A DNA stretch of 64,000 bases from Candidatus Dormiibacterota bacterium (GTDB lineage: Bacteria > Chloroflexota > Dormibacteria > CF-121): positions 1-64,000 of the forward strand of contig DASZZN010000049.1 of assembly GCA_035544955.1 (NCBI GenBank), read 5' to 3'. Positions 1-64,000 of this stretch are shown one piece after another. The translations under genes and the position numbers were made by a program. The stretch's first letter is position 1. Each line of letters begins with the position of its first letter. The notes under the pieces are model-generated. The model was given only the letters and a program-made list of their open reading frames with translations, was not told the DNA's origin and did no database searches.

Positions 1-146
1 CAACGCCAACGCCGACGCCGACACCCACGCCGACACCGACACCCACGCCGACACCGACACCGACACCGACACCAACGCCAGCGCCAACGCCGACACCAAC
101 GCCAATGCCGACACCGACGCCAACGCCGACACCGACACTCGCTCCG
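1..146 (+). repeat. Tandem hexanucleotide-like repeat encoding Thr-Pro
   Basis: The sequence alternates ACGCCR and ACACCR hexamers with few interruptions and encodes the Thr-Pro tract of the truncated gene. Such tracts change length readily by slippage and recombination, and assemblies often collapse them. Confidence 0.8.
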
Positions 147-365
147 ACGCCGACGCCATCTATTGCACCCGCGATCGCGCCGGCGCCGTCCCCTGGGACC
201 ACATTCACGCCAGCCGTTGTGGGAGTACCGAACGGTGGCGGAGGCCCTCCCCAGCCGGAAGGTTTCCCCACGATCCTGGGCCTGGTTGCCGGCGGCCTCA
301 CGACGCCCGATTGGTTCGGCGTCGTTCCGTTTCTGGGGGTGCTGGTCTCTGTCTTCGCGCCTTAG
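3..365 (+). CDS. C-terminal part of a Pro-Thr-repeat surface or secreted protein (5' truncated)
   Basis: The reading frame is open from the window edge, so the start lies outside. About the first 45 visible residues are an almost pure Thr-Pro dipeptide repeat. An Ala/Pro/Gly-rich linker follows, then a C-terminal stretch with Leu, Val, Trp and Phe ([20 protein letters not shown]) that could be a weak membrane or sorting segment. PT-rich tracts are typical cell-wall or periplasmic spacers. The N-terminal functional domain is not visible, so no activity can be assigned. The next 260 bases, to position 625, hold nothing I can support. Confidence 0.55.
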
Positions 366-625
366 GCACTTCTCATCCGCCTAACGATGCGGCGATCCCC
401 GCCGGTCTACAAGCCTCCGCGACGGGTGGTGCACAAGGTGGGGACGATGTAGGGGACGGAGAACGACTCCGCCTACATCATCGTTGGGTTGGCCGACTTC
501 GTACGTGCTGTCGGTGTCGATCGACGGCCTCGACGAGGCTGCGGGGTGGTCAGTGATCGCCCGCATCTCGGCACGCGTCTGGCAATAGGAGTTCAGCCGC
601 CCCGCGTTCGTGGCCCCCGCCGCCG

Positions 626-1144
626 TTACGCCGGTCGCCCCGTCTCCCCCTCTGAATCACCGCTAGCGCGGGGCTGTACCTCGAAGACCGGATGGCCTTG
701 CGCCGCACCCTCCGGATCCGTGAAAATCTCACGTGCTCCGAGCATCGTGCCGAGCATCCAGCGGCCCAGGGGCATGCCACTCACATATGGCGTAAGGATG
801 TCGCGGAAAAAGGCGCCCGCCTCGGCCTTCGGCAGTTCCCTGGCCGCGATCGGCTCCGGCCGGCGGTTGACGGTTAGCGTGGCGACGCCGGCGGCGCGCA
901 GGTTCCGAGCCCAATTCACGTCCCCGAAGGTTGCGATCAGCCAGCGGCGGCCACCAATCGCGACGACGGCCACCGGGGTGGTTCGATCCAGGCCGCTGCT
1001 GCGGCCGCGAACGGTGAGGAGGGCATTTGGACCGAGTGGAACGCCCCCGCGGAGCATTCGGCGAGCGATGGGATTGAAGATGGGAACGAAGAAGGGTACG
1101 CGGGTTTTACGTTGCGGTTGATCCATGTGCTGGGCTGGCATCAT
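626..1144 (-). CDS. DDN-like deazaflavin (F420)-dependent nitroreductase family protein
   Basis: This 172-aa protein has the split beta-barrel pattern of the DDN/nitroreductase deazaflavin-dependent family. The segment TVRGRSSGLDRTTPVAVV is followed by a WLIATFGDVNWARNLRA motif matching the family core 'W..NL.A'. Members usually use reduced F420 to reduce quinones or nitro compounds. The start has GGAGG eight bases upstream. The gene follows a TetR regulator on the same strand after 57 bases. That gap holds an inverted repeat matching one in front of the regulator, so regulator control is likely. The substrate is unknown. Confidence 0.8.
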   Translation of the reverse strand: MMPAQHMDQPQRKTRVPFFVPIFNPIARRMLRGGVPLGPNALLTVRGRSSGLDRTTPVAVVAIGGRRWLIATFGDVNWARNLRAAGVATLTVNRRPEPIAARELPKAEAGAFFRDILTPYVSGMPLGRWMLGTMLGAREIFTDPEGAAQGHPVFEVQPRASGDSEGETGRPA

Positions 1145-1195
1145 AGTGGCGCCTCCAAGTATCCAAGCAGGTGATTGACGTTAGTCTATCATTTC

Positions 1196-1215
1196 AATCA
1201 ATCAGTTGCTTGATT
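1196..1215. promoter_or_regulatory. Candidate TetR operator upstream of the DDN-like gene
   Basis: A perfect AATCAA-N8-TTGATT inverted repeat overlaps the stop codon of the TetR gene and lies about 50 bases before the DDN-like start. A second copy of its core (ATCAA-N8-TTGAT) lies at 1825-1842 before the tetR start. Two matching sites at both promoters of a regulator-target pair suggest the regulator's own binding site. Confidence 0.6.
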
Positions 1216-1819
1216 TATTCCGCCGCGCCTTCTGTGGCACGAGTCCCAGCCACCGTTCCAGCTGGCGGAAGGCCCGATCGGTGCGGTCGGCAGTGCTCGG
1301 AAGGGTCATGCTCGTCAGGGTCGCCATGATCAGGGCCGCCACGTCGTCGGTGTCGAGCTCGCGCGCCAGGTGCCCGTCCCGGGCCGCCCGCTGCAGCAGG
1401 CCCCTCAACGTCCGATGCCAGGCCTGGAATGCCTCGCCCATGATCCGCGCCAATGATGGGTCCCGTGCCGACCGCAGCGCCAGCTCACCCATAACCGCGC
1501 CCACCTCGGGTTCATCACGCAGCAGCTTGCGCACCGCCCGCAGGTGGTTGCGAAGCTGATCTCCCGGAGAGCCATGTGGAGCCAGCGTCGAGCGAAAGCG
1601 ATCCATGGAGTGCGCCACCACGCCCCGGATCAGCGCTTCCTTGGTGGGGAAGTAATAGTGCAGCGTTGCGATGTTCAGGCCGACACCCGCCGCGACCTCG
1701 CGCGTTCGCAGTCCTTCGAAACCGCGTTCGGCGATCTGGTTGAAGGCCGCCAGGACGAGCGCCTGCTGGCGGTCCTCCTTGTGTGAGCGGACGGGATGCG
1801 TCGTAGCGACCGGGCTCAT
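1202..1819 (-). CDS. TetR/AcrR family transcriptional regulator
   Basis: The 205-aa protein has an N-terminal TetR helix-turn-helix at about residues 15-65. It includes AAFNQIAERGFEGLRTREVA and a recognition-helix segment ending LHYYFPTKEALI, which is diagnostic for the family. The C-terminal ligand domain (residues 75-190) is helical and variable. The protein probably represses itself and the downstream DDN-like gene through the shared ATCAA-N8-TTGAT sites. The site before its start lies between it and a divergent VOC gene at 1925, which may also be controlled. The inducer is unknown. Confidence 0.9.
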   Translation of the reverse strand: MSPVATTHPVRSHKEDRQQALVLAAFNQIAERGFEGLRTREVAAGVGLNIATLHYYFPTKEALIRGVVAHSMDRFRSTLAPHGSPGDQLRNHLRAVRKLLRDEPEVGAVMGELALRSARDPSLARIMGEAFQAWHRTLRGLLQRAARDGHLARELDTDDVAALIMATLTSMTLPSTADRTDRAFRQLERWLGLVPQKARRNKSSN

Positions 1820-1824
1820 TCGGT

Positions 1825-1842
1825 ATCAATTAAACACTTGAT
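1825..1842. promoter_or_regulatory. Candidate TetR operator in the divergent tetR/VOC intergenic region
   Basis: ATCAA-TTAAACAC-TTGAT is a perfect inverted repeat just upstream of the tetR start. It has the same half-sites and the same 8-bp spacer as the site at 1196-1215. It fits autoregulation and possible control of the divergent VOC gene. Confidence 0.6.
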
Positions 1843-1924
1843 TGAAGTTCGACGGTTATCGGTGCGCTGTGCCACGGCAGCGGTGCACCGTCGGTGCTAT
1901 GCTCGCGACAAGAGGAGGTGGGCA

Positions 1925-2326
1925 ATGTTCAAACCACTACGTGCGGCGGCGGCGCTTCCGGCGCAGGATATGGCACGGGCGAAGGCTTTCTATCGCGACA
2001 AACTTGGGTTGACGCCGACCCAGGATGATCCGGGCGGGATGATGTTTGCGTTAGCGGCGGGCACCGGTTTTGGGGTATTCCCCAGCAGTGGCAAGCCGTC
2101 CGGGACGCATACCCAAATGGGGATCGAGGTCGAGGATGTCGAGGGGGCCGTCAAGGACCTCCAGGCCAAGGGCGTCAAATTCGAAGAGTACGACATGCCC
2201 GGGCTCAAGACCGTCAATGGCGTCGCCACCCTTGGTGGGTCGAAGGTCGCGTGGTTCAAGGACTCGGAAGGCAACCTGATCGTCATCAGCCTTCCCGTGC
2301 CGGTCGGCGCGCAGGCGCGCTCCTGA
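1925..2326 (+). CDS. VOC (glyoxalase/bleomycin-resistance fold) family protein
   Basis: This 133-aa protein has the paired beta-alpha-beta-beta-beta modules of the vicinal oxygen chelate superfamily. It contains FYRDKLGLTPTQDD near the N-terminus, a GIEVEDVEGAVKDLQAKGV segment in the middle, and a typical VAWFKDSEGNLIVI end. I placed the start at the ATG preceded by GAGGAGG seven bases upstream; a longer in-frame ORF lacks this signal. The family includes metal-dependent lyases, dioxygenases and binding proteins, so the substrate cannot be named. It diverges from the TetR gene. Confidence 0.85.
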   Translation: MFKPLRAAAALPAQDMARAKAFYRDKLGLTPTQDDPGGMMFALAAGTGFGVFPSSGKPSGTHTQMGIEVEDVEGAVKDLQAKGVKFEEYDMPGLKTVNGVATLGGSKVAWFKDSEGNLIVISLPVPVGAQARS

Positions 2327-2327
2327 G

Positions 2328-2786
2328 CTAAAGCCGCTCGAGTCGCTTAGATCCCTTTCCCGGTCGCCAGGATTCGACCACCAACCGGTCGCCCGCCTCG
2401 TTCAGGTGGGTGAGAACGGCCTCGGTGATGTCAATCCTGAATCGACGGCCGCCCACGACGGAAGAGTTCTGGAATTCGACCTCGAGCGCTTGTCCGGCGA
2501 GCTTCGCCTCGCCGGGCCACCCCTGTGGGTTGCGTTCGGGCGGATCATCCGTCGGACTGTGGAGCGCGATCCGCGGATCGCGCTCCAGGTCGCGAAGCTT
2601 GACCGAGTCCGGCATCATCCCGAGGAAGAGCTCGCCATTTGCGAACTCCACCTCGATGCCGCTGATGCGGGGCGAGCCATCCTTTCGCAGCGTCGCCAGC
2701 GTCTTGTGCTTCCGGAGCGCGAACCGTTCCTGGACCCGGCTCGCGAGAGCCGGCTCGGCGGAGGCAAACTCAGCCCAGCTCGCCAT
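2328..2786 (-). CDS. Pyridoxamine 5'-phosphate oxidase-fold (PPOX) protein
   Basis: The 152-aa protein has the flavin or F420-binding split barrel. It opens with RVQERFALRKHKTLATLRKDG and SPRISGIEVEF, continues with ELFLGMMPDSVKLRDLERDP, and ends with a basic tail. The PPOX class binds FMN, F420 or haem. The start ATG overlaps the stop of the upstream gene as TGATG, so the two are translationally coupled; this decides the start over an ATG 18 bases upstream. The precise reaction is unknown. It lies convergent to the VOC gene with almost no gap. Confidence 0.75.
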   Translation of the reverse strand: MASWAEFASAEPALASRVQERFALRKHKTLATLRKDGSPRISGIEVEFANGELFLGMMPDSVKLRDLERDPRIALHSPTDDPPERNPQGWPGEAKLAGQALEVEFQNSSVVGGRRFRIDITEAVLTHLNEAGDRLVVESWRPGKGSKRLERL

Positions 2787-3616
2787 CAACCGGTCCCGAA
2801 CCACTGGCTTCGCATGGGGAAGAGGTAGCGGTCGGTCAGGAAATTCAGAACACGGCGAGCGGCGGCAAAATTCTGGCTAACCTCGGCGAGGACGCCGGCC
2901 ATGGCCGCGCGGTGATCCGCTCCCTGCTGTGCTATCCGATAGGCACGCCGCCCGAGCTGCTCAAGCAGCCAGATGCCGTCGTGGCGATTGGACCGCTCGC
3001 TCTCGACGGTTCCCAGGGCGCGCTCCAACTGGCGGCGCTCGCGCTCGGCGACCAGCCTCTCGCCCGCGTAATCGGGAAAGATGCCGGTCAAGAACAACGA
3101 GAGATCGCCCAGCCGGCGATAGACGGCGGGACGCTCTGACTCCGGGACGATCTCCGCCAGCTCGACCAGCCGGATCGGATCGAGCTCGGTGAAGCGCCGC
3201 CGCCGCCAGCCGCGGCTGGTTTTCACCAGGGTGCTGCCACTCGCGACCCTGGTGTACGAGGACAGCAGCTGGGCGAGGAAGAAGCGCCGCAAGGGATCGG
3301 CCCCAAAGTCTCGGAGGCTGCCCGTGTCGAACACGGGGACGCGCTGGCCTGGCCCAACCCATTCCTCGACGAAGGACGCCTGACCGAGGTCGCGGACGAC
3401 GCGATGGATCAGCACGGCGAAGAGGAGGAAAGGTGAGCCGCGGAGCAGTGGATCTCGACCGGGCACCGCAAACAGCATGCGATAGGTCGCGGGATTGTCG
3501 ATCAGCGCCTCGAGCCGCTCGGGATCGCGCCGCACGTCACGTTGCGAGTCCCCCGCCGCGTCGAGGAGTGCGAGATCCGTATCGGACAAATGCTCGAGGT
3601 AGAGCGAGCCCAGCAT
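2786..3616 (-). CDS. Conserved hypothetical protein coupled to a PPOX gene
   Basis: I do not recognise this 276-aa protein. It is rich in Arg, Leu and Glu, with no signal peptide or membrane segment and no obvious catalytic motif. A central segment (TLVKTSRGWRRRRFTELDP) is strongly basic. The C-terminal half, from about residue 190, looks helical, possibly a coiled coil (ERERRQLERALGTVESER). A GTG three bases upstream of the chosen ATG is an alternative start. Its stop overlaps the start of the PPOX gene, which suggests they act together. Confidence 0.6.
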   Translation of the reverse strand: MLGSLYLEHLSDTDLALLDAAGDSQRDVRRDPERLEALIDNPATYRMLFAVPGRDPLLRGSPFLLFAVLIHRVVRDLGQASFVEEWVGPGQRVPVFDTGSLRDFGADPLRRFFLAQLLSSYTRVASGSTLVKTSRGWRRRRFTELDPIRLVELAEIVPESERPAVYRRLGDLSLFLTGIFPDYAGERLVAERERRQLERALGTVESERSNRHDGIWLLEQLGRRAYRIAQQGADHRAAMAGVLAEVSQNFAAARRVLNFLTDRYLFPMRSQWFGTG

Positions 3617-3658
3617 CACCTATATGATGCGACCCCGGGCCGTAGACTTAGCCCCGCA

Positions 3659-4291
3659 ATGCGCCGTCCCGATGACGAGTGTCCATATCCGAAACCGTTT
3701 TCAGAGTACTTCGATGACTGCCCCGCCTACCAGGCCCGCCAGTTCATTCCGCTCGACACCCTCTATCAGCCGCTCGAACCGGTGCTGACATGCCGTCACC
3801 TCGAGACTCGGTCGATGACGCAGCGTCACCGGTGGTACGGGGCCTGCACACTGGGCAACTCCGACGCCCGCAGCCGTTGGGCGCGCCAGGTTGGCGTCGT
3901 CCGTCTCGAGCGGATTCGTGCGGTCCAGCGCGAGCTCGGCGCCGCGATCGCACCATACACCACTCGTCTCTGGGAGCTGAAGGGTCAGCAACTGCGGGCC
4001 ATACGCGACGGCAGCGATGCAGGCCCGGCCACGATCGAGCTACGGCGGCTTGCCGGCATGATGACCGCGGAGCTCGACCAGTTCCTCCATAAGCGGAGCG
4101 CGGCGTTCGCGGAAATCGACATGCCGATCGATGCCGCTCTCAAATTGATCCAGGTCGCGGTCGACCGCTTCATCGGCACGCAGCACGCGTCCGAGATCAG
4201 CTTCGAGGTCCCCGACGACATCTTGCAGCGGTTTCCAGAGTCGGTGCGAACATTCTTCCGGCCCGAGGTGCGGCCGCCGGCGAATCGCTAG
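3659..4291 (+). CDS. Cys-rich conserved module protein, paralogous to the N-terminus of the STAS protein at 40269
   Basis: This 210-aa protein has no function I can name. Its first 80 residues contain CPYPKPF, FDDCPAYQ, LTCRHL and WYGACTLG. The same four-Cys pattern, in the same order and spacing, occurs in the protein encoded at 40269-41246. There the whole module, including a helical region ending near residue 180, is fused to a STAS domain; here the STAS domain is absent. The four Cys could bind a metal or an iron-sulphur cluster (inference). The gene diverges from the hypothetical gene at 2786-3616 and converges with an SRPBCC gene, with a 4-base overlap. Confidence 0.6.
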   Translation: MRRPDDECPYPKPFSEYFDDCPAYQARQFIPLDTLYQPLEPVLTCRHLETRSMTQRHRWYGACTLGNSDARSRWARQVGVVRLERIRAVQRELGAAIAPYTTRLWELKGQQLRAIRDGSDAGPATIELRRLAGMMTAELDQFLHKRSAAFAEIDMPIDAALKLIQVAVDRFIGTQHASEISFEVPDDILQRFPESVRTFFRPEVRPPANR

Positions 4292-4719
4292 CCTCGGCCT
4301 TCGGTCGCCTCCGCCTTGCGGGCCAGGCCCTGCAGCAGGGCCGGGAACGTATCCGCAATCTGTTTGCCCATCATCCCGCCGACCAGTCCGCCGAGCGGCC
4401 CCCCAACCTGGATAGTCTGGCTGAGCGTTGTCTTGCCCGCGGAGCCAGGCGAAACCTTACAGACAAACGCGAACCGGGTCAGCGGAATCACGGTTGTCTC
4501 CAACCGGAAGGACTGCCCGGGTACGACCTCGGTCAACTGGATGGCGCGCGTTCCCTGTTTGGTCTTCATCGTCCCGGTGGTGCCCGCCGCAAACAGCCCA
4601 TTGAGCGTGATCGACTGCACGTCCGGATTCCACTCGGGCCACGTGCTGGTATCGGACCAGAGCTTCCACGCCGTCTGAGGGCTCGCCTTCGTCTCCACCG
4701 ACCGCTCGTTGTTTGCCAT
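4288..4719 (-). CDS. SRPBCC (START/polyketide cyclase-like) family protein
   Basis: The 143-aa protein shows the SRPBCC signature: SVETKASPQTAWKLWSDTST followed by WPEWNPDVQ. It has alternating beta strands (QLTEVVPGQSFRLETTVIPL) and a C-terminal amphipathic helix. These proteins form a hydrophobic cavity binding lipids or other ligands; many bacterial members are of unknown function. It lies 13 bases downstream of the permease start-side neighbour on the same strand, so it may be co-transcribed with the permease. Confidence 0.8.
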   Translation of the reverse strand: MANNERSVETKASPQTAWKLWSDTSTWPEWNPDVQSITLNGLFAAGTTGTMKTKQGTRAIQLTEVVPGQSFRLETTVIPLTRFAFVCKVSPGSAGKTTLSQTIQVGGPLGGLVGGMMGKQIADTFPALLQGLARKAEATEGRG

Positions 4720-4732
4720 CCGCTGCCTCCAG

Positions 4733-6097
4733 TTATTGCTTGGCGCTGCGCGTCGCCCCGCGATTCAGCAGAACGTATACCACGCCGGCGACGACGAAGC
4801 CGATGAAGTAACCAAAATCCGCGTCGCCGAACCAGGTGGCAAACGGTCCATGGGCTTTCAGGCCGAAAACCTGGAACTGCTCTGAGATGAAGAGCAGCGA
4901 GACACCCAGGCCGATGAACCACGCGATCACCCCGTTCCAGTTCACCGGAACGGCCTCGCTGAACCCCATCGGCTCACGGTGGCGGAAGACATAGAAGTCG
5001 AGGAGCACGACGGCGAGCCAGGGCATGATCCAGTAGTCCAAGACAATCAGGAAGTTCTGGTAGTTCTGAGTGAAATTCTGGTAGCCGATCAGCGCCAGGA
5101 CGAACCCGAGGACGCCACCGACGATCGCGAGCTGCCAGCGCGGCAGCCGGATATCGAGCACTTTGGCGGACATCGTGTTCGAGTAGAGGTTGAGCACATT
5201 GGCAGTCGTCGCGCCGAGGATGACGGCCGCCACCGCGAAGGCACCGAAGCCGCCCATGACTGTCTTCAGAGCCGCAATCGGTGTTGCGCCCGCGGGGGCA
5301 ACAATCGCGACGAGCAGCCCCACAACCTCGGTGAGAAAGGAGGCGACAACGGCGCCGATGAAGACGTAGATCGCGATGTACGAGCGCGAGGTGATCTCCG
5401 GTAAGTAGCGCGAATAGTCGGAGGCGTAGGGCGACCAGCTCATGATGTAGGAGAAGGAGACGGCGAGCACGATAGCGAACGAGGTCAGCGTGCCGCCAAA
5501 CGGCTTCGGGTGCCAGGCGCCGATCGCGGAGCCGTGGGTGAGGGCAATTACGGTCGCGATGGCAAACAGCAAACCGAGGATCAGGACCATGTAGCGCTCG
5601 AATTCCTGGATCACGTTGTGGCCGTAGATCACGAGCAGGGTCTGCACCACGACCAGGATCGCGGCCGCCAGCCAAAACGGGAGTCCGGGCAGTACCAACT
5701 GGATGGCGAACGATCCGAGGATGGTATTGACGGTGAACCAGCCTGCGGTGCTCAACCAATTGAGGGCGGCGGGGATGTAGCCACCGATGTGGCCGAAGGC
5801 GCGGCGGCCGATGAACATTTGCGGGTAGCCGGCGGCCGGTCCCATCGCGGCGGACCAGGCGAGGACGAGCCCGCCCAGGATGTTGCCCAGCGCAAGGGCC
5901 AGGAGCGCCGGGCCCACCGACAGCCCCAGGGAAAAGGGGACGAAGCCAATCGCATAGTCGGCGATCGTGAGGTTGGCCGCCAGCCAGAGCCAGAGCAACT
6001 GGCGGCTATGGCCGTGCCGCTCCGCAAACGGGATGTGTTCGATGGAATAGGGTTCGGGGATCGTGACACGATCCCCGTATCGAGCGGACTCAGCCAA
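4733..6097 (-). CDS. NCS1 family cytosine/purine (or related nucleobase/cofactor) permease
   Basis: The 454-aa integral membrane protein has about 12 hydrophobic segments. Its N-terminal region is characteristic of the nucleobase:cation symporter-1 family: IEHIPFAERHGHSRQLLWLW, then ANLTIADYAIG and AAMGPAAGYPQMFIGRRAFG. Such proteins import cytosine, purines, hydantoins or thiamine precursors with H+ or Na+. No biosynthetic or catabolic gene beside it fixes the substrate. An SRPBCC gene follows on the same strand. The start is the ATG at the head of the long open frame; I see no strong Shine-Dalgarno. Confidence 0.85.
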   Translation of the reverse strand: MAESARYGDRVTIPEPYSIEHIPFAERHGHSRQLLWLWLAANLTIADYAIGFVPFSLGLSVGPALLALALGNILGGLVLAWSAAMGPAAGYPQMFIGRRAFGHIGGYIPAALNWLSTAGWFTVNTILGSFAIQLVLPGLPFWLAAAILVVVQTLLVIYGHNVIQEFERYMVLILGLLFAIATVIALTHGSAIGAWHPKPFGGTLTSFAIVLAVSFSYIMSWSPYASDYSRYLPEITSRSYIAIYVFIGAVVASFLTEVVGLLVAIVAPAGATPIAALKTVMGGFGAFAVAAVILGATTANVLNLYSNTMSAKVLDIRLPRWQLAIVGGVLGFVLALIGYQNFTQNYQNFLIVLDYWIMPWLAVVLLDFYVFRHREPMGFSEAVPVNWNGVIAWFIGLGVSLLFISEQFQVFGLKAHGPFATWFGDADFGYFIGFVVAGVVYVLLNRGATRSAKQ

Positions 6098-6200
6098 CGC
6101 CTAACAGCGTAACAAGCCCGGCTGTCGATTTCGAGGCCCGGCCGTTCGTCGTACTGTACAAAGCGGCGAGGCCGCGGACCATCAAGGAGGTACGCAGACG

Positions 6201-6560
6201 ATGAAATACGTATTGCTGTTCGGCGACACCAAGGAGCGGGCCAAGCAGTGGGACTCAATGCCCGAAGCCCAGAAGGTGGCGGCCTACGGCCCCATCAACC
6301 AGTGGTTCGGCAAATACGGGAGCAAGATCACCGGCGGCCACGAGCTTCAGCCAGAGCGGACGGCAACCACCGTCAAGTTCAACAATGGCAAGGCCGTCGT
6401 CACGGACGGCCCCTTCATCGAGGGCAAGGAAGTGATCGGCGGCTATGCCGAGGTCGATGTGGCCGACCTGGATGAGGCGATCAGGATGGCGAAAGAATGG
6501 CCGACCGGAGGGCTCGTCGAAGTCCGTCCGGTGGTCGATCGGGGCGAGCCGCAGCGATAA
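6201..6560 (+). CDS. YciI-family (YCII-related) protein
   Basis: The 119-aa protein begins MKYVLLFGD and contains VTDGPFIEGKEVIGGYAEVD and DLDEAIRMAKEWP. This is the typical ferredoxin-like YCII fold of proteins encoded next to ECF42-type sigma factors. AAGGAGG lies about ten bases before the start. The next gene, an ECF sigma factor, overlaps the 3' end, the usual arrangement for this pair. The biochemical role is not established; proposed roles include small-molecule enzyme or sigma partner. Confidence 0.85.
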   Translation: MKYVLLFGDTKERAKQWDSMPEAQKVAAYGPINQWFGKYGSKITGGHELQPERTATTVKFNNGKAVVTDGPFIEGKEVIGGYAEVDVADLDEAIRMAKEWPTGGLVEVRPVVDRGEPQR

Positions 6561-7768
6561 CCGGGAGGCAATCCGCGACCGACGCCGCGCTGACGGCCAT
6601 CTTCCGCGAGGAGACCGGCCGGTTGACCGCGGCGTTGGTCCGGGCTCTCGGCGATTTCGACCTCGCCGAGGAGCTCGTCCAGGAGGCGCTGCTCGAGGCG
6701 GTCGAGCACTGGCCGAAGGACGGCATTCCGGACAAGCCCGGGGCCTGGTTGCTGACCACCGCGAGACGGAAGGCTGTCGACCTGTTCCGGCGCCAGGCGC
6801 GGTTCCGGGAGAAGCTCGCACTGCTCGAGGGAGCGTCAATGAGAGATGACACAGCGGAAGGAGACGACAGGCTTCGACTGATCTTTACGTGTTGTCACCC
6901 GGCACTGTCCCGCGAAGCCCAGGTGGCGCTGACGCTGCGGGCGGTGGCCGGCCTGACCACGACCGAGATCGCCCGCGCCTTCATCACCAGCGAGGCGACC
7001 ATCGCGCAGCGCATCGTTCGGGCGAAGCGGAAGATCGTGGACGCGAAGATTCCGTACCGCGTTCCCGCCGAGCGGGACATGGGCGAACGCCTCGCGGAGG
7101 TCCTCGCGGTCCTCTACCTGATGTTCAATGAGGGCTACCTCGCGACGGCCGGCGAGCGGGCATCGCGCCGCGACCTTGCCGAGGATGCCGTCTGGCTGGC
7201 CGGGCTGATGGTCCGCCTGATGCCGGAAGAGCCGGAAGCGATGGGCTTGCTGGCGTTGATGCGTCTGCACCTCGCGCGCGCCGACAGCCGTTTCGACCAG
7301 CAGGGCAACCTGGTCTTGCTCCAGGACCAGGACCGGAGCCAGTGGGATCAGGAACGCATCGCCGCGGCGATGGTGGTGCTCCAGCGTGCCGCCGCGCTGC
7401 AGCGTGCTGGCCCCTACCAGCTCCAGGCGGCGATCGCTGCCTGCCATGCCGAGGCGCGCTCCTGGCAGGAAACGGACTGGCGGCAAATCGTGGCGCTCTA
7501 CGATGTGCTGCTCGAGCTGATGCCGTCTCCGATTGTCCAGCTCAACCGCGCCATTGCCCATCGATACCTCAACGGGGCGGAGGCCGCCATGCCGGAGGTT
7601 GATGCCCTGGAGGGGACGCTCGACGACTATTACCTGTTCCACGCGACCCGCGCGGAACTGCTCCGCGATCTCGGCCGTGATGCCGAGGGTCGAGCAGCGC
7701 TGGCGCGCGCGCTCGAGCTGACGGCGAATCCCGCCGAGCGCGCCCTGCTGCAGCGTCGCCTGGGTTGA
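6497..7768 (+). CDS. ECF42-type RNA polymerase sigma factor with C-terminal extension (DUF6596)
   Basis: The 423-aa protein has sigma-70 region 2 near residues 30-95 (AEELVQEALLEAVEHWP, AWLLTTARRKAVDLFRR) and region 4 near 130-185 (TTTEIARAFITSEATIAQR). A roughly 220-residue helical extension follows, with YLMFNEGYLATAG. This long tail with TPR-like helices marks the ECF42 class, which works without a classical anti-sigma factor and sits next to YciI genes, as here. The only ATG in frame lies inside the yciI gene (64-base overlap). The true start may be a nearby non-ATG codon after GGGAGG at 6562. Confidence 0.88.
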   Translation: MADRRARRSPSGGRSGRAAAITGRQSATDAALTAIFREETGRLTAALVRALGDFDLAEELVQEALLEAVEHWPKDGIPDKPGAWLLTTARRKAVDLFRRQARFREKLALLEGASMRDDTAEGDDRLRLIFTCCHPALSREAQVALTLRAVAGLTTTEIARAFITSEATIAQRIVRAKRKIVDAKIPYRVPAERDMGERLAEVLAVLYLMFNEGYLATAGERASRRDLAEDAVWLAGLMVRLMPEEPEAMGLLALMRLHLARADSRFDQQGNLVLLQDQDRSQWDQERIAAAMVVLQRAAALQRAGPYQLQAAIAACHAEARSWQETDWRQIVALYDVLLELMPSPIVQLNRAIAHRYLNGAEAAMPEVDALEGTLDDYYLFHATRAELLRDLGRDAEGRAALARALELTANPAERALLQRRLG

Positions 7769-7826
7769 TTCGACGAGGGGTTTACGGCTGCCGGGCCCGA
7801 CACCGGTCTACGATGGGAAAGCCGCC

Positions 7827-8750
7827 ATGGCCAGACTCATCGGTCAGGTCGCCCATTTCGAACTGGTTCCCCAGGGCCCATTCGACCTCGAAACGGAGGC
7901 TGGTCGCTTTGGTGGCTGGCCCCGGCTTGGCGACGCGGTCGTGATGGCCTTTCCAGTGGAAGGCTGGCGGAGCTCTGCGGCCGTGGTGATGCGTCAGCGC
8001 GGGGACTCCGTCACGGGTGACGTACACGGCGCCGATGAGGCCGACGCTGAGCGCGCCTGGCGGCAGGCGCTGGCAACGGTCTCGCTCGACGTCGACGGCC
8101 AAGGCTTCGTCGACACCGGACGCCGCGATCCTGTCATCCGCCGGCTGCAGGCCGAATACAAGAATCTTCGGCCGGTGCTGTTTCACTCACCCTACGAGGC
8201 CGCCTGCGCCTTCCTCATCGGACACCGGATCTCGATCCTTCAGACGCGCCGCATTCGGCAGCGGATGTCGGAGCAAGCGGGCGCGACGATCGAGGTCGAC
8301 GGCACCGCGTTCACGGCGTTTCCCGACCCCCGCGCGCTGCTTCGGCTCGAGAGCTTTCCCAGCGTGGCGCCCATGAAGATCGAACGCCTGCACCACGTCG
8401 CACGCGCTGCGCTCGAGGGCACATTGGATCGCGCGCGGCTGCGGTCGCTAGCCGAGGCCGAGGCCTTGACGCAGCTGCGTACCCTGCCCGGCATCGGCGA
8501 ATTCTTTGCGCAAGGCATTTTGATGCGCGGCGCCGGGCTCGTGGACGCCGTCACCGACGATGACATCACGCCGCGGGCGATCCAGCTGCTGTATGGGCTT
8601 CGCGAGCGTCCTGACCGAGCCACGGTTCTTAAACGCGCGGAGACCTGGCGGCCTTACCGGATGTGGGCAGTGGTCCTATTGAACGTCTGGCTTCGCAGCC
8701 AGCCGCCGGAGGTCATGGGCCGCCGCCAGGTACGCAGCCGGCCGAAGTAA
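7827..8750 (+). CDS. DNA-3-methyladenine glycosylase II-like (HhH-GPD, AlkA family)
   Basis: The 307-aa protein carries the helix-hairpin-helix and catalytic loop of the HhH-GPD superfamily near residues 225-260. LRTLPGIGEFFAQGILMRG is followed by DAVTDDDI with the expected catalytic Asp. The C-terminal ETWRPYRMWAVVLLNVWLR matches the AlkA end. The enzyme would excise alkylated bases from DNA in base-excision repair. The N-terminal 110 residues are more divergent. No ada or ogt gene is adjacent. Confidence 0.8.
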   Translation: MARLIGQVAHFELVPQGPFDLETEAGRFGGWPRLGDAVVMAFPVEGWRSSAAVVMRQRGDSVTGDVHGADEADAERAWRQALATVSLDVDGQGFVDTGRRDPVIRRLQAEYKNLRPVLFHSPYEAACAFLIGHRISILQTRRIRQRMSEQAGATIEVDGTAFTAFPDPRALLRLESFPSVAPMKIERLHHVARAALEGTLDRARLRSLAEAEALTQLRTLPGIGEFFAQGILMRGAGLVDAVTDDDITPRAIQLLYGLRERPDRATVLKRAETWRPYRMWAVVLLNVWLRSQPPEVMGRRQVRSRPK

Positions 8751-8758
8751 TCCCTCCT

Positions 8759-9157
8759 CTAGTGGTCTGGGTCGTAGTCCTCGACGAGCTCGCGCTGCGC
8801 GCTGCGCGCGACGATGAAGACCAACTCGACGTCGCCGTCATTGATGACCGTGTGCGGCGCATTCGGTGGGACGAAAATGAAGTCGCCGGGCTCGATGGGA
8901 GTGGCTCGATCGAGTTGAGGTCCGCTGAGGAATCGGCCCTGCCCGGTTAACACATAGAGCGAGGATTCGCAGTTGGTGTGATAGTGAGTCGTGCTCCGCA
9001 TCCCCGCTGGGAGACGGCTGAGCCCCATGAAGATGCCTTCGGAACCGACCGTATCGGCGGATATCGCCCCCTGTCGCGTCATCGCCCCCGACGACTCCCC
9101 CTTGGTGACCTGATCGCGTTTGACCACCGCGATCTCTCGAACTTCCCCCTCGTTCAC
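8759..9157 (-). CDS. Cupin-domain protein
   Basis: The 132-aa single-domain cupin has motif 1 (THYHTNCESSLYVLTGQGRF) and motif 2 (PGDFIFVPPNAPHTVINDGD), with His residues positioned to bind a metal. The N-terminal 25 residues are polar. Small cupins may be dioxygenases, isomerases or sensors; nothing nearby fixes the role. It is transcribed towards the AlkA gene, and its start lies 48 bases from the divergent tRNA-Ser gene. Confidence 0.8.
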   Translation of the reverse strand: MNEGEVREIAVVKRDQVTKGESSGAMTRQGAISADTVGSEGIFMGLSRLPAGMRSTTHYHTNCESSLYVLTGQGRFLSGPQLDRATPIEPGDFIFVPPNAPHTVINDGDVELVFIVARSAQRELVEDYDPDH

Positions 9158-9205
9158 GGCGCGATTCTACGCCGGCGCCGACGGCGGATAGAATCGACTC
9201 GCTGC

Positions 9206-9298
9206 GGAGCGGTCGCCTAGTCTGGTCGAGGGCGCGGCACTGGAAATGCCGTAACGGGCGTACCCCGTTCGCGAGTTCGAATCTCGCCCGCTCCGCCA
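9206..9298 (+). tRNA. tRNA-Ser (anticodon GGA), intact, CCA encoded
   Basis: The acceptor stem GGAGCGG pairs with CCGCTCC. The D-arm follows, then anticodon stem CGGCA/TGCCG with loop CTGGAAA giving anticodon GGA. A long class II variable arm precedes the T-arm GCGAG-TTCGAAT-CTCGC, and discriminator G plus CCA ends the gene. The length (93 nt) and long variable arm fit tRNA-Ser. From C9235, the first base of the anticodon stem, to the CCA, 64 bases recur exactly at 17108-17171 and 18901-18964, marking this gene as an integration target. Confidence 0.96.
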
Positions 9299-9743
9299 CC
9301 ACACCTGGTAGCCACTTGAGGCCATGGCCCCACCTCTTGCGCTCATGTGGGCAACGTTGCCAGCGAACAGACTGCTTGGAGGTCGCGGCACTTCCTGAAG
9401 ATCGAAGGAGTCGGCTCGGTAATGCCGCGACCCAGTTGATGCGCGGTTCGTTCCATATCGCGGTTCTCTGGTCTGTCGACCACCACGGTTAGCCAGCTGA
9501 CGGGGCCACGCCCAACGACCGTGCCGCCCGTGCGACACGAGCCACCTTCATCAGAGCGCACGCGCGCCTCGGCGCTCTCGTAGCTCCGAGCGAACACGCT
9601 CCGTCGCCCCTTGTGCCCGTAGCGCCTCGCGCCGCGCATCGGCTCCGTCCAACACCGGCTACTACTTATGCGATCTCTGCCGAAGGGGGCGCCAAACTTG
9701 GATTCTTAGCTCATTTCCGCGGGACTTCGTTCTCTCTGGCCCC
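9299..9743. other. Left end of element A; no gene seen; inverted-repeat module
   Basis: This 445-base non-coding stretch resembles 17172-17400. The first 30 bases (GGTAGCCACTTGAGGCCATG) match the start of element B. At 9382-9431 lies a 50-bp module: GTCGCGGCACTTCC, 22 bases, then GGTAATGCCGCGAC, i.e. two 14-mers in inverted orientation. The same 50-bp module occurs in opposite orientation in element B. These look like recombinase or accessory-protein binding sites. Confidence 0.6.
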
Positions 9744-10751
9744 TCAGTGCGCGAGGTATTTCATCGGCACGTTTCCCGCGCCCCGTGTGTCGGGCCAGAG
9801 GCGACGATTATTCTGCCCGTCAGTTCCGATCATCCAGGTTCCATTGTCATCGGCATTCGGGCCGCCGCGGTCGTAGATGAGCCACTTTCCGTCCGGTGAC
9901 CAAGCGGGGTTATCGGCCGCGAGGCATGCGCCGCGAGGGAAAGATTGGATTCGCGCTAGTGTCGTTGCCGGTGTACAACCCGTGATAGTCTTGCGCGCCC
10001 CGCCGGCAGCCGGGATTAGTGCAACGTTGCGGTGTCCCCAGGTTAGCGGGGATTGAGTAAAACCACCCAAGCCCAGGTCGGATTCCTTGCCGCTGAAGAA
10101 CGCTACCGTACTCTCATCCGGCGAGATGCTCGACGCGTTGCCGTCCGGGTAGTCTGGATCGCCGGTAAACGTGAGCTGCTGTAGCCCCGTCCCATCGGTG
10201 TTAATCCGCCAGATTTCCCGGTGACCGTCGATTTCCTTTGTACATGTCAGCCATTGGCCTGACAGCGCGAGCGAGGGTGCGGTGCAATGTTGAAACAACA
10301 GCTTGAGGCCCGAGCCGTCCTGTTGCATGACATAGGTGCCGTTTTGCGGACCGGGGTTGTCTGCGGTCTGGGTCGGCGCGCCCTGCTGGTCAGAGAACAC
10401 GATCAGGCCATTTTTCGCCAACTGCGGCTTAGCGATTGGGTTGTTCATGGCCAGGTACAGGTTTCCGACTTGCTGCGGATTGCTGCCATCGGCATCCATG
10501 ATCCAGATTTGGGGCGAACTGCCTCGATTGGAGACAAAGATGATCCTGCCGTCGGGCGTCCACGAAGGCATGGACCCGGACCCAGGCAGCACCACCTTGC
10601 CGGTGCCATCGTCTCGGACGGTGAATAGCTTCGCGTCCGTGCCGCCCATCACGAGAAGGCCGTGCTGCGATGTGGTGGGCGGGGGTAGTGGCGGGTTAGA
10701 GCCGGAACAGGCAGCGAGCACGAGTGCTAGAACGATGATGATGATCTTCAT
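9744..10751 (-). CDS. TolB-like PD40 beta-propeller lipoprotein
   Basis: The 335-aa protein begins with a lipoprotein signal (MKIIIIVLALVLAACSG, lipobox LAAC). It contains repeated PD40/TolB-type blades: PSWTPDGRIIFVSNRG, IWIMDADGSNP, IWRINTDGTGLQQLTF, PAWSPDGKWLIYDRGG and TWMIGTDGQNNRRL. It would be exported and lipid-anchored, probably as a binding or scaffold propeller. It is the first gene inside element A and faces the tRNA. Codon usage looks less GC-skewed than in the flanking chromosome, consistent with transfer (visual impression). No partner gene is obvious. Confidence 0.8.
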   Translation of the reverse strand: MKIIIIVLALVLAACSGSNPPLPPPTTSQHGLLVMGGTDAKLFTVRDDGTGKVVLPGSGSMPSWTPDGRIIFVSNRGSSPQIWIMDADGSNPQQVGNLYLAMNNPIAKPQLAKNGLIVFSDQQGAPTQTADNPGPQNGTYVMQQDGSGLKLLFQHCTAPSLALSGQWLTCTKEIDGHREIWRINTDGTGLQQLTFTGDPDYPDGNASSISPDESTVAFFSGKESDLGLGGFTQSPLTWGHRNVALIPAAGGARKTITGCTPATTLARIQSFPRGACLAADNPAWSPDGKWLIYDRGGPNADDNGTWMIGTDGQNNRRLWPDTRGAGNVPMKYLAH

Positions 10752-11245
10752 GTCAATGACCGAGAGCCACTGATGAGGAGCCGGGTGCTGGCCAAAGGCA
10801 CTTGAGCGACCGCATTAGCCTCGAACTTCGACCGGCACGTGCTGCTGATCGGCCTCAACCCTGGCCGCGGCCTATGAGCGGCTCAGTCGTGACGACATTT
10901 GATTCATCATCGCAGGCGTTCGAACCTTTGAGCTGTGGGACGGCAAAAGGCACGCCGGTCACGCGGCCCATCCAGAACTGCGGTGGAGACCGCCTAAGAT
11001 CGGGCGGCAAAGGAGTTCGCTGGACGACGGACGTTCCCTGACTTCCGGTGCCACCTTACGGGAGTGAATGCAGAGCGGTCCACGCGGGGTGAACACCGTC
11101 GTGACTGGGTATAGCTGCGGCAAGGCACGTCGGGGCGCTTTGACGTCCCTCCCTTCCTCAGGGTTGAGCTTGAGCTTGGTCCTTCAAGGTCGATAGCTCA
11201 AGCGGTCACGACTTGCGACAGGAAGTCGGACAAGGAGGACGTCAG
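10752..11245. other. Non-coding or decayed stretch in element A
   Basis: I see no convincing gene between the lipoprotein start and the SnoaL gene. The region may contain the promoters of both divergent neighbours. A short phrase near 10830 reads VLLIGLNPGRG before a stop and could be debris of an old gene, but it is too short to assign. Confidence 0.4.
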
Positions 11246-11701
11246 ATGTCAGCAGAACAGAATAAGATCAACTCGCGCCGTTTCTTAGAGGACGCAGCCA
11301 ACAGGGGGAGCGTCGACCTGCTTGACGAGCTTGCCGACCCGAACTGCGTGGTCCACCAGGCGGACGGGGTGGGTGGGAATGATATAAGGGGTCGCGAGGC
11401 ATTCAAGCAGTTCCTCAAGATGTACTACGCCGCCTTCCCCGATCTCCATTTCACCGTTGAAGATCAGGTCGCCGAGGGCGACAAGGTGGTAACTCGTTGG
11501 TCAAGTGAGGGCACCCATAAGGGCGAGCTGATGGGAATTGCGCCGACCGGAAAACATGTGGCGAGTGTGACTGGGATCACCATTGACCGCTACTCAGGCG
11601 GAAAGTTTGTGGAGGGTTGGGGGAACTGGGATACGCTCGGCTTGATGCAAAAGCTGGGTGTTATCCCCGCGCTCGCACAACCTGCCGCGACAGGCCGCTA
11701 A
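11246..11701 (+). CDS. SnoaL-like (NTF2 fold) ester-cyclase family protein
   Basis: The 151-aa protein matches the SnoaL/ester-cyclase pattern: NSRRFLEDAANRGSVDLLDE, then FKQFLKMYYAAFPDLHFTVE, then GDKVVTRWSSEGTHKGELMG and a C-terminal WDTLGLMQKLG. The fold forms a conical pocket, and members range from polyketide cyclases to proteins of unknown role. The start is the ATG six bases after AAGGAGG. A strong hairpin terminator follows 25 bases after the stop. A second SnoaL gene lies in the same element at 15404-15841. Confidence 0.85.
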   Translation: MSAEQNKINSRRFLEDAANRGSVDLLDELADPNCVVHQADGVGGNDIRGREAFKQFLKMYYAAFPDLHFTVEDQVAEGDKVVTRWSSEGTHKGELMGIAPTGKHVASVTGITIDRYSGGKFVEGWGNWDTLGLMQKLGVIPALAQPAATGR

Positions 11702-11725
11702 GCGCTCACTCGCATTCGCGTTAAA

Positions 11726-11755
11726 GGAGGCGGTCGAGAGACCGCCTCCCTTTGT
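11726..11755 (+). terminator. Rho-independent terminator after the SnoaL gene
   Basis: A perfect 10-bp stem GGAGGCGGTC/GACCGCCTCC with loop GAGA is followed by CTTTGTT, directly downstream of the SnoaL stop codon. Confidence 0.8.
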
Positions 11756-11889
11756 TAAGAGAGTCAAGGTTGTGGGAGGAAGACGCCCTGCCGCCATTCG
11801 CCGAGAGGGCGCCGGGACGGACCCTTCCGGCGCCGCTTTGTCAGACGCCGCTAGCGCACCCTATTTATCGAGTCTCCCAGGGCGGACGA

Positions 11890-11993
11890 ACTTTTGCCGC
11901 CCGACAACCTGTCGCGCACCTATCACAAGCTTGGCGTTCGGTCGCGAAGCCAGCTGGCGGCCAGGCTGCTGGCCGGCTTGCGACTAGCCCGCC
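11890..11993 (+). pseudogene. Remnant of a LuxR-family C-terminal HTH
   Basis: The frame from a TTG near 11894 reads LSRTYHKLGVRSRSQLAARL, the second half of a LuxR/GerE helix-turn-helix ending. No upstream receiver, ATPase or first HTH helix is found, and the downstream frame runs antisense through the next gene. It looks like the 3' scrap of a deleted LuxR regulator inside element A. Confidence 0.6.
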
Positions 11994-11995
11994 GC

Positions 11996-12511
11996 TTAAA
12001 TCGGTTCGGGAGTGATTCGTGTCCCGGTGAAGGTGGTCGTCCCAACCTGGAAGAAGCTCGCGTCAGGCGGTGCAAACTCGATAACGGCCGGCCCGGAGAT
12101 CTGTCCGCTGTCTTGACTGAGCTCCGCCTTCGCCCGGATCTTCAGCGTACCCGACGGACTTCCCGGGGGCGTAAAGGTGAAGAGCAGAAACGTAATGGCG
12201 AATTTGTGCGGTCCGGTTTGTTCCCAGGCGCCGTAGACCGACGTGCTCAGATTGGCTGGCTCCATCTCATTGCTCGCCACCCCGGCGACGCCGCCGCCAG
12301 GCGTGTAGAGGTTGAGGACCTTGTACGGGACCGAGGCCAGTCCATCGGGAACCACTTTGATCAGCCACGCCCCAACGATCCCGCGTTCTTCCTGGTCGCC
12401 CCCGTTGCCCCCATCCGCGAACGCTGCCGCTGGGACGGCCAGGGCACCGAGGGCGCCAGCGGCTCCAGCGCCTTTCAGGATCTGTCGCCGCGTAATGTGT
12501 ACGTCTTTCAT
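11996..12511 (-). CDS. Tat-exported protein of unknown function
   Basis: The 171-aa protein begins MKDVHITRRQILKGAGAAG, a twin-arginine signal (RRQILK) followed by a hydrophobic stretch ending AAAFA. The mature part contains GAWLIKVVPDGLASVPYKVL and a beta-rich C-terminus reminiscent of lipocalin or allene-oxide-cyclase-like barrels, though this is not secure. The start was chosen because AAGGAGG lies nine bases upstream. Export folded suggests a cofactor or fast-folding barrel. It sits in element A. Confidence 0.7.
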   Translation of the reverse strand: MKDVHITRRQILKGAGAAGALGALAVPAAAFADGGNGGDQEERGIVGAWLIKVVPDGLASVPYKVLNLYTPGGGVAGVASNEMEPANLSTSVYGAWEQTGPHKFAITFLLFTFTPPGSPSGTLKIRAKAELSQDSGQISGPAVIEFAPPDASFFQVGTTTFTGTRITPEPI

Positions 12512-12854
12512 GGCCATTTCCTCCTTGAAAGTTGAAAGAGAAACCCCTGCCGAAGATCCCCAGTCCCACACTGAGGGAAGTTCACGCTACGCGCAATTCG
12601 GTGCTTGGTCAACACAAATTTACAGCCTCATAGAAGTGCGGTTAGCGCGGTGACCGATAAAGTGATACCTTGACCCGATCCGGGTGGCACGCGCGCAACA
12701 CAGACGGCTCCGGGTCCAAAAGAGGGTGAAGGGCGGCAAAACTCTGCTAGCGGCCACCGCCTGGCGAGGACGCTCGGACCAGGACTCCACCGCATAGCTC
12801 TCAACTTTGGCGGTCGTGCCTGAACGGCCTCGAAGCAATCGAGCGAGCGTGTGC
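12512..12854. other. Intergenic stretch in element A, nothing identified
   Basis: These 343 bases separate two minus-strand exported-protein genes. I find no ORF with family features, no tRNA and no strong hairpin with a T-tract. The part next to 12512 carries the Shine-Dalgarno and probably the promoter of the Tat-protein gene. Confidence 0.4.
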
Positions 12855-13328
12855 CTACGGCGCAAAGCGGTAGTTGTACGAATACGTACCAGCCGTGAAG
12901 GTGCCCTCGCCGTGCAGGCCAGCGAGCCCGCCGCTCCCGCTGGTGAACGTCAGATGCCCAGCGAGCACGCCGGCGACTGACACCGTCAACGAGAACGCGG
13001 CTATGTAAGACCCGGTTCGGCGGCCAATCGTACAGGAGCTGCAGACCTCGGTCCCGTGTGCGTCCACTGATCCATCTGCGTGCGTGGCGGCCGTGAATGT
13101 ATCGGTGGCTACCCCGGTGAGGCCTCCGACCGAGGTCACGGAGAAGACGAGGAGGTCGACGCTGTCGCCCCCGGCCGTGCGGATGTGCGTCTGGCTTGTT
13201 TGCACAGATGTGAAGCTGCCGGACGCAACCGCTTGTCGGCTCGCCGCGGCGGGCGGAGCGCATCCCGCCAGAGCCACGACAACCACGATGGTGCTTGAAA
13301 CAATGGTGCGGATGACTCTGCTGCTCAT
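12855..13328 (-). CDS. DUF3224-like lipoprotein
   Basis: The 157-aa protein has a lipoprotein signal ending VVVVALAGCAPP (lipobox LAGC). A beta-rich domain follows with a closing GSGGLAGLHGEGTFTAGTYS, resembling the end of DUF3224 barrels. A CSSC pair near residues 95-98 could form a disulphide outside the cytoplasm. It lies just downstream of the ECF sigma/membrane-protein pair on the same strand, 11 bases from the membrane-protein stop, so it may be in that operon. The function is unknown. Confidence 0.65.
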   Translation of the reverse strand: MSSRVIRTIVSSTIVVVVALAGCAPPAAASRQAVASGSFTSVQTSQTHIRTAGGDSVDLLVFSVTSVGGLTGVATDTFTAATHADGSVDAHGTEVCSSCTIGRRTGSYIAAFSLTVSVAGVLAGHLTFTSGSGGLAGLHGEGTFTAGTYSYNYRFAP

Positions 13329-13339
13329 GTCCTACCTCT

Positions 13340-14506
13340 CTACAGGCAGGGCCCTGCAGGGTCGACGTACACGGTCGAGTTGGCGGAGCCGGGCAGTCCG
13401 GTGAGGGTGAGCTTGTGGAGGCCGGTATCTTGCTGCCAGTGCCAAAGCGTACGGCCGCTGGAGGCGCCGAACCAGATGCCCGTGGCATCGCCCATGGTTC
13501 CCCCGGGGTCGAACCCGGTCGCGTCGCCCTGTTTGCCCCGGTAGATCGTCACGCGCTGGCCGGGGGCGGTCTCGAAGAACACCCATTCCGGGCCGCCAGG
13601 GGACAGGCCCAGCCTGAACACTGTGCGGCCCTGGGAGTCCGTCCCGGAGCTGCCGCCTTCTTGCGGATCGCCCGGCAGGGGGGTGAAGCCGAAGAAGCTG
13701 GCATAGGCGGCAGGCGCATTTGCCCGGTCCGCGGTGCCGGTTCGTGGATCGACCATCCACCAGAGCGCAACTCCACCCTCGGGGGGGACAGTCTGGACCA
13801 GGATGCCGGAGGCGTCCCAACGGGAAACCATGATCGACCCCGCGTACGTCCAAAGCGTGCGATCAGTCGCGCTCGCGACATCGTAGCGGTGAAGCTCGGC
13901 CTTCTGGAAGTTCGAGGAGGTGCTGCCTTCGGGTAAAACCCGCAGCCAGAGATAGCTGCGGCCGTCGGGTGCCAGGCTGGAACCGCCGACAGGGATCCAG
14001 CGCCGGAGTGCGGCGCTGTACCACGCCGGGGCCGGCGGGCCGCCAGGGGGCTTCCCCACGCTGATGCCGCCTTCCCTGACGGGGAGACCGGCGACAGAAG
14101 CGGACCCGTCCTTCGTGTAATGGCCGCTCCGCGTGTCGACAAAGCCGACCTCGGACGTCAACTGCGCCCCGACGGTCACCATGACGGGGAGCCGACAATT
14201 CGGGAGATCGACGCTGGTGCGCGTAGTTGTTGGGATGGGCGTAGGTCTGGCCGGTCCAACCGTCCGCGCGTAGTGGAAGATGAGGGCGAGGCCGATCGCC
14301 AAGGCCACGATGACCGCCGCGGCCAGGACTTGGGTGGTCCAAGCGGTTAACAGCCGGGGCCGCTCAAAGTGATGCCATGCGCGCTCGGCACCGGTCTTAA
14401 GGCGTCCAGGCTGTTGGAGGCGCCGAACTCGGGTCTGGATGCGCTGCTGCAGGTCAGGCGCCGGCAGTCTTTCTAGTTCCGCGAACCGCTCCTTCAAGTC
14501 ACGCAT
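13340..14506 (-). CDS. Single-pass membrane protein coupled to an ECF sigma factor (possible anti-sigma or sensor)
   Basis: The 388-aa protein has a cytoplasmic N-terminus of about 50 residues rich in Arg, Leu and Gln, and one membrane helix (TTQVLAAAVIVALAIGLALI). A Pro/Thr linker follows (PARPTPIPTTTRTS), then an extracytoplasmic domain of about 290 residues with propeller-like Trp/Gly strands. Its start overlaps the end of the ECF sigma gene by 8 bases. That arrangement is usual for sigma/anti-sigma pairs, but I see no zinc-binding anti-sigma motif, so anti-sigma function is inferred from context. Confidence 0.65.
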   Translation of the reverse strand: MRDLKERFAELERLPAPDLQQRIQTRVRRLQQPGRLKTGAERAWHHFERPRLLTAWTTQVLAAAVIVALAIGLALIFHYARTVGPARPTPIPTTTRTSVDLPNCRLPVMVTVGAQLTSEVGFVDTRSGHYTKDGSASVAGLPVREGGISVGKPPGGPPAPAWYSAALRRWIPVGGSSLAPDGRSYLWLRVLPEGSTSSNFQKAELHRYDVASATDRTLWTYAGSIMVSRWDASGILVQTVPPEGGVALWWMVDPRTGTADRANAPAAYASFFGFTPLPGDPQEGGSSGTDSQGRTVFRLGLSPGGPEWVFFETAPGQRVTIYRGKQGDATGFDPGGTMGDATGIWFGASSGRTLWHWQQDTGLHKLTLTGLPGSANSTVYVDPAGPCL

Positions 14507-14975
14507 GGTCTGCCTCCAGGATGCGGCCCAGGCGTTTCCGTCCGCGGCTCAGGTTGACCCGGACGGCAAGTGCGTTTGACCGCAGGATGTACGCGATCTG
14601 ACTGATTGGATAATCCGCGTAATAGAACAGAATGAGGGCAGCGCGCTGCTTTGCCGGCAGTGTGGCCAGCGAGGCGACCAGTTCTCCGCGGCTGGCCGGC
14701 ATCTCGTACGACTCCGTTCCGACTAAGGCAATCGATCGCGTTCGCTCCTCGAGCATCCCAGCCGCGATCCGAAACGCGCTCCGCCAGACCCACCTGATCG
14801 GCGACTGAACGGCATCGCCCCGAACGAGTGCCTGAGCGAAGGCTTCCGCCACCGCATCGCTGGCCACCTCGGGATCCTGCGTATATGCCAGGACCGCCCG
14901 CCAGATTCGATCCCCATGGGTGCGGTAGAGGGCCTCGACGGCGCTCTTGCTCGCGTCGGTGGCTCGGGCTTGCAC
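14499..14975 (-). CDS. ECF (sigma-70 family) RNA polymerase sigma factor
   Basis: The 158-aa protein has region 2 (VEALYRTHGDRIWRAVLAYT, then DPEVASDAVAEAFAQAL) and region 4 (LATLPAKQRAALILFYYADY, then PISQIAYILRSNALAVRVNL). It is short, like many ECF factors. It overlaps the membrane-protein gene downstream and probably controls that operon, including the DUF3224-like lipoprotein, through its own promoter. It is carried on element A, so it may rewire host transcription after transfer. Confidence 0.85.
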   Translation of the reverse strand: MQARATDASKSAVEALYRTHGDRIWRAVLAYTQDPEVASDAVAEAFAQALVRGDAVQSPIRWVWRSAFRIAAGMLEERTRSIALVGTESYEMPASRGELVASLATLPAKQRAALILFYYADYPISQIAYILRSNALAVRVNLSRGRKRLGRILEADHA

Positions 14976-15403
14976 TACCTTATATGGGGCTCTTTAGGGG
15001 CAAAAGGTTACACCTCCGGGTCTTCAAGGACCCCTTCATCTTGAACGCTGAGAAACGCATGCTTATCGCCGATCGCTACGGCTAACGAGCTTGGGGTTGT
15101 GCACGCACCGGCCATAAGCCTGGCGATTCATTCCAGGCCAGCGAACTAGGCGACTCTCTAGTAGATCGCTGGTTCAAAAGCATTTAAGAAGGATAGGTGG
15201 CATTTGCGCCCCCGAGCCCGCAGGCACGCGATCATCCACATGATCGCGCGACTGGACGAAGTCTTTATTGCTTCTTTACGGCGGCGGAGACTCGGAGCGT
15301 TGGTTTATCGCAGGGGCAGCGGCTCGTGATGGTGACAAGGCTCGACCAATGGCGCGGCATCGCCGACCTCCTCGGCGAGCGCTACGACGTCGACGATCTA
15401 CGT
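14976..15403. other. Non-coding stretch with a repeat copy
   Basis: This region precedes the ECF sigma start and lies beyond the end of the second SnoaL gene. It contains GATCGCGCGACTGGACGAAG and following bases at 15242-15270, repeated at 16221-16249. A short plus-strand frame ending GIADLLGERYDVDDLRLPP at 15415 looks protein-like but has no recognisable start or family, and may be gene debris. Confidence 0.4.
15242..15270 (+). repeat. 29-bp dispersed repeat, copy 1
   Basis: It matches 16221-16249 at 27 of 29 positions. Its inner 16 bases GACTGGACGAAGTCTT also occur on the minus strand at 16895-16910. All copies are non-coding and inside element A. Confidence 0.7.
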
Positions 15404-15841
15404 CTACCCCCCTGACGTGGGGAGCAAGCCCAATTGACTGAGCAGGTGAAGGCGGTCCCAACTATTCTCGATGTAGGTTAGGCGTCCGTCCTTGACCTGT
15501 CGGACATTTACCATCCGTAGAGTAATCGACCGATTGGTGGGCGCTATCACGCGTCCATCAGGGAGCCGGAGCGGACCTCCATGGGTGCCCGTGGCGGTCG
15601 CGGTGTAAGCGACCCAGTCGTCCTCGACGATGAGCCTGTTGATCTCGACCTGTACGCCGGGGAAGGCGGTATAGAGAACATCAAAGGCCACGCGCACCGC
15701 CTCGGAACCCTTGACTGTACCGTCCGGCCCCACCATCTCTACGTTCGGGTCAAAAAGCTCCGCCAGTCCGTCGAGATCGCCACTGTTGCCCAGTCCTAGA
15801 GCGTGGTCGACAAATCGCCTTACGTCGGTCGATGTCATCAT
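15404..15841 (-). CDS. SnoaL-like (NTF2 fold) protein
   Basis: The 145-aa protein shows an NTF2/SnoaL pattern: FVDHALGLGNSGDLDGLAEL, then FDVLYTAFPGVQVEINRLI, WVAYTATATGTHGG and a C-terminal LHLLSQLGLLP. It resembles the SnoaL protein at 11246 in layout and ending. The start is the first of two tandem ATGs, nine bases after GAGAGGAGG. Enzyme or carrier function cannot be told from sequence. It faces away from the VOC gene of the same element. Confidence 0.8.
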   Translation of the reverse strand: MMTSTDVRRFVDHALGLGNSGDLDGLAELFDPNVEMVGPDGTVKGSEAVRVAFDVLYTAFPGVQVEINRLIVEDDWVAYTATATGTHGGPLRLPDGRVIAPTNRSITLRMVNVRQVKDGRLTYIENSWDRLHLLSQLGLLPTSGG

Positions 15842-16449
15842 CGCCGCATGCCTCCTCTCTCCAACAAACGTTGGCCAGCGACTGGCCCAATTATGCGCGG
15901 CGACCTGAACGCTGTCGAGATGTTCTGAGAACCCGCAATGCCCAACGCCTGTCCCCTCAACCCACATCCTGGAGGGCCGCTCGCCAATACCTCGCGCCCT
16001 GGGAGCGCCAGTCCCAGACACGGCGACTCGTCACTGAAGATGACGGAGCTGGTCAACCGCCAGTCGCATGCTGGCCAGGCGGCCGCGCGGCCCAATGAGG
16101 ATGCCTACCTAGTGGCGATGGGGTAGGTTCTGCGAGGGCTCAGGTGATGAGGTTCCCAAAGCCTGTTAAGCGAAGTCAAGAATTCGTCCAGCCCTCCTCG
16201 ATCAGCTGCCCTCATCCAGAGATCGCGCGACCGGACGAAGTCTTGATTGAGCCTTAACCGCGCGCCCAGGCAGGGTGACTCAGGTTGCTGCCGGCGCCCT
16301 TGGGTACGGTGCCAAGCGTGGTCCGAATCCTCGGTATCAACGGAGCACCGCAGGGCGCCCATCTCGCAGCCAGTATCATCGAGCCGTCAACCGGAGCGCC
16401 GTGAATACCGGGTCGCTGACGCAGGGTCGAGAAGACGGAGGAAGTAAAC
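15842..16449. other. Intergenic stretch of element A with a repeat copy
   Basis: I see no supported gene in these 608 bases between the divergent SnoaL and VOC genes. The second copy of the 29-bp repeat lies at 16221-16249, about 200 bases before the VOC start. Promoters of both neighbours should lie here. Confidence 0.4.
16221..16249 (+). repeat. 29-bp dispersed repeat, copy 2
   Basis: GATCGCGCGACCGGACGAAG and the following nine bases match 15242-15270 with two differences, in the same orientation. A partial inverted third copy lies at 16895-16910. Confidence 0.7.
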
Positions 16450-16842
16450 ATGGCTGCTCGCCTGATCGAGGTGGAGCTGAGGGTACGCGACCTTGAGCGG
16501 TCTGTTCGCTTCTACCGGGACCTTCTTGGATTGCCGCTTGGACAGCCCGAGGTCCACGCAGACGGCGGCCTTCGCCATGCGCATGCCTCGCGGGGATCGT
16601 GGTCCAATGGGGCGGAGGATTTCCTGTTGTTCAACATCTATCCCGCCGAGACCGGGGAGGAATCTCGCACCAATGTCGGCTTTGCCGTCGAAGACTTGGA
16701 CGGCCTGCATGCCACGCTCAAGCGCGCCGGTGTCGATGTGGTTCACCCGCCCGAGGCGAAGCCCTGGGGAAGAACTGCGGTCTACACAGATCCGGACGGA
16801 AATACGATCTCCGTGACGCAGCTGCCTAGCGAAGGCTCCTAA
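16450..16842 (+). CDS. VOC family protein (glyoxalase-like)
   Basis: The 130-aa protein has the two VOC modules: VELRVRDLERSVRFYRDLLG near the start, and GFAVEDLDGLHATLKRAGVD, then TAVYTDPDGNTISVTQLP at the end. The Glu and His metal positions are not certain. It is the last gene of element A before the right end. A GGAGG lies about ten bases upstream. The substrate is unknown. Confidence 0.85.
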   Translation: MAARLIEVELRVRDLERSVRFYRDLLGLPLGQPEVHADGGLRHAHASRGSWSNGAEDFLLFNIYPAETGEESRTNVGFAVEDLDGLHATLKRAGVDVVHPPEAKPWGRTAVYTDPDGNTISVTQLPSEGS

Positions 16843-16894
16843 TCCAGCCGCGGCAAGATTAATGACGAGACCTCGGCTAGCCTTAACAAATATG

Positions 16895-16910
16895 AAGACT
16901 TCGTCCAGTC
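16895..16910 (-). repeat. 16-bp inverted partial copy of the element A dispersed repeat
   Basis: On the minus strand this reads GACTGGACGAAGTCTT, identical to the inner part of 15242-15270. It lies just outside the VOC gene near the right end of element A. Confidence 0.6.
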
Positions 16911-16960
16911 ACGCCTTCTTCCAGATGAAGGCAGACACGAAGGCCCGGTAGGACGAGAAG

Positions 16961-17070
16961 GAGGTCGCGGCTTTTCCTGGCCGGTGGCTACGGCATTTCC
17001 AGAAACAGGGTTCCGTTGAGGAGGAGTTGAAGACCAGGCGAAGTCCCGTTCAAGTCGAATTGAAATTCAG
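16961..17070. repeat. Right-end repeat of element A (homologous to 18755-18866)
   Basis: The block contains GTCGCGGCTTTTCC at 16964-16977 and GCTACGGCATTTCC at 16987-17000, direct 14-mers 23 bases apart. A conserved stretch with GGGTTCCGTT and GGCGAAGTCCCGTTCAAGTC follows. The same block, with the same 23-base spacing of the 14-mers, stands before the third tRNA copy. Confidence 0.75.
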
Positions 17071-17107
17071 GTGCCCGCGACCCCCAAAGTCGGGCCGCTG
17101 ATACAGT

Positions 17108-17171
17108 CGGCACTGGAAATGCCGTAACGGGCGTACCCCGTTCGCGAGTTCGAATCTCGCCCGCTCCGCCA
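17108..17171 (+). repeat. 64-bp tRNA-Ser 3' duplicate (att-like site, copy 2)
   Basis: It is identical to 9235-9298, from the first base of the anticodon stem through the CCA. The upstream sequence lacks a D-arm and 5' acceptor strand, so this is not a functional tRNA. It marks the junction between elements A and B. Confidence 0.92.
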
Positions 17172-17595
17172 CCATATCCGGTAGCCACTGAGGCCATGGC
17201 CCGCACGTCTTTGCTTGTGCGGGCAGGTTTGTGACGGTTGCTAGCGAACAGATCGCCTGAAGAAGGTCGAACGTTCGTCTGCATGAGTTTCGGGGTGATC
17301 GGACCGCAGATAACCCACACTGTGGATCCGGAGGCGGTCGCGGCATTAGCGGGCCGAATCAGCCGATTTTCAGGAAATGCCGCGACCTCCAAGCCCCCTC
17401 AGGCCGTCGCGTTTCGATGCTCAGGCAGAGGGTCGCCCGCGGAAGCAATCGGTTACCTCGCGGCGCAGGAAGGGCTATCTCGGCGGTAGGCGATCAAGTG
17501 AGCCGAAGTTCCCATTGAACGCTCCGTGAAACCGGGCTACGATCTGCCCACGGAGTGGTGCGCCTGGTCCCATTCCGATAAGGAGGCCGGAGAAG
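17172..17595. other. Left end of element B; no gene seen; inverted-repeat module
   Basis: The sequence resembles 9299-9431. The 50-bp module at 17337-17386 has GTCGCGGCATTAGC, 22 bases, then GGAAATGCCGCGAC. Compared with element A, the module is present in the opposite orientation, and even its 22-base centre aligns after reverse complementing. The promoter of the collagen-like gene presumably lies in the last 150 bases. Confidence 0.6.
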
Positions 17596-18537
17596 ATGGG
17601 AACACCCCTTTCGCAGCTATTTCGACGCCTAAAGACTTCGCGATTGTTGTCGTCGGCGATTATCGGCGGCGTCGTATTGATTGTAGCCGGGACGGCTGGG
17701 GTTGCTGACACGAGTCCCACCACGTTTTTCGGTTGCCTGACCAATGGTGGGACCCTGCACAAGATCACGACGGACCCAAGCGCTCAGCCGACCTGCAATG
17801 GGAATTCGACCCTTGTTACGTGGAGTCAGGTCGGCCCGCAGGGTCCGCAGGGGCCTCAAGGCCTTCAGGGACTAAAGGGCGATACCGGAGCCACCGGGCT
17901 GCAAGGACTGAAGGGCGATGCGGGTCCGGCCGGGCTGGCTGGGCCGAAAGGCGACACCGGTGCCACCGGGGCACAGGGTCCCGCCGGCCCTAAGGGCGAT
18001 CCCGGCTCACTGAACGGTCTTGCCGAGTTCACATCCTCAGGCAACTTCACAGTCGCCTCCGGGGTCACTCACGTCTTCGTGGAGATATGGGGTGGCGGTG
18101 GAGGCGGATCAGCCACCTGCGGGAGCGGTGGCGGCTCGGGCGGTTACCGTCGGGCGGTGATCGCCGTGACACCTGGTCAAACCTATGTCGTCACGGTCGG
18201 TACTGGCGGGACCGGGTCGACAGTCATCAACGTCTCAGGGAATCAAGGCGGCAGTTCCTCATTCGGGAGCCTGGCAACTGCCACAGGGGGTGCCGGTGGC
18301 GATGGTACGGAGTGCATTTTTGGCGGCTTCGGTGGGACTGGCACCGGTGGGGTCGGGGTTTCACGGGATGGTCACCCAGGGCAGGGTCTTGCTGGTGTTC
18401 CAGGTTCTGGTGGCTCTCCAGTCAGTGGGTCAATTGAGAAACCGGGGGGAGGCGATGGTTTCGGTCGGGGTGGAGACGGCTTTGGTCCTAGTCAGAACGG
18501 GAACGGGCAAGACGGGTACGTTCTGATTCTCTGGTAA
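17596..18537 (+). CDS. Collagen-like triple-helix repeat protein with glycine-rich C-terminal domain
   Basis: The 313-aa protein has an N-terminal membrane or signal segment ([20 protein letters not shown]) and a short Cys-containing region ([14 protein letters not shown]). About 20 Gly-X-Y triplets follow at residues 80-140 ([20 protein letters not shown] type). Then comes a glycine-rich domain of about 170 residues containing [10 protein letters not shown] and [15 protein letters not shown]-like strands. It is probably exported or surface exposed and may trimerise through the collagen stalk. AAGGAGG lies upstream, and a strong terminator follows. It is the only cargo of element B. Confidence 0.85.
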
Positions 18538-18587
18538 GTGGCCCCGAAAAACCTCGACGCTGTTCGGCGGCTGATGGTCAGATCCGA

Positions 18588-18628
18588 GTAAGAGGCGTGG
18601 TGAAACTCCCGCCTCTTACTACCTTTTT
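18588..18628 (+). terminator. Rho-independent terminator after the collagen-like gene
   Basis: A perfect 10-bp stem GTAAGAGGCG/CGCCTCTTAC encloses a 12-base loop and is followed by TACCTTTTT, 50 bases downstream of the stop codon. Confidence 0.85.
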
Positions 18629-18754
18629 GTCCGGGCTCCGGTAAGCGCCGGCCCAGGCGAGGTTCTGGGTGATGTAGGGGCTGTGGGAGGGCAAAAGTGG
18701 AGAGGATGGGAAGAGGAACCACCGGCTATGATCACGGCGCGAACATCACCGCAG

Positions 18755-18866
18755 GAGGGCGCGGCATTTCCGGCCCGGTGGTTGCGGCACTTCCAAAAAC
18801 AGGGTTCCGTTAAAGAAGAGTCGAAGAGTTGGCGAAGTCCCGTTCAAGTCGAATTGAAGTTGAGGC
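18755..18866. repeat. Right-end repeat of element B (homologous to 16961-17070)
   Basis: The direct 14-mers GGCGCGGCATTTCC (18758-18771) and GTTGCGGCACTTCC (18781-18794) start 23 bases apart, followed by the shared GGCGAAGTCCCGTTCAAGTC stretch. A short hairpin ACCCTC/GAGGGT lies between this block and the tRNA copy. Confidence 0.75.
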
Positions 18867-18900
18867 ACATGTGACCCTCGGAATGAGCCTTTTTGAGGGT

Positions 18901-18964
18901 CGGCACTGGAAATGCCGTAACGGGCGTACCCCGTTCGCGAGTTCGAATCTCGCCCGCTCCGCCA
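18901..18964 (+). repeat. 64-bp tRNA-Ser 3' duplicate (att-like site, copy 3)
   Basis: It is identical to 9235-9298. It should be the distal attachment site, i.e. the displaced original 3' end of the tRNA gene. Downstream sequence no longer resembles the element left ends, and chromosomal coding begins 32 bases later. Confidence 0.92.
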
Positions 18965-18995
18965 TCACACCCGCTGGTCGCCGCTTCGACGTAAA

Positions 18996-19427
18996 GTGGC
19001 AGCTGTGAGGTCGATCGGTGTCGGCCAGGAAGGGCTGCTCGAGCAGAAGGTCGGGCCCGAACACGGTGCCGACCGCCTCCAGAATGCCGGCGTGACGGTG
19101 CTGGCCACGCCAGTCCTGTGTCACTGGTTCGAGTCGGCGGCGGTTCGTGCGATTGCCGAACAGCTCGAACCCGGTGAGGCCAGTGTTGGCACCCGCGTCG
19201 GCTTCGAGCATCTCAAGGCCACACCGGTGGGGATGCAGGTTCGAGTGATCGCGCGCGTGGCCGCCGTCGACGGACGCCGGGTCGACTTCGAGATCTCGGC
19301 CTTCGACGAGGTCGAGTTGGTTGCTCGGGGCACGCACCAGCGCGTGGTGATTGACCTCGAGCGATTCCTCGCCCGTGTCCAGGGCAAGCGCGCCTCCGCC
19401 TTGAAGGGGGGTCCGGATGTCCGCTGA
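18996..19427 (+). CDS. FlK-like hot-dog thioesterase family protein
   Basis: The 143-aa protein fits the fluoroacetyl-CoA thioesterase-like hot-dog family: VLATPVLCHWFESAAVRAIA, then VGTRVGFEHLKATPVGMQVR, then DGRRVDFEISAFDEVELVAR and a GTHQRVVIDLERFL end. It would hydrolyse a small acyl-CoA, but the substrate is unknown. The start is GTG, with another GTG nine bases later. It overlaps the OsmC gene by 11 bases, so the two form an operon. The distal att-like repeat ends just 31 bases upstream, so its native promoter may have been displaced. Confidence 0.8.
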   Translation: MAAVRSIGVGQEGLLEQKVGPEHGADRLQNAGVTVLATPVLCHWFESAAVRAIAEQLEPGEASVGTRVGFEHLKATPVGMQVRVIARVAAVDGRRVDFEISAFDEVELVARGTHQRVVIDLERFLARVQGKRASALKGGPDVR

Positions 19428-19845
19428 CGACCTGGTGATCAACCGCGTCGTCTCCTCCAGCAGCGCGACACCGGGGCGCGCCATCAACCAGGTGCGCAAC
19501 CACCAGCTTGTCATTGACGAACCAACTCACCTGGGTGGGCCGGGGGAACAGATCACTCCGGCGGAAGCGTTCCTGGCCGGCGTCTCCGCGTGCGGGGTGC
19601 TGCTGGTGCAGGGGCGGGCCGGGGACACCGGGGTGCGCCTGGACCAGGTCGAGGCCACCATCGAAGGGGTCCGGCATCGGTCGGACACGTCGGTCTTCCA
19701 GCGGATCGAGATTCGGTTCCGCCTGTCTGGTCCAAGCCAGGCAGAGGCGGTCGACCTCGTGGAGCACTACAAGCGCCGTTGACCACTCTATAAGGCGGTC
19801 GCGGTCGCGACCACGGTCGACATACAAATACAGGTGATCGCCTAG
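19417..19845 (+). CDS. OsmC-family protein, candidate selenoprotein (in-frame TGA at codon 122)
   Basis: Read to the first stop the protein is 121 aa and lacks the OsmC C-terminus. The frame continues past the TGA at 19780-19782 for 20 codons to a TAG, giving PLYKAVAVATTVDIQIQVIA, a normal OsmC ending. The TGA stands where the second redox Cys sits; the OsmC at 60417 reads KKNCPVSKAL at this place. The first Cys is present in GVSACGVLL. A GC-rich hairpin with loop GGTC follows at 19797-19812. Read-through as selenocysteine gives 142 aa, the family's usual length. The alternative is a nonsense mutation of a Cys codon. The family reduces organic hydroperoxides or handles thiols. Confidence 0.7.
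19797..19812 (+). promoter_or_regulatory. SECIS-like hairpin downstream of the in-frame TGA
   Basis: GGTCGC-GGTC-GCGACC forms a perfect 6-bp stem with a four-base loop GGUC. The loop starts 20 bases after the TGA, within the usual range for bacterial SECIS elements, whose apical loops carry early G residues. It lies inside the extended coding frame, as bacterial SECIS elements do. Confidence 0.6.
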
Positions 19846-19895
19846 GCACGGCTCCTCGACGAAGGTTTCGGTCGACCGCTGGGCTTGGAACACTC

Positions 19896-21716
19896 ATGAG
19901 CCGCCGATCGCCGAAGCGGCCGGCACCGGTTGCCCGGCAAGGGCGACTGCTCTATCGAGCGCCCAAAGCCTTCGACCTGCGGCGCCTGGTCACGTCGGCG
20001 CGGGAGTCGGTCCAGTTCAAGCTTCCCTTGCTGGGGAAGGCAAGCCTGCGGTTCAGGACGGTGGTACGAACGCTTGCTACCCGCGAGTGGCCCGCTCTCC
20101 GGGTCGTCGCGGTCGCCTTTTGGGCCATCACGACCGTCCAGCTCGTCAGCAGCTACTCGGGTTCACCGATCCACATGGGATCGCTCTCCGCCTGGGCTGC
20201 CCCGGCCGTCGGCTTCGTGCTCGGAGTCCTGTGCTGGGGACTGCCACGGGTGAGGGTTCCCGTGGACCATTTACTGGGAGCCGTCGTGGTCGGCATCGCT
20301 GTGCCACTCCTCTACCTGAGCATTGCCGGAAAGGTGCACAGTGGCGATCTGGTGTCCGTCTATATCGTGCTCGCGATCTTTACCGCCGCCCTGCTCCCGC
20401 TTCGAACGGCGATGGCGGTCGGTTTGCTCGCGGCTGTCGCCGCCGCGGTCCCCCTCGTGGCCGGCTGGTCAACGCTCTATGAGCGTTCCCTCCTGGTGCT
20501 GGTCTGCGTCATCGGCCTGATCGTTTACACGCAGACTCGCATGCTGGGCAACATGAGCAACCAGAAACGCGAGGTGGAGGATCGCCGGCGGCAGATCGAA
20601 GAAAGTTTCATGACGACGCTGGGGGCGCTGTCCGCCATGGTCTTCAGCAAGGACCGATTCATGGACGCCCACTCTCGCGGAACCGCCACCCTAGCCGTCG
20701 ATGTGGCCAAGTTCCTTGGCTTGAAGGGGCTCGCCCTGCGCCAACTCGAGTACGCCGCGTTGCTGCACGACGTCGGGAAGGTCGGGATCCCCGCCCACCT
20801 GCTGAACAAGCCGGGACCCTTGACGAGTGAGGAGCTGGCACTGGTGCACGAGCATCCGGTCATTGCGGAGCGGATCCTGTCGAGGGTCCCCTCCCTGCAG
20901 GCCATCTGCCCGATCGTGAGGGCGCAGTATGAACGCTGGAACGGCAGTGGCTACCCCGATGGGCTGGCCCGCGAAATGATTCCTCTCGGCGGTCGCATCC
21001 TCCACGTCTGTGCCGCCTTTCATGCGATGTCGTCGGACCGGCCGTACCGACCGGCGCTCGCCACCGACTTGATCATCAAGGAGCTGCAAAGCCAGGCGGG
21101 CTCGCAGTTCGATCCGCGAGTCGTCATGGCGGTGATCGCCGTCGTCGAACAGCGCGACGCCGAGGCTGCGAACCTCCGCCGCGAGTCCGAGCAACCACGT
21201 TCAGGGCTGTCCCTTCAACGGGTCCAAGAACAGACCACCAGAGCGCGCCCAGATGCGGAGAGCGCGGTGCAGCAGATTTGCCGGCTCACCGCCGAGGTCG
21301 CCGCCAACCTCATGCCCCATGACCAGGCGCGCGTCTACCTGGTGGCGGGTGACAAGCGCCGCCTGGTGCCTCGTTACGTCAGTCCCCCTGACCAGCCCGA
21401 GGCAGTGCGGACGGCGCTCGAGCACAAGATCCTGCTGGCGGGGGAAGGCATCGCCGGGCAAGTCCTCGTGAACCGGCACGGGATCGTGGTCGGGGACGCC
21501 GACCCGGGCCTGGTCGGCTTCGAGGCCCCGGCGATGAAGGCATCGGTCGTGGCCGTGCCCGTCCTCATCAATAACGACTTCATCGGGGTAATCGAGGTCG
21601 TCAAGCTTGGCCGCAACCAGTACTCCAAGAACCACCTGAAACTGCTGAAGATCCTGGCGGATCAGATGGCGCATTCCGTCGCCAACGCCCGCATGGTCGA
21701 CCGCCTGGCCGCCTGA
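19896..21716 (+). CDS. Membrane-anchored HD-GYP-like protein with C-terminal GAF domain, catalytic residues degenerate
   Basis: The 606-aa protein has about five membrane helices at residues 65-205 and a short coiled coil. The HD-GYP-like domain lies at 230-420 (YAALLHDVGKVGIPAHLLNK, HEHPVIAERIL), and a GAF-like domain at 450-600. In active c-di-GMP phosphodiesterases the 'HHE..DG.GYP' and 'VAD.FDAM' motifs supply metal ligands. Here they read QYERWNGSGYP and VCAAFHAM, so both His of HH and the Asp are lost. The protein probably senses or binds c-di-GMP rather than hydrolysing it (inference). Confidence 0.85.
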   Translation: MSRRSPKRPAPVARQGRLLYRAPKAFDLRRLVTSARESVQFKLPLLGKASLRFRTVVRTLATREWPALRVVAVAFWAITTVQLVSSYSGSPIHMGSLSAWAAPAVGFVLGVLCWGLPRVRVPVDHLLGAVVVGIAVPLLYLSIAGKVHSGDLVSVYIVLAIFTAALLPLRTAMAVGLLAAVAAAVPLVAGWSTLYERSLLVLVCVIGLIVYTQTRMLGNMSNQKREVEDRRRQIEESFMTTLGALSAMVFSKDRFMDAHSRGTATLAVDVAKFLGLKGLALRQLEYAALLHDVGKVGIPAHLLNKPGPLTSEELALVHEHPVIAERILSRVPSLQAICPIVRAQYERWNGSGYPDGLAREMIPLGGRILHVCAAFHAMSSDRPYRPALATDLIIKELQSQAGSQFDPRVVMAVIAVVEQRDAEAANLRRESEQPRSGLSLQRVQEQTTRARPDAESAVQQICRLTAEVAANLMPHDQARVYLVAGDKRRLVPRYVSPPDQPEAVRTALEHKILLAGEGIAGQVLVNRHGIVVGDADPGLVGFEAPAMKASVVAVPVLINNDFIGVIEVVKLGRNQYSKNHLKLLKILADQMAHSVANARMVDRLAA

Positions 21717-22043
21717 GGTCCGCCGTGGAGCCTACGTTTAAGGGGCCCATATATACATATATAGAGGTATAGGTCCCCCGCGTCTTCTCGACGTCCCGTC
21801 GAAAAACTCCCGCGTCGGGCCGGCGTCGAACTCGGCCTGAAGGGGGCCCGCCAGGTTGCGGGCAAGAGCGGCCGAATCCGCTGCCCCTATCCGCTTGGGC
21901 AACAAAGCCGCGCCGGGCAGCATGGGCCGTCGTCGCAAGCGCGACCAGGAGGCCTTGAGCGGGAAGGTGGCGCATCGGCCGCAGCGCAGCGAGATCGATG
22001 TGCCGGCCGACGAGAACCGCGTCGTCGAGTACTTCGCGAAGTA
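21717..22043. other. Intergenic stretch with an AT-rich hairpin
   Basis: After the HD-GYP gene stop lies GGGGCCCATATA...TATAGGTCCCC (21742-21778), an imperfect hairpin around an alternating AT tract unlike the surrounding GC-rich DNA. It has no T-tract on the plus strand. The remaining bases may contain the small ORF listed separately. Confidence 0.4.
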
Positions 22044-22047
22044 TTAG
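21922..22047 (+). CDS. Possible small basic protein
   Basis: A 41-codon frame starts MGRRRKRDQEALSGKVAHRP and ends EYFAKY. It is strongly basic at the N-terminus and has no family I recognise. There is no good Shine-Dalgarno. It overlaps the end of the convergent DUF2461 gene by four bases, which is typical of real gene ends here. Weak support. Confidence 0.25.
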   Translation: MGRRRKRDQEALSGKVAHRPQRSEIDVPADENRVVEYFAKY

Positions 22048-22742
22048 CGCATCGACCGCGCGGGCTCGCGGCTCGGGCCTACCTGCGTATCGAGCCAGCC
22101 GGTCAGCGGCTTGCTGTCCTTGATCGCCTGCCGTAGTCGTTCTTTCGCCTCGACCGTGTGCAGCCATGGACCGGGCTTCCAGTTCCGGCTAGCCATCAGC
22201 CCCTTGCAGCGCAACAGGTCACCCCGCGGATGATCGGCAGGGTATCCGGTGGGGACCCGTTTGAAGCTTGGCTCGGTCACCTGGTAGCCATCCTTGACGA
22301 GCGCGCCGACGATCCGAGCCAGTTTTTCGCCGTCCTTTCCGGCAACCGCATCGCGGTAGCGGGTGAGCTGATCGGGCGCCATCTCATGCGAGCCCATGGC
22401 CACGTACAAGCCGTCCTCCGAGACCTGGAGGTACACGCCGCCGGCGCGTGGGCTGGACAGGTACGCGCCCAGGTGCTCCTTGTACGGGCGCTTGTCCGGA
22501 GAGAAGCGAAGGTCACGGTTGAGGCGGAAGATCTTGACCTCGATATCCGGCTGCGCCAGGTCTTTCTCGAGCTCGGCGAGGAGGGCCTCCATCGGCTGGC
22601 GCACCTGCTCCTCATAGACCTGCCGGTGGGCCTCGAAGTAGGTCTTGCTGTTGTCGCGCTTCAGGCCGTGAAAGAACTGTAACGCCGGCTTGGGCCACCC
22701 TGCGAAACGAGTTCGAATCGCCGTGTCCGCCCTTGCCTTCAT
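22044..22742 (-). CDS. DUF2461 (TIGR02453) family protein
   Basis: The 232-aa protein matches DUF2461: ALQFFHGLKRDNSKTYFEAH near the start, then DIEVKIFRLNRDLRFSPDKR and PYKEHLGAYLSS. The mid-protein YLQVSEDGLYVAMGSHEMAP and a C-terminal KGLMASRNW segment also fit. The family is widespread, soluble and of unknown function. It diverges from the small membrane protein at 22803. Confidence 0.85.
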   Translation of the reverse strand: MKARADTAIRTRFAGWPKPALQFFHGLKRDNSKTYFEAHRQVYEEQVRQPMEALLAELEKDLAQPDIEVKIFRLNRDLRFSPDKRPYKEHLGAYLSSPRAGGVYLQVSEDGLYVAMGSHEMAPDQLTRYRDAVAGKDGEKLARIVGALVKDGYQVTEPSFKRVPTGYPADHPRGDLLRCKGLMASRNWKPGPWLHTVEAKERLRQAIKDSKPLTGWLDTQVGPSREPARSMR

Positions 22743-22802
22743 CGTTCCCTCCTCGCTCAGACCGCGCCGCAGGTTTTATGAGGATCGTAACGTTTCACTG
22801 GC

Positions 22803-23177
22803 ATGACCTTCCTTCGCGTTGTGCTAAGCATCTTCGCCATACTCAATGTCGTGTTCTGGGCGCTCCTCGCCTGGGTTTGGGCTGTCAAGCCGGCGTGGGC
22901 GGCGCGAATCCCGCTGAATCTCGGTACAGACAAACGCTATAGCCCATCGGTGCCGGTCTGGGCTCGCCTGGCCGCCGCCATCGCTGCCTTCTGGGCAGTT
23001 GCGGCCGTCCTCTACCTGACCGTATACGCCGCGAACCGACTGGCGTTCATCGCGCTCTTCGTGCTGGCCGCGATCTTCCTCATCCTTGGGATCGGCGCCG
23101 CCGCGCGCGTCTATACCGTGCTGCAGCTCCCCAAGAACTCGATGATGCGGCAGGCGCGGGGTCAGCAGGCGCACTAG
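22803..23177 (+). CDS. Small membrane protein, unknown function
   Basis: The 124-aa protein has three predicted membrane helices (about residues 3-27, 50-72 and 78-103). The middle contains VPVWARLAAAIAAFWAVAAV. I do not recognise a family. Its last 98 bases overlap, in antisense, the 3' end of the EamA transporter gene, an unusually long convergent overlap; the overlapping part encodes a polar tail in both genes. Confidence 0.6.
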   Translation: MTFLRVVLSIFAILNVVFWALLAWVWAVKPAWAARIPLNLGTDKRYSPSVPVWARLAAAIAAFWAVAAVLYLTVYAANRLAFIALFVLAAIFLILGIGAAARVYTVLQLPKNSMMRQARGQQAH

Positions 23178-24027
23178 TAGTCCGCCTCGTCGCAAGCACC
23201 GACCCCACGAGGATCAGCGAAAAGCCGACGACGGCCCCCAGCGTGAAGGGCTCGCGTAGCACGGCTACGCCCAGCAGCAAGGCGATCGCCGGATTGAAAT
23301 AGGTGATGACGGTGGCCCGTACAGGGCCGACTTCGCCGATGAGCGCGAAGAAGACCAGGAAGGCGAGCGCCGTGCATACGACCGCCAGGGTCGCCACCGC
23401 CAGCAGCACCGTGCCGGATGGCATCGTTCTCGGGAGTTGCGGCAGTGCCAGCGGGGCGTAGAAGAGGGCAGTCAGCGCCAGTGATGCCGCGACCACGCCG
23501 ACGGCCGGCAAGCTCGGGAGGCGGCGGGCGATGATGATCGGCCCGCTCGCATAGCCGAGCGCAACCAGCCCGACCTCAGCAACCGCCCCCAGGTCCTTGA
23601 AGGAGACATTGAGGCCCACCAGGACGGCCACCCCGACCAGGCCGACGAGTAAGCCCAAGACCCGGCGTCGGTCCAGCCGGTCGTCGCCGCGGGTCAGCAG
23701 CTGGAGCACGGCGGCGATCAGGGGGACGGCCGCGATCAGCAGGCCGGTGAATGAGCTGGAGAGGCGGCGCTCGCCATCCGCCAGCAGGAACCATGGCAGC
23801 GACACTTCGACGATGGTGTAGACCAGCACCCAACGCCAGTAGGGAATGAGAGGCGCCAGCCAGCCGCGGGCGGCGGCGACCGGCAGGAGGAGCGCGGCGC
23901 CGATTGCCGTTCTGAGCAGGACCAGGCTGGCCGGCGCCAGTTCGCCGATCGCGATCTTGATCAGCAGGTAGGGGATACCCCAGATGAAGGCCATCGCCCC
24001 AAACAGCGCCCATCCGCGACGGGTCAC
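23080..24027 (-). CDS. EamA/RhaT-type drug/metabolite transporter (DMT superfamily)
   Basis: The 315-aa protein has ten membrane helices in two EamA repeats. WALFGAMAFIWGIPYLLIKI opens the first, and AFLVFFALIGEVGPVRATVI followed by YFNPAIALLLGVAVLREPF marks the second. Such carriers export metabolites or drugs. The start GTG overlaps the ABC-exporter stop as GTGA, so the two are coupled. The C-terminal 40 residues are Ala/Ser/Arg-rich and overlap the convergent membrane-protein gene. The substrate is unknown. Confidence 0.85.
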   Translation of the reverse strand: MTRRGWALFGAMAFIWGIPYLLIKIAIGELAPASLVLLRTAIGAALLLPVAAARGWLAPLIPYWRWVLVYTIVEVSLPWFLLADGERRLSSSFTGLLIAAVPLIAAVLQLLTRGDDRLDRRRVLGLLVGLVGVAVLVGLNVSFKDLGAVAEVGLVALGYASGPIIIARRLPSLPAVGVVAASLALTALFYAPLALPQLPRTMPSGTVLLAVATLAVVCTALAFLVFFALIGEVGPVRATVITYFNPAIALLLGVAVLREPFTLGAVVGFSLILVGSVLATRRTTSAPADPAPAASSSSWGAAARYRRARRRRSQG

Positions 24028-26108
24028 GCGGTCGGCGCGATGTCCAGCTCGACATCCTCGGGGAGAACGTCCTCCCCCGTATAGGCGGACGCCTGCAGGC
24101 GGAACAGCCGTGCATAGCGGCCGTTGAGTCGCATCAGCTGCTCGTGCGTCCCCTGCTCGACGAGGCGGCCGTGTTCCAGGAACAGGATCCGATCGGCGCG
24201 CCTGACGGTGGAGAAGCGGTGGCTGATATAGACGGCGGTGCGGCCCCGTGTCAGCGAGTGGATGCGTTCGAACAGCTCGTACTCCGCCTGGGCGTCGAGG
24301 GCGGAGGTCGGCTCATCGAGCAGGAGGATTCGCGCGTCGCGCATGAAGGCGCGCGCCAGCGCCACCTTCTGCCACTCGCCGCCCGACAGGTTGACGCCGG
24401 CATCGAACCATTTTCCAAGCGCGGTTTCGTAGCCCTGGGGAAGGCCGGCGATCAACCCGTCGGAACCGGCCTGCCGACTCGCCTTCAGGATCGCTTCCCG
24501 GTCGGCGATGGCGCCGAGGTTTCCAAGGCCGATGTTCTCCGCCGCCGTCGCCTGGTAGGTGACGTAGTCCTGGAACATGCCGCCAATCTGAGCCCGCAGC
24601 TGCGTAGGATCGATGTCCCGGATGTCGATGCCGTCGATCAGAATGCGGCCTTCGATAGGGTCGTAGAGCCGGCAGATCAACTTGAAGAGCGTCGTCTTTC
24701 CGGCGCCGTTGCGGCCGACGATGGCGATTGTCTCTCCGGCGGTGACGGTGAAGCTCAAGTCGGTCAGCGCATTTTCGGCGGCACCCGGGTAGGCGAAGCT
24801 GACGTGCTCGAAACGAATCTCACCCCGAACCGGATCTGGCAGGGCGACGGGGTTGGCGGGTGCCGGCAGCTTGCTCGTCGTTTCCATCAACTCGAACAGG
24901 TTGCTCAGGTAGAGATTGTGCTCGTACATGCCGGAGAACCCCCCAAGAATGCCCTGAATGGAGTTCTGGACGGATTGGGCGGCCGTGGTATAGAGCGTGA
25001 GGTCGCCGAGCGTCAGCTTGCCGACGATCGCCTGCAGCGCGACATATAGATAGGTGACGGAGGTCGCGATCGTGCTCAGGTTTCCCCAGAGAAAGCCGAC
25101 GAGGTAGCGTCGCACCACCTGGCGGCGCTGGCTGCCGTAATACCGCTCTCCGATCAGGCGGTAGCGGTCGATGAAGTAGTGGCCCAGCCCGAACAGTTTG
25201 ACCTCCTTGGCGTAGCTGTCCGTTGTCAGCAGGGTCACGAGATAGTTCATGCGGCGGAGCAGCCTCGAGCCCCAGCGCGCGATGTTGTATCCGCGCCAGC
25301 CGTACCGGGTGTCGGCGATGAAGGCCGGGACAGGGGAGAGGAGCGCCAGTAGGGCGAGCAGCGGGCTCACGATCACGAGCAGCGCGATCATCGTCACGAA
25401 GGTCAGCGCCGTCTGGACCAGCCCGAAGGCGGTGGAGATCATCTGCACCGGCCGGTTGATGGAATCGGTCTGCGCCCGCCGCAGCAGGTCGTACGACGCC
25501 GGGTCCTCGTAGAAGGCAAGGTCGAGTGAGGCTGCCTTCTCCATGACCATCAACTGGATCCGCATCGACACCGCGTTCTGCAGGAGCTGCTGCGTGATGT
25601 TGCGCGCGGTGCTGAGGAAGGCAATCAGCGCGAAGATCAGCAGCTGCAGGATGGCGAGGAAGATGATCCCGTTGACCGTCGTAAAGACCGGGGTGCGGAA
25701 GGGTCCAAAGTCAAATCGGACCGCGTCGGCGACGGCGCCTGGGTGGTTATGGACCTCGATGCCCAGCACGACCGCATTGACGAGCAGCTTCGAGGTGTAG
25801 GCGGACACGGCGGGGATGACGCCGGCGACCACCGTCACCGCGAACAGGCCGGCGGTGACCGCGGGGCTGGCGTCCCAGACCAGCCGAATCACCCTGGGGA
25901 GCGCGGCGGCGGTCCCCCGGACCGCCTGCTTGAGATTGCGCCAGCGACTACGCAGGTCCTTCGGACCCTGCGGCTCCTGCGGCTCCTCGATCACCGGGTC
26001 GCCGGTCAGACCGCTGTTGGCCGGCCCAGTCTGCGGATTCCCGCGGCGCCGGCGGCCCCACATCCAGAACATCGACGGGCCGCCGTGATCCGGCGGCAGC
26101 ATTCCCAC
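24024..26108 (-). CDS. ABC exporter, fused permease and ATPase (type IV/MsbA-like)
   Basis: The 694-aa protein has an N-terminal Pro/Glu-rich cytoplasmic extension of about 65 residues, six membrane helices at 80-380 and an ATPase at 435-680. Walker A is GRNGAGKTTL, the signature is LSGGEWQKVALARAF, and Walker B is ILLLDEPTSALD, followed by a switch His in YISHRFSTVRRADRILFLE. All catalytic motifs are intact. It probably acts as a homodimer exporting a lipid, peptide or drug. It is followed by the coupled EamA transporter. Confidence 0.9.
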   Translation of the reverse strand: MGMLPPDHGGPSMFWMWGRRRRGNPQTGPANSGLTGDPVIEEPQEPQGPKDLRSRWRNLKQAVRGTAAALPRVIRLVWDASPAVTAGLFAVTVVAGVIPAVSAYTSKLLVNAVVLGIEVHNHPGAVADAVRFDFGPFRTPVFTTVNGIIFLAILQLLIFALIAFLSTARNITQQLLQNAVSMRIQLMVMEKAASLDLAFYEDPASYDLLRRAQTDSINRPVQMISTAFGLVQTALTFVTMIALLVIVSPLLALLALLSPVPAFIADTRYGWRGYNIARWGSRLLRRMNYLVTLLTTDSYAKEVKLFGLGHYFIDRYRLIGERYYGSQRRQVVRRYLVGFLWGNLSTIATSVTYLYVALQAIVGKLTLGDLTLYTTAAQSVQNSIQGILGGFSGMYEHNLYLSNLFELMETTSKLPAPANPVALPDPVRGEIRFEHVSFAYPGAAENALTDLSFTVTAGETIAIVGRNGAGKTTLFKLICRLYDPIEGRILIDGIDIRDIDPTQLRAQIGGMFQDYVTYQATAAENIGLGNLGAIADREAILKASRQAGSDGLIAGLPQGYETALGKWFDAGVNLSGGEWQKVALARAFMRDARILLLDEPTSALDAQAEYELFERIHSLTRGRTAVYISHRFSTVRRADRILFLEHGRLVEQGTHEQLMRLNGRYARLFRLQASAYTGEDVLPEDVELDIAPTA

Positions 26109-26160
26109 GGCGCTACCCTACCCCAGAATGCGCGGAGATTCGCTTCTAAATCGTGATTCG

Positions 26161-26232
26161 TCAGGGCTGGTCAAGGACAGCGATCGCCTCGACATCGACC
26201 ACGTAGCCGGGCTCCGCCAGGGCCGCGATCTT
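26161..26232 (-). pseudogene. 3' remnant of a RidA/YjgF-family gene
   Basis: The minus-strand frame reads KIAALAEPGYVVDVEAIAVL then DQP and stop, the usual end of RidA-like proteins. An in-frame stop lies a few codons upstream and no earlier part of the gene exists before the MoxR gene. Only the last 24 codons survive. Confidence 0.65.
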
Positions 26233-26312
26233 AGATTTCCCTTATGAATCGCTCAGAACGACCTCATCTCGACGAGGTTCAATCGGAGGACTGTCATGCC
26301 ATGGAGGGTCTT

Positions 26313-27362
26313 ATGATCAATCGACCGCAACTGGCCCGCGAGGAAGCCGCGAGCCCGACCGACACGGCCCGGGAGCTCGCCGCCCGCGTTCCGGCGCCCA
26401 TCGAGCAGATCCTGTTCGAGGTCAAACGCCTGATCGTCGGCCAGGACCGGCTCCTCGAGCGCCTGCTGATCGCCCTGCTGTCCGGCGGCCACGTCCTCCT
26501 CGAAGGCGTGCCCGGACTCGCCAAGACCGTCACCGTCAAGGCCTTTGCCCAGGTGATCGGTGGCGCGGCCGGCCGCATCCAGTTCACCCCCGACCTCGTG
26601 CCCGCCGATCTGATCGGCACGCGAATATACAACCCCGGGCGCGGCGACTTCTCGACCGAGCTCGGCCCCGTCTTCTGCAACCTGTTGCTGGCCGACGAGA
26701 TCAACCGCGCTCCCGCCAAAGTGCAGTCGGCACTGTTGGAGGCCATGCAGGAACGCCAGGTCACGATCGGCAAGGACACCCATCCGCTTCCGGATCCGTT
26801 CGTCGTCCTCGCGACCGAGAACCCGATCGAAACCGACGGGACCTACCCGCTTCCCGAGGCCCAGCTCGACCGCTTCATGCTGAAGGTGCTCGTCGATTAC
26901 CCGACCTTCCAGGAAGAGGTCGTCGTCGTCGAGCGGATCACCGGCCCGGCCATCGGGCTCCGCCAGGTGGTCACCCTCGACCAGCTCAAGGAGATGCAGC
27001 GGGCGGTCACCGAGGTGTATGTCGATCCCGCGGTGCGGACCTATGCCACGACGCTCGCCTATGCGAGCCGTCCGGGGAAGGTGAAAGGCCTCGAGGACCT
27101 CGCGCCGGCCATCGCCTATGGCGCCAGCCCGCGCGCCTCGATCAACCTGGTCGCTGCCGGCCGGGCGCTCGCCTTCATGCGCGGTCGCTCGTATGTCCTC
27201 CCGCACGACCTGAGCGAGGTGGCGCCCGAAGTCATCCGGCACCGTCTCGTCCTCACTTACGAAGGGATCGCGGCCGGTGTCGACGCCGAGACGATCGTCA
27301 AGCGTGTGCTCGATCGATTCCCCCCGCCGCGCATCGACCTGGGAGACCGGTTTGCCTCCTGA
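26313..27362 (+). CDS. MoxR-family AAA+ ATPase
   Basis: The 349-aa protein has Walker A GVPGLAKTVTVK, Walker B LLLADEINRAP, sensor 1 VVLATENPIETDGTYPLPEA, an arginine-finger region (LDRFMLKVLVDYP) and the C-terminal lid. MoxR ATPases act as chaperones for VWA proteins and metalloenzymes. The start at 26313 has GGAGGG eight bases upstream; an ATG at 26301 and one at 26244 are alternatives. It forms an operon with a DUF58 gene and a VWA gene, the classic MoxR arrangement. Confidence 0.9.
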   Translation: MINRPQLAREEAASPTDTARELAARVPAPIEQILFEVKRLIVGQDRLLERLLIALLSGGHVLLEGVPGLAKTVTVKAFAQVIGGAAGRIQFTPDLVPADLIGTRIYNPGRGDFSTELGPVFCNLLLADEINRAPAKVQSALLEAMQERQVTIGKDTHPLPDPFVVLATENPIETDGTYPLPEAQLDRFMLKVLVDYPTFQEEVVVVERITGPAIGLRQVVTLDQLKEMQRAVTEVYVDPAVRTYATTLAYASRPGKVKGLEDLAPAIAYGASPRASINLVAAGRALAFMRGRSYVLPHDLSEVAPEVIRHRLVLTYEGIAAGVDAETIVKRVLDRFPPPRIDLGDRFAS

Positions 27363-28281
27363 CGTCGGCGCGGGCGGTATCGCCGTCGACCAATTGCTGC
27401 GCCGGTCGCGCTGGCCGGTGCTGCGCCGCCTCGGGTTCCACCCAGGCGGCGACGAGCGCTCGAGCGTGCGCGGCGTGGGACTCGAGTACAGCGATGTGCG
27501 CGAGTACCAGGCTGGCGACGACCCGCGCACCATCGAGTGGAATATCACCGCCCGGTCGGACCGGCCTTACGTCCGGGAGTCGCTTCCCGACCGCGGCCTC
27601 GATGCCTGGCTGCTCGTCGACATCACGCGCTCGCTCGACTGGGGCACGGCCCGCTGCCTGAAGCGGCAGCTGGCGCTCGAATTCTCGGCGGTCGTCGGGC
27701 AACTGCTGATCGGCCGTGGAAACCGCGTCGGCGCGCTGCTCTTCGACGACCGCGTCCGCTCGATCATCCCGCCGTCTGCGGGCCGCACCGCGCTGCTGCA
27801 GCTGATCGCGCGGATGGAGCGGGCTGCTAAAAGCCCGGGCGACGGTCCGACCGATCTGGGCCGGGCGCTGACGGAGGCGGGCCGGCTCATCCGCCGCCCT
27901 TCGATGATGGTCCTCATCAGCGATTTCATGACGCCCGGCGGCTGGCAGCAACCGCTGAGAGCGTTGGCGATCCGCCATGAGGTTGTCGCGGCCTGGATCA
28001 CGGACCCGAGAGAGCGCGAGATTCCCGACGTGGGGGTCGTGACTTTCGAGGACCCGGAAAGCGGCGAGCAGATCCTGGTCGATACCCGGAGCGCGCCGCT
28101 GCGGGCCCGCTTCCAGGAGGCGGCGGGAGCGCAGCGTGAGACGATCCGCGCCGATCTCCTTGGGGCTCGGGCGGCGATCGCCGAGCTGAGTACCGCCGCT
28201 GAGATCGTGCCCCAGCTGGTCGCGTTCATCAAGCAACGGGAGGCGCAGCGCGGCCATCGGGTCGCGCGGGCGAGCGCATGA
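27352..28281 (+). CDS. DUF58-domain protein (MoxR partner)
   Basis: The 309-aa protein contains the DUF58 core: GVGLEYSDVREYQAGDDPRT then IEWNITARSDRPYVRE. A VWA-like region follows (WLLVDITRSLDWG, VLISDFMTPGGWQQPLRAL). I chose a TTG start at 27352 with GGGAG upstream, giving an 11-base overlap with MoxR. The only in-frame ATG would overlap by 86 bases. It probably binds the VWA or target protein handled by MoxR. The stop overlaps the next gene as ATGA. Confidence 0.85.
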   Translation: MPPDVGAGGIAVDQLLRRSRWPVLRRLGFHPGGDERSSVRGVGLEYSDVREYQAGDDPRTIEWNITARSDRPYVRESLPDRGLDAWLLVDITRSLDWGTARCLKRQLALEFSAVVGQLLIGRGNRVGALLFDDRVRSIIPPSAGRTALLQLIARMERAAKSPGDGPTDLGRALTEAGRLIRRPSMMVLISDFMTPGGWQQPLRALAIRHEVVAAWITDPREREIPDVGVVTFEDPESGEQILVDTRSAPLRARFQEAAGAQRETIRADLLGARAAIAELSTAAEIVPQLVAFIKQREAQRGHRVARASA

Positions 28282-29225
28282 GCTTCCAGTCACCCTGGCT
28301 CCTGCTCGGGCTGCTCGCGATCCCGCTGCTGGTCGGCTTGTACATCACGAGTCAGCAGCGTCGCCGGGCCTATGCGGTCCGCTTTACCAACCTGACGCTG
28401 CTCAACCAGGTGATGGGCAAGGGGCCAGGGTTCCGCCGTCATCTCCCCGCGATCCTCTTCATCGCCGGCGTGGCGGGCTTGCTGTTCTCGATGGCACGCC
28501 CCCAGGCGACGATCCGTGTCCCCAAGGGGCAGACCAGCGTGATGCTCGCGGTTGATGTCTCGGGATCGATGGCGGCCACCGACGTGCAGCCCACCCGGAT
28601 CGAAGCGGCGATCGCGGCCGGCCGCACGCTGATCGACAAGCTGCCAAGCAACGCCCAGGTTGGCCTCGTGATCTTCAACGCCCACGCGGAGGTGGTCGCG
28701 CCGCTGACCCAGGACAAGGGCTCGGTGAAAGACGCGCTGGGCAGCCTCCAGCCAGGTGGGGGAACGGCGATTGGCGACGCGATTCAGGTCGCCGTCGCCC
28801 AGCTCGCCAACATCATCGACCCGAACAGTTCAAAGTCCCAGAACTACGCAATGGTCGTGTTGCTGACCGACGGCTCGTCCAATACCGGAATCGACACGAC
28901 GACCGCCGCCGCCAACGCGGCGCAAGCCAAGATCCCGGTCGAGACGATTGGGATCGGGGCGCGGAACCAGACGACCATGGTCCAGGGCCAGGTTGTGGAC
29001 GGCGTCGACGAGCAGGCGCTGCAGCAGATCAGCAGCGCGACGGGCGGCCACTACTACTACGCCTCGGACGAGAGCCAGCTGAACAAGATCTACAGCGACC
29101 TCGGGTCACGGATCGGCTGGGTGACGACCAAGCTCGATCTCACCGCGCCGCTGCTGGCACTCGGTACCATCATCCTGGTGGCCGGCGGGTTGTTCAGCTT
29201 GCGCTGGTTCCGGCTGCTTCCTTAA
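28278..29225 (+). CDS. VWA-domain membrane protein (BatA-like)
   Basis: The 315-aa protein has two N-terminal membrane helices, a VWA domain at about residues 90-270 with an intact MIDAS (LAVDVSGSMAATDV, then GGGTAIGDAIQVAV and LLTDGSSNTG), and a C-terminal membrane helix. It matches BatA-type proteins of MoxR operons, thought to take part in envelope complex assembly or stress tolerance. It overlaps DUF58 by 4 bases and converges with citrate synthase with a 32-base 3' overlap. Confidence 0.88.
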   Translation: MSFQSPWLLLGLLAIPLLVGLYITSQQRRRAYAVRFTNLTLLNQVMGKGPGFRRHLPAILFIAGVAGLLFSMARPQATIRVPKGQTSVMLAVDVSGSMAATDVQPTRIEAAIAAGRTLIDKLPSNAQVGLVIFNAHAEVVAPLTQDKGSVKDALGSLQPGGGTAIGDAIQVAVAQLANIIDPNSSKSQNYAMVVLLTDGSSNTGIDTTTAAANAAQAKIPVETIGIGARNQTTMVQGQVVDGVDEQALQQISSATGGHYYYASDESQLNKIYSDLGSRIGWVTTKLDLTAPLLALGTIILVAGGLFSLRWFRLLP

Positions 29226-30507
29226 CGGCGCGCACCCCGGGGAGGTGGCGTTCGGCCGGGCCCGTGTAAACCTGACGCGGCCGCATGATCTTCTGCTCGG
29301 GATCGAGCAAGCCTTCCTGCCACTGCGCCAGCCAGCCAGGCGTGCGCCCGATCGCAAACAGCACCGGAAACATCTCGACGGGAAAGCCGATCGCGGCATA
29401 GATGATGCCGGAGTAGAAGTCAACGTTGGGGTAGAGGCGGTGCTTGATGAAGTAGTCGTCGGCGAGCGCCACTCGTTCGAGTTCGAGCGCGATGTCGAGC
29501 AACGGGCTCCGACCGGTCACCGCCAGCACATCGTCGGCCACCTTCTTGATGATCTGCGCCCTCGGGTCGTAGTTCTTGTAGACACGGTGGCCGAACCCCA
29601 TCAGCCGCAGTTCACCGCCACGGACCCGATTGACGTAGTCGGGCACACGGCTGACCGACCCGATCTCCTTGAGCATCCGTAACACCTGCTCATTGGCGCC
29701 GCCGTGGAGCGGGCCGTAGAGCGCCGCGGAGGCCGCGGCCGTCGCCGAGAATGGGTCGGCGTGCGAACTGCCCACGGCCCGCATCACGTTGGTCGAGCAA
29801 TTCTGCTCGTGGTCAGCGTGCAAGATGAGCAGTACGTCGAGCGCCCGCTCCAGCACCGGGTTGGGTTCGTACTTCAACTCGGTGGCCTTCCACATCATAT
29901 TCAGGAAATTACCGGCGTAGGAAAGGTCGTTATCCGGGTAGGCATAGGGCATGCCGACGGCGTGGCGGGCGGCAAAGGCGGCCAGCGTCGGCATCTTCGC
30001 GATCAGGCGCAGGATCTGGAGCCTCCGGCTCTCCACGTTGAAGATGTCTTTCGCATCGGGGTAGAAGGTGGAGAGCGCCCCCACGGTGCCGACCAGGATC
30101 CCCATCGGGTGGGCGTCGTGATGGAAGCCGTCGATCAGCTTCTTGATGTTCTCGTGGAGCAGGGTGTGATGCGTGATCGCCTCGACCCATTCGCGATGCT
30201 GGGTCGGATCCGGCAGCTCACCGTGAATCAGTAGATAGGCAACCTCGAGGAAGCTGCTGCGTTCGGCTAGCTCCTCCACGGGATAGCCGCGATAGCGGAG
30301 AATGCTCCGCTCGCCATCGATGAAAGTAATGGCGCTCCGGCAACTGGCCGTGTTGAGGAAGGCCGGGTCGTAGCTCAGCAAGCCGGAGCCGGACCCATCG
30401 GAGGTGATCTTCTGGAGGTCGGCGGCGGCGATCGCGCCGCTCCGGATGGGGACCTCGTAGCGGCGGCCGGTTCGGTTATCGGTGACGGTCAGCGTTTCGG
30501 TTGTCAT
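29194..30507 (-). CDS. gltA: Citrate synthase
   Basis: The 437-aa enzyme condenses acetyl-CoA with oxaloacetate to citrate in the TCA cycle. The catalytic signature is clear: LHADHEQNCSTNVMRAVGSS, GPLHGGANEQVLRML, and LMGFGHRVYKNYDPRA with the second His, plus ALADDYFIKHRLYPNVDFYS. The length and N-terminal extension suit the hexameric type II form. The gene stands alone, upstream of a divergent cytochrome operon, and its 3' end overlaps the VWA gene. Confidence 0.95.
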   Translation of the reverse strand: MTTETLTVTDNRTGRRYEVPIRSGAIAAADLQKITSDGSGSGLLSYDPAFLNTASCRSAITFIDGERSILRYRGYPVEELAERSSFLEVAYLLIHGELPDPTQHREWVEAITHHTLLHENIKKLIDGFHHDAHPMGILVGTVGALSTFYPDAKDIFNVESRRLQILRLIAKMPTLAAFAARHAVGMPYAYPDNDLSYAGNFLNMMWKATELKYEPNPVLERALDVLLILHADHEQNCSTNVMRAVGSSHADPFSATAAASAALYGPLHGGANEQVLRMLKEIGSVSRVPDYVNRVRGGELRLMGFGHRVYKNYDPRAQIIKKVADDVLAVTGRSPLLDIALELERVALADDYFIKHRLYPNVDFYSGIIYAAIGFPVEMFPVLFAIGRTPGWLAQWQEGLLDPEQKIMRPRQVYTGPAERHLPGVRAVKEAAGTSAS

Positions 30508-30620
30508 CGCGTTCCTGTGAGTCTAGCCGCCGCGTTGGGTGGGCAAGGCTGGGGGCTGCCGATCCGGCTTCAGGGTCCAGACACGTCAATTTATTGCAAA
30601 TTCTGTTGCAGAAGACTACG

Positions 30621-30779
30621 GTGTGTTCCGTGGACCAACCGGCCGGGTACCTCCATTGGGGCTTCATCCTGATCTCCTGGCCCAACCTGATCGTGATTGG
30701 AATCATGGTGGTCCTTTTTGCACTGGCGCTGATCCTCCCGTTCCCGGGACACGGCGGCTCCACCGAGAAGGAGGAGTAG
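30621..30779 (+). CDS. Small single-helix membrane protein at the head of a cytochrome b operon
   Basis: About 52 aa: a short N-terminus (VDQPAGYLHWG), one strongly hydrophobic helix (FILISWPNLIVIGIMVVLFA) and a charged tail (STEKEE). The start is one of two GTGs (30621 or 30630); neither has an ideal Shine-Dalgarno. Its stop lies two bases before the cytochrome b start, so it is co-translated with it. By position it could be a small accessory subunit of the complex, similar in role to the small subunits of b6f or bc complexes (inference). Confidence 0.6.
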   Translation: MCSVDQPAGYLHWGFILISWPNLIVIGIMVVLFALALILPFPGHGGSTEKEE

Positions 30780-30781
30780 GC

Positions 30782-31438
30782 GTGAAGAGCCGTGTCGGCG
30801 ACGAGTCAACCGGCAGTTGGACGGCCGCCGCCCGGCGCCAGCTGGAGCGCCGCCTTCCCTGGGAGAACCTCCTGCCCGATCGGCAGCCGTTCTACGTCGG
30901 GTCCTGGGTCTACGTCTTCGGCGTGGTCACCATCGCGGCCTTGATCTGGGTCGTGCTCAGTGGCGTCGTGCTGGCGGCGTTCGGCCCCCAATGGTGGCAT
31001 CTGTCCAGCGCCGGCCGCTTCTTCAACAGCCTTCACTTCTGGAGCGTCCAGGTGTTCTTCGTCTTCATGGTGCTGCACCTCTGGGGTCAGTACTTCATGG
31101 CCAGCTGGCGTGAAGGCCGGGCGCCAACCTGGATGATCGGGGTGGTCACGTTCGCGGTCAGCATCGTGGCTGCCTTCACCGGCTACCTCTCGCAGCAGAA
31201 CTTCGACGCCCAGTACATCGCGATGAATGCGAAGGATGCCGTGAACTCCACCGGCGTCGGCGGGTTCTTCAATGTCCTGAACTTCGGCCAGATGTACGGC
31301 CTGCATGTGATGCTGCTGCCGATCGCGATCATCGCGCTAGTCTTCCTGCACATCGTCCAGGTCCGGATGAAGGGCGTGGTGCCGCCGATCGGGCACGACG
31401 CGAAACCAGCCGCCGCGCTGGATCTGCGGAAGAAATGA
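30782..31438 (+). CDS. Cytochrome b N-terminal domain protein (b6-like, dihaem)
   Basis: The 218-aa protein has four membrane helices. Two carry the haem-ligand His pairs: SLHFWSVQVFFVFMVLHLWG and YGLHVMLLPIAIIALVFLHI, spaced as in cytochrome b. The Qo-type region reads GYLSQQNFDAQYIAMNAKDA. It starts with GTG after GGAG and overlaps the next gene as ATGA. Split b6-type cytochromes form the core of quinol oxidoreductases. No Rieske or cytochrome c1 gene is in the window. Confidence 0.88.
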   Translation: MKSRVGDESTGSWTAAARRQLERRLPWENLLPDRQPFYVGSWVYVFGVVTIAALIWVVLSGVVLAAFGPQWWHLSSAGRFFNSLHFWSVQVFFVFMVLHLWGQYFMASWREGRAPTWMIGVVTFAVSIVAAFTGYLSQQNFDAQYIAMNAKDAVNSTGVGGFFNVLNFGQMYGLHVMLLPIAIIALVFLHIVQVRMKGVVPPIGHDAKPAAALDLRKK

Positions 31439-32394
31439 TCAGCGAGCGTTCCGCCGACGAGGCCTCCCACCCGGGCGTTCGCACCATCAGCTACGACCTG
31501 CTCAAGGAGATCGCGATCGCGATGGTGATCTCCCTGATCGTCATCCTCGGGCTCGCCATCTTCCTATCGTCGCCTGATGTTCCGTCGGTCACGATCCAGA
31601 GCTGGGCCCAGGCGGATCCGGTGGATTTCACGACGACGGCGAACGATGAACTGGCCGGGCAGAGCGTCACCGCCAGCTACGGACCACCCTATAACCACGG
31701 CAGCGGGTCGGTGCAAACGATCGGGCCGTTTTCACCGCAGTCCTGGGCGGGGGTCCATGCGAATGTCGACCAGCCGCACGACTTCGTCATCAGCCCGCTC
31801 AAGCAGGCCGCCGGAAACAACACCCAGCTGAGCGGCGTGATCACCACCTACGAGGCGGCGTCGGCCGACCAGCAGGGCAAGTGGCATGATGCGTACGCCA
31901 AGGCCTTGAAAGACGCCAAGGTCGCGAACGGCGCCGTCACGGTGGCCGCCGGCGACTACGGCCCGGTCCCGGTCATGCTGGCAGTTCTCGTGCAACTGGC
32001 TCAGGCGGGAGCGCTGGATGGGCTGCTGCTTTCTAGCAACCACTTTTACCAGACCGACTACACCAAGCCCCTGCTCTTCATCAATGACGGCGGTTATGTG
32101 CCGGGCCTCGCGCATGACCAGCATCTCACCGGCAACCAGTGGGGCATGATGAACGAGACCGGGCTGTATCCCGGCCAGACCTGGCTCTGGCTCTACACGC
32201 TTTGGTACCAGCTCCCGCCCTTCAACCAGGTTTCGTATGGGGACCTGCTGGTGGTCCTGATGATGGGGCTGCTGACCGTGTTATTGGTCCTGGTGCCATT
32301 CATCCCGGGCCTACGCGATATCCCACGCTGGATCCCGATCTATCGGCTGATCTGGCGGCGCTACTACGCCGAGACGAAGGCGACCGCCCGCTAG
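31435..32394 (+). CDS. Cytochrome b C-terminal/subunit IV-like protein with a large extracytoplasmic insert
   Basis: The 319-aa protein has an N-terminal membrane helix (EIAIAMVISLIVILGLAIFL) and an extracytoplasmic region of about 200 residues with no haem-binding CXXCH. The C-terminal part has at least one helix (VVLMMGLLTVLLVLVPFIPG) and a DIPRWIPIYRLIWRRYY tail. Location after cytochrome b6, with a 4-base overlap, suggests a subunit IV equivalent. The family of the insert is unknown to me; the canonical PEWY motif was not found. Confidence 0.65.
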   Translation: MISERSADEASHPGVRTISYDLLKEIAIAMVISLIVILGLAIFLSSPDVPSVTIQSWAQADPVDFTTTANDELAGQSVTASYGPPYNHGSGSVQTIGPFSPQSWAGVHANVDQPHDFVISPLKQAAGNNTQLSGVITTYEAASADQQGKWHDAYAKALKDAKVANGAVTVAAGDYGPVPVMLAVLVQLAQAGALDGLLLSSNHFYQTDYTKPLLFINDGGYVPGLAHDQHLTGNQWGMMNETGLYPGQTWLWLYTLWYQLPPFNQVSYGDLLVVLMMGLLTVLLVLVPFIPGLRDIPRWIPIYRLIWRRYYAETKATAR

Positions 32395-32675
32395 CTCCCT
32401 CCGTCGCCGATCGCCTCACTCCATTCGCGAATGGACCAGCGGCGCACCACGCCGTTCAGGACGAAGGGATCGCTCCGCGCGAACGCTTCCGCGGCCTCGC
32501 GCGTGGTGAAGATCGCCATCGAGCCTTCCTCCTGCGGATTGGCGAAGGTGCCGATCATCAGCAGCGTGCCCCGCTCCTGGAACTCTTTCCAGCGTGCAAC
32601 GTGGGCCGGGAAGTGCAGAGGTGCCTTGGAGCGAACGTCATCGGCCGACTCGTAGAAGAGGACGTACTTGGGCAT
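32391..32675 (-). CDS. YciI-family protein
   Basis: The 94-aa protein has the YciI fold pattern: KYVLFYESADDV, then HVARWKEFQERGTLLMIGTF and SMAIFTTREAAEAFARSDPF, with VVRRWSIREW at the end. The His and Asp positions of YciI (H in HFPAH, D in SDPF) are present. It overlaps the cytochrome subunit 3' end by 4 bases in antisense. A small enzyme or binding protein of unknown substrate. Confidence 0.85.
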   Translation of the reverse strand: MPKYVLFYESADDVRSKAPLHFPAHVARWKEFQERGTLLMIGTFANPQEEGSMAIFTTREAAEAFARSDPFVLNGVVRRWSIREWSEAIGDGGS

Positions 32676-32692
32676 CCGTCAATTGTCGGTTG

Positions 32693-33068
32693 TCAGGAAG
32701 CCCGGTAGCGCTCCTCGTGGACGAGGTCGCTGAGCGGCTTTCGGTCGCCACGCCGCGGGGGGCGGGCCGGAAATCCGAGTGAGATTGCGGTGCGGACCAC
32801 CCGTTTCTTACCGGGCACGCCTGCCGAGCGCGGCGCCTCGCAGATGGCCGGTGTAGCCGCCGATGGTGGCGAGCGCTTCGAGGGTCTCGCGCTGACGGAT
32901 GACGATGACCTCGCTGAACTGACGGTTACTCGCGCTGCCCGACCATCGCGCCACCTCGAGGATATCCTGCACGGTCTTTTCCGGCACAGGCTTTCGCTGG
33001 AACTCGCGCACGGCACGGAGGCTGCAAAGAAAATCGGTCAGGGTTTGCGGCTGGGCTTCGACGGCCAT
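32693..33068 (-). pseudogene. Nitroreductase-family pseudogene (internal deletion and frameshift)
   Basis: The N-terminal frame (33068-32808) reads TDFLCSLRAVREFQRKPVPE and ARWSGSASNRQFSEVIVI, a normal FMN nitroreductase start, and stops after GHLRGAALG. A different frame then gives the normal C-terminus, GKKRVVRTAISLGFPARP and DRKPLSDLVHEERY. The central third of the domain is missing, so the two ends were joined out of frame. The gene is inactive. Confidence 0.85.
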
Positions 33069-33181
33069 CGATTTCAGCCTGCCCAGCCACACCCGGGCCA
33101 GAGTGCTCGTGTTTTGTCATGGTTTCGAAAGGCGTCCGCCTCCATGCTGGCTCCATTGCAACGCAGAAGGAGGTGAAAGAA

Positions 33182-33436
33182 ATGAACCCAATCAGAAGGA
33201 TTCTCGTCGGCGCCGCGGTAGCGGGCTCGCTGCTGACGGGTGGTGTGGTCGGCGCCGCGATCGGCGGGCCGCTCGCGGCCAGCGCGGCCACGACGACCAA
33301 TGTCGCCGCGACGGCGGCCACCCCGAGCGCAGGTTCCGGCACGTTCGTGCCGAACGAAAACGCGACGCACGAGGCTGGAGAGAGTGCAGCGCGGGAGGCG
33401 CAGGAGAACGCGGGCCAGGTCCCGACTGTTCCCTAG
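33182..33436 (+). CDS. Small secreted protein
   Basis: The 84-aa protein has an Arg-containing N-terminus, a hydrophobic signal segment (ILVGAAVAGSLLTGGVVGAA) and a cleavable-looking LAASAAT. The mature part is short, acidic and Ala/Glu/Thr-rich. A perfect Shine-Dalgarno AAGGAGGTGA lies eight bases upstream. It precedes a sensor kinase gene on the same strand and could be its target or ligand. No known family. Confidence 0.7.
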   Translation: MNPIRRILVGAAVAGSLLTGGVVGAAIGGPLAASAATTTNVAATAATPSAGSGTFVPNENATHEAGESAAREAQENAGQVPTVP

Positions 33437-33552
33437 CCGCCACGTGAGAACGACGATGGGGCCGGGATCATTTCCGGCCCCAGACTTGTATGGTGTCATC
33501 AAATCGAAAGGAATACGCTGCGAGACTGGGAGCGGGTGAAAGGACGTTGAGT

Positions 33553-34845
33553 ATGGCTCGGGTTGACCTTGTTCGTTCCGGCGCCCAGCGGGTGGCGCTC
33601 GCGGCAACCGGCATTGTCGCCGCACTCTACCTGCTGATCGCGGTGGCCGTCGTCTTGATCTTGACGCATAACCTGACCTCCAACGTCGACGGCACGCTCT
33701 CGACCTGGCTGACCTCGATGGCCGCCGACCGACAGACGATAACCAGGGGTTTCCCAGGGCCTCCCGTGGGACCGCATCTCGGTGATGCGCCGGTCCTCTG
33801 GTGGATGTGGCACCCCGATGGAAATTTCAGTGACAGCAGTACCGAAGCCCAGTCCGTCAAGCTGCCGGTTCCGCCGACCAGCATCACGAATCCGCAGACC
33901 ATCACGGTGTCCGGCATCCCGCTGCGAGTCATGGGTGGCCACGTCGGGGACGACTGGGCAGTCGTCGCCCAGTCGATGAGCAGTGTCGACCAGGCCCGGA
34001 CAAACCTCATCCAGGCTGAACTCTTGATCGGCCCAGTGCTCCTCGTCATCGTCTTCCTCGGAGCGTTGGCCATCGGTCGCCGTGTTGCCGCGCCGATCGA
34101 GCACGCACGCCAGCGGCAGATGGACTTCACCGCCAACGCCTCACACGAGCTCCGCACGCCGCTGGCGGTGATCCAGGCACAGACATCGCTGGCGTTATCG
34201 CAACCTCGCGACGGGGACTGGTATCAACGAGCGTTCACGCGTGTCAACCAGGAAAGCCGACGCATGCGTCACCTCGTCGACGACCTCCTCTGGCTCGCCC
34301 GGTTCGAAGCCATGCCGCGCTCGGGCCAGGCGGAGCCGGTGGATGTCGGCGTGATGGCGCAACAGGCGGTGGACCGGTTTGCCGCGGTCGCCGAGGCCCG
34401 TCAGCAGCGGCTGAGCGTCCGGCTCACCGGAGATTCCCACGTGATCGCCGCCTCACCCGAATGGCTGGATCACCTGATCGGCGTTTTGCTCGACAACGCC
34501 TGCAAGTACACGCCGGAGTGGGGCACGATCGATGTTCGCGTCGCCGCCGAAGGCAACCGCATCAAGCTGGTCGTCGACGACTCCGGGCCCGGTATTCCCC
34601 TGGACCAGCGGGCTGGAATCTTCGACCGGTTCCGGCGCGCCACGGACCAACCGGGCGGAGCCGGACTCGGTCTGGCGATCGCCGATGCCGTCGTCCGCGC
34701 GACCAACGGGCGCTGGGACGTCTCGACCTCGGCGGCAGGCGGCGCCAGCATGGCGGTCACCTGGCCTAGGCTGCTAGCCCGCCCGGCAGCCACCCGGTCG
34801 GCGGTATCGGAGACGCCTCCGCCGCTGGCCCGGCTCGACGCCTAG
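33553..34845 (+). CDS. Sensor histidine kinase
   Basis: The 430-aa protein has a membrane helix (ATGIVAALYLLIAVAVVLIL), a periplasmic domain of about 110 residues and a second helix (LLIGPVLLVIVFLGALAIG). HisKA follows (TANASHELRTPLAVIQAQTS), then HATPase with N box LLDNACKYTP, G1 DDSGPGIP and G2 GGAGLGLAIADA. All catalytic motifs are present. No response regulator is adjacent, so it is an orphan kinase; an OmpR-type regulator without a kinase lies at 57909-58577. Confidence 0.9.
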   Translation: MARVDLVRSGAQRVALAATGIVAALYLLIAVAVVLILTHNLTSNVDGTLSTWLTSMAADRQTITRGFPGPPVGPHLGDAPVLWWMWHPDGNFSDSSTEAQSVKLPVPPTSITNPQTITVSGIPLRVMGGHVGDDWAVVAQSMSSVDQARTNLIQAELLIGPVLLVIVFLGALAIGRRVAAPIEHARQRQMDFTANASHELRTPLAVIQAQTSLALSQPRDGDWYQRAFTRVNQESRRMRHLVDDLLWLARFEAMPRSGQAEPVDVGVMAQQAVDRFAAVAEARQQRLSVRLTGDSHVIAASPEWLDHLIGVLLDNACKYTPEWGTIDVRVAAEGNRIKLVVDDSGPGIPLDQRAGIFDRFRRATDQPGGAGLGLAIADAVVRATNGRWDVSTSAAGGASMAVTWPRLLARPAATRSAVSETPPPLARLDA

Positions 34846-34900
34846 TTTCTTAAAAGCTGGCGTCACGGTTTTGCAAGGTGCCCTCCGGCACCATGCTCTT

Positions 34901-35188
34901 ATGAACTCAGCAACAGCGATCCAGCGGGACCGTGGGCTGCAGCGCCTACGGCGACTGACCTTCGGAGCGACGGCGGGTGCGCTGGTCGCGGTGGTGGGCG
35001 TTAGCTACGTCGCCGCCGCCTCGTACGCCGGCAAGTCATCGTCCACGACCGCCTTGAATGCCACGACGTCGACGACAACGACGGATAACTCCAGCTCGAG
35101 CTCGGCGACCGGCAGCAGCCTGCAGTCGACCCAAGCGCCCACCACCGGCAGCAGCGGTAGCGGCACGGTGACCAGCGGCGGTTCGTGA
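34901..35188 (+). CDS. Small Ser/Thr-rich membrane-anchored protein, first gene of an electron-transfer operon
   Basis: The 95-aa protein has a basic N-terminus, one membrane helix (ATAGALVAVVGVSYVAAASY) and an exported tail almost wholly of Ser, Thr, Gly and Asn. Homologous operons often carry an FMN-binding-domain protein at this place, to be flavinylated by ApbE; here only anchor and linker remain. It may be a truncated version or a small accessory protein. Its stop overlaps the ApbE start as TGATG. Confidence 0.6.
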   Translation: MNSATAIQRDRGLQRLRRLTFGATAGALVAVVGVSYVAAASYAGKSSSTTALNATTSTTTTDNSSSSSATGSSLQSTQAPTTGSSGSGTVTSGGS

Positions 35189-36120
35189 TGACCGTCGCGC
35201 TCAAGAGCTGGACGGCGCTGGGCACCTCGGTGCACGTGATCGCGACCGATGCCGATGGGCTCGGCCGTGCCACCACCGCGGTGGGCGACGTCCTCGAGGA
35301 CGTCGACACCGCCTACAGCCGGTTTCGCGAGGACAGCGAGCTGAGCCGCCTGAACGCGAGCCCGGGCCGCACCGTCCGCGTGAGCCCGCTGCTGGCAACC
35401 GCGATCGACGCGGCCCAGCGCGCGGCGCGCCTGACCGATGGGGCGGTCGATCCCACCATCGGTCACGCCATTCGCGTGGCCGGGTATGACGACGACTTCT
35501 CACGGATTGCCGCTCAAGACGGTCCGATCAACCTGCGCGCCTGGCGCGTCCCGGGCTGGCGGGCGATCCGCTTCGACCGCCGGTCACGCACGGTCCTGCT
35601 GCCGCCCGGAGTGGAGCTCGACCTGGGCTCGACCGGAAAGGCGCTGGCGGCCGACATCGCCGCGCGCGCCGCCCTCGCGGCCGCCGGCGCAGGCGGGGTG
35701 CTGGTCAGCCTCGGGGGCGACATCGCCACCGCGGGGACGCCGCCGTCCGGCGCCTGGCGGATCCACGTGGCGGAAGACAGCCGCGAAAAACCTGATGGGG
35801 ACGGCGAGGTGATCTGCCTCCCCGCCGGCGGAGTCGCCACCTCGAGCACCACCGTCCGCCGGTGGACTCGCGGCGCCGCGGTCCTCCATCACATCATCGA
35901 CCCGGAGACCAGCCGGCCGACGACCGGTCCCTTCCGAACGGTGACGGTCGCCGCCGCGACCTGCCTCGACGCCAACATCGCATCAACGGCGGCGATCGTT
36001 CGAGGAGAGGCGGCCATCGACTGGTTGACGAGCTGGGGCCTGCCGGCCCGGCTGGTCGAAAACGATGGAACGATTCACTACATCGGCCGCTGGCCGGATC
36101 CATCGGGAGTGGCGGCGTGA
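35188..36120 (+). CDS. apbE: FAD:protein FMN transferase (ApbE)
   Basis: The 310-aa enzyme attaches FMN covalently to Thr or Ser of target flavoproteins. The family pattern is visible: TALGTSVHVIA, DTAYSRFREDSELSRLNA, LDLGSTGKALAAD, LVSLGGDIATAG and ATSSTTVRRW, with HHIIDPETSRPT. No signal peptide is seen, so it may act in the cytoplasm or be anchored by partners. Start and stop overlap both neighbours. Its substrate protein is not obvious in the operon. Confidence 0.9.
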   Translation: MTVALKSWTALGTSVHVIATDADGLGRATTAVGDVLEDVDTAYSRFREDSELSRLNASPGRTVRVSPLLATAIDAAQRAARLTDGAVDPTIGHAIRVAGYDDDFSRIAAQDGPINLRAWRVPGWRAIRFDRRSRTVLLPPGVELDLGSTGKALAADIAARAALAAAGAGGVLVSLGGDIATAGTPPSGAWRIHVAEDSREKPDGDGEVICLPAGGVATSSTTVRRWTRGAAVLHHIIDPETSRPTTGPFRTVTVAAATCLDANIASTAAIVRGEAAIDWLTSWGLPARLVENDGTIHYIGRWPDPSGVAA

Positions 36121-36692
36121 GCGACACCATTCTCTGGTACGCGACTCGCGGCGCCGGCGTCGTCAGCCTCGCCCTGCTGACCGGCGTTGTCGCGCTGGGC
36201 ATCGCGAGCGCAATGCGCTGGCAGACCGCGTCATGGCCGCGCTTTCTTACCACGGGCTTTCACCGCAACCTGGCGCTCGCGACGCTCATCTTCCTCGCGC
36301 TTCACATCGTGACGGCCGTCGTCGACCCATTCACGGCGCTCGGCTGGCAGGCTGCCCTCATTCCGTTCTCGTCGTCATACCGTCGATTCTGGCTGGGCCT
36401 CGGCGTGGTTGCCATTTATTTGCTGCTCGCGATCGTGGTGACGAGCCTGCTTCGCCCGCTCTTCGGACCGCGCACCTGGCGGCTCGTCCACTGGCTCGCC
36501 TACCTCATGTGGCCGATCGCCGTCATCCACGGCATCGGCACCGGCACCGACCCGCGTTTCGCATGGATGCTGGTGATCGAGGCGGTCTGTATCGGGAGCA
36601 TCATGGCCGCGGTCGCCTGGCGCGTGAGCCGCCCGAACGCGGGCTGGCGCCAGATCCCAGCCGTCACACCTCGGGCGCGGAAATGGAGCTGA
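36117..36692 (+). CDS. Ferric reductase-like transmembrane protein (dihaem)
   Basis: The 191-aa protein has five or six membrane helices. Two His pairs for two b haems are visible: FHRNLALATLIFLALHIVTA and VHWLAYLMWPIAVIHG. It corresponds to the membrane domain of FRE/NOX-type reductases without the flavin domain. The GTG start overlaps the apbE stop. It would pass electrons across the membrane between cytoplasmic flavin/iron-sulphur proteins and an external acceptor. Confidence 0.85.
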   Translation: MSDTILWYATRGAGVVSLALLTGVVALGIASAMRWQTASWPRFLTTGFHRNLALATLIFLALHIVTAVVDPFTALGWQAALIPFSSSYRRFWLGLGVVAIYLLLAIVVTSLLRPLFGPRTWRLVHWLAYLMWPIAVIHGIGTGTDPRFAWMLVIEAVCIGSIMAAVAWRVSRPNAGWRQIPAVTPRARKWS

Positions 36693-37900
36693 TCCCGCTT
36701 GCGCCCGGGGCCGAAAGCCTCGCCGCGCATCGCCAGCGCCTGGGGCCGCTCCCGACGCTGCCATCCGGCCAGCTGATCGCCGAACTGGAGGCGAGCGGGC
36801 TCCTCGGACGAGGCGGCGCCGGCTTCCCGGTGGGGCGCAAGTGGCGAGCGGTCGCCGAACGCTCCTCGGGCGGTGCGGTCGTGCTGGCGAATGGTGCCGA
36901 GGGCGAGCCGTTGAGCCTCAAGGATCGGACGTTGATGGCGGGCCGGCCGCATCTCGTGATCGACGGCGCGCTGCTCGCCGCGCGCGCCGTTGCCGCCGAC
37001 AACATCATCTTTTATGTCGGGGGCGAACACCGTGCGGCCCAAGCGGCGCTGCGAGACGCCCTCGCTGAGCGCAGTCGGGACCTGCAGGGTGGCGCCCGCA
37101 TCGCCACTGCGCCGGGCGGGTACGTGTCGGGGGAGGAATCCGCCGCGGTGCACTTCGTGAATGCGGGCGATGCCCGCCCGACCACCATACCGCCTCGCCC
37201 CTTCGAACGTGGTGTCGGCGGCCGGCCGACGCTGGTGCAGAACGTCGAAAGCCTCGCGTTGGCCGCGCTCATCGCTCGTCGGGGCCACGCCTGGTACCAG
37301 GGTCTCGGTCACGGCCAGGCACGTGGCCTTGGCCTCGTCACCGTCTCCGGCGCGGTTAACCATGCTGGGGTTCGCGAAGTCGAATTCGGATCGACGTTGG
37401 GGGACGCGGCGGCCGCAGCGGGCGGCGTGAGCGGCGATGTCGGCGCCGTGCTCCTCGGTGGCTACTTCGGGGGCTGGGCTGACGTCGACCAGCAGTGGGG
37501 GCTGCCGCTCGACGCGCACTCGATGCGCGCTCGGGGCCTGGCGTTGGGCTGCGGGGTTGTGCACTTCCTCCCCGCCCAGACTTGCGGGGTTGAGGCTACC
37601 GCCCGCATCATGACTTACCTCGCCTCGCAGAGCGCGCGTCAGTGCGGACCCTGCGTCTTCGGTCTGGCGGCGATCGCCGGCGCCACCCAGCGGCTGGGTG
37701 CGAGGTCGCCGAAGGCTGACGACCTCGAGCGCATCGCCCGCTGGAGCGGGCAGCTGACGGGGCGCGGCGCGTGCCGCCATCCCGATGGGGCGGTCGCCCT
37801 GCTGCAGAGTGCGATGCACGTCTTCGCCGACGATTTTGCCGCGCATCAGCGCCGGCGCTGTCTGACGACCTCCGTGCCGGCGAGAGTGGCGGTGGCTTGA
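36683..37900 (+). CDS. NuoF-like (51-kDa) FMN/NAD-binding oxidoreductase subunit
   Basis: The 405-aa protein has the NuoF FMN motif GRGGAGFPVGRKW, NGAEGEPLSLKDRTLM and the GGYVSGEESAAV region. The NVES loop, an SLBB-like segment and a C-terminal iron-sulphur region (RQCGPCVFGL, GRGACRHPDG) follow. One of the four usual cluster Cys is absent. It probably takes electrons from NAD(P)H or ferredoxin and hands them to the haem protein encoded upstream. It overlaps both neighbours. Confidence 0.85.
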   Translation: MELIPLAPGAESLAAHRQRLGPLPTLPSGQLIAELEASGLLGRGGAGFPVGRKWRAVAERSSGGAVVLANGAEGEPLSLKDRTLMAGRPHLVIDGALLAARAVAADNIIFYVGGEHRAAQAALRDALAERSRDLQGGARIATAPGGYVSGEESAAVHFVNAGDARPTTIPPRPFERGVGGRPTLVQNVESLALAALIARRGHAWYQGLGHGQARGLGLVTVSGAVNHAGVREVEFGSTLGDAAAAAGGVSGDVGAVLLGGYFGGWADVDQQWGLPLDAHSMRARGLALGCGVVHFLPAQTCGVEATARIMTYLASQSARQCGPCVFGLAAIAGATQRLGARSPKADDLERIARWSGQLTGRGACRHPDGAVALLQSAMHVFADDFAAHQRRRCLTTSVPARVAVA

Positions 37901-38121
37901 TGGCCGAAACACTGCAGATCGATCGCATCCGCTGCGATGGTCACGGGCTTTGCGCCGAGCTGCTCCCCGAGCTGATCAGCCTGGACGACTGGGGCTTCCC
38001 GATCATCAAAGCCGGCACGCTTCCGCCAAGCCTCGTCGAGCATGCCCGGCGCGCCGTCGATGCCTGCCCGGTCCTGGCCCTCCGCCTGGCGTCGATGACA
38101 CCCGTCACGCAAAGGCACTGA
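37900..38121 (+). CDS. Short ferredoxin (3Fe-4S-like Cys pattern)
   Basis: The 73-aa protein reads RCDGHGLCAELLPE near the N-terminus and DACPVLALRL near the C-terminus. Cys-x5-Cys plus CysPro gives three Cys, with His at the place of the missing ligand. This is typical of actinobacterial-type 3Fe-4S or variant 4Fe-4S ferredoxins. Its start overlaps the NuoF-like stop as TGATG, so it is likely the soluble electron partner. Confidence 0.85.
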   Translation: MAETLQIDRIRCDGHGLCAELLPELISLDDWGFPIIKAGTLPPSLVEHARRAVDACPVLALRLASMTPVTQRH

Positions 38122-38197
38122 CCTCAGTGAATGGTCAGGATGCTGGCCGCAACGTACGCTTGCGGCCGTCATCCGATCAGATCGCTGAGGAGCTGAG

Positions 38198-38536
38198 ATG
38201 CCGGGGTTTGAGTATCGATCGTCGGAGAACTGGCGCGGGATTCCGTTGGTGCACGTTGCCTTTGGCCGCCGGGAGGGTGGTCGTTATCGCGCGGCACGAG
38301 CCCGCGGGGTGATCGCCGTCGGCGACAGCGCGGTCGGGGTGGTGGCCATCGGGATCGTGGCCGTAGGCGTCATCGCCGTGGCCCCGGTTGCGCTCGGACT
38401 CGTCGCGGTCGGCGTCGTCGCCCTCGGCCTGGTCTCCGCCGGGGTCGTGGCCGTCGGGCTCGTCACCGCGGGTGTCGTCGTCGTCGGAGTCCGGGCGGTC
38501 GGGGTAGTAGCGATCCGGTTGGGATTAGGCGGTTAG
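38198..38536 (+). CDS. Protein of tandem G-V-V-A-V pentapeptide-like repeats
   Basis: The 112-aa protein starts with a polar segment of about 35 residues (FEYRSSENWRGIPLVHVAFG). About 14 tandem five-residue repeats of the form G-[VIL]-[VIA]-[AS]-[VIL] follow, for example GVVAIGIVAVGVIAVAPVAL. Gly or Ala recurs every fifth residue. This regularity suggests a solenoid like pentapeptide-repeat proteins, or a membrane-inserted glycine-zipper; the sequence does not decide. Its end overlaps the convergent SRPBCC gene by 4 bases. I cannot assign a function. Confidence 0.6.
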   Translation: MPGFEYRSSENWRGIPLVHVAFGRREGGRYRAARARGVIAVGDSAVGVVAIGIVAVGVIAVAPVALGLVAVGVVALGLVSAGVVAVGLVTAGVVVVGVRAVGVVAIRLGLGG

Positions 38537-38961
38537 CGCCCGGCGGTTTCGGATCGCTGCTTGAGGCCGTTCGCAAATTGCCTGAAGGATGGTCCGAGGT
38601 CCGGGATCGAGCGCCAGATCATCGGCAGCATGGGGCCGGTGTACTCCTCCCGCATCTTGAAGGTCGTGGTTCCGTTTCCCTGTGGCGACAGCGTGTAGGT
38701 CCGCACCCCCTTGAAGAGCCCGAGCGGCATGCCGCCGGACCACACCATCCGTTGCCCGGGCACGAACTCCGTGACTTTGATCGGGAAGGCGCGACCCGGA
38801 TTGACTTTCACATAGACCTTGATCGTCTCGCCCGGCGCGATCCGGCCTTCGACCCGCTCGACCCCGGAGTCCCAGGACGGGTAGCTGCCGCCGTCGGTCA
38901 GGATCGACCAGATCGCCTCGGGTTTGGCGGAAATCGTCGAGGTCGCTTCGTAGAATTTCAC
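38533..38961 (-). CDS. SRPBCC (START-like) family protein
   Basis: The 142-aa protein shows an SRPBCC pattern: FYEATSTISAKPEAIWSILT, SYPSWDSGVERVEG and VTEFVPGQRMVWSGG, with a C-terminal amphipathic helix. I set the start at a GTG because GGAGGAGG lies directly upstream. It is divergent from the ArsR/AHSA1 pair, and the shared intergenic region could hold the ArsR operator. A ligand-binding or coenzyme-Q-binding role is possible. Confidence 0.8.
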   Translation of the reverse strand: MKFYEATSTISAKPEAIWSILTDGGSYPSWDSGVERVEGRIAPGETIKVYVKVNPGRAFPIKVTEFVPGQRMVWSGGMPLGLFKGVRTYTLSPQGNGTTTFKMREEYTGPMLPMIWRSIPDLGPSFRQFANGLKQRSETAGR

Positions 38962-39032
38962 GTCGTCCTCCTCCGTCGAATGATGCTGCCTCGCGGCTCT
39001 GACAACGGTAGCATTTTTGTTACGCTCCCATC

Positions 39033-39365
39033 GTGACCGCTCTGCCGCTCGCCGGCGACCCGTTCGACGCACTGGGCGATACCAACCGCCGCGCCATCGT
39101 CGAGTTGCTCGGCTCGGGTGGCCGGACGGTTGGCGAAATCGCCGAAGCGCTTCCCATCAGCCGTCCGGCGGTATCGCGGCATCTGCGGCTGCTCAAACAG
39201 GCCGGACTCGTCATCGACGAACCCCGCGGCACCCGGCGGATCTACCAGCTGCACGCGCGCGGTGTCGAGGCGGTGCAGGCGTACCTGCTGGAGGTCTGGG
39301 GCGACGCCGCGACCCGGTTCAAGCTCCTGGCGGAGAATACCCGCCCCTCGAGGCGTAAGGCGTGA
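39033..39365 (+). CDS. ArsR-family transcriptional regulator
   Basis: The 110-aa protein has the winged helix of the ArsR family: FDALGDTNRRAIVELLGSGG, VGEIAEALPISRPAVSRHLR and LLKQAGLVIDEPRGTRRIYQ. No metal-binding Cys motif is visible. Starting with GTG, it overlaps the AHSA1-domain gene by 4 bases, a common pair in which the regulator controls the SRPBCC partner. It probably also acts on the divergent SRPBCC gene at 38533. Confidence 0.9.
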   Translation: MTALPLAGDPFDALGDTNRRAIVELLGSGGRTVGEIAEALPISRPAVSRHLRLLKQAGLVIDEPRGTRRIYQLHARGVEAVQAYLLEVWGDAATRFKLLAENTRPSRRKA

Positions 39366-39829
39366 TCGAGCCACTGCGGATGACGTTCGAGGTCCAGTGC
39401 CCGGTGCAGCACGCCTTCGATGTCTGGACGCAGCGGCCGGCGAGTTGGTGGCCGGCTAACCATACGGTGACCGCCGACCCCGGTGTGCAGGTCGTGTTCG
39501 AGAGCCGCCCGGGCGGACGGATCTTCGAGCGAACCCCCTCCGGTCGGGAGGTGGAATGGGGCCAGATCACCGTATGGGACCCACCTCGTCGCCTTTGTTA
39601 CCTCTGGTACATCCGGACCGATCGAGCGGACGCGACCGAAGTGGAGATCCGCTTCAACCACCAGGGTGCCGATCACACGCGCGTCGAGATCGAACACCGG
39701 GGTTGGGAGCGTCTCGGCAGCCGCGGACCGGGGTGGCGCGACGCCAACCAATCCGGATGGAATGGTGTGTTGCCCGACTATGTCGCCGTATGCTCGAGCG
39801 CAGCGACTATCGATCGCCGGTCAACGTAA
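39362..39829 (+). CDS. AHSA1/SRPBCC-domain protein (ArsR partner)
   Basis: The 155-aa protein matches the AHSA1-like group: MTFEVQCPVQHAFDVWTQRP, ASWWPANHTV, GGRIFERTPSGREVEWGQIT and WDPPRRLCYLWYI. It overlaps the ArsR stop as GTGA, so the two are co-translated. Such ArsR-SRPBCC pairs are widespread, and the ligand of the barrel is generally unknown. The last 15 residues are low in similarity to the family. Confidence 0.85.
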   Translation: MIEPLRMTFEVQCPVQHAFDVWTQRPASWWPANHTVTADPGVQVVFESRPGGRIFERTPSGREVEWGQITVWDPPRRLCYLWYIRTDRADATEVEIRFNHQGADHTRVEIEHRGWERLGSRGPGWRDANQSGWNGVLPDYVAVCSSAATIDRRST

Positions 39830-39852
39830 ATCGAGGCAGAGGAGGACAGCGA

Positions 39853-40173
39853 ATGGCGAACTATCTACTCGCGTATCACGGTGGCGGCGGGATGGCGCAG
39901 GATGAGTCGGCTCGTAACAAGCTGATGGCCCAGTGGGGTAAGTGGTTCCAGGACCTTGGTTCGGCTCTGGTCGACGGCGGGAACCCGGTGATGAAGGCAA
40001 AAACCATCACGAGCAAGGGCGGAGTCAGCGATGGCGGTGGGCAGAACCCGGTCAGTGGCTATAGCGTGATCAAGGCCGACAGCCTGGACGCCGCCGTGAA
40101 GCTGGCTAAGGGTTGTCCGGTCCTGGCGGGTGGCGGCAGCATCGAAGTCGCCGAAACCTTCAACGCGATGTAA
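39853..40173 (+). CDS. YciI-family (YCII-related) protein
   Basis: The 106-aa protein begins MANYLLAYHGGG and contains MAQWGKWFQDLGSALVDGGN and SGYSVIKADSLDAAVKLAKG, with CPVLAGGGSIEVAETF at the end. This is the YCII pattern seen with ECF sigma or SRPBCC neighbours. GGAGGA lies eight bases before the ATG. It follows the ArsR/AHSA1 pair by 23 bases and is probably in the same operon. Confidence 0.85.
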   Translation: MANYLLAYHGGGGMAQDESARNKLMAQWGKWFQDLGSALVDGGNPVMKAKTITSKGGVSDGGGQNPVSGYSVIKADSLDAAVKLAKGCPVLAGGGSIEVAETFNAM

Positions 40174-40268
40174 GGCAGACTCCGGCCCGTGCGCGGGGTA
40201 CGCAGCAGCGGAGGTGGTTGACGGCCCATTCCATCGGGCATAATATGTGCTAGCCCGGATGGGCGATT

Positions 40269-41246
40269 ATGGCCCTGATTGACCACCACGCTGACCGCTG
40301 CGTGTATCCGCGCCCATTTGCCGACGGGTTCGACGCCTGCCCGGCGTTCCAGGCGGCCAGCTTCATCGCCGCCGATTCCCGAAACAAGCCACTCGGCACC
40401 TGGCGGACCTGCCGCCATCTCGGCACCGGGAATGACCTGGAGAACCGAGGCCGCTTCTACCCCCGTTGTGCGCTTGGTGACAAGGAGCAGCGCGTGCAAT
40501 GGCTGGCCCAGGTGAGCCCGGCCAAGCTCGACGTCGTCCGCGCCCTCCAGGACGAGTTCGACCAGCTCAGCCGGCCCCACCGCGAGCGGCTCTTCGACGC
40601 CCGCGCCCGCCTCCATTCCGGTCCGGCGTCTGCGGCGCGAGAACCGGAGCTCGAGCAGCTGATCAATGGGTTTCTCGGCACCATCGACCGCTTCCTGGAG
40701 CAGAATGACGAGCGCTTTCGGGACGTTGGGCTCCCGGCCGAGCCGCTACGCCAGCTCATCAAGGAGTGGGTCTGGGCCTGGGTTCGGACCCCCGAACTCG
40801 CCACGCCGCGACTCGACGAGAAGCCGCTGGAAGTCTTTGACCGGCCGGCCCGCGCCTTCCTGGGGGCTCCCATCGAGCCTGTCGTCTCGGCGGCGCGCCG
40901 GCTGTGGGACCGGCCGCTGTACTCGGACACCATTCTCCAGATCCTCCCCACGGTGGATCCTCCGGGTCTGGCCCTGGTCGGCGACGTCGACCGATCGAAC
41001 GTCGCGGCGGTGGCCCAGGCCCTCGCCCGGGCCTGCGGACATGCTGGCGACGTGCATCTCGACCTCAGTGGTTTGCTCTTCTGCGATCTGGGCGGGCTCC
41101 AGGTGATCGTGCGAGCTTCCCAGGCCCTGGGTGCGGGTCACCGCCTCGTGCTCCACGGTATCCCGCGGCAGCTCGAGCGCGCACTGGAGATCGTCGACTG
41201 GGCGCCGCTCCCGAATCTGGCGATCGCTGGAGGGGTAAGCGGATGA
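40269..41246 (+). CDS. Cys-rich module fused to a C-terminal STAS domain
   Basis: In this 325-aa protein residues 1-175 match the protein at 3659-4291, with conserved CVYPRPF, FDACPAFQ, RTCRHL and FYPRCALGD (four Cys in the same spacing), then a helical region. Residues about 235-320 form a STAS domain (LVGDVDRSNVAAVAQALARA, VHLDLSGLLFCDLGGLQVIV). The Ser normally phosphorylated in anti-sigma antagonists (D-S-S-G) is replaced, reading D-L-G-G. The gene is coupled by a TGATG-like overlap to a MEDS-HATPase gene. It probably works as an antagonist or scaffold in a partner-switch sensed by the Cys module (inference). Confidence 0.75.
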   Translation: MALIDHHADRCVYPRPFADGFDACPAFQAASFIAADSRNKPLGTWRTCRHLGTGNDLENRGRFYPRCALGDKEQRVQWLAQVSPAKLDVVRALQDEFDQLSRPHRERLFDARARLHSGPASAAREPELEQLINGFLGTIDRFLEQNDERFRDVGLPAEPLRQLIKEWVWAWVRTPELATPRLDEKPLEVFDRPARAFLGAPIEPVVSAARRLWDRPLYSDTILQILPTVDPPGLALVGDVDRSNVAAVAQALARACGHAGDVHLDLSGLLFCDLGGLQVIVRASQALGAGHRLVLHGIPRQLERALEIVDWAPLPNLAIAGGVSG

Positions 41247-42241
41247 TGGGGACGGTCCCGGTGGAGCGCTTCAGTCATGAGGCGTTGCTCTACTCAGACA
41301 TGGATGAATACCTGGCCGGTACGCTCGCATTCATCCGGGAGGGGCTTGCGACATCGGAGCCGATTCTGGTGGTGGTTGGGGCGCCGAAGATCGCGGCGCT
41401 CAAGGCTCGGCTCGGGCCCGACGCCGGCCGCGTGCAGTTCAAGAATATGGCCGACGTGGGCGCCAATCCCGCCCGCATCATCCCGGCGTGGCACCAGTTC
41501 GTCGAGTCGCATGTCGGGGCGGGGCGTCCGTTCCGCGGGATCGGCGAGCCAATCTACCCGGAGCGTTCGGCTGCCGAGCTCATCGAATGCCAGCGCCACG
41601 AAGCGCTCCTCAACGTGGCCTTCGACGAAGGACCGGCCTGGCGACTCCTGTGCCCCTACAACACGACGGCGCTTCCGCCGGACGTGGTTGAGGAGGCACA
41701 CCGCAGCCATCCGTATGTCGCCTACGATCACTCGTACGTCGCCAGCGGCCTCTACGCCGAGGAGGCGATTGCGCGCGCGCCGTTCAACACCCCGCTTCCG
41801 GAGCCGCCAGCCGCCCGCGCGACGCTGGCGTTCACCCGGATGGGGCTCAGGCCGGTACGCCGGCTGGTGTCGACCGAAGCCGCACGGGCCGGCTTCGCCA
41901 GCGGACCGATCGCCGATCTGGTCCTAGCCGTCGGCGAAGTCGCGGCCAACAGCATCGAGCACGGCGGCGGGTCGGGTACCCTCCGGATCTGGCGCGACGG
42001 CGGCGTCCTGGTCTGCGAGGTTCGGGACCTCGGACATTTCGATGACCCGCTCGCCGACCGGCGCCGACCCGCTCCCACACAGGACGGCGGCCGCGGGCTC
42101 TGGCTGGCGAACCAGCTCTGCGACCTGGTACAGCTACGCTCCTTCAAGAGCGGGACGACGGTGCGGCTGCACATGCATCGCGACCGCAAGCCGGGCCTGC
42201 CGGCCCACGCGAGCCGCGCTTCAGTGCGATGCGAGCGTTAG
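41243..42241 (+). CDS. MEDS-domain sensor with C-terminal anti-sigma-like HATPase
   Basis: The 332-aa protein has an N-terminal MEDS (DcmR-like sensory) domain: SHEALLYSDMDEYLAGTLAF, IREGLATSEPILVVVGAPK and YNTTALPPDVVEEAHRSHPY. A C-terminal RsbW-like ATPase follows, with N box LAVGEVAANSIEHGGG, G1 EVRDLGHFDDPL and G2 GGRGLWLANQLCDL. It overlaps the STAS gene, so sensor, kinase and antagonist-like STAS are coupled. The last residues (SRASVRCER) are encoded by one arm of the 45-bp inverted repeat surrounding the thiolase gene. Confidence 0.88.
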   Translation: MMGTVPVERFSHEALLYSDMDEYLAGTLAFIREGLATSEPILVVVGAPKIAALKARLGPDAGRVQFKNMADVGANPARIIPAWHQFVESHVGAGRPFRGIGEPIYPERSAAELIECQRHEALLNVAFDEGPAWRLLCPYNTTALPPDVVEEAHRSHPYVAYDHSYVASGLYAEEAIARAPFNTPLPEPPAARATLAFTRMGLRPVRRLVSTEAARAGFASGPIADLVLAVGEVAANSIEHGGGSGTLRIWRDGGVLVCEVRDLGHFDDPLADRRRPAPTQDGGRGLWLANQLCDLVQLRSFKSGTTVRLHMHRDRKPGLPAHASRASVRCER

Positions 42242-42248
42242 AGGCGTT
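42204..42248 (+). repeat. 45-bp perfect inverted repeat, left arm
   Basis: It begins CCCACGCGAGCCGCGCTTCA and ends GCGTTAGAGGCGTT. Its exact reverse complement stands at 43427-43471. The arm covers the last codons and stop of the MEDS-HATPase gene. Confidence 0.95.
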
Positions 42249-42276
42249 TCTTAGACCGATAGACTGATCTGGCGCC

Positions 42277-43437
42277 ATGCCGGAAGCTGTCATCGTCGCC
42301 TACGGTCGATCCCCAATCGGACGAGCGGGCAAGGGCTCGCTGGTCGAGGTGCGTCCGGATGACCTGGCAGCCCACGTCATGAACAAGGTGCTGCAAAAAG
42401 TGCCGCAGCTCGCCCGTGGGACGATCGACGACGTGATCTGCGGCTGCGGCCTCCCGGCCGGCGAGCAGGGATTCAACCTTGGCCGGGCGGTGAGCATCCT
42501 GACCCGTCTCGATGTGCCGGGGACGACGGTCAACCGATACTGTGCCTCGTCATTACAAACCAGCCGCATGGCCTTCCACGCCATCAAGGCTGGAGAAGGG
42601 AACGCCTTCCTCTCGATCGGTGTGGAGTGCGTCTCGCGATACGTCAATGGGTTTGCCGACCAGCCGGATGCCCAGAACCCCCGCCTCAAGCGGGGCAACA
42701 CCGAAGAGTACCCCGACATCTATATCGCGATGGGAGAAACCGCGGAAAACGTCGCCGACCTGAAGCAGATCACGCGTGAGGAAATGGATCGCTACGCCGT
42801 CAAGAGCCAGACGCGTGCCGTCCAGTCGCGCGACGGCGGCTTCTTCGACCGAGAAATCATCCCCGTGCCACTGCCAAACGGCACAACGATGAGCCGCGAT
42901 GACGGCCCGCGTCCCAATACCACGATAGAGGTCCTTGCAACCCTCAAGCCAGTGTTCCGAGAAAACGGGCGCGTTACGGCCGGCAATTCGTGTCCGCTGA
43001 ACGACGGCGCGGCCGCGGTCGTGATCACCTCCGACCGCCGGGCGAAGGACCTCGGGATCCGTCCGCTGGCCAGGATCGTCGCCACCGGGGTCTCCGCACT
43101 CGAGCCCGAGATCATGGGCCTTGGCCCGATCGAGGCGTCGCGGCAGGCGCTCAAGCGCGCGGGGATGTCGATCGAGGACGTCGATATCGTGGAGATCAAC
43201 GAAGCGTTTGCCGCACAGGTGATCCCCTCCGCTCGGGAGCTAGGGATCGACCCCTTCAGCGACAAGCTGAATCCGCACGGCGGCTCGATCGCGCTCGGTC
43301 ATCCATTCGGCATGACCGGGGCCCGCATTCTCTGCACGCTGCTCAACGGTCTCGTCACCGAAGACAAGACGATCGGCCTGGAAACGATGTGCGTGGGCGG
43401 CGGACAGGGAATGGCGATGATCATTGAACGCCTCTAA
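42277..43437 (+). CDS. Acetyl-CoA acetyltransferase (thiolase)
   Basis: The 386-aa enzyme has all thiolase motifs: the nucleophilic Cys in VNRYCASSLQTSRMAF, the NEAFAAQ loop, the catalytic His in GGSIALGHPFGMTGAR and the second Cys in MCVGGGQGMAM. It would condense or cleave acetyl/acyl-CoA in fatty-acid or ketone metabolism. It lies between perfect 45-bp inverted repeats, and its last codons and stop are inside the right arm. Only 28 bases separate the left arm from its start, so it may be transcribed from the upstream sensor operon. Confidence 0.93.
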   Translation: MPEAVIVAYGRSPIGRAGKGSLVEVRPDDLAAHVMNKVLQKVPQLARGTIDDVICGCGLPAGEQGFNLGRAVSILTRLDVPGTTVNRYCASSLQTSRMAFHAIKAGEGNAFLSIGVECVSRYVNGFADQPDAQNPRLKRGNTEEYPDIYIAMGETAENVADLKQITREEMDRYAVKSQTRAVQSRDGGFFDREIIPVPLPNGTTMSRDDGPRPNTTIEVLATLKPVFRENGRVTAGNSCPLNDGAAAVVITSDRRAKDLGIRPLARIVATGVSALEPEIMGLGPIEASRQALKRAGMSIEDVDIVEINEAFAAQVIPSARELGIDPFSDKLNPHGGSIALGHPFGMTGARILCTLLNGLVTEDKTIGLETMCVGGGQGMAMIIERL

Positions 43438-43471
43438 CGCTCGCATCGCACTGAAGCGCGGCTCGCGTGGG
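43427..43471 (-). repeat. 45-bp perfect inverted repeat, right arm
   Basis: It is the exact reverse complement of 42204-42248. It includes the last four codons and the stop of the thiolase gene. Inversion of the 1178-bp segment between the arms would leave both C-termini unchanged. Confidence 0.95.
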
Positions 43472-43498
43472 GGATCGGCCCGCGGCGCTCGAGGCTCG

Positions 43499-43558
43499 GC
43501 TGATCGGGGTTGCTAGGCCTTCGGCGACGTCGAGCCGAAGAGGCTAGACTGGATCAGC
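43499..43558. other. Compound hairpin between thiolase and DUF1326 genes
   Basis: An inner stem CTAG-CCTTCGGC/GCCGAAG-GGCTAG (43513-43547, with small bulges) is nested within GCTGATC/GATCAGC (43499-43505 and 43552-43558). There is no T-tract, so it may be a factor-dependent terminator, a processing structure or an operator. Confidence 0.4.
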
Positions 43559-43590
43559 ATCCGTCGGTATGTGGGGGATAGGAGGGGATT

Positions 43591-44220
43591 ATGGCCCAGG
43601 CTATGTCGGCAACGACTCAGCCGAAGACGAAGTTCGTGGTCGAGGGCGACTACTTCGAGGCATGCAGCTGCAAGGTGATGTGTTCGTGCATCTTCCTGGC
43701 ACCGGCCACCGAGGATCACTGCGACGTTTTCATCGGTTGGCACATCAGGAACGGGAAGATGGGCGATGTCGACCTCAAGGGGCTCAACGCGGCACTGGTT
43801 GTGTGGTCGCCCAAGCAGATGACGGACGGTGGCTGGAAACTCGCGCTGTATATCGATGAGCGGGCAAACAAGGGGCAGGCGGAGGCGCTAACCGGGATCT
43901 TCTCGGGCGGGGCAGGTGGACATCTCGCCAACCTCGGTCCTCTCGTGGGCAGCGTCGCCGGCGTGACGGCCGCACCCATCACGTTCGAGAGTGGCGCTGG
44001 GAAGCGCCGACTGGCGGTCGGCCAGTACCTTCGCGGCGAGATCGAGGAACTCAAAGGCGGCGACGGGCAGTCTCCAGTGGTGATAAGCAACGCGCCGTTT
44101 GGGGCCGTGACCCAGCCCGTTCGGAAGGGCAAGGCCGGCGTCGTGCGTTATGACCACTTCTGGAAGGCTGAGGTCGATGGCACGAATGCCTTCCTGACAG
44201 AATTCCGTTACGAGAACTAG
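43591..44220 (+). CDS. DUF1326 family protein
   Basis: The 209-aa protein matches DUF1326: VEGDYFEACSCKVMCSCIFL at the start, with four closely spaced Cys, then IGWHIRNGKMGDVDLKGLNA, and a C-terminal DHFWKAEVDGTNAFLTEFRY. The Cys cluster is suited to metal binding. AGGAGGGG lies six bases before the start. It is followed 23 bases later by a DUF2182 membrane protein. These two are a recurring pair of unknown function, possibly in metal handling. Confidence 0.88.
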   Translation: MAQAMSATTQPKTKFVVEGDYFEACSCKVMCSCIFLAPATEDHCDVFIGWHIRNGKMGDVDLKGLNAALVVWSPKQMTDGGWKLALYIDERANKGQAEALTGIFSGGAGGHLANLGPLVGSVAGVTAAPITFESGAGKRRLAVGQYLRGEIEELKGGDGQSPVVISNAPFGAVTQPVRKGKAGVVRYDHFWKAEVDGTNAFLTEFRYEN

Positions 44221-44243
44221 CCTCACCAATCGGATCCTCTGTC

Positions 44244-45014
44244 GTGATCGCCCAGTCGAGCGCCGCACGACTTCGCCGTCAACGTAATGTCGTCTTGGCT
44301 TCGCTGCTGACGCTTGCCGGGGCCTGTTGGCTCGTCGTGCTTCGCCAGGCGGGTACGACGCAGGGGATGGGACTCACCATGGGGCTGACGCTGCCACTCT
44401 TCCTGCTCGCCTGGGTGGCGATGATGATCGCCATGATGTTCCCGACGGCGGCGCCGATGATCGTGATGTTTGGGACGGTGGCGGCGGGGAAACAGCAGCG
44501 CGCCCAACCGTTCGTCCCGACCTGGGTGTTTGTCAGTGCCTACCTCACCGTGTGGATTAGCTTTGGGGTGGTGGCCTACGCCGCGGCCGCCGGCCTCGAG
44601 GCGGTGGCGATGCAGTCGACCTGGCTGATGGGCAACGCAGTGCGGCTCGGCGGTGCCGTCCTGCTGGTCGGAGGCCTCTACCAACTGTCTCCGCTCAAGA
44701 GCCTCTGTCTGGCGAAGTGCCGGAGCCCGCTGAGCTTCCTCCTCACATCGTGGCGCGATGGGTACGGCGGCGCCTTCGTCATGGGCCTGAAGCACGGCGC
44801 CTACTGCCTGGGCTGCTGCTGGCTGCTCTTCGCCATCCTCTTCCCGCTCGGCGTGATGAACATCTCGGCCATGGTCTTGCTCACGCTCCTCATCTTTGCC
44901 GAGAAATCGCTGCGATGGGGATCGGCGATCGCAAGAGTTGCCGGCGTTGCGCTCGTGGCGTACGGTGCCGTCGTCCTCGTGACCGCGCACGGTCTACCCG
45001 GAATGACGATGTAG
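44244..45014 (+). CDS. DUF2182 predicted metal-binding integral membrane protein
   Basis: The 256-aa protein has six or seven membrane helices. It carries the family motifs WVAMMIAMMFPTAAPMIVMF and LYQLSPLKSLCLAKCRSPLS, and a helix with GLKHGAYCLGCCW. Met and Cys are arranged as in putative copper or other metal-binding membrane proteins. The start is GTG. It is paired with DUF1326 upstream and is probably in the same operon. Its reaction is unknown. Confidence 0.88.
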   Translation: MIAQSSAARLRRQRNVVLASLLTLAGACWLVVLRQAGTTQGMGLTMGLTLPLFLLAWVAMMIAMMFPTAAPMIVMFGTVAAGKQQRAQPFVPTWVFVSAYLTVWISFGVVAYAAAAGLEAVAMQSTWLMGNAVRLGGAVLLVGGLYQLSPLKSLCLAKCRSPLSFLLTSWRDGYGGAFVMGLKHGAYCLGCCWLLFAILFPLGVMNISAMVLLTLLIFAEKSLRWGSAIARVAGVALVAYGAVVLVTAHGLPGMTM

Positions 45015-45111
45015 GCTGAGTCGCTTCGTGCTCGATACTCGTCGATCAGGGTCGGCGGGCGTATAAGTTAGGTTTGTTGCATCGGCCGCCCTGAATTGAG
45101 GAGGATGACCT

Positions 45112-45705
45112 ATGTCGACGCCAAAAGTTCTGATCCTGACCGGTGATGCCGGTGAGTCGTTGGAAGTGATGTATCCCTATCAGCGGCTCAAGGAAGAGGG
45201 ATACGACGTCCAGATCGCGGCGCTGACCAAGAAGAAACTGCACTTCGTCGTCCATGACTTCGAGCCCGGCTACGACACCTACACGGAGAAGCCCGGATAT
45301 AGCTGGGACGCCGACCTCGCCTTCAAGGACGTCAACCCCGCCGACTACGCGGCTGTCGTTATCCCCGGCGGGCGCGCCCCGGAGTACATCCGCAACGACC
45401 GCGACGTTCAACGGATCATCCGTCACTTCTTCGACGAGGAGAAACCGGTCGCCCAACTCTGTCACGCCCCGTTGGTGCTGGCCGCCGCCGGCGTGCTGAA
45501 GGGCAGGCGTTCGGCCGCCTATCCGGCCCTCGAGCCCGACGTCAAGGCGGCGGGCGCTACCTATGTCGATTCCGACGCGGTGGTGGACGGGCAGATGGTC
45601 TCGGCCCGGGCCTGGCCCGATCATCCGAGCTGGATGCGAGAGTTCATCCGCCTGCTGCAGAAGAAGGCTCCTGTCGCTGCCAAAGAAGCTGCCGGCGTCC
45701 GCTAA
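45112..45705 (+). CDS. DJ-1/PfpI family protein
   Basis: The 197-aa protein has the class I glutamine amidotransferase-like fold of DJ-1/PfpI: KVLILTGDAGESLEVMYPYQ, AAVVIPGGRAPEYIRNDRDV and the nucleophile-elbow AQLCHAPLVLAAAGVLKG with Cys and His. It ends HPSWMREFIRLLQKK. Members act as proteases, deglycases or chaperones. AGGAGGA lies upstream. The gene for a DinB-like protein overlaps its 3' end. Confidence 0.9.
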   Translation: MSTPKVLILTGDAGESLEVMYPYQRLKEEGYDVQIAALTKKKLHFVVHDFEPGYDTYTEKPGYSWDADLAFKDVNPADYAAVVIPGGRAPEYIRNDRDVQRIIRHFFDEEKPVAQLCHAPLVLAAAGVLKGRRSAAYPALEPDVKAAGATYVDSDAVVDGQMVSARAWPDHPSWMREFIRLLQKKAPVAAKEAAGVR

Positions 45706-46363
45706 AGCGACGACCGTCTACATCGAGGCTGGTCGCACGCGCACCTTCGCCTGCGCGAGCGACTGGCCCGGTTGGTGCCGGTCGGGGAAGGACGAAGCGT
45801 CGGCGGTCGCCGCGCTCGCCGCGTACGCGCCGCGTTATGCGCCCATCGCCCGGCGGGCGCGGATCCCATTCCCGGCCGGGGCCATCGATCTCCGGGTCTC
45901 GCAACGCATTCCTGGCGACGCCTCGACCGATTTCGGGGTACCCGCGAAAGTCACCACGCTGGACACCAAACCGCTCGCGAAGTCAGATGGTGAGCGGCTG
46001 GCGAGCCTGGTCAAGTCAGCCTGGGCGGTCTTCGACCAGGTAGTTGCGCAGGCTCCCGCGGAGCTGCGAAAGGGGCCGAGGGGCGGTGGCCGAGATCGCG
46101 ACAAGATCGCCGACCACGTACTCGATGCCGAGGGGGCCTACGTCCGAAAGCTTGGCGTAGGTCTCAAGCGGCCAGACCGCGACGACGCGAAGGCGGTCGT
46201 CGCCTTCCGCGAGGCGATCATCGCGGCGTTACGAAAACCGTCGAACGGTGCTCCGCCGCTGCAGAAGGGCTGGCCCCAGCGCTATGCCGCGCGCCGGATC
46301 GCCTGGCACGTGCTCGATCATGCCTGGGAGATCCAGGACCGCAGCGACCGGTCCAAGAGCTGA
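45677..46363 (+). CDS. Hypothetical protein with DinB-like C-terminus; start uncertain
   Basis: The protein reads TVYIEAGRTRTFACASDWPG and WCRSGKDEASAVAALAAYAP near the N-terminus, and RYAARRIAWHVLDHAWEIQD at the end. That ending resembles DinB-like four-helix proteins with a conserved His. No ATG, GTG or TTG lies between 45566 and the conserved region. The only ATG (45563) would overlap the DJ-1 gene by 143 bases, so translation may begin at a CTG near 45677. Its function is unknown. Confidence 0.6.
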   Translation: MPKKLPASAKATTVYIEAGRTRTFACASDWPGWCRSGKDEASAVAALAAYAPRYAPIARRARIPFPAGAIDLRVSQRIPGDASTDFGVPAKVTTLDTKPLAKSDGERLASLVKSAWAVFDQVVAQAPAELRKGPRGGGRDRDKIADHVLDAEGAYVRKLGVGLKRPDRDDAKAVVAFREAIIAALRKPSNGAPPLQKGWPQRYAARRIAWHVLDHAWEIQDRSDRSKS

Positions 46364-46368
46364 TCGCG

Positions 46369-46761
46369 GTGGCGTTCGAGTCGCTTGACTTCGTTTATCA
46401 CCCGAGTCGCGACGTGAAGCGGGACGTTGCCTATTTCACAGATGTCCTCGGCGGTCGCCTCCGCTTTGCCGTGGAGGGTATGGGGGCGCAGGTCGCCGCC
46501 ATCGAGCTCGCCCCGCCACCGCCGCTCCTGCTGCTGGCGGATCACGTCAAGGGCAGCACGCCAATCCTGGTCTACCGGGTTCCGAGCCTCGCCAAGGCGC
46601 TGGCGCGGCTGACCAAGCAGGGGTGGAAACCAGAGGAGACGTTCGAGATCCCCCACGGTCCGATCTGTTCGTTCCGCACCCCCGGAGGGCAACGGATCGC
46701 GGTCTACGAACTCACCAGGCCAGGTGCGGCGGCGACCTTCGAGGGACGCCGGGACTTCTAA
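46369..46761 (+). CDS. VOC family (glyoxalase-like) protein
   Basis: The 130-aa protein starts at GTG with FESLDFVYHPSRDVKRDVAY, then FTDVLGGRLRFAVEGMGAQV, and ends with GPICSFRTPGGQRIAVYELT. These are VOC-type modules. It lies 5 bases after the DinB-like gene and overlaps the SDR start as TAATG, so a small operon DJ-1/DinB-like/VOC/SDR is likely. The substrate is not deducible. Confidence 0.85.
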   Translation: MAFESLDFVYHPSRDVKRDVAYFTDVLGGRLRFAVEGMGAQVAAIELAPPPPLLLLADHVKGSTPILVYRVPSLAKALARLTKQGWKPEETFEIPHGPICSFRTPGGQRIAVYELTRPGAAATFEGRRDF

Positions 46762-47621
46762 TGCAGACCTGGGGTGGCGTGGCCGGCAAGCGCGTCGTGA
46801 TCACCGGAGCGACGAGCGGGATTGGATTGGCAGCGGCCGTCGAGCTTGCCCGGCGGGGAGCCTTGCTCACGCTGGTCGCCAGGAGCGAGGTGAGGGCCGC
46901 CGACGCGGTTCGCCAGATCCAGGCCGCAGCCAGGGACGCGAGCGTGGACGTGCTGACCGCGGACCTTGCGTCACAGGCGAGCATCCGGCAATTCGCCTTC
47001 GACGCCCAGGCGAAGTACTCCAGCATCGAGGTGCTGATCAACAACGCGGGCGCGATTTACTCAACGCGACAGCTCAGCCCCGATGGCATCGAGCTAACCT
47101 GGGCCGTGAATCACCTGGCGCCGTTCCTGCTCACCACCTTGCTGCTCGACCGCCTGAAGGCCAGCGCGCCGGCGCGGATTGTCACCACCTCATCGGATGC
47201 GCACGAGGGTGCCCGAATCCCCTTCGACGACTTGAATGCCGAGCGCTCGTGGGGCGGCTTCGGGTTTCCGCGCTATGGCCAGACCAAGCTGGCCAATATT
47301 CTCTTCACGGGCGAGCTGGCGCGCCGCCTGGCCGGCACCGGCGTCACCGCCAACTGCTTCCATCCGGGATTCGTGGCCACCGGCTTCAATCGCAACAACG
47401 GTTTTCTGATGCGCATCGGCATGGCGATCTCACGGCCGTTCGCTCACAGCGCCGTGAAGGGCGCGCAGACGTTGGTCTGGCTCGTCGACTCGGATGCCGC
47501 GGGTGCGACCACCGGTGGCTACTTTGTCGACGAGCACGTGGTCGCGCCATCAGCGGCGGCTCAGGATCGCGAGGCCGCCAGCCGTCTCTGGCAGCTTAGC
47601 GAGGCGCAGTTCCGCGCCTGA
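46761..47621 (+). CDS. Short-chain dehydrogenase/reductase (SDR)
   Basis: The 286-aa enzyme has the cofactor motif GATSGIG in KRVVITGATSGIGLAAAVEL, NNAGAIYS, a catalytic Ser in RIVTTSSDAHEG and YGQTKLAN as the YxxxK motif. It resembles retinol-dehydrogenase-like SDRs, which use NADP(H). It is coupled to the VOC gene by TAATG. The natural substrate is unknown. Confidence 0.93.
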   Translation: MQTWGGVAGKRVVITGATSGIGLAAAVELARRGALLTLVARSEVRAADAVRQIQAAARDASVDVLTADLASQASIRQFAFDAQAKYSSIEVLINNAGAIYSTRQLSPDGIELTWAVNHLAPFLLTTLLLDRLKASAPARIVTTSSDAHEGARIPFDDLNAERSWGGFGFPRYGQTKLANILFTGELARRLAGTGVTANCFHPGFVATGFNRNNGFLMRIGMAISRPFAHSAVKGAQTLVWLVDSDAAGATTGGYFVDEHVVAPSAAAQDREAASRLWQLSEAQFRA

Positions 47622-47641
47622 CGCCTGCCGGCCTTTCCTCG

Positions 47642-48361
47642 TTAAGCCTTCACCTCAGGCTCGCCCCGATCGGCATTCGCTCGGCCGCGGTTCCAGTACG
47701 CCTTGGCCGAGATCTGATCGGCGGTCCAGCCGCGAGCGAGGAGGGTGGCGTTGAGTGCCGAGACCAAAGCGACCTCGCCGGCCAGGTACGCGTGCCCTGC
47801 ATCGGGTACGACCCCGACGGCTGAGACGGCAGCGACCAGCCCATCGGGTCCGCCCATGCCGCTCTCGTAGTGCCAGGTCACCGTCTTGGTGGCGTCGGCC
47901 GCGAACGACTGCCGCTCGCGGGGACCGCCAACCATCAGGTACGCATTGGCGCGCACGCCGGCGGGCAGCGCCTCCATCATGGCCAACGAGCCCGGGACCG
48001 CCGTCGCGTCACCGGCAAACAGGTGCGATTTCGCGTTTGGATTCAGGCCGATCTTTCCGCGCGGGCCGATCGCCTCGATGGCCAGACCAGGGCGCGCTGC
48101 CTGCGCCCACCGGATGCCGGGACCATCACCGTGCATCACGAAGTCGAGGTCGATCAGGCGCCGCTCGGGATCATACCGGCGGATCGTGTATCGGCGGCGA
48201 ACGACGCTGCCGTCATCGCGCACGACCGGCAGGGCCAGGTCCTGCCCAGCGAAATATTCGAATGCCTCGAGTGATGGACCGGTGAGCTGGATCCGGCGCA
48301 TGTGTGGCGTGACGTCCTCCACCGAGGCGAGAAGTAGGGGCAGCGTCCTCGGTTCAGGCAT
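47642..48361 (-). CDS. Siderophore-interacting protein (FAD-dependent ferric-siderophore reductase family)
   Basis: The 239-aa protein matches the SIP family: TPHMRRIQLTGPSLEAFEYF, VRRRYTIRRYDPERRLIDLD and FVMHGDGPGIRWAQAARPG, then FAGDATAVPGSLAMMEALPA and a C-terminal KAYWNRGRANADR. FAD and NAD(P)H binding regions are both present. Members release iron by reducing ferric siderophores. It diverges from an NRAMP-like metal transporter. I chose the ATG at the family start rather than a longer ORF. Confidence 0.88.
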   Translation of the reverse strand: MPEPRTLPLLLASVEDVTPHMRRIQLTGPSLEAFEYFAGQDLALPVVRDDGSVVRRRYTIRRYDPERRLIDLDFVMHGDGPGIRWAQAARPGLAIEAIGPRGKIGLNPNAKSHLFAGDATAVPGSLAMMEALPAGVRANAYLMVGGPRERQSFAADATKTVTWHYESGMGGPDGLVAAVSAVGVVPDAGHAYLAGEVALVSALNATLLARGWTADQISAKAYWNRGRANADRGEPEVKA

Positions 48362-48431
48362 CAGTGCCTTTGTACCCGAAAATACGATCGGCAAGTTTGC
48401 GCCCGCCCGTCTGGATGAAACCGAAAGATCC

Positions 48432-49742
48432 ATGTTGAAGAGGAAGCCCCGTGCCCGACGCGGCCGAGCCCCCGGTGGCCTGCGCCCGTACGTGCGCTGG
48501 TTGTTGCGTTCGCGACTGCCCCGGTTGGCGTTTCTCACCGCACTGGGTCCCGGGCTGATTAGCGGGTTCGCCGACAACGACGCCGGTGGCATCACGACCT
48601 ATTCGGTCGTCGGCGCCCAATTCGGCTATGACTTGATGTGGGTCGTCCTTGCCAGCATGATCGCGCTCGGGATCACGCAGGAGGTCGGGGCCCGGCTCGG
48701 GCTCGCCACCGGGCAAGGGTTCGGGGGCTTGATCCGCCAGCAATATGGCATCCGGCGCGCGGCATTCGCGATCGGGGTCATGCTCCTGGCGAACCTGGGT
48801 GACACCGTAGCCGAGTTCGCCGGCATTGGCGCCGCGCTCGCGATCTTCGGCGTGCCCATCGCGGTGAGCTCCGCGCTTGCTGCGCTGCTCATCATTTTCC
48901 TTCTGTCCCGTGCGAACTTCCGTCGTATCCAGTTTGTCTTTCTGGCGGTCGGCATCGGCACCTCACTCGCGTATGCGCTTTCGGCGATCCTCGCCCATCC
49001 CGACTGGGGTGCGGCGCTCTCATACACCGTCGTGCCACATGGTTCGGTGACCACCTTGTACCTGGTCGCGGTCATGGGGACGGTGGGCACCACGATCACC
49101 CCGTGGGGCCAGGCGTTCATCCAGTCCTATGCCGCGGACAAACACCTTGGGCCGAAGGATCTCGCCGCATCGCGAATCGACGTTGGGGCGGGTGCCTTCC
49201 TCACCAACCTGGTCGCGGGCTTCATCGTGGTCGCCTGTGCCGCGACCCTCTGGTCGCATGGGCAGACGACCATCGCGAGCGCCGCCGACGCCGCGCGCGC
49301 CCTCGGCCCGCTGGCGGGGCATTCCGCGGAGCTGCTCTTCGCGCTGGGGCTCCTCACCGCCTCTCTCCTGGGTCTGGGAACGGTTCCTCTGACGAGCGCC
49401 TACGCGGTGACGGAAGCGTTTGGTTGGGAAAAGGGTCTCGACCGGAGCTGGCGCCAGGCGCCGGCCTTTTACGGCTTGCTGGCCTTCTTCGTCGGATTCT
49501 CGGCGCTCTTCGTCCTGATCCCCGGCCTGCCGCTGATCGCCGTCATGTACCTCAGCCAGGTGTTCGACGGATTGCTCTTGCCCTTCATCCTGGTCTTTGT
49601 CATGTTGATGAGCCGGGACCGCCGGCTGTTGGGCCGGCTGCGCAGCAGTCTCCCGCTCTACGTGGCCGGCTGGGTCGTGACCGGTCTGATCACGCTGCTA
49701 TCCGTCGCGCTGGTGGTCAGCCAGCTGATCGGCACGCACTAA
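48432..49742 (+). CDS. NRAMP-like divalent metal transporter (atypical metal-site motifs)
   Basis: The 436-aa protein has about eleven membrane helices with NRAMP features: LGPGLISGFADNDAGGITTY and ITQEVGARLGLATGQGFGGL, then LLANLGDTVAEFAGIGAALA. The helix-1 motif reads DNDAGG rather than the classic DPGN. The helix-6 segment reads TTITPWGQ where transition-metal NRAMPs have a Met-Pro-His motif. Loss of the Met ligand suggests it carries another ion, perhaps Mg2+ as in the NRMT branch (inference). Confidence 0.85.
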   Translation: MLKRKPRARRGRAPGGLRPYVRWLLRSRLPRLAFLTALGPGLISGFADNDAGGITTYSVVGAQFGYDLMWVVLASMIALGITQEVGARLGLATGQGFGGLIRQQYGIRRAAFAIGVMLLANLGDTVAEFAGIGAALAIFGVPIAVSSALAALLIIFLLSRANFRRIQFVFLAVGIGTSLAYALSAILAHPDWGAALSYTVVPHGSVTTLYLVAVMGTVGTTITPWGQAFIQSYAADKHLGPKDLAASRIDVGAGAFLTNLVAGFIVVACAATLWSHGQTTIASAADAARALGPLAGHSAELLFALGLLTASLLGLGTVPLTSAYAVTEAFGWEKGLDRSWRQAPAFYGLLAFFVGFSALFVLIPGLPLIAVMYLSQVFDGLLLPFILVFVMLMSRDRRLLGRLRSSLPLYVAGWVVTGLITLLSVALVVSQLIGTH

Positions 49743-49828
49743 GTCAACCGGCGTTTGCTGGTTTTCGGGTCCTGACTGCCATTTTGCATTCTCTACGCTT
49801 GGGCGGCGTCGTACCTGAGGCTCGTGCT

Positions 49829-51343
49829 GTGAAACCGAGACTCCGTGCGCCAGGCGTCCCACTCTTTGTTCGTATCGCCGCCGGTTACGGGCTGATTCTG
49901 CTCGTGATGCTCGCCATCGCCGCGCTGACTCTCGTCCGCTTGCGCGACACCGCGGCGGTCACGGATCGCCTGAGCCGGGAGGATGTCCCCGAGTTGCAAC
50001 TCATCGACGATCTCAGGGTGCAGATCCTCAACGAGCAAATCGCCCTGACTCGCTTCGAGGGGTCGGTGGACACCGTGCCGCGCGGCAGGGAAGATCTGCT
50101 TCAACCCTACTTCCGAGCCCATGACCAAATCTTTGGCGACCTGGCCGCACTGGCTCAGTTCGAAAAAGACCCCGGTATTGCAGCGCTGATTCCGACCATC
50201 ACCCGGCTCCGCACGCAGATTCAATCCGTAGAAGCGGAATCAAGCCGGGAGATCGCCACGCTTCGGTCAGGACTGCCTCTTGGCGCCGAAGGTGACGCGG
50301 AGATTGTCCTGGTCGACTCGGCGCGATCGACGGCGGCCAGCATTGCTGACGACATCGGTTTGGACATTCGGATATCAGCGGTTGACGCCCAGAAATCCGC
50401 GTCCGATTCGACGCGGCTCGTCATCATGGCCTCGTTGATCGGTATCGGCGCCGCATTGGCGGTGGCCATCGCAGTGACGCTCGGCATCTCCGCGCCCTTG
50501 CGACGGCTGCGCGCCTCCGCCGATCGGATTGCGGCTGGTGAGATGGTCGAGCCGGGGCTCACGCATCGGCGCGATGAAATCGGCAGCCTCTCACGCGCGA
50601 TGACGACGATGGTACGGTCGCTCAACCAACAGGCTTCTGAGCTGAAACGCTCCAACGCCGATCTCGAGCAATTCGCCTATGTCGCGTCGCACGACTTGCA
50701 GGAGCCGCTGCGGATGGTGAGCGGGTTCACGGGCCTCCTCAAGCGCCGCTACGGCGGCAAGCTGGACGCCGATGCGGACGAGTACATCGAATTTGCGGTG
50801 AGCGGCGCCAACCGGATGCAATCGCTGATCAATGATCTGCTTTCCTACTCCCGGGTCGGCCGCGAGGAGGTTGCAGCCAAAGCGGTCGACACGCAGGTCG
50901 CCCTCGATCAAGCGCTGGCCAATCTCCAGACAGCGATCGATGACCGCTCTGCCATGGTGTCATGCGGTCAGCTGCCAACGGTCTGGGCGAACCACGGCAT
51001 GCTGGTTCGCCTGTTCCAGAACTTGATCAGCAACGCCCTGAAGTTCTGTAAAGCCGAGCGGCCGATCGTTCGTATCCAGGCAGAAGCGCGTGGCGGGGAT
51101 TGGGTCTTTTCGGTGGCGGACAACGGGATCGGCATCGATCCGCAATACAAGGACCGCATCTTCTTGATCTTTCAGCGACTGCACAAACAGAGTGAGTATC
51201 CAGGCACCGGAATCGGCCTGGCGGTATGTAAGCGGATCGTAGAGCGGAACGGGGGTCGCATCTGGTTGGAGTCCGAACCGGGCAAGGGCACGACCTTCTT
51301 CTTCACGTTGCCCGCCACAGGAGGTCAGCAAATTGCAGCATGA
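49829..51343 (+). CDS. Membrane sensor histidine kinase with HAMP domain
   Basis: The 504-aa protein has an N-terminal membrane helix (IAAGYGLILLVMLAIAALTL), a periplasmic helical domain of about 160 residues, a second helix and HAMP (SAPLRRLRASADRIAAGEMV). HisKA is of the phytochrome-like type (FAYVASHDLQEPLRMVSGFT). The HATPase has NLISNALKFCKAERP, DNGIGID and GTGIGLAVCKRIVERNGG. The GTG start suits the family. Its stop overlaps a receiver gene, so the two form a two-component pair. Confidence 0.92.
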   Translation: MKPRLRAPGVPLFVRIAAGYGLILLVMLAIAALTLVRLRDTAAVTDRLSREDVPELQLIDDLRVQILNEQIALTRFEGSVDTVPRGREDLLQPYFRAHDQIFGDLAALAQFEKDPGIAALIPTITRLRTQIQSVEAESSREIATLRSGLPLGAEGDAEIVLVDSARSTAASIADDIGLDIRISAVDAQKSASDSTRLVIMASLIGIGAALAVAIAVTLGISAPLRRLRASADRIAAGEMVEPGLTHRRDEIGSLSRAMTTMVRSLNQQASELKRSNADLEQFAYVASHDLQEPLRMVSGFTGLLKRRYGGKLDADADEYIEFAVSGANRMQSLINDLLSYSRVGREEVAAKAVDTQVALDQALANLQTAIDDRSAMVSCGQLPTVWANHGMLVRLFQNLISNALKFCKAERPIVRIQAEARGGDWVFSVADNGIGIDPQYKDRIFLIFQRLHKQSEYPGTGIGLAVCKRIVERNGGRIWLESEPGKGTTFFFTLPATGGQQIAA

Positions 51344-51780
51344 GTGACATTCACGAACTCGTCCAGATTCTGCTCGTCGAGGACAACCCTGGTGACGTGC
51401 GGCTGACGCGTGAGGCGCTCAAGGAGGCGAAGTTCCGTAACAAGGTCGAGGTGGTGGGTGACGGGGTCGAGGCGCTCGCGTACCTCCGTCGTCAGGGCCA
51501 GTACAGCGGCGCGATGCGGCCGCACCTGATCATGCTGGACCTGAATTTGCCGCGGATGGACGGTCGGGAGGTGCTGGCCGCCATCAAGAAGGATGAGGAT
51601 CTCCGGCGCATTCCTGTGGTGGTGCTGAGCTCGTCCGAGGCCGAAAGCGATATCGCGCGCGCCTATGAGCTACATGCCAATGCCTACGTGACGAAACCGG
51701 TCGACATCGACCATTTCCTGCAGGTGGTCAAGGCTATTGAGGAGTTCTGGGTGGAAATCGTCAAGCTGCCCTCGGAGTGA
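51340..51780 (+). CDS. Single-domain response regulator (Rcp1-like)
   Basis: The 146-aa receiver domain contains ILLVEDNPGDVRLTREALKE and phospho-Asp in HLIMLDLNLPRMDGREVLAA. SSSEAESDIARAYELHANAY then VTKPVD includes the conserved Lys. The 'DLNLPRMDG' form is typical of receivers paired with phytochrome-like kinases. It overlaps the kinase by 4 bases and precedes a receiver-GGDEF gene by 6 bases. Confidence 0.95.
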   Translation: MSDIHELVQILLVEDNPGDVRLTREALKEAKFRNKVEVVGDGVEALAYLRRQGQYSGAMRPHLIMLDLNLPRMDGREVLAAIKKDEDLRRIPVVVLSSSEAESDIARAYELHANAYVTKPVDIDHFLQVVKAIEEFWVEIVKLPSE

Positions 51781-51786
51781 GCTGAC

Positions 51787-52683
51787 GTGGTAGTCGAGCG
51801 AACCCGTGTCCTTCTGGTCGAAGACAACCCGGGTGACGCTCGCCTGGTACGCGAAGCATTGAACGAGGCGCTCCCCGGCCAGTTCATGGTCCAGGTGGCT
51901 GAATCGTTGAAACAAGCGCTGGAGACGCTGCGCACCGCAGCCGACGAGGTGGATGTCGTCTTGCTGGATCTCTCCCTGCCCGACAGCCAGGGCCTCGAAA
52001 CGTACCGCGCTGTCCATGCCCTGTCTCCAGCCTGCCCGATCCTGGTGCTATCGGGACTAAACGACGAATCGATCGCGCTCAAGGCCGTCAATGAGGGAGC
52101 CCAGGATTTCCTCCGCAAAGCGCGGGTGGATGGTGAGGTGCTACCCCGCGCCATTCGTTACGCGATCGAACGGCACCGAATGCTGGAGCAAGTCCGTCAA
52201 CTGGCCATCGCCGACGAGCTCACCGGGCTCCCGAACCGCCGAGGCTTCATGTTGCTCGCCGAGTACCAGCGCAGCCTGGCAGAGCGAAAGGGAACGTCGC
52301 TTTGCTTGATCTTCCTCGATATTGACCGCTTTAAGCGCATCAACGATCAGTTTGGCCACGAGGAGGGTGACAAGGCGCTCAGGGAGCTGGCCGGGCTTTT
52401 GCTACGGACCTTCCGGCGATCTGACGTGGTCGCGCGTCTGGGCGGTGACGAGTTCATCGTCCTGATGGCCGACACCAACAGCGACGGTTTGCGGACCGTC
52501 CTTGACCGCGTAGAAAAAAACATCAAGGCGTTCAACCAGGAGGCACAATTTTCATGGCAGCTCTCGATCAGCGTGGGGGTGGCCAGGTCAGACCCGGCGC
52601 ATCCCGTGACACTCGAGGCGTTGATGGCGTCGGCCGACCAGGCGATGTACCGGGAAAAAGAGGCGTCGAGGTTGGCATCATGA
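51787..52683 (+). CDS. Response regulator with GGDEF domain (diguanylate cyclase)
   Basis: The 298-aa protein starts with a receiver (VLLVEDNPGDARLVREALNE, VVLLDLSLPDSQGLETYRAV) and continues with a GGDEF domain (DELTGLPNRRGFMLLAEYQR, DIDRFKRINDQFGHEEGDKA, RLGGDEFIVLMAD). The GGDEF site is intact, so it probably makes c-di-GMP when phosphorylated. An I-site RxxD is not obvious. It belongs to the operon kinase, receiver, receiver-GGDEF, binding protein, and overlaps the last gene as ATGA. Confidence 0.93.
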   Translation: MVVERTRVLLVEDNPGDARLVREALNEALPGQFMVQVAESLKQALETLRTAADEVDVVLLDLSLPDSQGLETYRAVHALSPACPILVLSGLNDESIALKAVNEGAQDFLRKARVDGEVLPRAIRYAIERHRMLEQVRQLAIADELTGLPNRRGFMLLAEYQRSLAERKGTSLCLIFLDIDRFKRINDQFGHEEGDKALRELAGLLLRTFRRSDVVARLGGDEFIVLMADTNSDGLRTVLDRVEKNIKAFNQEAQFSWQLSISVGVARSDPAHPVTLEALMASADQAMYREKEASRLAS

Positions 52684-53954
52684 GGCGGCTGGCCGTCCTG
52701 ATGATCGTGATGGCGCTGGCGGCCAGCGCCTGCGGCGGCAGCGGCGCGGCCACGCCGCGGACGATGACCGGAACGCTTACGATTGCCGCCTTCAACCCCT
52801 TTTCTGGTCCCGATGCGAGCTTCGGCCCGGAGGAGTTCGCTGGCTGCTATCCGGCGATCCAGCTCATTAATCGGGCCGGCGGCGTTCTGGGTCATCCGCT
52901 GGAATGCCTGAATGTCGACACGCACGGCGACCCGGTCGCAGGCGAGCTCGCGCTGCGGAACCTGCTCGCCTCGACCCCGAACCTCGTGGCCATCCTCGGC
53001 CCCAGCTCTGATGAATCCGTGCCCACCGTCCCATTGATCGATGCCGCGCACATTCCGATGTTCCTCGACGCGGGGCAGCGACTCTACGACCGGACCAGCT
53101 ATCAATACCTCTGGCGACTCACGGCCTCCGACGATGGGGCTGGTTATGCACTGGCGATCTGGGCTTACAAGCAGGGTTATCGGCGCGGTGCCACACTCTT
53201 TGGAAACGACACCGACCAGACGACCGTGCCGACCTTGTTGAAAGGGTTCCGGCAACTCGGCGGCACCATCGTGATCAACGAGCCGTTGGTGGAAGGCAAA
53301 ACGTCGTATGCCGGCGAGGTCGCCGCCGTGATCCAGGCCCGCCCCGACGTGATTTTCACGGAGATCGACCCACCGAGTGCAGCCGCCTTTCTTTCGGAGT
53401 TCGTCAAGCGGCAGCCGGCGATCCCGATCGTTGGCACGCAGGCCACCGCCCAACCGGATTGGCTCCAGGCGGTGTCCCGCTCGATCGGCGCCCATACGCT
53501 GGCGAGCACCTACGCCGGTGTTCAGCCGTACGCGGCGCCGCAGGGCCGGCCGTGGGAGATCTTCAACGACGCCTTACTGGCCGCGGGCCCGGCAGTGCCG
53601 AACCCGGGACAGTGGAGCAGCGATCCATACGCGATCGCGAATTATGACGCGGTGACAATCGCCGCCCTCGCCATGGTCGAGGCGGGAACGACCGATCCGC
53701 GCTTTTACAACCGCTTCATCAAAACCGTGACGGATGCCGGGGCGAACGCGGTGGTCGTGCACTCGTTCGACGAGGGGATCACGGCCCTGGCCGGTAAGCA
53801 CCCCATCCAGTACGTCGGGCCGTCAGGACCGATTGTGTTCGATCCATGGCACAACGTCGCCGGTGGATTCTCGGTCGTGAGTTACGACCCCAGCGGTGAG
53901 ACCAAGCTGATCGGTGTCGTCGATGCCGCGGCTCTCGGCAAGCTGAGCGGTTAG
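52680..53954 (+). CDS. Branched-chain amino-acid-type periplasmic binding lipoprotein
   Basis: The 424-aa protein has a lipoprotein signal (LMIVMALAASACGGSG) and a type I periplasmic-binding fold: FNPFSGPDASFGPEEFAGCY, PAIQLINRAGGVLGHPLECL, then LVAILGPSSDESVPTVPLID. It resembles LivJ/AmiC-type receptors. No permease or ATPase genes follow, and it is coupled to a GGDEF regulator by ATGA. It may therefore sense a ligand for the two-component system instead of transporting it (inference). Confidence 0.85.
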   Translation: MRRLAVLMIVMALAASACGGSGAATPRTMTGTLTIAAFNPFSGPDASFGPEEFAGCYPAIQLINRAGGVLGHPLECLNVDTHGDPVAGELALRNLLASTPNLVAILGPSSDESVPTVPLIDAAHIPMFLDAGQRLYDRTSYQYLWRLTASDDGAGYALAIWAYKQGYRRGATLFGNDTDQTTVPTLLKGFRQLGGTIVINEPLVEGKTSYAGEVAAVIQARPDVIFTEIDPPSAAAFLSEFVKRQPAIPIVGTQATAQPDWLQAVSRSIGAHTLASTYAGVQPYAAPQGRPWEIFNDALLAAGPAVPNPGQWSSDPYAIANYDAVTIAALAMVEAGTTDPRFYNRFIKTVTDAGANAVVVHSFDEGITALAGKHPIQYVGPSGPIVFDPWHNVAGGFSVVSYDPSGETKLIGVVDAAALGKLSG

Positions 53955-53968
53955 TCCTTAGGCGGACG

Positions 53969-54427
53969 TTACTTCAACGACGTGAGATGGTCGACCGACA
54001 GGCGGCCCGGGCCGGTGAGGCAGAGGCTGAACGCCACGGTGCCGAGTAGCAATGGAAACTCGTAGCCGCCCTGTCCGTAGAAGCCGTTTTTCCAGTGCGC
54101 CTTGTAGGTGGCGACGCCCATGTTGAACGCGACCGCCAGCGCAACGGTCCGGGTGAAAAGGCCAGTGGCCAGCGCGATGCCGCCGGCAAGCTCGGTCAGA
54201 CCGGAGGCGGTGGCGGCGACCTTCGGATTCGGGACACCCATCTTTTCGAGGGCCACCGCAAACCCGGGCCCGCTGCGCTCGACGGCGGCCGGGTAGTTGG
54301 GTCCCATCGCCTTGACCAGCACTGGGTGCGCCCGCTTTCCTGGGCCGCCGAACAGCTTCGGATAGCCGTGTGCCGCGAGGGTGACGCCCGCGACGATCCG
54401 GAGCAGCAGCAGGCCAAGGTCTTGCAT
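53969..54427 (-). CDS. DoxX-family membrane protein
   Basis: The 152-aa protein has four membrane helices with DoxX features: GLLLLRIVAGVTLAAHGYPK, LTELAGGIALATGLFTRTVA and YKAHWKNGFYGQGGYEFPLL. Family members include a subunit of a thiosulphate:quinone oxidoreductase and proteins linked to redox stress. It faces the end of the binding-protein gene. The start at 54427 removes a non-conserved leader. Confidence 0.85.
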   Translation of the reverse strand: MQDLGLLLLRIVAGVTLAAHGYPKLFGGPGKRAHPVLVKAMGPNYPAAVERSGPGFAVALEKMGVPNPKVAATASGLTELAGGIALATGLFTRTVALAVAFNMGVATYKAHWKNGFYGQGGYEFPLLLGTVAFSLCLTGPGRLSVDHLTSLK

Positions 54428-54513
54428 CAGTGGCGCCCTGATGTGAGGGTAGCCCAGACTCAGGACGGCATGCTGGGCCGCAATCAAAAGTCGGGCTATG
54501 TCAGCATGAGCCG

Positions 54514-55509
54514 ATGAGCGATTCGGCCGGCCGCCGCCTGATGGTGAGCACCGTCGACTACCACACCGCCGGCGAACCCTTTCGCATCGTCAGCGGTGGT
54601 GTCCCGTCGCTGCGCGGACGCACTATCCTCGAGAAGCGGCGCTATGCTCTCGACCACCTCGATGAGATCCGCCAGCTTCTCGTCTTCGAGCCACGCGGTC
54701 ACGCGGACATGTACGGCGGTTTTGTCACAGAGCCAGAAGACGAGGGCGCTCAGCTTGGGGTGGTCTTCTTCCATAACGCGGGGTACAGCACGGCCTGCGG
54801 CCACGGCACGATCGCGCTGGTGACCTGGGCGATCGACGCGGCCATGGTCCCCGCCGTTGGTCCATCGGTCGACGTCGTGGTGGACGTGCCCTCCGGTCGC
54901 CTGAAAACGGTTGCCACCATGCACGATGGACGCGTTCGCTCGGTGCGATTCCAAAACGTCCCGAGCTTTGTGCTGTTCGACGCAGTGACCGTGTCCACTG
55001 GCGGGCGAATGATCGAGGTTGCGGTCGCCTACGGCGGCGCATTTTACGCCATCGTTCCGGCGGACTGCTTCGAGTTGCCCATCGAGGCGGCGTTCGTCCC
55101 GCGCTTCATCGACCTCGGCCGCCAGATCAAGGCCGCCATCGAGGCCGAAAGGGACATCGTCCATCCACTCGAACCGCAGCTCGCCGGGATTTATGGTGTG
55201 ATGTTCACAGCAAAAAACCGAAACGTAACCGTGTTCGCGAACGGCGAGGTCGATCGCTCCCCATGTGGCAGCGGGACCTCGGCACGGCTCGCCCTTCTCG
55301 ATCGGCGCGGCGAGCTGGCCCGCGGGGCGACGTTGATGCACGAGAGCGTGATCGGCGGCCGCTTCGCGTCACGAGTGGTGGGGGAAACGCGGGTCGCCGA
55401 TTACCCGGCGCTGATCACCGAGGTCGAGGGGAGCGCGCACCTGACCGGCTATCACCAGTTCGTGCTCGAGGCGGACGACCCGATCGGCCTTGGGTTCCTG
55501 ATCCGTTAG
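54514..55509 (+). CDS. Proline racemase-family enzyme (proline racemase or 4-hydroxyproline epimerase)
   Basis: The 331-aa enzyme has both catalytic Cys of the racemase/epimerase type: one in NAGYSTACGHGTIALVTWAI and one in DRSPCGSGTSARLALL. Dehydratases of the family have Thr at the second place, so racemization or epimerization is more likely. The start VSTVDYHTAGEPFRIVSGGV matches the family. It diverges from the DoxX gene. Substrate choice between proline and hydroxyproline cannot be settled from sequence. Confidence 0.88.
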   Translation: MSDSAGRRLMVSTVDYHTAGEPFRIVSGGVPSLRGRTILEKRRYALDHLDEIRQLLVFEPRGHADMYGGFVTEPEDEGAQLGVVFFHNAGYSTACGHGTIALVTWAIDAAMVPAVGPSVDVVVDVPSGRLKTVATMHDGRVRSVRFQNVPSFVLFDAVTVSTGGRMIEVAVAYGGAFYAIVPADCFELPIEAAFVPRFIDLGRQIKAAIEAERDIVHPLEPQLAGIYGVMFTAKNRNVTVFANGEVDRSPCGSGTSARLALLDRRGELARGATLMHESVIGGRFASRVVGETRVADYPALITEVEGSAHLTGYHQFVLEADDPIGLGFLIR

Positions 55510-56102
55510 CGCACCGCGATGATGATCCGCACCGCATCGACGATGAACTGCACGGCGATCGCCGCGAGGAGCAAGCCCAGCACCCGGGTCAGGAGCTGAA
55601 TCAGCGCGGGATGCACTAGGCGTGCGATCCGGGCCGCGAGCATGAGGCCGACGGCCACCACCACGACCGTGGCGAGGATGCCGAGGATCACGCCTAGCCT
55701 TCCGGGCCCGTCCTCGTACCGCCTCGTCAGAACCATCACCGCGGCGATCGCTCCCGGGCCGGCGAGCAGCGGCGTCGCCAGCGGGACCAGCGCGATGTTC
55801 GCGGTTTCCGGTTGCTCCATCTCGTCGCCGCGCAACATCTGCAGGGCGACGAGCAGTAAGAGCAGGCCGCCCGCAATCGTGAGGCTCTCCACCGAGACGT
55901 GCAGGTAATCGAGGATGAGCCGGCCGAAGAGCGCGAAGACCACCACCACGCCGCCGGCGGCCCCCGCGGCGACGAGCGCGGCGCGCCGGCGCGCGTTCGG
56001 GGTGTGCCCCGCCGTCAGGCTGATGAAAATCGGGGCGCTGCCCAACGGATCCATGATGACGACAAGCGTGATGAACGCCTCGGCGAACGCCTGCCAATTC
56101 AT
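55506..56102 (-). CDS. MarC-family integral membrane protein
   Basis: The 198-aa protein has six membrane helices and family motifs: FAEAFITLVVIMDPLGSAPI, LTIAGGLLLLLVALQMLRGD and ALVPLATPLLAGPGAIAAVM. MarC proteins were once linked to drug resistance, but their real role is unknown. The 3' end overlaps the convergent racemase-like gene by 4 bases. Confidence 0.9.
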   Translation of the reverse strand: MNWQAFAEAFITLVVIMDPLGSAPIFISLTAGHTPNARRRAALVAAGAAGGVVVVFALFGRLILDYLHVSVESLTIAGGLLLLLVALQMLRGDEMEQPETANIALVPLATPLLAGPGAIAAVMVLTRRYEDGPGRLGVILGILATVVVVAVGLMLAARIARLVHPALIQLLTRVLGLLLAAIAVQFIVDAVRIIIAVR

Positions 56103-56142
56103 GCCGACAGCCTAACGTCCCGCGGGATTAGCATGAGAACGA

Positions 56143-56520
56143 ATGGCGAAAACGTCAGAAGACCTTATCTGGAAACTGACGGAAAGCGACGAGGTCCAGA
56201 TCGACACCCGGCGCGATGCCAAATCGCCGCTTCATCGCACCACCATCTGGATCGTGCCGACGGAATACGGGGTCTACGTACGCTCCTACAAAGGCAAAAA
56301 GGGTCACTGGTACCAGGAGGCCCTCGCCAACCCGTCGGTCACAGTCCGAGTCGGGCGGCGGAGGGTGACCGCGCGCACTGAGCTGGAGAACAACCCGCTC
56401 GTCATCCGCGCCGTGAGTGCCGGATTCCGTAAGAAGTACGGTGAGCGCTGGCCGGATGAAACCAAGGACATGCTCAAGCGCTCGATTCTCCCGACGACGC
56501 TGCGACTGACACCGGTCTAA
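56143..56520 (+). CDS. DUF2255 family protein (split-barrel, PPOX-like)
   Basis: The 125-aa protein reads DEVQIDTRRDAKSPLHRTTI, WIVPTEYGVYVRSYKGKKGH and WYQEALANPSVTVRVGRR, then RKKYGERWPDETKDMLKRSI. This resembles DUF2255 and related deazaflavin-dependent nitroreductase-like proteins, which lack a clear catalytic residue. A GCGGG sequence precedes the start, but no good Shine-Dalgarno is visible. The function is unknown. It converges with DUF5996. Confidence 0.75.
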   Translation: MAKTSEDLIWKLTESDEVQIDTRRDAKSPLHRTTIWIVPTEYGVYVRSYKGKKGHWYQEALANPSVTVRVGRRRVTARTELENNPLVIRAVSAGFRKKYGERWPDETKDMLKRSILPTTLRLTPV

Positions 56521-56534
56521 GCGCCGGTCAGCAG

Positions 56535-57458
56535 TTACCGCGAGTCGTAGGAGACCAGTAGAGCGGGATCCCAGCGCTGGCGGGTTGCCCCCGCCACGAA
56601 GGTGGACTCGGCAAAATCGAGGATCGCCTGGCGCGGATCGGGGCTGCGGCGAACGGCGTCATAGGAAAGGATGAACTCGCCAAACGCCGGCCTCCAGCCT
56701 GCCTCCGCCGGACGCAGCGCCGCATTCTCGATGCCGTCGGGTTTCGGGTAGGCGTAGGCGAAAAAGGCGGGCTCCCGCAGCGTCGCATTGCCCGGCCAGA
56801 ACCCAACGCAGCACTGTTCGGCATCGCCACCCACGCGCCGGATGATGCCCCAGTCTTTGGAAGGCTGAACGGGCCGGCCGGAATAGCGTGCTACCGCAAG
56901 ATCGAACGTGCCCCACCAGAAGGAAACCGCGCTGGTCCGTCCTAAAAACCGGCCCCGGTGCTCTTTGAGGACCAGGTCGATGCGCGCCAGCAGCCGCCCG
57001 AAGCGGTGGGCCCACTCCGGGTCGTACGTCGCGTGAACCGTGTCCTCGGGAAACGGGATCGGATTGTCAACTTCGGATGGCATGATGGTGATCGCGGGGT
57101 CGATGCCCAGGGTGTGGAGGCGCCCGATCAGCTCCTGATAGAAGTCGGCGACCGGCCGTGCGTCCAGCGCGACCCGCTCGAGGCGACCATCGTTGGTGGC
57201 AACGATCACGTCATGATTGATGAGGTCAACATCGATCGCGAAGCCGGTCCGGCCGCTCCACATGGGTGACGTCGTCAGCCCGCGTGCGGTGAGATAGAGG
57301 GGCACGTTGGCCCACTGCGGCCCGCGTTGCGTCATGGCGAGACGGACCTTGCCGATGATCTGCAGCTTCATATGCAGCGTGTCCATGGTCGGCCGCCAAA
57401 CGTCGTAGGGCAGCTCAGGCCATTCGGCAAGCTGACGGACCGCGCCGGTGCTGATCAC
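56535..57458 (-). CDS. DUF5996 family protein
   Basis: The 307-aa protein contains WPELPYDVWRPTMDTLHMKL, QIIGKVRLAMTQRGPQWANV and PLYLTARGLTTSPM, then SFWWGTFDLAVARYSGRPVQ. This is the DUF5996 pattern found in many soil bacteria, with conserved Trp and His residues and no known activity. It has no signal or membrane segment. It stands alone on the minus strand. Confidence 0.85.
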   Translation of the reverse strand: MISTGAVRQLAEWPELPYDVWRPTMDTLHMKLQIIGKVRLAMTQRGPQWANVPLYLTARGLTTSPMWSGRTGFAIDVDLINHDVIVATNDGRLERVALDARPVADFYQELIGRLHTLGIDPAITIMPSEVDNPIPFPEDTVHATYDPEWAHRFGRLLARIDLVLKEHRGRFLGRTSAVSFWWGTFDLAVARYSGRPVQPSKDWGIIRRVGGDAEQCCVGFWPGNATLREPAFFAYAYPKPDGIENAALRPAEAGWRPAFGEFILSYDAVRRSPDPRQAILDFAESTFVAGATRQRWDPALLVSYDSR

Positions 57459-57482
57459 CCATCCATCCTAGCCAGTGCGCAC

Positions 57483-57514
57483 AAAAAGAGTCCCGGCCAA
57501 ATCGGCCGGGACTC
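57483..57514 (-). terminator. Rho-independent terminator (minus strand) of the small membrane-protein gene
   Basis: A perfect 11-bp stem GAGTCCCGGCC/GGCCGGGACTC with a five-base loop is followed on the minus strand by TTTTTG. It stands 28 bases after the stop of the gene at 57542-57784. Confidence 0.85.
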
Positions 57515-57541
57515 GGGGAAGGGGAGGGAGCGCCTGGTCAG

Positions 57542-57784
57542 TTAGGCGGCGCGCGAACGAACGATGGCCGGGGCAAGTTCGACCCGCGGCTCGCCTGCGC
57601 CGCGGAGCGCGCCCACGATTCCGCCGTAGACCGTCCCGGCATAGATGCCGCAGACCAGGAATACGACCGGCTCGAGCCCGACCAGGATGGCGCCCATCGC
57701 GCCGAACACCGCCCCGCCCAAGCCGCCGCCCAATGCCGCGCCGCCGATTGCCCCTCGAAACATCCGCTGGACCTCACCGTTCAT
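57542..57784 (-). CDS. Small glycine-zipper membrane protein
   Basis: The 80-aa protein has two hydrophobic segments. The first (AIGGAALGGGLGGAVFGAMG) is a glycine zipper, and the second ends VCGIYAGTVYGGIVGALR. A GGAGG lies eight bases before the ATG. Glycine-zipper peptides often pack into membranes or oligomerize. No family is recognised. It has its own terminator and lies downstream of the regulator gene at 57909 after a GC palindrome. Confidence 0.65.
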   Translation of the reverse strand: MNGEVQRMFRGAIGGAALGGGLGGAVFGAMGAILVGLEPVVFLVCGIYAGTVYGGIVGALRGAGEPRVELAPAIVRSRAA

Positions 57785-57879
57785 CGCTGACCTCCAAGAA
57801 TGGAATGGCGTCCTGATGAACTGATGATGCGCCCGCCTACCTTTCGAAATCGTGACGCGCAGAGCCCCCACCCTGCATT

Positions 57880-57895
57880 CCCCCGCCGGCGGGGG
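57880..57895. other. 16-bp GC palindrome
   Basis: CCCCCGCCGGCGGGGG is a perfect palindrome between the response-regulator stop and the glycine-zipper gene start. There is no T-tract, so it may be a pause or factor-dependent termination site, or an operator. Confidence 0.4.
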
Positions 57896-57908
57896 AGGGA
57901 GATCTCGG

Positions 57909-58577
57909 CTAGGCCTCTTCGAGCCGAAATCCAGTGCCGCGCACCGTCAGGATGCGCACTCCGGAGTGGACGAGCTTGGCGCGAAGCCGGCTCATCTTGA
58001 CGTCGATCACGTTTGATCCGAGCGGCTCGGTCTCGTCCCGCCAGGCGTGCTCGGCAATGGCTTTCCGGTCGACCACCGAGGGAAAGCGCCGCAGCAGCAG
58101 CTCGAGGATGTGGAACTCGGCGGTCGTGAGATTCAGCAGCTTGCCATTCATCGTGACGTGCCGACGGGCCGGGTCCAGCGACAAGGTGCCGCGGTTCATC
58201 ACCGGCGCACCCACGCCGCGCGGACGTCGCTGTAGCGCGCGCACTCGCGCGACCAGTTCGCCAAAGTCGAATGGCTTGACCAGGTAGTCATCGGCGCCGG
58301 CATCCAGGCCCTGGATGCGGTCCGGTGGTGCATCGCGAGCCGTCAGCATCAGGATCGCAGTCGGGCGATCGTTGCGCCGGGCCCACGACGCCACCTCGAC
58401 GCCGGGCACGCCCGGCATCCGCCAGTCGAGGATGGCCACGTCGTACTCGTAGAACTTCAGCTGCTCGATGGCATCATCGCCCCGGTCGACCGAGTCGACC
58501 AGGTAGCCGGCATCCTCGAGACCTTGGACGAGGACCTCGCGCAGGCCGTGATCATCCTCCGCGACCAGGATACGCAC
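57909..58577 (-). CDS. OmpR-family response regulator (no adjacent kinase)
   Basis: The 222-aa protein has an N-terminal receiver (ILVAEDDHGLREVLVQGLED, VAILDWRMPGVPGVEVASWA, DYLVKPFDFGELVARV) and a C-terminal winged helix (NLTTAEFHILELLLRRFPSV, VDRKAIAEHAW, VIDVKMSRLRAKL). The phospho-Asp and Lys are present. No kinase is adjacent; an orphan kinase lies at 33553. The YceI gene ends three bases before its start on the same strand, so they may be co-transcribed. Confidence 0.93.
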   Translation of the reverse strand: MRILVAEDDHGLREVLVQGLEDAGYLVDSVDRGDDAIEQLKFYEYDVAILDWRMPGVPGVEVASWARRNDRPTAILMLTARDAPPDRIQGLDAGADDYLVKPFDFGELVARVRALQRRPRGVGAPVMNRGTLSLDPARRHVTMNGKLLNLTTAEFHILELLLRRFPSVVDRKAIAEHAWRDETEPLGSNVIDVKMSRLRAKLVHSGVRILTVRGTGFRLEEA

Positions 58578-58579
58578 CG

Positions 58580-59302
58580 CTAGGCTCCCTGCCGGCTCAG
58601 CATCAGTTGGAACTCCATCGTCGCATTGCTCTGCACGGTGACGAAGCCGCCGATACTGGGCGGGGTCATCCCGAACTGACTGAAGGGGAATGTGATTGAA
58701 CCGACCAGCTCGATCGTTGATCCGCTCATCCGGGCGTCGATCGGGATGGTGACGTTTTTCGTCACACCGTGGATCGTCAGGTCCCCGATCGCCGACACGT
58801 GGATCGTCTGCCCGCTGGCGGCATCAGCCGGCAACGTGATCGGCGACGTCAGCTTAAAGGTGGCGGTCGGATAGCGGTCGCTTTCGAGCCCCTGCGAGTG
58901 GATCCGCTGATCCCGTCTGGACTGGTCGCTCGTGAGTTTGGTGACGTCCACGCTAAAGCTGGCGGCCGTCACGCCGTAGCCGGTCGTCGATTGCGTCAGG
59001 CTGAACGTGCCCGTGATCGCCGAGGTGCGCCCGACGGCATCGCTCGGTGCGGCGAACGAGGCGAGCTGCTCGCGGACCCGATAGCCGGCAACGGAGCCCG
59101 AGCCCACGGTCCAGGTTCCAGCCCCGGGCGTAGCCGTGGCGCTGGCGGTGGAGCCCGAGGCCGACGGTGTAGGCGAACTGAGCGCGAGCTTCTGTGGCGA
59201 CGATCCCGCGAAGACGACGAAATAGAGGATGCCGACACCCGCGGCGCCGAGGATCAAGGCACCGACGATAATGGCGGCGATCAGCGTTCGGCGATTGTTC
59301 AT
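58580..59302 (-). CDS. Membrane-anchored YceI-like protein
   Basis: The 240-aa protein has an N-terminal membrane helix (LIAAIIVGALILGAAGVGIL), a Ser/Thr/Pro/Ala linker and a YceI-type lipocalin barrel: AITGTFSLTQSTTGYGVTAA, SRRDQRIHSQGLESDRYPTA and TIHVSAIGDLTIHGVTKNVT. YceI proteins bind polyisoprenoids outside the cytoplasm. Downstream by three bases is an OmpR-type regulator. Confidence 0.85.
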   Translation of the reverse strand: MNNRRTLIAAIIVGALILGAAGVGILYFVVFAGSSPQKLALSSPTPSASGSTASATATPGAGTWTVGSGSVAGYRVREQLASFAAPSDAVGRTSAITGTFSLTQSTTGYGVTAASFSVDVTKLTSDQSRRDQRIHSQGLESDRYPTATFKLTSPITLPADAASGQTIHVSAIGDLTIHGVTKNVTIPIDARMSGSTIELVGSITFPFSQFGMTPPSIGGFVTVQSNATMEFQLMLSRQGA

Positions 59303-59417
59303 TTAAGGAAATGCTGAGCGAGGTGACCTTTCAGTTCGATGACAGACTAAGCCGTCATCATGAAGCGACTCTAAGAACCAACTAGCGCGCCCCGGTGTGG
59401 AAAGGCGCGCGTGCTGG

Positions 59418-60407
59418 TCAGGAGGCGATGGTCAGAACGGCTGCGCCTTCGAAGCGTCCATGGGCCAGATCGGCGAGCGCCGTATTCGCGTCAACCAGCG
59501 GATAGGGGTGCACCTGCGTTTGGATTGGAACCTTCGGCGCGATCTGCAGAAGTTCCTCGCCGTCCTGTCGCGTCAGGTTGGCGACCGAACGGATCTGCCG
59601 CTCCATCCAGAGAAGGTCATAGGGAAACGACGGGATCTCGCTCATGTGGATGCCCGCGCAGACCACCACCCCGCCTGGATCCAGGGCCTTGAGCGCCGCC
59701 GGGACCAGTGCGCCGACGGGCGCGAAGATCAACGCCGCATCGAGGGGTTCGGGCGGCGGCGTGAGCGAGTCGCCCGCCCACTCCGCGCCAAGGCTTCGCG
59801 CGAACGCCTGCCTCTTCGTGTCACCCGGTGAGGTAAAGGCAAACACGCGTCGACCCTGGTAACGAGCGACCTGGGCGATGATGTGCGCCGAGTCGCCAAA
59901 GCCATAGAGACCGACCCGTTGCGCGTCGCCGGCGAGCCGCAGCGCGCGATAGCCGATCAAGCCGGCGCACAGCAACGGTGCGGCATGCAGATCGTCATAG
60001 CTCTCCGGCAGCGCAAAACAAAAACGCTCGTCGGCGATGCAAAACTCCGCGTAGCCGCCGTCGATGTGATAGCCAGTGAAGCGCGCGTTCACGCAAAGGT
60101 TTTCGAGACCGCGGCGGCAAAAGCGGCAGGTCTCGTCGACGTAGCCAAGCCAGGGAACGCCGATGCGGGCACCGGGCGCGAACCGGTCGGCTCCGTCGCC
60201 AGCGGCCTCGACCCGACCCACGATCATGTGGCCGATCACAAGCGGCAGCTTGGGTTCGCTGATCTCACCGCTCACGATGTGGAGGTCGGTGCGGCACACT
60301 GCACAGACCGAGACTCGAATCAGGACCTGACCCTCGGCCGGCGCAGGGACGGGCAGCTCCTCGAGGCGAAGGGGTTCCTTCGCCGCGCGAAGCTGCATCG
60401 CCCTCAT
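59418..60407 (-). CDS. Zinc-type alcohol dehydrogenase (MDR) family protein, atypical zinc sites
   Basis: The 329-aa protein is an MDR dehydrogenase: CAVCRTDLHIVSGEISEPKL then PLVIGHMIVGRV at the catalytic-zinc site, where the usual Glu of GHE is Met. The structural-zinc loop reads DETCRFCRRGLENLC, with only three of the four usual Cys. The Rossmann region contains GLYGFGDSAHIIAQVARYQG. It resembles Adh-like enzymes acting on alcohols or aldehydes, with NAD(P)H specificity unclear. An OsmC gene lies directly downstream's opposite side on the same strand. Confidence 0.85.
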   Translation of the reverse strand: MRAMQLRAAKEPLRLEELPVPAPAEGQVLIRVSVCAVCRTDLHIVSGEISEPKLPLVIGHMIVGRVEAAGDGADRFAPGARIGVPWLGYVDETCRFCRRGLENLCVNARFTGYHIDGGYAEFCIADERFCFALPESYDDLHAAPLLCAGLIGYRALRLAGDAQRVGLYGFGDSAHIIAQVARYQGRRVFAFTSPGDTKRQAFARSLGAEWAGDSLTPPPEPLDAALIFAPVGALVPAALKALDPGGVVVCAGIHMSEIPSFPYDLLWMERQIRSVANLTRQDGEELLQIAPKVPIQTQVHPYPLVDANTALADLAHGRFEGAAVLTIAS

Positions 60408-60416
60408 TGATGACCG

Positions 60417-60857
60417 CTAGGCCGTGACACCGCTCTTGAGCGTTGCCTGCAGGGTGATGGGGGTCGCCGCCAGAGCCTTCGAGACGGGACAGTTCTTCTT
60501 GGCGTCTTCGGCCAGCCGCTTGAACGTTGCCTCGTCGATGCCGGGGACGTTGCCTTCGGTCGCGAGATCGATGCGCGAGATACCCCAACCCGCATCGGAC
60601 TTGTCGAAGTGCACGGTGGCTTTGGTCCGAATTTCCTGCGGCGCGTGTCCCGCTTGCGTGAGGCCGCTGGCGAAGGCCATGGAAAAGCAGCCGGCGTGCG
60701 CCGCGCCGATCAGCTCTTCGGGGTTGGTGCCGGAACCATCCTCCATCCGGCTCTTGAACGAATACGAACCTTCAAAGGCGCCGCTTCCCAGTCGCATCGT
60801 TCCCGATCCGTCTTGCAGCGACCGTTGCCACCTGGCCTCCGCAGTACGTACAGGCAT
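60417..60857 (-). CDS. OsmC-family peroxiredoxin (both Cys present)
   Basis: The 146-aa protein matches the OsmC/Ohr family: GTNPEELIGAAHAGCFSMAF with the first Cys, and EDAKKNCPVSKALAATPITL with the second. It would reduce organic hydroperoxides using the Cys pair. It is the ordinary-Cys counterpart of the TGA-containing OsmC at 19417-19845 and helps align that gene's recoded position. It precedes the alcohol dehydrogenase gene by nine bases on the same strand. Confidence 0.92.
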   Translation of the reverse strand: MPVRTAEARWQRSLQDGSGTMRLGSGAFEGSYSFKSRMEDGSGTNPEELIGAAHAGCFSMAFASGLTQAGHAPQEIRTKATVHFDKSDAGWGISRIDLATEGNVPGIDEATFKRLAEDAKKNCPVSKALAATPITLQATLKSGVTA

Positions 60858-60903
60858 CTTTGGGTCACCTCACTCGTGAAATATTTGCCGTCCTGGACTG
60901 ATC

Positions 60904-61926
60904 CTAGGGGACCGCGCCGGCGGCTGCCGCCAGCATCTCGAGCGTGCGCAGCCGGTCGGCTTGCGTCTTGTCGTGAACGCTTGCCAGCAACGTCGTCACG
61001 CCGGCGGACGCCCACACGCCGAGCCGTTCGCGAACGTAAGACGGCGGCCCGGCAATGCTGATGGCATCGACGAGGGCATCGGGCACCCGGCGGATCGCCT
61101 CGAGCTGTTTACCTCCGAGGTAAAGCTCCTGGAGTGTGCGCGCATCGTCGGCAAAGCCGTACTGGCGGACGAGGTCGTTGTAGAAGTTCTTGGTGCGCGA
61201 CCCCATGCCGCCGACGTACAACGCCACCCAGGGCTTCAGCGCATCGCGCGCGCGAGTGCGATCGTCGTCGATGATGACCGGCACGTGCGGCGCGATCGCG
61301 AGCGAGTCGACGGCGCGCCCGGCGATCCCGGCGCCCGCCTCGAGCTCGGGACGGAAGACATCCATGTGCTCCGGAGCAAAGAGCGTCGGGATCCAGCCGT
61401 CGGCCAGCTCGCCCGTCAGACGCAGGCCTCCCGGGGTGAGGGTCGCCAGGTAGATCGGCACCGCTGCGCGAACCGGATGCGCGAGGAGCTTGAGGCCCTT
61501 GTCGAGGTGGAAGACCTCGCCATCGAAGATCAGGCGATCCCGCCGGAGAACCTGGCGGACGATGGCGATCGTTTCGCGCATGCGGAGCATCGGTCGATCG
61601 AACGCCACACCGTGCCAGCCAGTTATCACCTGGTGACCGCTCGTGCCAAGCCCGAGGATGAAGCGGCCACCCGAGATCAAGTCGAGCGTGGCCGCCGTCT
61701 GAGCGAGGAGGGCCGGCGTCCGGCTGAAGATGTTGACGATCCCCGTCCCGAGCTGAATCCGTTCGGTGCGAGCCGCGAGGGCGCCGAGGATGGAGATGGC
61801 ATCGATGCCATAAGCTTCCGGCATCCAGACCGATTCGAAGCCGAGCGCCTCGGCGCGTTGAGCGAGCTCAACCGCCTCCGGGAAGGCGAGAGTCCCCTCG
61901 TAGGGCAAGTTGAGACCGAGCTTCAT
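60904..61926 (-). CDS. LLM-class F420-dependent (luciferase-like) oxidoreductase
   Basis: The 340-aa protein has a TIM-barrel luciferase-like pattern: MKLGLNLPYEGTLAFPEAVE, AQRAEALGFESVWMPEAYGI, QLGTGIVNIFSRTPALLAQT and GGRFILGLGTSGHQVITGWH. Actinobacterial-type members use F420, less often FMN. The ATG at 61926 matches the usual family start; the longer frame adds an unrelated leader. The substrate is unknown. It diverges from the aldo/keto reductase. Confidence 0.88.
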   Translation of the reverse strand: MKLGLNLPYEGTLAFPEAVELAQRAEALGFESVWMPEAYGIDAISILGALAARTERIQLGTGIVNIFSRTPALLAQTAATLDLISGGRFILGLGTSGHQVITGWHGVAFDRPMLRMRETIAIVRQVLRRDRLIFDGEVFHLDKGLKLLAHPVRAAVPIYLATLTPGGLRLTGELADGWIPTLFAPEHMDVFRPELEAGAGIAGRAVDSLAIAPHVPVIIDDDRTRARDALKPWVALYVGGMGSRTKNFYNDLVRQYGFADDARTLQELYLGGKQLEAIRRVPDALVDAISIAGPPSYVRERLGVWASAGVTTLLASVHDKTQADRLRTLEMLAAAAGAVP

Positions 61927-62024
61927 CGTGGCATCGTATCCGGAGTTGAGCCTAGAGTAGATGACAGCCGGCAAACGGCCACGCCGCCCTTCTCACACCG
62001 GGGGCGGCTATTCAGGAGGACGTC

Positions 62025-62912
62025 ATGGCAGATCGGACGACGACCATCAATGCCGCGCTTGCGGGGACCATCGATATCGGCGGCGATCTGCCGGTCAACC
62101 GCTTCGGCTTTGGCGCGATGCGCATCACCGGGGAAGGGATCTGGGGAGAACCGGCCGACCGCGAAGAATCGAAGCGCGTACTGCGCCGCGCATTGGAGCT
62201 CGGCATCAACTTCATCGACACTGCCGATTCCTATGGCCCAGAAGTCAGTGAGCGATTGATCGCTGAGGCCCTCTACCCGTACCCGGAGGAGCTCGTGATC
62301 GCCACCAAGGGTGGGCTCGTCCGACCCGGGCCTGGAGAGTGGATACCGGACGGCCGTCCCCAGCACCTCCGCGAAGCGTGTGAGGGGAGCCTCAAGCGCT
62401 TGCGGGTCGAGCAAATCGATGTCTATCAGTTGCACCGCCCGGATCCGAATGTCCCGTACGAGGAATCGGTCGGCGCCCTGGTGGAACTGAAGGCTGAGGG
62501 CAAGATCCGCCACATCGGCCTCTCGAACGTGACCGTCGATCACATCGAGCGCGCGCAAAAGCTCACGCCGGTCGTCTCGATCCAGAACCGATACAGCGCT
62601 TTCGAGCGCACGTCGGAGCCGGTGCTCGACTTCTGCTCGCTGGAGGAGCTGGCATTTCTGCCATGGCGTCCAGTGGAAGGTGGGGGAGTCGCCGGCGCCG
62701 CCGGGGTGATCGCGGAGATCGCCCGGCGCAACAATGCAACGCCGACCCAGATCGCGCTCGCCTGGTTGCTGGCGCATTCGCCGGTGATGCTGCCGATCGC
62801 GGGCACGTCGAAGGCTGCCCACCTCGAGGAGAACCTGGGGGCGGCGGCGCTCGAGCTGGCCCCGGCAGAGCTCGCCGAGATCGACAAGATTGCCCCGGAG
62901 CCGCGCCCCTGA
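62025..62912 (+). CDS. Aldo/keto reductase
   Basis: The 295-aa enzyme has all four catalytic positions: FIDTADSYGPEVSERLIAEA (Asp, Tyr), LVIATKGGLVRPG (Lys) and DVYQLHRPDPNVPYEESVGA (His). RHIGLSN and a C-terminal LPIAGTSKAAHLEENL also match. It is NADPH dependent by family. AGGAGG lies 10 bases upstream. No pathway is indicated by neighbours. Confidence 0.92.
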   Translation: MADRTTTINAALAGTIDIGGDLPVNRFGFGAMRITGEGIWGEPADREESKRVLRRALELGINFIDTADSYGPEVSERLIAEALYPYPEELVIATKGGLVRPGPGEWIPDGRPQHLREACEGSLKRLRVEQIDVYQLHRPDPNVPYEESVGALVELKAEGKIRHIGLSNVTVDHIERAQKLTPVVSIQNRYSAFERTSEPVLDFCSLEELAFLPWRPVEGGGVAGAAGVIAEIARRNNATPTQIALAWLLAHSPVMLPIAGTSKAAHLEENLGAAALELAPAELAEIDKIAPEPRP

Positions 62913-63094
62913 CTGTCGAGGACGGTGACCGAGACGAAGACGAAGCACTGGATGAGGCCTTGATGGCCAGTCGACAAAGGCGTCCCTTAGCGCACTCTTA
63001 AGCGCACCTCATTTCTCATTCACCCCCGTTTGCCACGATGGGGCGCGGGGTCAAGGGCTGTGGCCCGTTGCACGTACGCGTCACCGATAAAGGA

Positions 63095-64000
63095 ATGAGC
63101 ATCATCGCGCGTCAGGAGACTCCCGACCGGCGAGCGGGCCGAGCCGGCCACGCCGCCCGTCCGCGGCGTCTCGTGCTTACCGCGGGCGACGTGATCCTGG
63201 TGGTGGTCATCAACGCCGCCCTCGTGGTCGCGATGTGGGTGCGGCACGGCGCCTTGAATCAGCTCGGCAGCCCATCCGCAAAGCTGACCGCCGCCGGCCA
63301 GCTGACGGCCCTGGTCGGCACCTACGCCGCGCTCGTCCAGGTCCTGTTGATGTCACGCAGCCCGTGGCTCGAACGCCGCTTCGGGATGGACGGCCTTGCC
63401 CAATGGCACCGGTGGCTGGGCTTCAGCGTCACGATCCTGATCAGCGGCCACGTGATCCTCACGACCACCGGCTATGCCTTTGGCAACGGCAATTCCGTCC
63501 TCGCGGAGGCCTGGAACCTGGTGACGACCTATCCCTATGTCCTGATGGCGACCGCGGCCACCGGCCTGTTGATCATGGTCGCCGTCACGTCCCTTCGGTT
63601 GGCGCGTCGGCGACTGACCTGGGAGACCTGGCGGTTCCTGCACCTCTACGCCTACCTGGCCATCGCGCTCGCCTTCGGCCATGAGCTGGCCGTCGGAACC
63701 GACTTCACGGATGACGCGATCGCCCGCTGGTACTGGATTGCCCTGTACGTGGCGGTTGGCCTTTGCCTTCTCGCTTTCCGCGTGGGCCATCCGTGGCGAA
63801 TGAGCCTTCGCCATCACCTGCGCGTGACGCAGATCGTTCCCGAGGCGCCCGGCGTGGTTTCGCTCTATGTCACCGGGCGCGAGTTGGATCAGCTCCAGGC
63901 ACGTGCCGGCCAGTATTTTCGGTGGCGTTTTTTGACGCGCGACGGCTGGTGGCGGACACACCCGTTCTCGCTCTCGGCTCCGCTCAACAACCGGTTTCTC
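63095..64000 (+). CDS. Ferric reductase-like transmembrane and FAD-binding oxidoreductase, 3' end outside window
   Basis: About 300 codons are visible, with the frame still open at the window edge. An N-terminal Arg-rich segment is followed by about six membrane helices. The haem-binding His pairs are WHRWLGFSVTILISGHVI and FLHLYAYLAIALAFGHEL. A soluble domain then begins with GQYFRWRFLTRDGW and THPFSLS, a typical FAD-binding signature. The NAD(P)H-binding part should follow. This is an FRE/NOX-type flavocytochrome passing electrons from NAD(P)H across the membrane. The start codon is uncertain; AAGGA directly abuts the ATG. Confidence 0.85.
   Translation, partial: MSIIARQETPDRRAGRAGHAARPRRLVLTAGDVILVVVINAALVVAMWVRHGALNQLGSPSAKLTAAGQLTALVGTYAALVQVLLMSRSPWLERRFGMDGLAQWHRWLGFSVTILISGHVILTTTGYAFGNGNSVLAEAWNLVTTYPYVLMATAATGLLIMVAVTSLRLARRRLTWETWRFLHLYAYLAIALAFGHELAVGTDFTDDAIARWYWIALYVAVGLCLLAFRVGHPWRMSLRHHLRVTQIVPEAPGVVSLYVTGRELDQLQARAGQYFRWRFLTRDGWWRTHPFSLSAPLNNRFL

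Follow-up and report, generated by a model that had tools for sequence, protein, structure and literature searches.

An OsmC-family gene from Chloroflexota with selenocysteine predicted at the second catalytic position

Gene organization at the locus

The window, by which we mean the complete stretch of 64,000 nt that was analysed, corresponds to contig C49 in the genome of a soil bacterium from the Chloroflexota, which measures 3.67 Mb and is 95% complete. It carries an OsmC gene which is interrupted by an in-frame TGA and overlaps a thioesterase gene at its start. A second OsmC gene, located on the opposite strand, was used for comparison (Table 1). Thioesterase and OsmC protein are probably co-translated here, yet the thioesterase is not a conserved partner; the arrangement is common to only one of the relatives examined (L113).

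Table 1. Positions in the window of the OsmC gene, its functional elements and the genes discussed with it.
Feature	Position	Strand	Description and basis
FlK-type (fluoroacetyl-CoA-specific) thioesterase gene	18996..19427	+	Pfam FlK 4.5e-31; overlaps OsmC start by 11 nt
Predicted OsmC-family selenoprotein gene	19417..19845	+	142 codons, start ATG 19417, UGA (predicted Sec) codon 122, stop TAG 19843-19845; translation, Pfam OsmC, AlphaFold model
Cys59 codon TGC, peroxidatic Cys equivalent	19591..19593	+	alignment to solved Ohr/OsmC; invariant in 37/37 homologues
In-frame TGA, predicted selenocysteine 122, Ohr/OsmC resolving Cys equivalent	19780..19782	+	translation, alignments, relatives
Candidate SECIS hairpin GGTCGC-GGTC-GCGACC, within coding sequence (VAVAT codons)	19797..19812	+	arms 19797-19802 and 19807-19812, loop 19803-19806; covariation, RNAalifold, strict pattern after 1/1754 window TGAs
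Two-Cys OsmC peroxiredoxin, comparison gene	60417..60857	-	NCBIfam TIGR03562 3.9e-54; alignment

The original prediction, which was made from the letters of the window alone, had described an OsmC reading frame with an internal TGA, followed in the same frame by a regular OsmC C-terminus. Both statements were borne out. The read-through product has 142 residues and ends in ...EHYKRRUPLYKAVAVATTVDIQIQVIA. Pfam OsmC (PF02566) matches residues 41-136 and thus extends across the TGA (E = 1.3e-13), with a score of 51.7 bits against a cut-off of 27.5. This match and the fold of the structural model assign the protein to the OsmC/Ohr superfamily. It had also been claimed that the TGA occupies the column of a Cys in the second OsmC protein (KNCPVSKAL), and the alignment of the two proteins confirms this. 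An in-frame UGA that is aligned with Cys in homologues is the pattern by which a selenoprotein is recognised. The predicted redox pair of the protein is C59/U122, and its Sec motif reads UPLY.

A covarying hairpin follows the TGA

A 6-bp stem with the loop GGUC had been predicted downstream of the TGA, and was found exactly as described: the stem starts 14 nt and the loop 20 nt after the TGA. The hairpin alone has a predicted energy of -9.6 kcal/mol, and its geometry satisfies the published model for bacterial SECIS elements (PMC13188914). It resembles elements of the E. coli fdhF type in directly following the UGA, in having its loop at a distance of about 20 nt, in carrying G/GU at the apex and in having a predicted energy below -7.5 kcal/mol. 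It differs from them in its short, uninterrupted stem of six pairs, to which one covarying closing pair around the GU is added.

The stem alone is weak evidence, because 181 of the 1754 TGAs in the window (about 10%) have a generic SECIS-like stem behind them, and generic SECIS prediction was not counted as proof. The strict form, with seven Watson-Crick pairs around GU, is found after a single TGA, which is that of the OsmC gene. We consider conservation and covariation among relatives to be the decisive evidence. The spacing of 14 nt between TGA and hairpin is constant in every Sec form. In all 33 distinct sequences, each of the seven position pairs is complementary (231 of 231 cells), while control positions obtained by sliding were paired in at most 73%. 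Compensatory changes on both sides occur in three pairs and 22 cells, a result reached in none of 500 shuffles. Each of the three covarying pairs connects two third codon positions within the VAVAT stretch; the codons are otherwise constant, and selection on the protein is weak at these positions. Apical loops are GGUC, CGUG or AGUU, so that the loop ends covary and the central GU is kept; one Actinomycetota copy has a GGAC loop, with GA in place of GU.

Conservation in relatives and exchange with cysteine

The TGA is kept in 35 distinct homologues, which are 33 of the 37 full-length ones and two partial ones (L107, L146); the remaining four full-length homologues have a Cys codon (TGC or TGT) in this column. 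Assembled genomes, for the most part metagenomic, are the source of all members, and TGA forms are distributed over Chloroflexota and two Actinomycetota bins. Clear members were detected in 27 of the 400 Chloroflexota genomes drawn (23 with TGA, four with Cys codons). In the phylum to which a Thermoleophilia bin belongs, 2 of 346 genomes also have the TGA form.

Behind the TGA, the frame is under purifying selection. The 12 closest genomes show no nonsynonymous difference in codons 1-10 after the TGA, and dN/dS is about 0.25 in the codons beyond the stem. The original prediction had itself named a finding that would speak against it, namely close relatives with mostly TGC or TGT and decay after the TGA. 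This was looked for, and what was found is a conserved TGA with a selected frame behind it.

The most direct alternative is that the TGA is a real stop, leaving an OsmC protein of 121 residues or a decaying pseudogene. UGA does terminate translation in genomes without read-through, and SECIS-like stems are common enough in the window to occur by its side. However, the TGA column, the frame behind it and the covarying hairpin are all conserved across the phylum, other homologues carry Cys in the TGA column, and truncation would cost the protein its second catalytic position and its last strand. As the covariation at third codon positions contradicts a stop or a pseudogene, we rejected this reading, which we regard as extremely improbable.

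The clade of the window protein, termed Family A, is monophyletic with support 100/99. Its Sec and Cys states require at least three changes on the tree. Neither the hairpin nor the VAVAT peptide is present in any of the four Cys homologues. A sister pair illustrates the difference: L085, with TGC and a broken stem, groups with L040, which has TGA and an intact stem (support 100/99). The tree itself fixes no direction, but broken hairpins and the scattered occurrence of Cys forms favour repeated loss of Sec to Cys.

An in-frame TGA in a conserved gene might also mean that the lineage as a whole reads UGA as Trp, Gly or Cys in place of Sec. However, five members of the same family (L011, L015, L022, L026, L029) terminate at a TGA, which is therefore a true stop there. 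In addition, the TGA in question is always paired with the SECIS hairpin and is exchanged only with Cys, and the genome has Sec machinery. Global recoding was rejected on these grounds and has a negligible probability in our view.

Selenocysteine machinery and assignment as a selenoprotein

A search for selA, selB, tRNA-Sec and selD in the same genome had been proposed, and all four are present. The tRNA-Sec, with anticodon TCA, is located on another contig than the OsmC gene. The selA and selB genes are adjacent and form an operon; selA was identified by its sequence and by this adjacency. SelD scores 394 bits. The selD gene (L076, G000:C50:24617-25543) itself looks like a selenoprotein gene, with an in-frame TGA in the N-terminal loop that is followed by a possible hairpin.

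SelB occurs in 22 of the 23 genomes with a Sec form. This co-occurrence adds little, because SelB is present in 315 of the 400 Chloroflexota genomes (79%). SelA was detected in one Actinomycetota bin; no true tRNA-Sec was found in the Actinomycetota bins, in which the best matches to RF01852 are tRNA-Ser.

According to the mechanism that we propose, SelA, SelB, SelC and SelD of this genome would decode UGA codon 122 as selenocysteine, directed by the SECIS in the coding region 14 nt downstream. Sequence evidence supports the UGA and its conservation, the covariation of the SECIS, the presence of Sec machinery, the OsmC fold and the equivalence of positions; the insertion of Sec itself is what we infer. 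The gene had been called a likely selenoprotein, and the conserved TGA, the covarying SECIS and the Sec machinery support that call; none of the findings named as speaking against it turned up. We consider it almost certain that the OsmC gene codes for a selenoprotein.

Relation to the known OsmC selenoproteins

The original prediction was aware that OsmC-like selenoproteins had been predicted earlier, and knew of none in this kind of lineage. An earlier type does exist, as stated, but it is common in Chloroflexota. This is the OsmC-like UxxT protein described from the selenoproteomes of the Sargasso Sea and of GOS (PMC1088965, PMC2398784, PMC13188914), which corresponds to NF041052, the single OsmC selenoprotein model among the NCBIfam matches. 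The two types share the OsmC fold, the replacement of one catalytic Cys by Sec and an in-frame UGA with a downstream hairpin, and both are common in this phylum.

The window protein scores only 42.1 bits with NF041052, where the cut-off is 95, and the two types form separate clades on the tree. Of the 26 Chloroflexota members above the cut-off, 25 carry a TGA, and it lies at the first catalytic position. They read ...FULLTQ..., which fits the published UxxT motif, and have Cys at the second position; it is by this motif agreement with NF041052 members that we place the Sec of the published family. The window clade is the mirror image: Cys is invariant at the first position, which in the window protein is Cys59, and Sec (UPLY) or Cys is found at the second. 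As Sec would occupy the other catalytic position, the window protein appears to be more unusual than had been thought.

A review published in May 2026 catalogues 119 families and subfamilies of prokaryotic selenoproteins, among which UxxT is the single OsmC entry; proteins with Sec at different positions are treated there as separate subfamilies (PMC13188914). No description of Sec at the second OsmC position was found in the literature searched, and a report elsewhere is possible. Judged by the position of Sec, the clade very probably represents a new OsmC subfamily, and we are similarly confident of the combined statement that it is a selenoprotein and belongs to an OsmC subfamily not catalogued previously.

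This second OsmC selenoprotein subfamily, with Sec at the catalytic position opposite to that in UxxT, would be widespread in an under-studied soil phylum, the Chloroflexota. No curated model among those searched covers it, and annotation therefore probably treats its genes as coding for truncated OsmC proteins. With the two subfamilies, Sec-first, Sec-second and Cys-only versions are available in one small, easily expressed fold, together with natural Sec/Cys sister pairs, which makes a clean test of the role of selenium at the resolving site feasible. The same comparison addresses the question why lineages gain or lose selenium.

Both OsmC selenoprotein types occur together in some genomes (G006, G015, G143, G159, G258). 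Chloroflexota genes of the NF041052 type (L045-L070) likewise carry a hairpin behind the TGA at a comparable spacing, and in many of them the loop contains GU. In the genome of the window, the NF041052-type gene (L075 about 2060-2390; G000:C12 about 31560-31890) looks broken, as the segment with the Sec codon is missing and a frameshift follows. Either real decay or an error of assembly may account for this; sister genomes have intact copies.

Catalytic residues and proposed function

The AlphaFold model of the protein has a mean pLDDT of 94.7, and its best structural match is Ohr/OsmC (E 4.3e-10). By sequence alignment to solved Ohr proteins, Cys59 corresponds to the peroxidatic and Sec122 to the resolving position. 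Arg21, Cys59 and a Cys or Sec at position 122 are each found in 37 of 37 homologues. The protein shares with the two-Cys peroxiredoxins of the Ohr/OsmC type (TIGR03561, TIGR03562; PDB 6mjn, 1n2f, 1nye) the fold, the invariant Arg, the first catalytic Cys and the location of the second catalytic position. It scores below the curated cut-offs of these models and differs in having Sec in place of the second Cys. A further difference concerns the Glu that is catalytic in Ohr (Glu51 of the X. fastidiosa protein). Its column is not conserved in the window family (A/I/G/V/M/T/S), and in 36 of 37 homologues the next position holds an acidic residue.

The cycle of Ohr starts with oxidation of the first Cys to a sulfenic acid; the second Cys then resolves this intermediate, and the disulfide so formed is reduced by a lipoylated protein (PMC5962072). 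We propose an equivalent cycle in which the thiolate of Cys59, activated by Arg21, would reduce an (organic) hydroperoxide, yielding the alcohol and itself becoming a sulfenic acid. Sec122 would attack this intermediate through its selenolate to form an intramolecular Cys59-Sec122 selenenylsulfide, which a dithiol (lipoylated protein or thioredoxin) would reduce. Selenium at the resolving site may speed up resolution and guard Cys59 from over-oxidation. Because the Glu column is not conserved, we call peroxidase activity by the Ohr mechanism likely and no more; the order of the chemical steps and the reductant are part of the proposal. An OsmC/Ohr-fold thiol peroxidase that has Sec122 in the resolving role and runs through this specific cycle is the interpretation that we favour, with clear reservations.

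Two other readings were weighed. In selenoperoxidases the attack is usually carried out by Sec, which depends less than Cys on activation by the protein, and the column of the Ohr triad Glu is not conserved. The roles may accordingly be swapped, with Sec122 attacking the peroxide and Cys59 resolving, which would make selenium peroxidatic as it is in other selenoperoxidases, but at the opposite end of the fold. We regard this as unlikely: Arg21 and Cys59, which make up the peroxide site in Ohr, are invariant, the model retains the OsmC/Ohr fold, and the second Cys of Ohr is the resolving one (PMC5962072). It seems still more doubtful that the two subfamilies represent a role inversion within one fold, having Sec at either end, with the C-terminal Sec peroxidatic here and Cys59 resolving.

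The other reading accepts the selenoprotein and takes Cys59/Sec122 as a thiol-disulfide centre or as a redox centre for handling selenium or sulfur, with no peroxidase function. It could draw on OsmC-fold proteins to which no function has been assigned, on the differing Glu column and on the overlap with the thioesterase gene. The context comparison also revealed no conserved gene neighbour beyond the genus that would hint at function, substrate or reductant. However, the solved sequence relatives and the structural neighbours are mostly Ohr/OsmC hydroperoxide resistance proteins, and both redox positions are invariant, as is the Arg. We therefore consider a function other than peroxidase improbable, and retain the peroxidase with a resolving Sec122.

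tRNA-Ser repeats upstream of the OsmC operon

An intact tRNA-Ser(GGA) is encoded at 9206-9298 (+). Two copies of its 3' part, each of about 75 nt, are found further downstream in the same orientation, at 17108-17183 and 18901-18971 (+), and are 96-99% identical. A tRNA-like stretch at 18879-18961 was considered as tRNA-Sec and rejected, since it was not called by ARAGORN and corresponds to a 3' fragment copy of this tRNA-Ser. The att-like arrangement of the repeats suggests two tandem integrated segments that end just upstream of the OsmC operon. No integrase match was obtained for the ORFs scanned between the repeats. A protein with a collagen-like repeat and a glycine-rich domain is encoded at 17596-18537 (+), inside one of the putative integrated segments.
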